A stretch of DNA of 64,000 bases from Nautilus pompilius (lineage: Eukaryota; Mollusca; Cephalopoda; Nautilida; Nautilidae), in assembly GCA_018389105.1 (NCBI GenBank), contig JACATO010001073.1, positions 148,501 through 212,500 of the forward strand, read 5' to 3'. Shown here piece after piece: positions 1 to 64,000 of this stretch. Below the pieces are notes generated by a model. The model was not told the DNA's origin. It was given only the letters and a program-made list of their open reading frames with translations, and did not search any database. The position numbers and the translations under genes were made by a program. Position 1 is the stretch's first letter, and each line of letters begins with the position of its first letter.

Positions 1-1405
1 GAACTACACTTAACCCACCAGGGTTGTCTCCCTTGTAGGCATCGGCATCTTAAAAAGAAAAACCCACGAGACAGAACTTATCTTCCCTGGTAATACACAG
101 TACGCCACAAGTATTAAAAAAAAAAAAAAAATGTCTATATCTGCATATTCCTTTCCAGGAAAAAATTCTGAAACCTTAGTTATGTTACCGTAGACTCCAA
201 AGTTCCAATAGTTGAACTGTTCAGAGTATGAGAGGATTTTGTCCGATGTTGCGACATTTACATTTGGAAACGTTAAACTTCCTTTGCCGTTTGTTACACA
301 GTCGACTGAATGATTTCCATTTGTCTTGCATGCTTACTTTAAAAAAGTGTTGGAACAAGAATTGGAATTGGGCCTTTGGTAAATTTTTTTTTTTTTTTAA
401 AAGGAATAAAATACCGAAACTTGTAAATTCAAAGCTTCACAAAATTTTGTGTTTTTCTAATAGTTAAAACAAAAAGTTTACGTTCTGTTTCACTTGCCGT
501 ACTTTTTAAGGTCAAGAATTTGGTACTTACGCGGAAAAAGCATCTCTTTCCTCAAACGTAAAGAATCCCATCACACAGATTTATCTAAAAAAAAACCCCC
601 CGTTTCCAGAACTTTTGGCTAGGAATTTCTGTATTAAAGTCACGTGAGACTTAGCGTTTGAAGAGGAGGAAGGAAAGAACCAGTAGAGTCTTTTAAAAAA
701 AAAAAAAATAGTTTAAAGATTTCTCATTGAATCTGGATCACAGTATTCGGAGATGGAGGAAGAAAAAACAAACACAATTTTCTGTCAGTTAAGTCTGCGT
801 TGCTATGCAGTAAAATGTAAAGTCCCTAAAGTTGGTTGGGATATCTACCCGTATGGTGAGAGTTCACAATGACTACAGAAGTCGGGCAACTGTCTTCATG
901 ATTTTATTGTACAGTAGTTTTGCTCTGATCTCAGTTGTACTTGTGAGTTTTCAGTGTTTCAAAACTTGAGCATCTGATAAACTATCTCCACTGCAGTGTT
1001 CATTTGAGAATGGATATGAAAATTCTTTGTATTTTTTTTTTCTTCATTTATTTAGAATTTAAGTCTGAAATTCTATCTATTATTATTAAGATGCTAGAAA
1101 TAAATAAATAAAAAAACTCATACTGCTTGTCTTACAGGTCTTGATTGATTTCAGCAAGAACTGTGTGTTATTGATATTAGAATATTGACAAGCTTCATAC
1201 AACTGCTAGAATGGGATCCGGAGGTGTATCGGTTTTTAGTGCTACAAGCCGACAACATGTGGCCTTAGTGACAGGGAGATTGTTCTTTATGAGTATTGAA
1301 CACATTCTCTGTGAGATTGTAAGTGTCCAGTCTGTGCTTGTTCATAAAGCTGTGGAAATTAGGAAAGTTATTTAATTAACACTGGTGGGTTTTGTGATAT
1401 TTCAG
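1..1405. other. Upstream intron of the galactosyltransferase gene
   Basis: No coding exon was recognised here on either strand; I looked for the expected LARN-type start of the first glycosyltransferase domain and did not find it. The stretch holds A/T homopolymers (for example 116-131 and 696-708) and, at 19-36, the reverse complement of the AAGGGAGACAACCCTG repeat also seen at 13123 and 17226. It is read as intron because 1406 is preceded by a pyrimidine-rich acceptor ending in TTTCAG. Confidence 0.6.
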
Positions 1406-26667
<25,262 letters not shown>

Positions 26668-26702
26668 GATGGGCATTTTCTCTGTTTACACGGGTTTCTG
26701 TT

Positions 26703-26708
26703 AATAAA
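26703..26708 (+). terminator. Candidate poly(A) signal of the COLGALT gene
   Basis: AATAAA lies 36 bp after the stop codon and is followed by 18 A residues (26724-26741) about 16 bp on. A second AATAAA at 27147-27152 could serve a longer 3' untranslated region. Which is used cannot be told from the sequence. Confidence 0.45.
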
Positions 26709-27249
26709 TAACCCAAGTTGACCAAAAAAAAAAAAAAAAAATACCAAGGCTCACTGGTTAGGAGAATGGAAACCATGTTGCTTCTTCAGCATTATTCCAG
26801 ACAGCCATGTCGTTACGGAAACCAGTTTGGTGATACTGCACTGACCACAAGATGTTTACAGTATATTTCCATTTCAGAGTTTAAAGGAGTTAAAAAGAAT
26901 TGCCAAAGGCAGTAGAAAACTTCTGTATTTACCAAAGAAAGAAAACAGGAAAGGAAAGCGAGTTTGTAACATGTTGTACAAGTAACCTTGAAATATAAGC
27001 CGTTGGACATTTAACTTGTTCTCGTATGCCTACATATGAAACACGCTGTGCATAACTCACAATTAGCCTAAATCCCTAGTGTGTTACGATGTCTTTCTGT
27101 ATTTACAAAAAAAAAGAAAAAAAAGAGTTGGACTTGTTTATTTTAGAATAAAGTCTGATTTTTTTTTTTTGTAGCCTTATGCTGCTCTTTTAAAATTTTT
27201 TTTGTCTTTTTTGTACAGATATATTTTTCAAAATATGTGTCACTCTCTC

Positions 27250-27309
27250 TTCTTCTTCTTCTTCTTCTTCTTCTTCTTCTTCTTCTTCTTCTTCTTCTTC
27301 TTCTTCTTT
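27250..27309. repeat. TTC trinucleotide microsatellite
   Basis: Twenty uninterrupted TTC units downstream of the COLGALT stop. The reverse strand reads as poly-Arg, which is not a gene. Confidence 0.95.
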
Positions 27310-30300
27310 TTACCACATTTGTGTTCATTAAAAAATATAAAAATAAATGGTGAAAAAATTTATTTTTGAAATAAATGTCTTACAGTATAAATATTTTTTG
27401 AAAGTGGGGGTGGGGGCTTTACATAAACATAGATGATGACACCTTTGTTACCAAATAATCGAGGGGGTGGGGGGCCTCTAACTTACGATCAGAAGTGTTG
27501 CCTTATTTGCAGTGGAGCATTCACAAGTCACAGGTTTGCGTATTGCAATAACTTGTTGACTTTTTGTCTGAAGCACTCTTTAGGCTTGAAATAGGTTCTG
27601 TTGACAGATCGTCAATACTTAAGTCTGATAGACCCGCCTGTTAAGAGCATCGTTTGATTTTCGGTTCGAAAGAGTAATTTGATGGAGGAAAGGTCAGTGG
27701 GAGGAGGAGGAATACCTGCTTCTAAAGTACATAAAGATCCACACCTCGTCAGCATGACGTTGCACTAGTTCTAGAGTTTCATCGGGAAGGACCCGCATGA
27801 CACCTGTACACTCAGCAGACTTGCTCTTCGGTTTTGTGGCCATGCCGTCATATTCATGAGTCTGTTCTTATGCTGCTCAAAAACAAACTGAACCTAGTAC
27901 TGCTCCATTTGCCTTTGCGGTTCCTGAGCATCATTACCCGGCTACGGTTGTATTCAAGAGGAATTTCAGAAGGTGTTAAAGTAAATGACAGGCAAAGGAA
28001 ATAACCTGGCGGCCTTGTTGTTGTAGCAGTGCCATTTGCTTTCCGGCTCCCAATCATAGCAACACAGTAGTGCTTATCCAGACTAATTATAAGGTGATGT
28101 ATCTTGGACATTATTGCTTAGGCTTCGTGTTGTTTCATCTTGCTTGGTTCATAAACACAACCGAAGAGATGTGCTTGGTGAGACTTACGACAGTTTTTGC
28201 AGCCATGATTTTAACTGCTTAAGGAAGGACAAAATTCCCCAGAGCGTGTAAATTCTTTTTAATGTGAAGCATGTAACCTTTGTATTTTACGTGTAATTAC
28301 TCATTTCTTTTCAAAATCACAAAAGGAGGTTGACAATCATATATATATATACACACACACAAACACACAAATGCTGGTGACATGAATTAGTGTAATTCAT
28401 GTGTTGTCCTTAAATCATGTATCAATTTCATTTATTTGCATGTATTAATCCTGTTAGTACACATTAGTTAATTGATCTGTTTTTCTGATAGCACCGGACA
28501 ACAAAATGGAAGTTTTTGTTTGCCACCCGAGCAAAATGTGGGTGATCTTAGCTAAACTTTGGGTGCTGATTTCAAATCTGAAGTCCGAATGTCAGGTTTT
28601 TGAGATATGCGTATGGAGGAATTTCACCACTGGCACTATATTATGACTTGTGTTATATGAACTATATAAAGCTTGAACAACAACTATTTGCCATGATCAG
28701 ACAACAGATGCATGAGAAAGACTGATAAAAGCAGTATGGAAGATATGGAATGCATCTAACTTAAATAGTTGGTACATTCCAAATGTTCAAAAATGTTTCA
28801 GACACTTGTTCTTGCGCTTATGTGAAGTATCAGTCTCTGTTTGGAGGAACCGGCAGTAATCACCCATCATGTTGGGATTGAATTTGCCCTGATATCTACT
28901 TTGCATCACCTTTATGTCTTGGTGGAACCTTTCACCATGCTCATCACTGACAACACCTAGATTGGTTGAAAAAAATCAAGACGCGAATGCAGAAAATGCA
29001 TCTTTAGAGACATCCTGGCCCCCATTCACTGATATACTATTAGCATGTTTTCCACATACTCAGCATAGTGCTCAGCTCCATATTTGCTAAGAAAGTTCTG
29101 TACAAAATAAATGCTTCTCATGCTGCAGACTCCAGTGGGTTCAGCTTATTTTTTGAACCCGTCATCACGCATGAGTTCTCGAATTTTGGACCCCACAAAA
29201 ATTCCTCCTTTGAGTTTGGCTCCACTTTTGTCAGCACCAAACCTCTCTCCTGGGTACTTGAAGCCATCACCGTCTTTATCCATGGTTTTGACAAAGTTTT
29301 TCATAAGGCCGAGTTTGATATGAAGTGGCGGAATGTAGACATTCTGAGGTTCTACCAATAGCATATTTGTACATTGTACCTGCCAACCATAGGTTCCTGT
29401 CGCATAGGCCAGTCTTTTCGAGTGTAATGGTTGGCATCATCACATCTGTTCCAAAGACACAAAAAAACACGTGTTTTGTGTACCCTAGCTGCAATCCAAG
29501 GAGGAGAGAAATAACTCTGAGATCACCACAAATTTTCCATTTATGATCCGAATAACTCGTCACTTTCAAAAGGAGTTCCATCGACTCATATGTCTCTTTC
29601 AAGCCAGCTGCATGAGATATAGGAACCAACGGTTTTTGGTTACCATGATGTAACAGCACAGCTTTAAGGCTTAGTTTGTTACAGTCTATGAATAACCTCC
29701 ATTCATCAGTCACATGCCATAACTAAAAAACGTGACATCCTAGAGCGAAATGGTTTTCAGGTTTGGAATCAGTGTGCGAAATAACACAAAGTGAGCATGA
29801 CAGTGTTCCGGTGGCAGAATCATTGTTGTCCAGTGTTATCATTGGTTTGGTGCTATGAAATTGGCAACTAAATGATATGTTTTTTGTGCTGTGTGGAATT
29901 GCAAGGGGAGAGAGAGAGAGTGTGTTGTATCAACAACTGCTGATTGATTAATTTCTTAAGGTGCTAATTAGTTTGTGCTCACTGGTATCCTTAAAATCCA
30001 GTTTTCGCAGAGCTGTTATTTATCCAGTATTTATTTTATTTATTTTCATTTTATTTTTTAAAAATGTTCTTTCTTGTTGTTGTGAACAGAATCCAGGTGA
30101 ACATTTCTCCTGCCTCATCCCTAAGGTAGTCACATACTAGATTAGTAAAAGAAAAATGGAACGGGAGCTACATATTATTACCGTTATTCTGCGCATGCAG
30201 TTTCATAATCTGTGTCCATAGAATGCTAATTTTAAAACAAATAAAACCTTTTTTCTCTATTGTTTGCATGTCTTTCTGAAATATAATAATAACAGAATTC

Positions 30301-33300
30301 TTTTTCTCTCTTCAAAGTGTGTAACGTGCTTTAAATTTCCATGTTTGAGTATTGAGTTTGAATTCTAATGCGTGATTAACTAAATGACACTTGAGGACAA
30401 CAAAAGCCAATTGCACACACAAGAAAAGTGAAGCTTTAAATGATGCAGGTAAAAGAAGTAAAATCTGCTGTCAGCAGGTTTCTCATGTTCTTAAGCCTTC
30501 CTAGCTCGCTCCCTTCAGATGCGTGCAGTCTTAAAGGTGCCATTCATTAGCGTGGTCTGATGTTCGAATAGTTCCCCCCCCCTTTTACGGAAACACAATG
30601 GAAATTTTTCTTTGATGCAGTAATAAACTTTTAAATGAAGAAAGATTGATCTATCTTATGTCCTGGTTTCCTTGTGTGAGACCCTCTTGATCTTAATTCA
30701 TTTTGCATTTAATCATCTAATCTCTTCCAACCTCCACAAAGGTAAAATCAATTTTACCTCTGATTTAGCGGAAGAGGATGGATCACTTTTTGCATTCTGT
30801 GACATTATCAGTAAAACCTCGTTTTGTTGCCCATCATATATATACATATTTTAATTATACTTATATTAAATTTTGAAATTTGCTGGCACAAATTCACTAA
30901 TTCAAATTCGGAACCAAAACTTTGCCAAGTGAACATCGTAGGCGAAACTGACTTCTGTCATCTTTAGGTCTTTCTACCTGTGGGAACCAGAAAAGGAGCT
31001 TTCAGTTGACGTGTGCAATGGTTGAGTCTTGTGAGCAGTAGAAGTTTGCAACTATTCACACTTGCCACTTCATTTTTACCTGACATTGGCGTCTATCCTG
31101 TAGTATTTTTTTTTTTTTTTAAAAAAAAAAACAAACTTATGAACGCTGTTTCATGGTCTCAAGTGGCCCATCCGGAAGAACATCATGGCGGAAAACGTAG
31201 TGGTCTATAACAATCACTACAGTAGTTGAATGTAAAATGCTTCAGTGTCTCTACGTGTTTCAGAGTTTTGCATAACAGCCATGGTAAGATTGTCTTGCCC
31301 GTTAAAAAAAATTAATTTCACAGAATGATATTGTCCATGTATTTAACAAAAAAAGATTTGAGTTAGTCATGCATTCTATGAAGAAAAAAAAGGCACATTT
31401 TATTACACATGTTGTCCAACTTTTATTTTTGATTCTTTCAAATATTATATGAGAAATTTTGTGAATAATAATTAGGAATTGCCCCCCCCCCCAACAACCT
31501 CTTAATTTGGTAACATTTGAAGTTTGGTAAATTATTTTTATGTGGTGCTACATTTAGTACTGTCTGTATTTTTTGTGGCAATAGATTAGCTGTGTGGAAA
31601 ATTCATCTTATTTTTTACGATAATTTTAACACACATCTAGAAGTGAACAGACCTGAAAAGTATTGTGTCGGGATACTGATTGTAAAACATCTGTAATTAA
31701 TGAACTTGGCTACATCTGTGGCTGAAAATTGGGCGAAAGTGTGTAAGAAAGCTTATTTTGACGCATTAGCTACAAATGTTTCCAGTTGTATTGATCAGTC
31801 TTAAATATCAACCGTCTTGTTACATTACCACTTTAAAATAGAGGGTGGGTTGGGGGGCGAAACTGCTAAGTGCTTGCATGCAAAGAAAATTCGTATATAA
31901 CCTTGTGTCTACCATAGATCTGATCATTAAAAGGAAATTTAAAAAAAAAAAAATGTATATGTAAATAATTGAAGGGTAGAAATATCCAGACCCTTGTTTA
32001 ACATTTTAGTTCTCTCTTGTACTCATTATGACGTGAACCAGAAACTGAGATTTGACATTTGTCCTTTTGACAGTTTAATTAAAACAAATATATATATAAT
32101 TTTTGAATATTTAATTATTACAGAGATCATTCACAGAAATACAAATGATACTGACAAGCACATGGTGTTTTTTTCTCTGGTTGACTCAGTCAGTCACTAA
32201 TGCTGCGTGAGAGCAGCACGTTAGCCAGAAATGTTTGTTTTTGTAAAATTTTGTACCATGTAATTGTCTTTCCTTCTCTTTTTTTTTTTTGAAATTTTTC
32301 ATAGATTGAAAGTGAATTTATAACTGCCATGTACACTTTTGTCAGATATCCGATTTCAACGAGTATCATTACCATTGTGACATTTTATAAATGCAATAAA
32401 TTTATATATTATATAAAATATTGACTTCTGTTGTAGCATTCTAACAATTTTCAGTTAATTTTTGTTGACAAATGACTGGCTGCACCTAGCACAGATTACT
32501 AGAAGGAAGGATGAATTAAAATACCAGGTAGTATCTGCAGAGCATCTATAAAGTCCCCGAGAGATTTCAGATATTTAGTCAAAATTTAAGATACAGCAAC
32601 AAAAAAATTGTTGCAGAGCCATATGCTTAACAGACTTTTTTGAGTGATTCAGCAATGACCTTAAATTTTTAAATAGCTCGCTGTTTCATTGATACAATGT
32701 TTAATCCTGTTAGCCAATGCCCCCTTTCAACACATTCCCCAGCTGTTGGATTTGATGGGACTGGTAACTAACTGTCTCCATTCACTTTTAGGCAGCCCTT
32801 TTACAGAGTTTTATGAACCATTGAAAAAAGGGAATATCCCAGTCTTGCAAGGTGTGGCAAAACTGATTTCTTGAGCTGCAATGGGTTCTCTATCAATTGC
32901 TGCCTGGTGTCACTAACTGAACCTGTTTAAACTGCTTCGTCCAACTTTTGACGGACTTGTCAGATGGCGTGTTCTCGCTGTAATTTCCCCAAAACTTTAG
33001 TTTAGTTGCCATTCTGGTATCAAAAGAGTGAACAACAAAAATGATAACTTTAACTCAAATGCGCTCTGGTTTGCCATGCTGGATTTTTCAAATGATGCGT
33101 AAAGGTGTCGTTTCAGTTGCTTAAGAAAATCGGTTATAATGGCAATAATTGGTCTTTATTTTTATAACTATATACGACCAGTGGTCAACGAGTTAAGCAT
33201 ATGGCTTTGTAATACAGCCCTTTTGTGGTGCTATTTTACATAGTTAAACAGCGGGACAGAACTCCCAATCTTGATAGATCATGCAGTTCTATGGAGCTGC

Positions 33301-34239
33301 ATGCATTGGAAAGAGCCTTTGATATATGGGAGTTAGGTACGCCACTCATCAAGAAGGATTAATTCTGCTCCCCCCACCAACACACCAATAATAATGTGGC
33401 ATTGAATTCTAGCTGTGAATTTTTCTCTGATGTGAGAATTCTGGCTTTCTCTGCTGATTTAGAATTGCGGATTACTGAATATTTGCTTTAATTGCCATAA
33501 AACTCTTTTAAACGAGCAGATCTTCTGCTGTTATACTGCTGCTGCTGTTCTTTTATGAGGATAGAACATTTGCATATCTATATGCTTCATTGTTATTTTG
33601 TGTGTCAGTTCACCATATATCGTGCTGTGTGTGTGTGTTTTTTTTTTATATTTTTATTATTGCTGCCTTGTTGGTCCTTTTGTTCCAATTTACAGAGACC
33701 TGGAAATGGATGCAGCTGGAATCGAAATATCCTAGGTGCGCATTTTTATTTACCCTTTTAGCGTTTCTGTGTTTACAGCCTATCTCGAGCTGGCATTATA
33801 ACCTGATTATTCGCACCATGCGGATCTATTTTGAAATTAAATACATGTAAAATTTACCAATGTCCAATTTAAAATAGGAACCGCATGAATATTTTTCTTA
33901 ATGCAGTATTGATTAGCTGTTAGAGCTCTCCATCCCTGACTGTTACTGAGTTGATGTAATTTGACTGTAGCCGATGTGTTTGTCTATTGGAGGTCCTCAG
34001 AATCCACGCAGTAAATCCTTCAGATTAGGAAATTAATGCGAAACCGACAACCAAGCCCTTTTATGGAAAGAGCAGCTATTTAAGAAGTTAAAAAGACCAA
34101 TAGACTACTTCGGGTGTGGCTGTCAAAGGGACATAATTCCGCGTCAGGAACGGTAACTCCTCTCCATGGCAACGAACGTGGCGAAGCCAGACACAAAGAA
34201 CATCCCTCCACCACCTCACTCCTGAGAGTTTGCGGACTC
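27310..34239. other. Intergenic region between COLGALT and the glutaredoxin-like gene
   Basis: Apart from the pseudogene at 28787-29713 nothing was recognised. The stretch has an AT-rich background, a short TATATA/CACACA run near 28340 and poly-C runs near 30575 and 31483. A minus-strand open frame at 27854-28111 (85 residues) has no recognisable family and is left uncalled. Confidence 0.6.
28787..29713 (-). pseudogene. Decayed copy of a repeated protein family (SDEHGERFHQDI family), function unknown
   Basis: Read on the minus strand the pieces are KPLVPISHAAGLKETYESME, YSDHKWKICGDLRVISLLLG, LQLGYTKHV, then after a frameshift PPLHIKLGLMKNFVKTMDKD, GIFVGSKIRELMRD, and near the end GVVSDEHGERFHQDIKVMQS, RYQGKFNPNMMGDYC, with a TGA at 28787-28789. 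I recognise these blocks from unnamed proteins predicted repeatedly in cnidarian, arthropod, mollusc and fish genomes. They behave like a mobile-element-borne gene, but I know of no established function. Here the frame is broken at least twice (near 29370 and 29140), so the copy is dead. Confidence 0.7.
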
Positions 34240-35087
34240 ATGGCCGGGGCCAAGAAATTCATCGATACGAAGTTAAAGCAGCGTAGGATGATCCTGATTT
34301 CGAAGTCTTACTCTCCGGAATGCAAGCAGGTGAAGGAGATGCTGCGGGGCTACGACATCCCGGCGGCCCTCTTTGACTCCGCGGAGATCGAGCAGCGGCA
34401 GGACTGCGCGGAGATCGAGCACTACCTGCAGATTCTCTGCTTCACCGACAGGAGAGAGGTAGGGGGAGATAATCCAGCACACGCCAGTCTTCCGGGTCCC
34501 CCCCCTGACGCGTCGAAGGCTGCTTAGCCCAGTGGCGGATCCGTCTGTGGTGAGCCCCACGTTTCAGTTGGGGGGGGGACGTTAACGAAGAGAGGCCTGG
34601 GCAGGTGGCGCTTCTCCTAATAATCGCGCACCCCCCCGTCCCTCCAGTAGACGGATGAAGTTACTCACCGTGGCTGGACGCATTGCTTACACCGTCTCTT
34701 ACCTCCCCCTTTTTTAAAAAAAAAAAAATTTTTTTTTTTTTACGTAAATTATCTCCCTTTAACTCATTCTTGGGCGTTTTCTGACTGTTACCATAAAGCC
34801 TCTTTAAGGGGTTCATAGAAAACGATGCAATAGATATCCAAGTTTAAAGTGTGGCATCCCTAACTACCTGGATGAGCTAATTATCTATTATTTGTGTGTG
34901 TGTGTGCGTGTGCTATGGGTGCCTCTGGTACGTCTATTGTTTGCTTTTGTCCTAGGTGCCTCAGTTATTTATTGATGGGCAGTATGTAGGAGGAGAAGCT
35001 CGGATACGTCTCATGCACAATTCTGGAGAACTGGAAAAGTTGCTTATTAAAACTGGTATTATCAGCAACAAAGACAACAATAGTTAA
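34240..35087 (+). CDS. Glutaredoxin-like protein, two exons, altered active site (SPEC)
   Basis: Exon 1 is 34240-34458 (donor GTAGGG from 34459) and exon 2 is 34956-35087 (acceptor GTCCTAG), phase 0, giving 116 residues. Visible glutaredoxin features are MILISKSYSPECKQVKEML (first beta strand, active-site loop, helix 1), EVPQLFIDGQYVGG (cis-Pro loop and following strand) and LMHNSGELEKLLIKTGI (last helix). Glutaredoxins reduce disulfides or glutathione mixed disulfides through a CPYC/CSYC motif. Here the motif is Ser25-Pro-Glu-Cys28, so the nucleophilic first Cys is Ser and only the second remains. The segment between helix 1 and the VP loop is longer than usual and carries two further Cys (55 and 66). 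The start at 34240 is preferred because the protein then begins just before the domain; an in-frame upstream start at 34114 is not ATG. No signal peptide is visible, so it is likely cytosolic. A redox role cannot be assumed. Confidence 0.85.
34459..34955. other. Intron of the glutaredoxin-like gene
   Basis: A 497-bp GT...AG intron, GC-rich at its 5' end and carrying poly-C, poly-A and poly-T runs. ATCTCCCTTTAAC at 34751-34763 is an inverted copy of the molluscan GGGAGATAAC-type motif. No other feature was seen. Confidence 0.8.
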
Positions 35088-35222
35088 TTTATAAAAGGAA
35101 AACATTTCCTTTTTCTTTGTTCCTCATAGTTCTATGCATTCCAAAAGTGAGTGCTTGTGTTTTTCTGAGCATGAAAATACATGTCAAAGAGTCTTTGTTG
35201 TACTGGAGGCAACCAAATCGTA

Positions 35223-35228
35223 AATAAA
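35223..35228 (+). terminator. Candidate poly(A) signal of the glutaredoxin-like gene
   Basis: AATAAA lies 136 bp after the TAA stop, the first canonical signal downstream, and is followed by T-rich sequence. Confidence 0.55.
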
Positions 35229-38200
35229 GGCTTTGCATTTGAAAAATTTTTTTAAAGTAGTCTAGATATAATTAATGTGGAACCTAATTTCAAATATCAA
35301 ATAGTGGGGGAACTTTACATGACATGTATAGTATAGAATCGGTCATAATTATCCAAAATGCTAATTGTTTAAAAGGTCAGATAATAACTGACGAGTTTGA
35401 TGGTTGTTTTTTTCATTTTTTTAAAAGAAAACAAAGTTCCTAATAAGATTTTAAAATACATTTAATATTTAAAAAAAAAAAAATGCAAAATATTTATAAT
35501 ACACTAAGAGGCAATATTAAAATGCAAACAGTTTTGTTAGCTTTTATAAACCTTATTGAATAAAAGTTCAGTGACCAAAACAAGGCACTTTAAAAAAGGA
35601 AAAAATGCACTGACAGAGAGCAGAAGGTTATTGGAGATGAGTTCCTATAGAAGCTAAATAGTTTCGGCATTTGTTCCGGCTCTCCATCATCTTTAACCGT
35701 GTGGGCTGCACCTCACATACCATCATTCTCGCTTGACAAAGAGAGTCAACGACTGTGTACACTACACCTGTCATGCAGCAGGTAGAAATATTTTTTTTTG
35801 AGTTAATATTTTTTTTTTCTTCTGCAGATGGACTGCACGTGTTGTCTACATCTATTCTGAAAATGGTCTTTAATGTTTACTCTGGACTTGAAAGCAGAAT
35901 TTTTATAATTAATATATATATATATATATATATATTTTATCATTTAGCTGTCTACTTGCTTCGTGTGGATGCTCAGTCGCTAGACTGGTAAGGAAACTGA
36001 ATGTAATTGAAGAGATGTACAGAGTCATTGCTACCGAGTCTAACTGTAATTTTTCTAGTGCATTCTGTTGAATATGATATTTTTAAAGTACTTATTATTT
36101 TCTTCTTGTCAAATCCCTGTTCTGAATGTTGAGATCTAAGGACATCTTACAGCAGTGAGCCAGAATTGGGGAGGGGGTGGGAGAGGCATAGGGTGATGAA
36201 CCAATTAGTTAGGTTGGTATGATTGGAGGCCCTTAAATGGTGATCAACTGCAAGCCAATCAGCTCTATTTTTAACTATGGGAGGAAACTGTAAAGCTTTG
36301 AGGGAATCCATGGGGCCAGGAAGAAGAGAGAAGAAAATATGGCAGGGAGGTTTACCAAACCAAGCTGCTGCTGACCAGGATTTGAATTTATACCCTCAAC
36401 TATGGCAGTCCATTGTCTTGCACCCATTAATTTCTTGACTTTAATCAAATGCCTTCATATCTGGAATGCAGTCTGGCCATATCTCAGAAAAATTTTGTTA
36501 TTTGTATTAGCTTGCATGCAGATCGTTTTGAACCCACAACATCCTAGGTTCATCGTCAAGTGTATCCTGCAAATTTTCTTCAGTGGTTTCAAATGGCAGG
36601 CATGAATTTTCCCCAGGAGGCCCCCCCCCCTTATGTCAGGGTTAGGGGGTTCCGGTATGCTGTGTGGAGAGTATATCGTCTGAGGACCGAAAAATTCAAA
36701 CTGAAAGCTGAGCTTGGAGGGAGCGGGATGGCTTGTGGCCGGTGACACGATCCTGCTTTTCCTCCCAAGTGAACACGGAGTCACTGAATAACCGAGCAGG
36801 CAAACATAAATATCAACCGTCTCTTGATTTACATGGAAGACATCCTTTATTAATCATTGGATAAATATGGCATTTGCAAACCATCTCCAATCCCACAGGG
36901 ATTAAAGGTAATCAGATTAATAACTCGCAATGGAAAGTCCGCCACGTCATCTAGTTGTTATACATCATGGAATCTTTTCTTTTTTAGTTAAGTACTCACT
37001 TTCGCTTTTAAAAAACTTTTCCTAGGAAAACCGAGAAAATGGTCTGACAGGTTTAGCAGGACTTCTAACGCAACATCTTTGTTGTTGTTGCTGTTAATGC
37101 AGGTTGATGCTGCAGATAAAATCTTGTCTTGGTCATCCCATCTTGCGAGTTCTAGGCTGTTAAGGCGATTAGATTTAGATATGATTTATTGCCATCCAGT
37201 GCACTGAATAAAAACTTTATTATTTTTTTATTTTTAAAAAAAAAAAATGAAGAAGTTCTCATGCGGTTTCGACACATCCACCCCCCACCCTCTGTCCTCT
37301 CCTGAGAACGAAGAATTCCAAGGTTCCGGTTTTAGCTGAGGGGGTGGGTTGGTTGTTGGGGGTGGGGGTGCGCAAGCAAAAACAAGATGGAGCATAATAT
37401 ATATAATCTAAGGGAGATAACTGCACGATGGTTCAGGTAATTTATAGGTGTCAGCCTTAGTGTGAATGTCACATTTTTGACAAATTTTTAAAAAAAAGAC
37501 CACAAATAAGTCAATTAGAAGGAATTTTTTAGGGAAAAATGTTAAAATTATTAAAAATTTAAAAAAAAAAAAAATCCTATAATTGGTGCATTTAAAATAT
37601 TTAATGAATCTTCTGGACCAAGTTATTCAAACTACGTCTTCTGTTACTGAGTAGATTTGCATATTAGAAACTTAACGCTGTCTGGGTTGTCTGCTGGTGA
37701 GGTTTAGAGAAACCTAAAGGAATTAAGTAAGAGGGCAGCTTTTTCGGGAAATCTTGAACACTGCCTAAGAGTGCCATATCTTCCTCTTTCACAGTTTGCA
37801 TCACTCTGAGTTCTGTTTGTGGCCAGCGAGCCGCTTTTAAGAATATCCTAGTTTGGTGTCAGGGTTCTGTAGCAACGCTAAAGAGGTCCACATGCAATTG
37901 CGCACCGGTTAATGTCGCTTTTCCAAGTCGTGTGTGCAAAGTTTTACCGAGATCTAAATTAAAACTCAAACTGTAATCCAAAGAAAGTCCGATGGGCGCC
38001 GAGCTTGTGTATTCTGCAGGAAAAACTGACTACATCTCAGAAGATATGTAATTTCAAAAACTGGGCTGAAATGTTTATTGGAATCGACAGGTCATTTTGT
38101 AATTTCCTCTATGAAATCAGCCGTGCCAATTAGTGAAATTCATAGAATTTTTGGCCTGCTCCTACTGGGACGACATAAATTTACTTCTTACGCAGAGTAT

Positions 38201-39059
38201 AGGTCGCAAGCAGGAATATAAACAGGTGTAAGGGGTACCTGGCCCTTTTCTCACTGGGGCAGATGTGTACATGGAACTAACCTTGCATGTCCAAACTTCA
38301 TCCAGTTGTCCAGAATCCCGATGATAAAAATTTATTTCTAATGAATATTAAAGATTTAAAAAAAAAAAAAAAAAAATGGCCCTGAATAATTTCTCGGTTT
38401 AAAAACCTGTCACGTGTCACAACATTCTGCCATTACACAATGATTCAGTGGAAGAAGTACAATAAACAGATACATAAACCTTTACAAACATTTAAAAGAT
38501 ATTTGAAATTAGAAAGGATCAACGTATGAACTGCCCCCCTGAGCCCTGCATTATCATTAGAACTATTAGTTATGTCAGCAAATTCTTTCTTTTTTTTTTT
38601 TGTCTGCTTATTCATTCTGAGTAATATTACCTGTTGACTGATCAGGAATTGCTGATTCAGGTAACTGTCCTTTAAAATATTAACAAGCTGCCACTCTGAT
38701 CTTGTTTCTCTTTTGGATAATACCTAGGCCAGGTATCAGGTGCAGTATAAGGGAACTGTACTGCGATGAAAACCACTTGGCTTCACCAGGTAAACATTGT
38801 TTTCAACTGTAGCTGGAATTAATAACCGCTCTCCTGTGTTAGGGATACTACAATGCTAAATCAATCATGGGTGTCACAATGATGTTTAGTGGAGAAATTG
38901 GAGTCAGAACTGTAGCAGGCTGACCGCTGACACACCTGTCTGTCCATTCCCCAGACATACATATTTTAAAAGTACAGATGTCTTCAAAAAGTTTTATATG
39001 AAACTATCCTGTGATTCAGAAAGATTCCATCAAAGCTAAATGGAAGGGTTGCAATCAGG
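35229..39059. other. Intergenic region, repeat debris only
   Basis: Contains a TA run near 35915-35932, poly-C/poly-G runs, an AAGGGAGATAACT motif at 37410-37422 and SINE-like traces between 36130 and 36780 (inverted TTTCCTCCCAT near 36280). No gene was recognised on either strand. Confidence 0.55.
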
Positions 39060-40640
39060 AAATCTCTTGAGGTGGAAAAACTGCCAAGGCATCCACAGCT
39101 ACCAAAATGATAAATCATTTAAAGATGAAACGTGGCATCAGGTACCATAGAAATGCTTCAGCAGAAAGAAAAGACTTCTGCTGCTGCTGCTGCAAAAAAG
39201 GAAACTTGAAGAACCCAGGCCAGGCTGTAATAAACAATTGACTATAGAAGAATCCCCCTGACAAGAAAAAACTGTGTGACAGAGATTCTCAAGCTGCAGC
39301 CATACACCAAAGAATAGGAGAGATGATTGCTGCTGACTTACAGCCTTAAGCAGCTACAGCAGTCATTGGATTTAGAGAGCTGTTCAATCCCTCATCTCAT
39401 AACTTATACTATACTGCTCTGTAGCAATTTCAGTCAAACAATGATGCCAGATGTGTAGAATAAGATGCTATAAGAGGAAATAGCAGGTGTCTCATTGACA
39501 ACAGACATTTGGACAGCTACTGTAGCTGGAATATCACTTCTTAACCTGACCGGTCATTGGCTATCACCTGAAAGGCATGGAACTATCCTAATGTGGCTCT
39601 CTTTCTAGAATCACATACAGATGACCACATAAATGAGCATATTTCTGCTGGTTTGAAGAAAGTTGAAATGTCAATGGATAACAAATATTTTGTATTTAGG
39701 AACAATGTGCTGCTAACATGGTTGCTGAACTTTTTAAAACTTGATTATCATTACTATTTTGTTTTATCTGTACTCTGTCTACAGGATGTAGTCACTTGTT
39801 GGAATGGTTCATAATACATGGTAGAACATGATACTGAACTAGGATGCCAAATTGTGGTGAAAACAGTAGACCATAACATTCCTAATCTAACTGTTCATCA
39901 ATGAATCCTAGCTATAGAACTCTTCTTAAACAATGTTACCATAATACTACTTTCAAGGAAACCTTGACAGCTGGGGATCAGTTGGCAACTGTGCAAAGGC
40001 AATTTACATAAACATTTGGCAAACAACAAACCCTGTATTGTATTTCCATATGCTTAGATTCTTGTGTCAAACTGATGTTCCAAAGTAAGGACATAAATAT
40101 GGATAGAATAAAGTATTGGTTGATGGAAGATGTAAAGCTTAGAAGAAGCCTCAGGAGAAATATAATCACAGACATCTGATACTGGTGTTAATGATCCAGA
40201 CATACAAGAAACTTCAGCTGCTGAATCTGAATCTGAATGATAGCTCTGGACTTTGGCACTGGTATGTGAAAAATAGCAATAGGGGGGGAGGAGGAGGGGG
40301 GGAAGAAGTTGCCAGTATTTTTTACAGGAAAATAAACTGCAGATCTTCAAGAACCCTAACAAACAAACACACACACACACGCGCGCGCGCGCGCTGCTGC
40401 TATAGAGAAAGAGATCAAAGAATATCCTAACTTTCATCTTCTACCTAGGCATGAAGATCCTTCATTAAGGTAGAATGGAAATACTCTTCACTCCAAAAGG
40501 ATGAAAAAGCTGGCAAAGATGCATTTATGTGCCACCTCCCATCTTCTATGGAAAGAGAACAGCTTTCAAACATTGGCAGACATGTATAATCTAGAAAGTG
40601 ACGAGTAGCTGACATTTCTGCATTATAATTTAAGAGTTTT
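39060..40640 (+). pseudogene. Decayed hAT-type (ZBED-like) transposase
   Basis: Scattered motifs occur in the order expected of hAT proteins: AAIHQRIGEMIAADLQP (39296-39346), FRELFNP, SLTTDIWT (39492-39515), DVVTCWNGS (39785-39811, family DVxTRWNS) and a C-terminal stretch EWKYSSLQKDEKAGKDAFMC, then MEREQLSNIGRHV near 40550, equivalent to the SERxFSxxG dimerisation block. Stops and frameshifts separate all of them, so nothing functional is left. Terminal repeats and the 8-bp target duplication were not identified. Confidence 0.75.
40366..40396. repeat. CA/CG dinucleotide microsatellite
   Basis: A run of alternating CA units passes into alternating CG units, inside the decayed hAT element. 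Alternating purine-pyrimidine DNA of this kind can adopt Z-DNA. Confidence 0.85.
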
Positions 40641-41909
40641 TCACTTCAAATTCCAAGTTATATTTCTGGCAGACTTTCATAATTACTTCCAGTCTTGAAC
40701 CTGTGCTTGTAGACCAGTTTAGTGCTTTCACTTTCATGGAGTTATGTATCAATCTGGATTTGGAAATGGCTGTATTGATCAGTTTAACATAGAAACCCCT
40801 TAAACGTTTAGTTTCAACTGGGAAATCTTCATTACATTTTTGACAGCCTTTAGAAGTTTTAGTATTGCTTTTAATATTTTGGCTTTTACATCCACCTAGT
40901 TATGTAATTGATTAGTTAACATTAAAATTCTGAAGACTTCAATTTTGAATTACGCTTTTAGACGAGTGTTACTTGTAACGTGCTTTTCACCCGGTTATGT
41001 ACAAGGCTTGGGGGACAGGGATCTCAAGGAGAAAATTGTCTCCCACCAATGGGCTAAAACGTACATAGGCTAGTACGTGTGTGCTGATGAGGGAGGTTGT
41101 GGCTAAATCAGTGCCTATGGAATCTGTGATCTTCATCTCATCTACCAAGCCAGATTGATGGGCACCCCCCACAGTTGCATGCTAATTTGGACAAATTGAC
41201 TTGTTGATAAAACTTGGTGTAATAGGGGGGCGGGGGAGGAAGGCCCCAGAGAGGATGCATATTCCAGTTTGTGTATTTTTCCTGACTAAAAAAAGAGAAG
41301 AAAAGCTAATGTTTATCATTCGCTGTTATGAAGAAGAATAATCGGCGAGCTGGGTTGTCAAGGCACCGGCAACCTGTTTCCTCATAATGGATCTTTTGTC
41401 TTTGCGCTGGCTGTTATCCAGTCTGATGGATACAAATAATCACCGGAAACCCTTTTAATATTATTTGTCTTCATACGCTTCCCTGATTTTCATGAGGATG
41501 GTGGTAGTAACAGATTCCTATACAAAATAAATTAAACAATTAACACAAGGTCAGGGGAGATAATTAAACGTTTTTAACCACTTTCTTATTGCTTAAGCTG
41601 TCGACGTTTTCAACAAATGCCCTATTTTCATTAATCTAATATGATTTCTCTTACAACGGCATCGAGAAGGTTATCGGTCTATCGAAAAGAGTCTGAAACG
41701 AAGTTGGATTATTTCACAGGTCTCATTGTCTTAAGCGGCCATTCAACAGCTGCAAAACCTAGGTAACTCCCGCTCTGTTTTTTTTCTTCCTTTCTTCTCC
41801 AATGTCCAGACGCTGCTGCAAAATCTAACTGATAATAAATTAAACGTCGTGCTGAGGTCTGAAAAATGTCCATCTGGAGAGGAATGTCCAGCGTGCCAAA
41901 AATGGGAAT

Positions 41910-42180
41910 AGATGCTGTGGTCTATTGGCGTGAACCTACTTAAGGCTTGTTCGAATCCCGGTCGGGACCGGCAGTGGGTATTCTTCGGCTTTCTCCCACA
42001 TCCAAAAGGATAAAGGGTCGTAGTACTGAAGGCGTGTGGCTGAAGTCCGCACCCTTAATTGTGGACTTTCCTGTCCACGAATAGAGAAGGCGTAGGGCTC
42101 AGGGTGGGGTGACCGAACGGTGCGCTGCCAGCTGGCAGTTGGTACACGAACGAGCAAAAGTTCATAAACAGCAGTGGGCA
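41910..42180 (+). repeat. tRNA-derived SINE
   Basis: A textbook A box TGGTCTATTGG at 41918-41928 and B box GTTCGAATCCC at 41949-41959 are followed by GGCTTTCTCCCACATCC, a core shared with the other SINE-like pieces, and an A-rich tail from about 42180. The minus-strand open frame over it (41936-42229) is a by-product. Confidence 0.8.
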
Positions 42181-42498
42181 AATAAAAATAAACGTGAGAG
42201 GTTAAAAATGAAAATAAAATATTAAACACTGAAAAATAAACAAAACAAACAAAAACCTAATCTAGACTGACAAAGGGCAGAAAATAAGAACAAATTTGTA
42301 AAGTGTAAATCTTATTGAAATCTTAAATGAAAGGGGAACATACAGGTTAATTTGTGATGGGACACAGAGTTAATCACCTGTTTTGTTGTTGTTTCTTGTA
42401 TAAATATAATCTACGAATCCATCCCATCGCCACTCATGCGCTTCTTGGAAAACTTCATGTAGAGGATGTCAGGCAAATTAGGGCACCAGAAATATAGA

Positions 42499-43505
42499 AG
42501 AGGCCAAAATCGATGAGACCATAACCGACGTCATGTGATTACGTTATAGACGAGGCTGTAATCGACGCCATGTGATTACGTTATAGACGAGGCTGTAATC
42601 GACGTCATGTGATTACGTTATAGACGAGGCTGTAATCGACGTCATGTGGTTACGTTATAGACGAGGCTGTAATCGACGTCATGTGATTACGTTATAGACG
42701 AGGCTGTAATCGATGTCATGTGATTACGTTAAAGACGAGGCTGTAATCGACGTCATGTGATTACGTTATAGACGAGGCTGTAATAGACATCATATGATTA
42801 CGTTATAGACGAGGCTGTAATCGACGTAATGTGATTACGTTATAGACGAGGCTGTAATCGACGTCATGTGATTACGTTATAGACGAGGCTGTAATCGACG
42901 TCATGTGATTACGTTATAGACGAGGCTGTAATCGACGTCATGTGATTACGTTATAGACGAGGCTGTAATCGACGCCATGTGATTACGCTATAGACGAGGC
43001 TGTAATCGACGTCATGTGATACGTTATAGACGAGGCTGTAATCGACGTCATGTGGTTACGTTATAGACGAGGCTGTAATCGACGTCATGTGATTACGTTA
43101 TAGACGAGGCTGTAATCGATGTCATGTGATTACGTTAAAGACGAGGCTGTAATCGACGTCATGTGATTACGTTATAGACGAGGCTGTAATAGACATCATA
43201 TGATTACGTTATAGACGAGGCTGTAATCAACGTAATGTGATTACGTTATAGACGAGGCTGTAATCGACGTCATGTGATTACGTTATAGACGAGGCTGTAA
43301 TCGACGTCATGTGATTACGTTATAGACGAGGCTGTAATCGACGTCATGTGATTACGTTATAGACGAGGCTGTAATCGACGCCATGTGATTACGCTATAGA
43401 CGAGGCTGTAATCGACGTCATGTGATTACGTTATAGACGAGGCTGTAATCGACGTCATGTGATTACGTTATAGACGAGGCTGTAATCGACGCCATGTGAT
43501 TACGC
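42499..43505. repeat. 37-bp minisatellite with an 11-unit higher-order period
   Basis: About 26 tandem units reading GACGTCATGTGATTACG, then TTATAGACGAGGCTGTAATC. Diagnostic variants (TGTGGTT, GATGTC with TTAAAG, AGACATCATAT, GACGTAATG, GACGCC with CGCTATAG) recur in the same order. The TGTGGTT variants at 42646 and 43052 are 406 bp apart, which is 11 units less one base, the loss being in the unit near 43020. Upstream 42499-42526 is a degenerate edge unit. No open frame crosses the array. Confidence 0.97.
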
Positions 43506-44699
43506 TGTATCCATCCACTGCCTCCATACCTCCTTCAGATGTACACTCTTCTTGATTAATAAACGAAATGAAATAAATTGAATTATTTTCAACAGAAATA
43601 AAAACAGAGCTTTTGCATTTCTGAAATCTTCCAAAGAATTGATTCTAAAAAACAAACAAACAAACAAAAAAGTCATTACTTCATATAAAACAAACTGAAA
43701 AAAATCAATCTCCTCTTCTTTTCTTTTTACCAACAGCTTAGTGACTTCTCTTTTCGTGTTTTGCACGCTGCGTGTTCAGCCTGTTTAGGTCCCCCCCCAA
43801 GACCAACGTCAACAGAGGCATTTAATTTAAAATTAAATTCAGAAAAACTCTCAGAAAGAACGTGAAGTTGCGATACACGTAGGGCGTTCCCAAGAAAGCT
43901 GCTTCCTCTTTTGCCCTATGTCTCTTCTTTGGGTCATCACGTCATCAAATAACCTCTACTTTCAATGTACATACAATTTTGATCTTTGTTTCCATATAAG
44001 GAATTTGGATTACAGTTACCAACAGCAGCCACGTGCATCAGTAAAATCGCAAGCTGTGTGAGTGATCTTTGTAATAAGAATCTGTTGAGTAGGGGGCACA
44101 TTTCGGCCCTTCCTAACCATTGCTTTCCGAATTTTGGACATGGATTTTGCTTGGTGGGCGCAATAATTCAGGCGTGGCCTCAAACGGACTAAAAACTACA
44201 ATTTATGGATTCTTTATTTATCTGTTAAATGAAATCTTTTATTAAATAGACAAAATTAATCTCGTTCTATTAATTCTTTAAAAAATTATTTTGCATTTGA
44301 AATTGACACATTTTTACCTCGCGTATGCTTAACTTCTACTCGTCGTATTTGTAGGCTTCTGTCTTTTTATTTATGGTAGAAGTCTGTTCTATTAAGAATT
44401 AGTAATTTTGGTTCATCGTATCTCATTCCTGAAAATCAATCTTCAACTACAGCAATAATGTAATGAATCTCAGTCGACCATCTTTTGACACAATCGGAAG
44501 AGAAAATATTACCTACTATCTTCACATCTGCGTTATAGCCAAACAAACTGCCTATGTTGGATAGATATTGCCGTTGCTAAGGGAACAGTTGCTACTAAAC
44601 TCCCAGAACACTGATAACGAATTAAAAGCTCGCTCAAAACTCATTTCGCAAAAAGTTCCATCGTCGACCATCCAAAAGTTTCAGTTAAAGGAGAGAAAA
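43506..44699. other. Intergenic, nothing recognised
   Basis: AT-rich sequence between the minisatellite and the CpG-rich block. Short open frames at 43500-43766 and 43986-44192 show no family resemblance. Confidence 0.55.
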
Positions 44700-45720
44700 A
44701 AAAGGGGGGGAATTGGCAGTTTGGCTTCGCCTTAGACCTGGAAAGTGGCGCCGACTGACGGGCAACTGTTAGACCGGCCAGATGGCTCGATGTGACCGTG
44801 CCGCAGCCGGTCCGATGGTTCGATGTGACCGTGCCGCTGCCGGCCCGTGGGGCGCGCTCACTGTCTCCACCCAGACTGTGCGGAATCGGCTTCGCTCTGC
44901 CAGCCTACGTGCTAGACGCCCTGTGTTTCACACGAGGTGAGGGTGGGACTGGACTGGTGGGCTGGGACATAGTTTCAGTGGACTTTGAGAGGCTGGACCC
45001 ATTACCCCCCCCCCCCTGCACGGTGTCGCAGAAATCGGTTTTCCTTAAGGGCAGGAAGGAAATAAGTCGTTAACCCTCGACGCCGCGAGGGGAAAAAAAA
45101 ACAAACAAACCCGGGATTTTCCAGTGGCCCGCTCGTTCTTCCGACCTGAACCTCGCGTAACCCCTGCCTGGGATGATTCGTCGGTTTCGCACTTTGGGAG
45201 GGGGACCGAGCCCTTGTCTGGCGTCGCACCGCTCCGAAGTGCGTCGGTTTCGCTGTCATTGTGACGTCACTATCTCACAGCTCGTGTCAACCTCTACCGG
45301 CCAGGTTTGGATCATGAGCACGCATCCACTGACGCTGCCCGCAGGTGCTATGCGCGGGATAATCAGACAGCTCGGGAAGGACGGTCTAGCAAACTCCCAG
45401 AATGCCTCACCCCGGGCCGTTCGCCGAACTGGCAATGGCCGCCACGAGTTCCTTTCAGTTGTTGTAGGATCGACATCGCTGATATATATATATTTTCCCC
45501 TTCTTCTTCTTCTTCTTCTTTGGATCGGCTCTCGCACAGACCTGGGGATTATACCGGCCGGGATGCGTGAGTGGAAACCGCTGATAACAAATGTAAATCT
45601 GCCTAATTGGCAGTCCGTGGCTTTCGCAGAAGTGTTCGAAACCTCGACCTCTGGGATCCGCACGGGCTTCCGGGCTGCTTGACTTGATTTATAAGCATCT
45701 CCGGTAACAGGACTGAGCTG
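44700..45720. promoter_or_regulatory. CpG-rich block, possible promoter/5' exon region
   Basis: GC content and CpG density rise sharply here compared with both sides, as around the glutaredoxin-like first exon at 34.1-34.5 kb. Open frames exist on both strands (45173-45682 +, 45256-45969 -), but neither shows a recognisable domain, and long frames are expected in such composition. A TTC run lies at 45501-45520. It could be an unmethylated promoter or a first exon, or a GC-rich repeat. Confidence 0.35.
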
Positions 45721-46124
45721 TGTGCCACGTGTCCGGACCACAGCAGACTGGAAGAGACTGCATCTGCATCCCTGATTCTCAAAGCGCCCGGGTGAGAACT
45801 CCAATAAGCCTCTGAAAAAGCATTGACTCCCCCCCCCCACACACACACACACGCAGCGGGAGCTGAAAGAATACCTCCAAACTTTTGTGGGAAAGCCTGG
45901 AAGCAAGTCACCACACCGATGTACACAGACGTCTGCAAACTCTGAACGTGTATGATGTGCTCTTACCAAATACGGAAATGTGCTCTGGAGCAGTTATTGT
46001 GCTTATATTACAGAATAGATGTAAGTTCAGGAAACCTATACGTGATTAATACTATATATATATATATATGTGTTAATAATTGTGAAATATAACTTTACTG
46101 TTTACCGGTCAGAAATTTACAAGG

Positions 46125-46262
46125 CGACGTGGTGGTCCAGTGGTTAGTTTACCGGACCGTGGACGTTAAGGCGCCATTCCGAGTTAGAATGCCCGGCTCA
46201 GTTTGGCGTCGATGCCTCATTGGCATTAGTTCCACCTCGCCCTGCCCTTGATAAAAAAAAGA
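46125..46262 (+). repeat. tRNA-derived SINE
   Basis: A perfect A box TGGTCCAGTGG at 46133-46143 is followed by a B-box-like GAGTTAGAATGCCCGG and ends in an A-rich tail at 46250-46265. Confidence 0.7.
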
Positions 46263-46654
46263 AGAAAGTGTATTTGGAGAGCGAATAAAACGGTGTTTAG
46301 GGTAAATAACGGTTCATATTGCTAAATAATTTGCAGCTTACACAATGGATTTTGTTCAATGCCATCATGCAACAGAAAGAAAATAAGTGGTGTGTTTTTT
46401 TTGTTGTTGTGGTGACGATGGTTGGATAAGTAATTCGAAAGAGTCGAGATATCCCTGCCGGACAGAAAACACCAGGCCAATCAATGGCCGAGCTGGAATG
46501 CGTATTTTCACACATCGTTTTGTCTTTTCTCTGCCGTCGTTCTTAAACTATCATCCGCCATGTGCAGTGTATTAGTATTTGGTATGTGAGCTCTTCGCTT
46601 TCGTGCCACCCCCCCCCTATACAGGTTATGAACCTATGACCGTGGAGCGCTGTT

Positions 46655-46898
46655 CTAAGTATACGATATCATTTTCCACGATTCATCCGAGGTGTTTGGT
46701 TGTTGTCTGACTCCCTCAGTAGCCATATGACCCCAATATAGCCTAAATAATGTTCCTGTCAGGATTCTATGCAGGCCAAGGCATCGGTTTTTTTTTAAGT
46801 GATCCATCAGCCTCTTTGCGCTCCAGACAGTTTTGCACCACATTAACCGTATGCTTTGGGTCAATGTCATGATGCAAAATTAATTCCCGCTCAATAAG
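46655..46898 (-). pseudogene. Tc1-type transposase fragment
   Basis: On the minus strand it reads ERELILHHDIDPKHTVNVVQ, then NCLERKEADGSLKK, and after a shift at a run of A residues PMPWPA-stop-NPDRNII-stop-AILGSYG. HHDIDPKHT holds the second catalytic Asp. The PMPWPA...NPDRNII block corresponds to WPxxSPDLNIIE with the third acidic residue. Two internal stops and the frameshift make it dead. Only this central part is present. Confidence 0.75.
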
Positions 46899-47969
46899 AT
46901 GTCTGCCGGAGGAAATAGCGCAATGGATGAGAGCCTACCTGTATCTGCAGGCAGTTAGCGTATCTTTGATTTCTTGCAAACTTTCACGGGAAAAATCCGA
47001 TACTTTTATAGAATGTGGATGTCAGAGAGAAAAAAAAGAAAAGAATAACTTTTTCCTTCTTTCTGATATACTCTTTAATATCTGGTACTTAAAGAATCGC
47101 CATTCGTACCAAACGACGAGATGTAATACGTAGCGTATGCCACAACCCTGTTTCTCAGCTCGATCGGTGGATCGGGACGTCATATCCGGTAAACCACTCC
47201 GCCGCATTCTAACGGACAGCTGGGGGAATTATGATGGCTGTTGGTGTGTCAGTTCTCTCGACCATGTCGGTATGACAGAACCGAACACCAGAACATACCG
47301 GTAAAGAAACTAATTATGACAAGGCGTGACGTGGCGTAGAAGAGATTGAGAGATTAATAAGACGTTGAGAAAAAGACGGGTGAAGCGTTGTTACAAAAGA
47401 CTGCATAACAATAGGTAGACATGCGCTTACCTACCATCTGTCTGGGACGCTTTACACGAATATTATTAACTATCGTGTCCCCGAGGAACAATTATTGCTA
47501 ATTAGTTAATATCTCATTACGTAAACAAACAGCAAACGAACGAAGTTAGAATTTTCCACTGCGAATAACTTTTAAATCTGAATTTTAAATGGCACAATAC
47601 CCGCAAATTTAGGGTCCAGTCGTCAGCTGAAGTCCTTTAATTGTAAATCTGAAACAACGAAAGATTAATGGATGTTGCAGATTTACGTTTTAACCCTTTG
47701 ATAAATCTCCTCCAACCCCAGAAATGTACAGGCCCAGACGTTTAATCGATAAAAGACAGTTGTCTGTGAAAATAACTTCATCAGATTAAGATGTATATAC
47801 TTTTCCATAAAAAGCACGTAACCTCCAAAATGCTTAACTTCAAATATTATAAGATTTGAAAATAATTTATTGCAGACAGAAATCGTAAATTTACCCGACA
47901 GTAGACTACAAAGGCTTTGTTTTTTAGCTGACTACATGAAAAGTTACTGGAGGCGATTAGGCTAATCAA
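46899..47969. other. Intergenic, nothing recognised
   Basis: AT-rich sequence with no repeat family or exon that I can identify. Confidence 0.5.
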
Positions 47970-48260
47970 CGGGGCCGACGGTGGAAGTGTCCACTGCATT
48001 TTCCCGAGGTACCAAGTTCGACAACCGGCTTCGGTTTAGCGTAGGTCTCGCCAGGCGCCCAACGGCGCTGGTTTTCTCCGGTTTCCTCCCGCATCTAAAA
48101 CAAAACACAAACCATAAACGGGGTAGTTCTCTCGTAAGGTTCTCCAGGTAGGGGGAGGTTGCGCGGGATTCGTCCTGACCGGCTTTATCCACTCCTCCCA
48201 ACCGTACCAAATTGATAGTACCCCGCTTGCTCACCAGGGGAAGATGCTCAACTCCTTCCC
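47970..48260 (+). repeat. SINE-like fragment
   Basis: A B-box-like AGTTCGACAACC at 48015-48026 is followed by GCGCTGGTTTTCTCCGGTTT and CCTCCCGCATCT, the same core as the SINE at 41910. The A box is not clear. Confidence 0.55.
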
Positions 48261-49689
48261 CTTTACCAGCTCACTGCTGTGAAAGGCCTTCTTAGACATA
48301 GAAAAGTAAAGACCTGCGGTGGTGGGAGGAGGAGGGGGGGGAGGTGTTCACCGACAGGAACAGGCAAACAGACAGCTAATTAACTCGTCTCCCGAAATTC
48401 TATATAATGTTTGTAAAGTTCGCAAACATAGCAGTCTCATCCGACTACCGTTTCCAGTTGATATTTTCAATTATAGATTAGCTCCCCCCGACTTGTATCT
48501 GTTAATAAAACGTCAGTCGATCGCTGATTTGTCGGGCATAAAGCGGAAGGGGGGGGGAACCCACACAGGGCACGATGTGAAATTCCTCGTCGCTAATAAT
48601 ACGGCTGATCGCCTTTTCGATTTGCAAACTCAGATGTGTTTTAAACGGTGCGCGCTGCTGTTGCTCAAAGATCACACACCGTGTACCGTTAACGAGCCGG
48701 GTGGCGTAGCTGCTGATACAAGGACAAAAATAAATAAAAGATATTAACGGTTACAGCGCTCCAGAAGAAGGGGGCTGTAATAAATTCGGCGTCATCCGAG
48801 AAACGGTGATGATGAACTCTGCTTATTGTTACAGCGGCGGCGTTCATTCATCATTAAAGATTTGCCTCAGTTCTCTTCCGCGGTTTTTCATTTCCTCGAT
48901 TTCCATAACTGATTTGTCCTCCAACGACTTCTAACCGCTTTAATATGAATTCCCAACGCGTTGTCCGTTCAACACTTACATCTGGAACATAGCAAAATTG
49001 ATGCTCTTTCTGTAGACACTCGTAAACGGAGTAATTTTTTTTTAAAAAAATATGTATCGCTTAAAACTTGTATTTTCTCTTTTGTGTGTGTGTGTGTGAG
49101 ATGTTCTCTTCTTACTCAATTGAAGAAAAGACAACTCTCGAGAACATAACGTAAAGTAGACTGAAGCTCACGCAGAAGGCGAATCTCAACAGCTACAGAC
49201 AAAGGTTTTGCTAACCAAGAGTTGTGCGCAAATATATCTGTATATTTCCAATGTACATTTTTTTCTGCGAAGCTGCCTTTGATTGCGAACCTATTCACTT
49301 TGGCTACTAAGTATGGCGGATCGAGAAAAATAACTTTGGAATCGAAAGCATCTCAATTCGTAGAGAGAGGCTCATTGTTAGCCAGACACCTGCTACAGCC
49401 TGAGTGCATTAGCATATTGCGCTGCGTGCACGGGGGAACGCGAAGAAGAAACGAATCTGTTCAGGAATATCCCTGACTGTTGTGTTTCCGTAAAAAGAAA
49501 AATGGTTTCCTTTTATAAATAACTGCGTTCGGCGTAGGAGTACGCCCTAAGTAAGTAGATATCCAGTACCATGTTTCTGCAGTGATAAATCCATTGTTTG
49601 TCGTTTTGAACAATAAATCTGACTATTAGCTTTCAGCGGAAATAATAAATAATAATGTAGCTTCTGTTTTACGTAAAAACACTCAGTCA
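48261..49689. other. Intergenic, nothing recognised
   Basis: Two open frames (48319-48747 and 49222-49476, both +) carry no recognisable domain and no convincing splice context, so they are not called. Confidence 0.45.
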
Positions 49690-50640
49690 TAATCGAATAT
49701 ATTGGCAGAAAAGGTTTTGATAAGGTGTGACCACTACCGATCTTAACACGAGCTTATTGTACACGTCTGTATCGACCAAATTACTATCCAGGTGTCGTTG
49801 TTGGACGATGAGCCATTCTTCGACCAATGTTACTTCCAGCTGACGGAGAAGCTGTGGGAAGGCTTGGTGACCACGAACACGCCACACACACACACCCTTA
49901 GGATGTCCCATACTCCGGAGATCTTGCAGGTGTATATCGAGCAACTGCTGTGGCGGACATGAAGTGCAGCAGTGGCGACACGTGCACGGCGAAAGATGGG
50001 CTTTGCCATCCGTAAAGATGAAGCTGGGACCTCGTCGTTGTGCCAGGATGGCGACTACAACAACGCCCAATGATCTCCTTTCTTTATCTGAAACCTGTCG
50101 CGGCATCCCTCCTAATGATGACGAGATCAGTTCTTTGACCAACTTGAATGCCAGCCCATGCCATCGGGCCGCTTCCACCGAATTGACCATGCTGGTAACG
50201 ACTGTACAATCAAATCATTTCGCAGCGTGACTACAGTTGATATCTAGACAGAATCTAGACTCGTCGGTGAAACGAACACGGCGCCAAGTTCGAGGGCTCC
50301 GCAGAAACGTTATTCAGAACCACAAGTCTCTAGCAATAAAACTGAGGCAAACTGTCCCTGTCGAAATTCTACGGATAGCTGCTTTCCGGAGGTCTTTCTG
50401 GAGAGATCCTTGCTGTTGGAAAAAGCGATTTCTTCCGGCGAGAGTGACGAAATACCAATTCTGACAGCCGGGGTGGGAGGGGCTCCTAACCCTTGGCCGA
50501 CTTGAATTGAGCAGTCGAGACGGTACCTTGTCAGTGCCGTAAAAGTGACTGCAGTGTAAGTAACAGATGCTTGCGTCAACTCTCCTGGATCCACCCCGAT
50601 GGCCTGGGTCATCTCAATTTTGTTAAATAACGTCTTGGCA
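49690..50640 (-). pseudogene. Decayed Tc1-type transposase, most of the length present
   Basis: Minus-strand blocks in order: EMTQAIGVDPGELTQASVTY (N-terminal helix-turn-helix), SRPRVRSPSHPGCQNWYF and LRKAAIRRISTGTV (linker and second helix-turn-helix), WRRVRFTDESRFCLDIN (first catalytic Asp), ARSPEYGTS (remnant of ARSPDLNPIE) and QAFPQLLRQLEVTLVEEWLI near the C-terminus. Several stops and frame changes separate them, so no intact protein is possible. Its terminal repeats were not located. Confidence 0.75.
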
Positions 50641-51558
50641 TTCTTAAAATGACTTACACCAGATGCTTGGCCTGTTTATGGAGAAAATGGTAATGGACAG
50701 CACTTGCAGATACTAAGTGGGAGAAGTGATTTGTACGTACGTCCCCAAATTCCAAAGGTCGCTTGAATCTGGCAAAGATGGCTGTATGAGTACATTCAGT
50801 AGTGCAATATCATTTTTTGAATTCCTTTTTATATATATATATATATATAGGTTGGTGCCAAGGTCTAAAAATGATTCTTGCCTTTTTGGTGAGGATTATA
50901 ATTACGGAGCGTCTCGTGTTGACCATTAGTGCTTTTCCCATATCATCCTTCTCGCAGAACTCTGTTCTCTTATAATGGAAATTACTTAAGGCTCACGAGG
51001 TTGTCATGTCGGCTTGCACTCTTACTGGCTGACGAATGAAAATAATAATTTCAATATGTCCCGTTCAGATTAAGAATAAACACATATATAAGCACAGGGT
51101 AGCAGCGTATATCTACTGGAAAATCTTCTAGTCACACTAAAATGGTGAGTGTATACCCCACAAACAGAGGAGTCGCGGTCCTATTGGGCAAGACGAAGTC
51201 AAGGCTAATAGACCAAGCGTTATCATCAAGGACAAGAAACAGAAGGCGCGCTCGCTAATAGATGGTGCCGTATGTGCCATCAGAAAGAAACGTGTCCATT
51301 AAAGAAAAGAGAGAAGCTGTCAAAGTATCTGGAGATGAAACTAACAAAATGCGGGAGGTTATAGCATAGACAGCTGTGATAGGAGGATCATTTGAGCTGG
51401 CTAGCAAGGGGAAAACCATCAACAGAATCTCTGTTTAATCGATATTGCAGAGTTTCAGAAAGAAAGAAAGAAAGAAAAAACGTTCTTGCAACATCCCATA
51501 TATTTAGGAGGATACTTTCCATCAAATGAACTCCGGCATCCGCGCCTCAGGACCATGG

Positions 51559-51559
<1 letters not shown>
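50641..51559. other. Intergenic, nothing recognised
   Basis: Contains a TA run at 50831-50848 and an AAAG run near 51460-51478. No gene was recognised. Confidence 0.5.
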
Positions 51560-51611
<52 letters not shown>

Positions 51612-51815
51612 TGATGGAGGATGGAGACAAGAGAGATGGAGAGAGAGATGGAGAGAGAGAGATGGAGAGATGGAGAGAGAGAGAGAGATGGAGATGGAAA
51701 GATGGAGAGAGAGAGATGGAGAGAGAGAGAGATGACGTCCATATACAGAGAGATGACGTCAGTATACAGAGAGAGAGAGACAGATGACGTCCATATACAG
51801 AGAGATGACGTCAGT

Positions 51816-51889
<74 letters not shown>

Positions 51890-51893
51890 GTCA
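51560..51893. repeat. GA microsatellite with embedded CRE-containing units
   Basis: GA runs enclose units of the form ATGACGTCAGTATACAGAG (51753-51830). Perfect TGACGTCA palindromes lie at 51754-51761, 51806-51813 and 51886-51893, with TGACGTCC variants at 51733 and nearby. The unit is related to that of the array at 55672-56800. Arg/Glu-rich frames across it are artefacts. Confidence 0.9.
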
Positions 51894-51943
51894 CTTGAAG
51901 TCCCAAACTTTTTCACGTCTTAAAACAGAACACGTAGAGAAAC

Positions 51944-52273
51944 TACAGTAACGGCCAAAAGTTCTGCGTCACCCTGCAACCGCTTTTAGATGTCCGGTTC
52001 TGAACATTTCTGAGTCACATGTACCGTCATGATTTATAAGCTCTTTCCGGAAATCGCGTATCTGGTTGATTTAGAATTGACCCCCCCACAATTTCCTTAA
52101 TCTTGGTCGTTTTCCCATTAATTTTGCGGAAGACCGCAGATCAGAGTGAACTTCGAACACGTCAACGTAACATTATTATGCAAGTTCAGCGAGGGGAGGG
52201 CTTAATTCTACTCTGTCAAACAAAAATCAGACAATTCCGAGGAGAATGCGCAACTTTTGGCCATATCTGTGTT
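51944..52273. mobile_element. Tc1-type MITE
   Basis: The left end is ACAGTAACGGCCAAAAGTTC and the right end, reverse-complemented, is ACAGATATGGCCAAAAGTTG. A terminus containing CAGTATCGGCCAAAAGTTT is characteristic of Tc1-type elements. The inside (about 290 bp) has no coding capacity. Confidence 0.65.
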
Positions 52274-53727
52274 CATTTCTAACTCAGAGAAAGCAATTTA
52301 AATAATAAATTGTGTTTTATTCGGAATTCTTCTGCGGAGCGACTTTTAAACTGAAGCCATTATAAAAAAATTACGAAAAATTGGAAATAATGATAAGGTC
52401 TGAGAAGTAAAAGCCTTGCCGGAAATATTGGAAAGCACTGACGTACAATTACGTTTCATAGAAATATACCAGAAAACACTTAGAAGATGAAGCAGAAGGA
52501 AAAAACAACAAATAAAAAAGGGATAGAGGGAGGAGGGGGGGGCGGGGAAGGGAAAAAAGAGAAAGTAGAGAATTAATCTGGACATTAAATATCAAATAAT
52601 TACGCTACCGTGGAGGTCTATGAAGATAAAATGTCAAACTGCGTATCAAAAAAGAACCGTACCTAGCCGGTAATTAGAGTCGTGTTTTTTCTTTTAAAGT
52701 AGAAATTTTAAAATATAAAAATTAATTTGCGATATATCCGCTTTAATTTTGCTTCCCAGCAAATAAAATCCCTTGATATTTTCTTTTTTTTTTTCCTTCC
52801 TGTTAAGTCGTGTAAATTATCATTATAAAATCTAACTTAAATTCTATTTTCAGTAACTAACTGTTACTTTTTAAATATATACAAATATATATATATTTTT
52901 AAAATTTTAACCCTTTGTATACTGCGTCAGTTGTTACCTCCCTTATACCAGCCCCCCCCCAAGCCTGGAAGCACAAGTTAGAATCTGTGTCCAACTGCCT
53001 GCATATTTCAGTCAACGTCAGTAAAACACGTGCGGTCGTTATGGAGGGTTACGTTAACGTGGAAGGTGCTGGGCACTGCGGATAGAGATCCGAAGAAAGC
53101 TAGTTGGGTGTAGATCCATCCCAGGTGGTAGGCAAAAGGATAACGAAACCAAAAATTATACATGGAAGCTATCTCAGAAAATGTATGTATGTATATATAT
53201 ATATATAAATAAAATGATGGACTATAGAAAAAGAACTTAAAAGGGTAAATAGATAAACCAAATGTGGAGGTGGACGTGTGATGAAGATAACAAACAAGGA
53301 CATTTGTTAATGTGTAAAGTAGCCCCTAAAACAACGCAAATCTAAAAAAAGTGGACTACGTTCGTGGTGTTTTTCCCCCAACGAAACCTTAATGGCTTTT
53401 CCTAGTTTCTGTGCAGAATGTTCTCATACGCCGTTCAGACATTTACAAAAAAAAAAACAAAGATCAGTGGGATTTCAGAATTATTATCGGGATCCAGCCC
53501 TAATCTTTAAAAGAGACTTGTGTGTGGTTGACGTCATTCTGCTGCGGTGTCACCGTAAAGCAACTTTCTCTGAATGGCGGAGACGAGTAATCGCACCCGG
53601 TTTTCTTTTCTCTCTCTCTTTTTTTTTCCAAGTGCAAACGAATTAAAATTTTGAAAAGCCAATACATTTGCTGCGAAAATGATCGAAGGAATCAACGATT
53701 ACCTGGTAAGCGACACGAGGCTGGTGG

Positions 53728-53729
<2 letters not shown>
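52274..53729. other. Intergenic, nothing recognised
   Basis: AT-rich with TA runs near 52885 and 53192 and poly-C/poly-G runs. A short frame starting MIEGINDYL at 53679 is followed by GTAAGC, which resembles a splice donor, but nothing else supports an exon. Confidence 0.45.
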
Positions 53730-53730
<1 letters not shown>

Positions 53731-53759
<29 letters not shown>

Positions 53760-54712
53760 TCTCTCTCTCTCTCATATAATCTCACTCTCTCGTATAATCT
53801 CACCTCTCTCTCTCACCTCTCTCTCTCATATAATCTCACCTCTCTCTCACCTCTCTCTCTCCTCTCTCATATAATCTCATCTCTCTCTCACCTCTCTCTC
53901 TCTCATATAATCTCATCTCTCTCATCTCATCTCTCATCTCATATCATCTCTTTCATCTCATCTCATTTCTCTCTCTCTCATATAATCTCACCTCTCTCTC
54001 TCTCATATAATCTCACCTCTCTCATATAATCTCACCTCTCTCTCTCTTATAATCTCACCTCTCTCTCACCTCTCTCTCTCATATAATCTCACCTCTCTCT
54101 CTCATCTCATCTCTCATCTCATAGCATCTCTTTCTCATCGCATCTCTCTCTCATCTCTCTCTCATATCATGTCTCTCTCATCTCATCTCATTTCTCTCTC
54201 TCTCACCTCTCTCTCTTTCTCTCTCGCATCTAATCTCATCTCTCTCTCATATCATGTCTCTCTCATATCATCTCTTTCATCTCTCTCTCATCTCATCTCA
54301 TTTCTCTCTCTCATATAATCTCACCTCTCTCTCTCTTTCTCTCTCTCATCTAATCTCATCCCTCTCTCATATCATGTCTCTCTCATATCATCTCTTTCAT
54401 CTCTCTCTCATCTCATCTCATTTCTCTCTCTCATATAATCTCACCTCTCTCTCTCACCTCTCTCTCTTTCTGTCTCTCATCTAATCTCATCTCTCTCTAA
54501 TCTCATCTCTCATCGCATCTCTCTCTCTCTCATATCATGTCTCTCTCATATCATCTCTTTCATCTCTCTCTCATCTCATCTCATTTCTCTCTCTCCTCTC
54601 TCTCTCATCTCATCTCTCTCCTCACACTCTCTCGTCTCATCTCATCTCTCTTATCTCTCTCCTCACTCTCTCTCATCTCATCTCATCTCATTTCTCTCTC
54701 TCTCTCTCCTCC
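53731..54712. repeat. CT-rich satellite with CATATAATCTCAC units
   Basis: About 980 bp of CTCTCT blocks interspersed with CATATAATCTCACCTCTC and CATATCATGTCTCTC. A block of roughly 110 bp (MSLSYHLFHLSLISSHFSL when translated) appears at 54254, 54372 and 54537, showing recent local duplication. The apparent Ser/Leu-rich proteins are artefacts. Confidence 0.93.
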
Positions 54713-55671
54713 TTATACCAAGTCAGATATATATCCCTTACACGAGTCCAACGTCACGTAAGTTTTTAAAAAAATGTTTTAGCTTCCCGTTAGGCGGTAT
54801 CGACGCTTCGACAAGAAATTATTTCCCCATACGAATGAATGCTTTCAGAATAAGATGTTGGCAACACTGCACGAAAATCTGTTGCCGACTGTCGTCGCTC
54901 CTAAGTAAATTGAACGCTTCGCTCTGTTAAAAGAAAATAATGGCTATAATCAGTTTTTTCTCAGCCCTCGTCGGCGCTGGTGGAAATCTTTGGGTTTATG
55001 TAGCCGAGGTCTTCTCCATCTCACAGGCAAAGAAGCCAACAGGAGGAGAAAAAAAAGAGACATTTTTAGAATTCAAAATCTATTGCAAATTTAATAAAAA
55101 GTAAGCTGAATTAAAATATAGAAATTAAAGACCTAAAATATGCTAAAAAATAAAAAAATATATACTAAAAATACCCCATGCATCAATCGATTTATATTAT
55201 CAGCATCATCATCGATAATTTATTTATTACGTGGTTTATCAAAAATACAATTGACAAAATTCGCCATCGATGTCGCAGTGGACGCCTGAATAAAACAAAC
55301 AAAAAAAAAAAAACACAGGAAAAGAAAATGAATTACGGCTACAAAAATATTTTACAAATAAATCTAAATGTTGTTAACTCGTAATATTTCGGCATGTTCG
55401 TTCTGGAAAACAGATTCCGAAGTAGAAACGGAGCTGTATATTCACAATTACCAGGAGAGATGACGACTTCTCGTTCTTTGCGCGTGTCTTGATTATTATT
55501 CCCGCAAGACCGTTAACGTTAGGCGTTGGCTACACGTCGGGGTACAGGGTTTAGTAGTTTTGCAAGAAAGTGGGCGGCGGCGGCAAGGTTCCCTTCCCCG
55601 AGGGCAGTATGCTATCTTGGAGTGTACCACGTGGTTTGCTACACATGTAGTACTATGTTAAAAAAAACAGA
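54713..55671. other. Intergenic, nothing recognised
   Basis: A 54-residue frame at 54940-55104 (+), beginning MAIISFFSALVGAGGNLWVY, was noted but has no recognised relatives. The rest is AT-rich. Confidence 0.45.
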
Positions 55672-56820
55672 GAGAGATATGACGTCAGTACAGCGAGAGA
55701 TATGACGTCAGTACAGGGGGAGATATGACGTCAGTACAGGGAGAGATATGACGTCAGTACAGAGAAAGATATGACGTAAGTACAGGGAGAGATATGACGT
55801 AAGTACAGGGAAAGATATGACGTCAGTACAGAGAAAGATATGACGTCAGTACAGCGAGAGATATGACGTCAATACAGGGGGAGATATGACGTCAGTACAG
55901 GGAGAGATATGAAGTCAGTACAGAGAAAGATATGACGTAAGTACAGGGAGAGATATGACGTCAGTACAGGGAGAGATATGAAGTCAGTACAGAGAGAGAT
56001 ATGACGTCAGTACAGAGAGATATGACATCAGTATATTGAGAGCGAGAGAGAGAGAGAGAGATGATGTCAGTACAGAGAGAGAGAGTGATGATGTCAGTAC
56101 AGAGAGAGATATGACGTAAGTACAGGGAGAGATATGACGTCAGTACAGGGAGAGATATGAAGTCAGTACAGAGAGAGATATGACATCAGTATATTGAGAG
56201 CGAGAGAGAGAGAGAGATGATGTCAGTACAGAGAGAGAGAGAGAGTGATGATGTCAGTACAGAGAGAGATATGACGTAAGTACAGGGAGAGATATGACGT
56301 CAGTACAGGGAGAGATATGAAGTCAGTACAGAGAGAGATATGACATCAGTATATTGAGAGCGAGAGAGAGAGAGAGATGATGTCAATACAGAGAGAGAGA
56401 GTGATGATGTCAGTACAGAGAGAGATATGACGTAAGTACAGGGAGAGATATGACGTCAGTACAGGGAGAGATATGACGTCAGTACAGAGAGAGATATGAC
56501 GTCAGTATATTGAGAGCGAGAGAGAGAGAGATGATGTCAGTACAGAGAGAGAGAGTGATGATGTCAGTACAGAGAGAGATATGACGTCAGTACAGGGAGA
56601 GATATGAAGTCAGTACAGAGAGAGATATGACATCAGTATATTGAGAGCGAGAGAGAGAGAGAGAGATGATGTCAATACAGAGAGAGAGAGTGATGATGTC
56701 AGTACAGAGAGAGATATGACGTAAGTACAGGGAGAGATATGACGTCAGTACAGGGAGAGATATGAAGTCAGTACAGAGAGAGATATGACATCAGTATATT
56801 GAGAGAGAGAGAGAGAGAGA
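55672..56820. repeat. CRE-bearing satellite array (about 23-bp unit)
   Basis: Units of GAGATATGACGTCAGTACAG plus two to four bases repeat across 1.1 kb. I count about 17 perfect TGACGTCA palindromes plus TGACGTAA, TGAAGTCA, TGACATCA and TGATGTCA variants. From 56033 a higher-order block marked by ATATTGAG recurs at 56191, 56351, 56507, 56638 and 56797, mostly about 158 bp apart with one shortened copy of 131 bp. GA runs separate the blocks. Confidence 0.97.
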
Positions 56821-57879
56821 ATTTTCATCTGAATTCTGAAAAGTCCCCTTTAAAACGTTGTCATCTTTAAATATGATGGATGCGGGATTCGGCACCAAAG
56901 GCCGGATAGAAATCGAGAGATACTTTTCTGAAAATTTCAAAAGAACTTTCCGTAGACAAGGTTTTTTTGCGATTTAAGCGAAACAACAGAACAAATGATC
57001 GTCCGAGGAAGGTTGGTAATTGGGAGGATGTTTCCAGATCTCCTCTCTTTATTTGGCCATTTTCCCTTAACTCGCCTTATTTCCCAGCACAAAACCTCGT
57101 GTTTTTTTTTCTTCCCTAAAGCCATTCATTCTCTCCAATCACTCGCCGAAGAGATAACTCGCTGTTTATCCTAACTTGTTTTTAGGCAGAAGATTCAGTT
57201 TTTACGACGCTCCCTGCCGCTCCCGCTGTTAGCAGACTTTATCCCACTTTAACCGTGTTAGCCAGCTTAAATTTCGCGGCATCAACAACATGAAGATTTT
57301 CTAACTGCACAATATCCAATTCTGAGCATTCTTCCTGATCTCTTTTTTTTTTTTTAAAGCGAATCCATTTCCAACCAAATCTTTTTTAGTTCTTTAATTG
57401 AATTTACTTTCTACTAAATTTTGCGCTTTAACAAAATATACCGCGCATAAGAATTAACGGGGAATTTCAAATCTGATTGCTGGGCAAAATGGCAGAATAG
57501 CTTCGGAAGTTGGAGCGAAAGTAGGACAGCAAAGTGGGAAAAGGAAGGTGCGCGAAATGTTACTACCCCATCCGATGCTGGATGTAGCTGCATCCTGGAA
57601 AAAGCAGCAGTTTATAGATAGTAAATTATCGCTAACGTTGTTAGGGCTTTTGTATTTTGTAGAAAGATTGCTCTAACATCATACTGTTGCTGCTTCATGA
57701 TAAATATCGATCCTTTGCAAAGCCACGCCGCTACATCATGATGGCAACCAAAAACATGCGGCTCGACGAGGTCCGAGGTTTTGGCTAGAGAGATCATACT
57801 AATCTCAAAAAGTTGCTAGATGGGCTCGGGTGTAAACCACGTGACGACGGCCAGGGTGGCGCACTGGAGTTCATGGTGT
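56821..57879. other. Intergenic, nothing recognised
   Basis: No exon, transposon or repeat was recognised. The minus-strand frame at 56937-57125 shows no family resemblance. Confidence 0.45.
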
Positions 57880-58430
57880 GCAGAAAAATCCCAGGAAGAC
57901 ACTGGGTTTGTATAAGAAGGCAATACTCAGTAAGGATCCCTGTCAGAATTACCAGTACGTGTTTGGGCGTTTTTATAAGAGATTCCTCTACGTACCACGA
58001 GGTTCCCGGCCAACAAAACGGTAATCGTGACCTCCGGCAGAGGCGAGAAGCGTTGCGTTCATTTCTCCGACAGCAAAAATTGTCGATTACAGATCCTGTG
58101 CATTGTACAAACGAGGTTCATCACTAGGCGGTAAGACCATCCCTACGAAAAAGCCAAATCCTATGCAGTTTGAAACATCTAGAGCCTACCCAGCTTCCTT
58201 ATACGGTTGGAGAAGTTGGGGGGGATGAGGGAGATACTGCTACGCACAAGTCAACGAGGTTGAATAATGGTCTGGTCGCATATCCGGCGCAGCCCCAGGA
58301 TTCTCTTTACCGTGAAGCTGGCAGTCGTGAACAGACCGTATAGCTCTGTATATGTGCGAACCGGATCACGCGCCCATTGACCCGGTCGTCTCAGGGCGCC
58401 TCCTCGCCTGTCGGAATCGGTCGATCCAGG
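57880..58430 (-). pseudogene. Probable Tc1-type transposase relic
   Basis: On the minus strand ELYGLFTTASFTVKRILGLR followed by RICDQTIIQPR resembles the Tc1 linker RFxTAxxTAREIPGLRRISDQTV. Further on, SDEPRLYNAQDL may be the remnant of SDESRFxL with the first catalytic Asp, and EPRGT and PNTYW stretches follow. Stops and shifts are frequent. The first match is good, the rest is weak. Confidence 0.5.
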
Positions 58431-58760
58431 ACGGCAGCGATTTCACAACAAAGCCATCCCCCCCCTCCACAGCCGGAAGCCCATGGTTCCGATTGTATCG
58501 TTCTGCCTCGAAGGTCGGATAAACCCGACCGACTTACTACTTCCTGGCGTTGAGGGAACTGCAGCGGCAACCGAGAGAACGGGGGGAATTTGCAAGCGAG
58601 AGAAGGTAGCTGTCGCGCGGCGCACTTCGGCCCATTTCACGTGCGTGGCCACGTGACGACCTGGGCCGATCTCCGCACCCGCAGCAAGCGATGGCGCCAC
58701 AGTAAAGTGCGAGGACAGGTACTCTCGGTCGATTCGATTTCTTTGTCTCATTGGGGAAAC
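58431..58760. promoter_or_regulatory. CpG-rich block with two E-boxes
   Basis: CpG-rich sequence with CACGTG palindromes at 58638-58643 and 58650-58655, 12 bp apart start to start. CACGTG is the binding site of bHLH-zip factors such as USF and Myc/Max. A GTACTC follows AGGACAG near 58718 and could be a splice donor of an unknown 5' exon. No recognisable protein is encoded on either strand. Confidence 0.35.
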
Positions 58761-60491
58761 ATCTCTTTATTGTTGTTGTTGTTGTTGCATAACGTCCTTT
58801 CGAGGAGTAAAACTTTGAAGTCTGGACTGGAGGTTGGATTCGAAAAGAAAGCAATCAAGAAAGAAGGTTAAAGGCTATTTCTTCTTTAAATATGAAAAAT
58901 GAATCTATTAGTTTCCTCTCGAGGTATTAAGAACAAAGTTCTATTTGCTTGAAAGGAGTTACTTTGATAAACCGATTGTTAGATTACAATTCTGTTGTTG
59001 TTGACAGTTATGCAGATTCTATACGAAAGGCCTAAAAGTCACCAATTATAGTGTTTTTTTTTGGTTATTTATTCTCCCAGCAGCTTCGAAATCGACTTTC
59101 CCTTTAGTGTTTTTTTTCTGGCCATTATTAAAGGACACATAATTTACAGCAATCCGAGAACGAGCGGTATTAGAAAATTGAGTAATTACAGGACAATTTA
59201 TCCAGTAATTTAGCTGAAATAGCACCAATTATCCCAACTTGGGGACAAAAGGAACTCATTTTATTATTTTACATAAAAGCGTTTTACAGTCTATCAAAGA
59301 AGAAAAAAAACGAATAACGTAAAATATTTTAAAAAGTTGTTTAAATATTCGAAGGAAAAAAAAGATGAAAGCGAGATTACAAAAATCGTGAGCAACTTTC
59401 ATTAAAGATAAAGGCGCTAAATGGAGTTTTAAGGATGCATTTGTTTGACCTTCTTTATACCATTACCACCATCCCTCAAGTCTGCAAAGTTGAGCCGTAG
59501 AGGCTGTGACACGCGATGTCTCCCTCAGTAACATAACTCCCGGTGACGAAAATTCTGCATCATGTCGACTCCGCGTGTTTCGCATTATCGAGTATGCAGA
59601 CTATAACACACAGCCAGGCCAGCAAATACCAGCTAGTACTTCCTGGCTGTAGTTGTATAATATCCCTAGAGATGATCATCGGATGCCGGGATGGACTGTT
59701 TTTAAACAGATGTCTCTGCCTATCCCATAGGTTCTTGTTTTTCCTTATCTTTGCCTAATACTAACAAACGTCTTTTCTTTTGGATTGTTTGCAGAACCAC
59801 CATCCGAAATATGATTAGCATTATTAGATGATATTGTGAGGATTACAACTATTAACAATGATAAAATAAATCACTGGTGAGAGAGAATACAGCCCATCAA
59901 GGAGTGTGAAAGATGCTGACCATCTGAAAATAAGCAAATTTGAGCATGCGCAGAAAGAAGCGAATTTAGCTCCCCTGGTGGCCGATTCATAAACTACAAA
60001 GGTTGGAGAGCCGAAAGTAAACCGATCTTGGCTTATCTTGGACAAGTCGGTAGTCTTGAGGTCTGTCTGATAACAGATAACAGGAATTGTTTTTTTTTTT
60101 TTTAATGCTTCACATTTGTTTTTCTGAAAAAAATATTTTATACTTAAAATAAGTTTACGTACAAAAACCAAACGACTAACAAAAGACCCTTATAACCTGT
60201 ACCGTTCTTTCGGCGATGTGCGCATGCGACGTGAGGGAGCCGATTTAACGTATTTAGCTGGTCATGAACGTTTTAGTTATTCTGTAAACAGCTTGTGACC
60301 CTTGCAAACAGTTTACCCGCGCAGAGATCGTTGCGGAAATAACCTACTGCTTCCAGGCAACCAACGTTTTGGTCGACAGCCTTTTAAAAAAAACAAAACA
60401 GAAAGACTAAGTGATTATTAGTGTAATTGCCGCACAATTCACCAGCCTCTTTAACTCGCTCGGCCTTCTCATCTTCTCCCAAACCGGCGAG
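58761..60491. other. Upstream region of the NIDO gene
   Basis: AT-rich sequence with a GTT run at 58769-58787, a T run at 60090-60103, and moderately CpG-rich DNA at 60200-60380 just before the exon, which may contain the promoter. A TAA at 60408-60410 closes the reading frame upstream of the ATG. No TATA box was recognised with confidence. Confidence 0.5.
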
Positions 60492-60695
60492 ATGTGTTCC
60501 AGAACCAGCTCGAAGACTTCTCTTGCCTTTCTCATTTCACTGTCTACGGTCTGGTGCCTTACCGAGAGGGAGTTTACACCGTACGGAACACAACACCACG
60601 ATCAACAAACAGAGGATGCAGATGACGGATTGACAGGCCCTATCAGCCTGCGGATACCCTTTCATTTCATGGACAAATCCTACAATCAAATTTAT
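60492..60695 (+). CDS. First coding exon of a secreted NIDO-domain protein (rest outside window)
   Basis: The first ATG after an in-frame stop (TAA 60408) opens 68 codons that end at a consensus donor GTAAGT (60696), phase 0. Residues 9-22 (TSLAFLISLSTVWC) form a signal-peptide core. Residues 27-68 read EFTPYGTQHHDQQTEDADDG, LTGPISLRIPFHFMDKSYNQ and IY. This matches the start of the NIDO domain (PYG...DD...S.xI.L.xPFxFFxxxYxxIYV) shared by nidogen, alpha-tectorin, SUSD2 and MUC4-type extracellular proteins. In the family the next residues are V-x-x-NG; the genomic Val after the donor is intronic, so this should be the start of the next exon. I found no such exon up to 64000. Full identity is therefore open. 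G at -3 gives a fair Kozak context. Confidence 0.75.
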
Positions 60696-61449
60696 GTAAG
60701 TTATCTGCAGTCTTTCCGAAGCATTTACGCTGCTGACAGTAAATACTCAATAATTAGCATTTTTTTTTCTTTTCTTGGCATCCGAGGCTAAAGTGAAGCC
60801 AGAATTATTCAACGGTCTGTAATATTGTAAACTCTCTGTGTTTGTCTATTCAAGTGAATTTATACGATTACCAGTGTAAAAACCACGTGTCTGCTTCGTT
60901 TCTTACCATTTACAGACCCGTTTTCTTTCGATGGTTATCTGTAGCCAGAAAAAGTAGTGGAAATGATTCTCCCATTATCTCTTGCTTTCTGCCTTAAGGG
61001 ATGCATGGCATAGACGCTCTCCGAATATCAAGAACAGTGCTCGTCTGGCTCGTTTGTGCTAAGACAGGTCTATTCTCACGCCCGCAACAAAGTCGCAATA
61101 TTCTGTTTCTCTATAAAGCACTCACTGGGTGATGCAATAACCTTGGTTGGCGCTGTAGAAACGAAGTAATTCTTGTTTGGTGAAAAAAATGTGTCAATCC
61201 TCTAAGTTATTTCCACGTTAGTGGACAGGAAATCGTTTATTATTTTTAAAAGATAATAAGTATAATCAATTTATTTCTTGTCATAAGACGTTTGGACGTA
61301 AGATTTATAACCCGTAGGTGCAAGAATAAAAATAACAACAGTGGACTTAAATGCTGATTTAATAAAAGTATCTCTCCCCTTTACCCTGATAACCGCGGAG
61401 CAAATTATTGAGGAGTCTGTTAGGTAATTTGCTAAATATTTAGACTCTG
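60696..61449. other. Start of the first intron of the NIDO gene
   Basis: No exon encoding the expected NTNG-type continuation was found. The sequence is AT-rich and otherwise featureless. Confidence 0.5.
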
Positions 61450-61960
61450 TTCTGTCTTGGGGTATTCACATAACTGTTTGCATTTCTGTGGCAAGGCTTT
61501 CCTGACATTTCTGTCGAGTTCAGGGCATAAGAATTCGATGGGCGATAAGTCAGGCGATGGGTAGCCAGACAGTGTTCTGCAGAACACCCGCACATTGCCC
61601 ACATAAGCTGGAAATGTGGTTAGCGGGGGTTTAATATCTTCTGAAGAATGAACCCTCTTCCGGAAGGGATTTCATGTCTTCGAAGAACTCTGCGGTAACA
61701 CTATCTCTAAGGTGTTCCGTTAATCGTGCAACGATCGCTAACCGCATTAGCTCTAAAACAACCCAAGCAGTTCTCCAACTTGTCCGCGCAAAAACAATCT
61801 ACATTTGGATAAGAACATCTCCAAAACGTTGATCGTTCGATTAGTCAGTCCACAGCACTTTATTCTATTGTCCAAGTTCACATAATTTTCCCTGCTGAAA
61901 CCCCTCGGCTCTGTTATAAGAGCCAAGCAGTGTTTTTGTTCGCACAGCCACACGACTATT
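61450..61960 (-). pseudogene. Tc1-type transposase fragment
   Basis: The minus strand reads LSGYPSPDLSPIEFLCPELD and RNVRKALPQKCKQLCE, clearly the SPDLNPIE(F/H)LWDELDRRVR block with Asn changed to Ser; the Glu of PIE is the third catalytic residue. Further upstream on that strand (61753-61953) LTNRTINVLEMFLSKCRLFL may be a decayed first-Asp region. Stops intervene. It lies inside the presumed first intron of the NIDO gene, in antisense. Confidence 0.65.
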
Positions 61961-62329
61961 TTTAAACCAGGAACTCAAGGATACCTTTTCACTGTTGTCA
62001 GAGACACTAGAATTTTCTTTTGCGCTATCCAGTTGTGATTAATTTTTTATAGGGTGTAAGTCTTCTATTTTACTTGCCCACCACCGTCATATGCTTTCGG
62101 TTTCAAAAATTTAAGCGGCAAAAAATAGAACAACAAAAATATTTCCAAAATGGTTAAAGTTTCGCCCATCAAGCCATCAACGCAGACTTCTCATCGTGCA
62201 ACGAATTTAATCAAAGAAATATGTAAATTACAAAAAAAAAAAAAAAATGCTTCGAGAAGACGAAAACAAAGGAGAAAATTAAAAGAAAAACAAAAACAGA
62301 CAAGAAGGAATTCTGCATAAAGAATGTGA

Positions 62330-62765
62330 AGAAAAGCGAAGTGGCCAGTAGGAAACATGGTTAACCCTGGCAATACATGGCTACATGTTTGCTTGCTGCT
62401 TACAATCCTATCAACAGGAGCAGTGGGGGGGGGGGAATGGTCCAATATCTTATCAGGAAAGTCTGTCGTTCTTCCAGGGACCTTAGAAGGCGGTTGAGGT
62501 AGGCTACAAGCTTTTCTAAAAATTCTCTCAATTCCAGTAGGGTTCAGTTTAGAAATGTCTGCAAGCCCACTCCATGTGAGTAACAGTTTGGTCATGGAGG
62601 TATTAATTGACTCCGCGTATCCTGTCCCGATCGTGGCGTTATCGTCCACTGAGATGAAGTTATCTCCAACTACTCTTGCATATGGTCTGACATAGGGATT
62701 CAAAATCTCGTCCCCATACTCCATTGCAGTTAGGTACCTCCCTGAAACGCATGTAGATTTGTAAG
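62330..62765 (-). pseudogene. Tc1-type transposase fragment
   Basis: The minus strand reads SGRYLTAMEYGDEILNPYVR, PYARVVGDNFISVDDNATI (second catalytic Asp; family DDNARPH) and KLNPTGIERIFRKACSLPQP, a distorted LNPIEHVWD block. Towards the C-terminus VDRIVSS resembles the DRLIxSM segment. Small in-frame and frameshifting indels have destroyed the third catalytic region. It is in the same orientation as, and about 370 bp from, the fragment at 61450-61960; because both contain a SPDLNPIE-type block they are separate copies. Confidence 0.7.
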
Positions 62766-64000
62766 TCCAATCAATGGAATTCGTGCCCAGATCATCGCAT
62801 CTCTTCTATTGTATTGATCTTTTTTCCATGATGTATGTGAACGCGTTGCCTATTCTACGTTCCCTCCAGATGAGCACGCGCTGTAAGTTACATTTAAGTC
62901 TGCATACTAATCAGTATTAAAAATTATATATATATGCATAACTCCAGTCATGTGGCCATCAGGTCAACAGCTCCCTATTTATGGCAGCGGCTCAAAGGGA
63001 TACGCACTAAGAATCGTTCCACACAGAGTCCTATTTCCTGCAGCCTCCGTGGTTCAGACCGATACTAGTCTTCCCGTGGCCACAGAGAGATCGGATCCAA
63101 GTTTGGTCAATCTTTAAGTTCTGACTTATCGAGTCAAAGGTGGAACGTAGCGATCACCCGCTGGGATTATAACCCGCGGTTGACCTTGAATTTATTTCAA
63201 GACAGTGCTTCAATGTACTTAAAACTGTCTCCCCGCATCCGAGAAACCAGAATTCCGTCGCTCGGGTCTGCGACTTTGCTGGATTCTGTCCCACCAAACG
63301 GCTTCCCACCTTAGCGAATCTTCGAAACCCGTCCGTCCGTTTGTGACGTGGCCCTTCGAGACAAATTATTCTGATAGAGAAAACATTGACGTAAACAGGA
63401 GCCGTTTTTTTCCCCTCCACCATATTTCTATGAGAAAAACGTTGGGATGGATGACGAGAACTTCGCGCTCAATGTTCAGTGAATAAAACCGTAACCATTC
63501 TAAAAGTGTTTTTCTATTTGTTGCTTGACTTTTCCTCCATTTTAGATGTTATCCTCCTTCTGCCTGCGCGTTTCGAATCTCTGTTGTTTTTTTTTCCCGG
63601 TCGTCCGGTGCCAATGTAGTGCGTGGGAAACACGTCTAAGTTCAGAGTCTTTTGAAAAATCTTTCTTAAAGTACGAACAGCAAATCAGATTTCGAGACCA
63701 GTTTGCTTTCTTTTTGCCATCTTTACAACAAAAAATTTCAATGATTGCAGCCTTCAAAAGTTATGACTTCTCCCAGGTTTACATCCATCTGTTTAATTTA
63801 CAATTATCCCTAACATGTGGCATCATCTTATTGGTTACTTTCTCATCCAATGAGATTTATCACGTGGATAAAAGTATAACCCGGAAGCCTCCAGGCTAAT
63901 TTTAATATCTTAGTGTTCTAAAGCACAAAAGAATGTCATTTTGATTGCAAACTTTTAAAAAATGTATCAGATATGTCAATTTCTCATCCATGTATTGAAT
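62766..64000. other. Right end of window, nothing recognised
   Basis: No exon or transposon was recognised. Open frames at 63154-63423 (-) and 63546-63899 (+) do not resemble a known family. A TA run lies near 62925-62935. Confidence 0.45.

Follow-up and report, generated by a model that had tools for sequence, protein, structure and literature searches.

The window, a 64,000-nucleotide stretch of the Nautilus pompilius genome, contains a tandem array embedded in GA microsatellite sequence at 55667..56820 of the forward strand, as delimited by TRF (55667-56796, period 23) and GA/core scoring (55669-56820). Its 45 octamer-bearing units include 17 perfect TGACGTCA palindromes, the octamer that constitutes the CREB/ATF cAMP response element (CRE), and these 17 units represent putative CREB/ATF sites. 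An exact search of the whole window yields 22 perfect TGACGTCA, 17 of them inside the array, versus a mean of 0.65 and a maximum of 3 in 100 whole-window shuffles. The approximately 17 perfect CREs of the original prediction are thus an exact count, and its statement that most other units are one base off extends to all 28 imperfect octamers, each of which is one substitution from TGACGTCA; the commonest variant, TGATGTCA, was missing from those it listed. Among the 45 octamers that are followed by a GTAC-like tetramer, 17 read TGACGTCA, 10 TGATGTCA, 7 TGACGTAA, 6 TGAAGTCA, and 5 TGACATCA. Octamer positions 1, 2, 3, 6, and 8 are invariant across these units, and the variable positions C4, G5, and C7 are kept in 29, 40, and 38 of the 45, respectively.

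The array is composed of two forward-strand parts with different periodicities. The left part (55672..56021) consists of regular 23-bp units of the form GAGATA-TGACGTCA-GTACAG, in which the CREs are mostly perfect. The right part (56023..56820) is a higher-order repeat of ~158 bp, in which octamer variants recur in the same order and marker spacings are 158, 160, 156, 131, and 158 (five intervals, one shorter). The 23-bp unit proposed in the original prediction therefore holds for approximately the left third of the array, while from ~56020 onward the repeating unit is the ~158-bp one. Because the order of the octamers repeats, every 23 bp on the left and every ~158 bp on the right, the 28 imperfect octamers correspond to far fewer mutations that have been copied along.

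Several other features of the window bear on the array or lie near it. A second GA array with CREs, at 51563..51893 of the forward strand, harbors three TGACGTCA (at 51754, 51806, and 51886) and two TGACGTCC; the first two TGACGTCA have GTATACAG on their right side. Two GA tracts lack the module and have zero CREs, namely a comparable GA/CT array at 53728..54708 and a CT array at 22407..23012, both on the reverse strand. A 37-bp minisatellite at 42522-43504 (26.6 copies, 95% match) is not GA-based, and its consensus unit contains CGACGTCATG, i.e., the heptamer ATGACGT of the fission yeast M26 motif on the opposite strand. An open frame at 8668-9228 matches the HTH_48 domain of Mos1-type transposases. 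The NIDO first exon that had been placed 3.7 kb downstream of the array is unconfirmed: the frame at 60411-60791 may presumably, as judged by eye, resemble the start of a NIDO domain, and it gives no Pfam family match up to E = 10 with HMMER filters on. Taken over its full length, the window is poor in CpG (observed/expected ratio, o/e, of 0.70), while the 7.4 kb around the array has a CpG o/e of 0.96.

The module is not confined to this locus. The 21-mer AGAGATATGACGTCAGTACAG, hereafter the seed, occurs in 2902 copies in the 727.6-Mb assembly (2558 contigs), and its reversed control in 0. When the octamer between the seed flanks is left blank, the genome contains 5005 matches, versus 71 for the control; from 2902 seed copies against 5005 blank-octamer matches, ~58% of such units keep a perfect CRE and 42% have lost it. 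The same tandem unit is found at many loci within unrelated flanks (2902 seed copies; 41 arrays compared), as in a dispersed minisatellite or satellite family. Viral contigs have zero exact matches to two forms of the core, and within the library searched, the core strings led to no description of a CRE/GA family, one string appearing once in a C. elegans paper.

The comparison set comprises 41 arrays, i.e., the window array and 40 fetched arrays. The first 100 matches listed for the seed form 41 clusters, and all of these except C27:367506 were fetched (contigs C1 to C27), which makes the sample non-random. The fetched arrays were chosen by an exact seed match that includes the CRE, and their embedding in GA is partly by construction, as the seed contains AGAGATA and ACAG and the edges were set by GA/core scoring. 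Four loci from the blank-octamer list (L049-L052, the array of L052 being covered in part) stand outside the 41-array counts, and L001-L008 were left out. In three of these four, the locus holds 16, 17, or 8 perfect CREs, while the long GA tract of L050 includes just one unit, a degenerate one. At L051, the CRE array starts directly behind CAGGTGAGT, which is splice-donor-like, and the array may be intronic. The flanks of the 40 fetched loci have a CpG o/e of 0.965; one locus, L023, lies in a CpG-depleted neighborhood (o/e 0.29) and has 13 CpG-transition versus 3 perfect octamers.

Together, the 41 arrays hold 359 perfect octamers in 17,972 bases, or ~20 per kb. Extrapolated to the genome, seed-bearing arrays would number ~1,200 and hold ~10,300 perfect CREs, figures that derive from the first-listed contigs and could be severalfold off; the chance expectation, from window shuffles scaled to the genome, is ~7,000 perfect CREs. 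The 295 kb beyond the seed arrays contains 58 perfect sites; manual sorting places 49 of them within arrays or at array edges and leaves 9 isolated.

In the arrays compared, the family has as its shared unit (TA)TGACGTCAGTAC, a non-GA island of 12-14 bp surrounded by GA dinucleotides that are in phase. The commonest islands are TATGACGTCAGTAC, with 110 copies in 36 arrays (14 of its bases lie inside the seed), and TGACGTCAGTAC, with 64 copies in 20 arrays. All 41 arrays have their GA runs on the same strand as the core, partly as a result of the seed choice, and a pure GA run of at least 8 is found at the left edge in 35 arrays, at the right edge in 34, and at either edge in 40 of 41. Since the seed fixes its own phase and polarity, the 359 perfect octamers were divided into 107 seed copies and 252 others that were counted apart. 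These non-seed octamers keep one GA phase and one polarity: the base before is A in 244 of the 252, GTAC comes after 133 of them and before none, and where two of them are less than 30 bp apart, the spacing is an odd number in 83 of 95 cases, the outcome that GA phase demands. Spacings and higher-order repeats vary from array to array across the 41. Beyond the seed arrays, the octamer also turns up with other neighboring bases, for example in two CRE arrays (L029 2-887 and L040 4502-5440) that have TGACGTCATTAC in place of TGACGTCAGTAC and perhaps represent a sister form of the module. In L021 and L017, TGATGTCA units carry a (TGA)n expansion, which looks like a trinucleotide repeat that arose from the mutated palindrome.

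The 41 arrays have unrelated flanks, which share nothing beyond the control level. A blastn comparison of 82 flanks of 600 bp returns 1 pair, which is not at the junctions, and with simple repeats excluded, no 12-mer from the 100 bp next to a given edge is common to two of the 41 arrays; in control stretches farther out, as many 12-mers as in the near-edge flanks, or more, are shared. The GA tract is the sole visible feature common to the sites. GA tracts do not, for their part, necessarily contain the module: among 11 GA arrays detected without the seed, 8 lack a CRE, including the window arrays at 22407-23012 and 53728-54708.

Arrays resemble each other more within a region than between regions, as in a dispersed satellite family. 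Sharing of 24-mers is 0.203 for arrays on the same contig versus 0.103 for arrays on different contigs, a contrast reached by 13 of 2000 label permutations, by 2 of 2000 without contig C1, and by 33 and 37 of 2000 when widely shared words are removed. The clearest indication comes from the double-CRE 31-mer TGACGTCAGGAGAGATATGACGTCAGTACAG, which has 65 genomic copies in 37 arrays. Contig C1, which at 1.05 Mb makes up 0.14% of the assembly, holds 15 of the 65 copies and 8 of the 37 arrays. C1 is rich in the family as such (37 of 2902 seed copies by our own count), and this richness predicts 0.8 copies of TGACGTCAGGAGAGATATGACGTCAGTACAG versus the 15 observed. A looser double-CRE variant is present in 11 of 15 C1 arrays and in 1 of 26 others. 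Beyond C1, TGACGTCAGGAGAGATATGACGTCAGTACAG is found on 22 contigs with one to five arrays each and is not limited to one region. Arrays on different contigs can also be identical over 64-66 bp, as L014 is with L028 and L031. The same-contig 24-mer sharing and the excess of TGACGTCAGGAGAGATATGACGTCAGTACAG on C1 indicate that the spread is at least partly regional.

The arrays compared thus occupy many loci in one polarity and phase, lie within unrelated flanks, differ in spacings and higher-order repeats, and share variants regionally. This pattern probably arose from a minisatellite module with a CRE that passes from one GA microsatellite to another, through repair driven by GA homology or through reintegration of circles, and is then amplified locally. 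A GA tract would first break or stall; polypurine GA can form triplex DNA. Repair would then anneal the broken tract to another GA tract, often one that is close in the chromosome or the nucleus, or, alternatively, a circle excised from an array would reintegrate via GA homology. By either route, a CRE-bearing segment would be copied into a new GA tract, within which unequal exchange and slippage could amplify it. bZIP factors may bind the resulting arrays, but the pattern can be explained without such binding. The original prediction offered an enhancer, a bZIP sink, or an expanded neutral repeat as readings; the last fits best, with the amendment that the repeat is not a local oddity, as it belongs to a genome-wide family. 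The window array looks more like a short module spreading between GA repeats than a dedicated enhancer of a neighboring gene, and the latter finds no support here.

The spread of the module has to be weighed against selection on the octamer. It is unlikely that the octamer is retained as a CREB/ATF (bZIP) site, with the arrays serving as dispersed enhancers or decoys and the GA tracts giving open chromatin. GA tracts could open chromatin through GAGA-binding proteins, and the density of ~20 perfect CREs per kb in the 41 arrays counts in favor of such a role. The octamer is also common to arrays in which the neighboring bases differ, such as the TGACGTCATTAC arrays L029 and L040, and counted by unit it is retained somewhat better than its non-GA neighbors. 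Over 40 loci, the octamer has a per-base retention of 0.964, GTAC one of 0.929, and the ATA ahead of the octamer one of 0.835; in the unit-level comparison of octamer and GTAC, 96 of 129 units are intact in each test (40 loci); and mean mismatch is ~0.08 in the octamer versus ~0.18 in its neighbors (29 of 40 arrays, at least three non-seed units).

This advantage recedes when copies of one change are counted once, i.e., when an event is defined as a variant type per array. The 8-bp octamer then has 21 events versus 12 in the 4-bp GTAC (2.6 versus 3.0 per base, p = 0.71), and with the CpG set aside, the remaining 6 bp has 11 (1.8 versus 3.0 per base, p = 0.29). The original prediction had named equal mutation inside and outside the palindrome as the result that would speak against function; the rates differ by unit and are alike by event. 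Moreover, the CpG pair, which a perfect CRE requires, takes 10 of the 21 octamer events, 6 of them CpG transitions. By unit, CpG transitions make up 99 of 197 one-step variants, some within (TGA)n expansions. The perfect octamer is gone in 42% of units with intact flanks; as a reference value, under equal per-base loss ~76% of AGAGATATGACGTCANNNNAG would keep GTAC (0.58^(4/8), from 2902/5005). The presence of the family at very many loci also gives no reason to single out one neighbor gene. On balance, passive decay appears to explain the octamer variation, and the better unit-level retention leaves room for a weak constraint on the octamer.

Decay of the CpG through regional methylation was considered as the cause of octamer loss and is unsupported overall: flank CpG content and octamer decay are correlated with a Spearman coefficient of -0.17 (p = 0.35; 32 arrays, at least 4 informative octamers). 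The 7.4 kb around the window array is not CpG-depleted, yet 15 of its 32 perfect-or-CpG-transition octamers are transitions. This weaker case for methylation-driven decay slightly lowers confidence in the spreading module and slightly raises it in selection on the octamer.

A further possibility, and a rather doubtful one, is that the palindrome acts as an M26-type meiotic hotspot, in which a bZIP factor would open the array, breaks would form, and GA-tract repair would spread and amplify the module, amounting to self-dispersal. In S. pombe, the M26 motif ATGACGTCAT (7-bp form ATGACGT) is described as requiring Atf1-Pcr1, an ATF/CREB factor, and as strongly linked to breaks, and four of five S. 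pombe-type hotspot motifs, including M26, create hotspots when placed in budding yeast (PMC3534124). The same source reports that natural breaks in S. cerevisiae, unlike those in S. pombe, show no association with either M26 form (PMC3534124). The core of the arrays contains ATGACGTCA, and the units carry the ATGACGT core of M26. TGACGT is also found in 3 of 38 unrelated minisatellites of the fetched DNA, as counted after low-complexity, GA-type, and CRE-family units were dropped, a number reached by 11 of 5000 shuffles. One of the three is the window array at 42522-43504, which prompted the test and without which 2 of 37 carry TGACGT (127 of 5000 shuffles); the other two are at L015 4790-4881 and L036 2295-2448. 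Some other 6-mers are at least as common: ATCACG and CACGTA occur in 4 of the 38 minisatellites, and the count for AT-rich 6-mers reaches 7. Hotspot motifs are, in addition, expected to be eroded by biased conversion. The more general proposition, that a recombinogenic 8-bp bZIP palindrome would propagate itself from tract to tract without a transposase and yield many arrays and chromosome-regional dialects, is likewise held with little confidence.

The arrays are very unlikely to be the central repeats of a non-autonomous transposon of the Helentron/HINE type. Such elements disperse satellite-like arrays in the Pacific oyster and have a microsatellite segment in the left flank, and the oyster Cg_HINE arrays, as described in PMC7492417, have flank similarity that stretches over 50-100 bp, whereas the 41 arrays here have no near-edge 12-mer in common and a single off-junction blastn pair. 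On the basis of the flank blastn and k-mer comparisons, a transposon carrier with conserved ends is ruled out for the 41-array sample; these comparisons would miss a carrier whose ends fall within the GA tract. A separate origin in every GA tract is scarcely credible, and so is an assembly artefact, error-prone though GA tracts are in assembly: TATGACGTCAGTAC is common to 36 of 41 arrays (14 of its bases being in the seed), the reversed seed control is 0, and modules as long as 64-66 bp are common to arrays on different contigs, for which reason separate origins were set aside.

The CRE/GA family is a naturally occurring example of a short and recognizable module that GA microsatellites have in common and for which no carrier element is visible; through its regional dialects, the range over which it is transferred can be measured. 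If bZIP factors bind the array CREs, of which ~10,000 are extrapolated, the family would matter for how CREB/ATF maps of this animal are read. It could also be used to ask whether, outside yeast, repeats spread with the help of CRE/M26 sites.

The family can be compared with four known systems. Like the Cg_HINE arrays of Crassostrea gigas, which are Helentron-borne, it consists of satellite-like arrays dispersed in an animal genome; the oyster arrays are described as sharing their flanks, while the 41 arrays here do not (PMC7492417). With the M26/CRE meiotic hotspot described in fission yeast it has the identical core ATGACGTCA (PMC3534124, PMC9775316), which here belongs to tandem sites in GA tracts whose recombination activity is putative. 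The octamer is likewise identical to the cAMP response element, and here it resides, as a putative binding site, in a drifting tandem repeat. The euchromatic arrays of the 1.688 satellite on the Drosophila X chromosome are short, scattered in single-copy DNA, and more alike when they are neighbors, and their spread has been attributed to circles and microhomology. The arrays described here resemble them in being short and scattered and in being more alike when nearby. The difference lies in the unit, which is ~359 bp in the 1.688 satellite and here is a 12-14 bp palindrome-bearing island within GA microsatellites.
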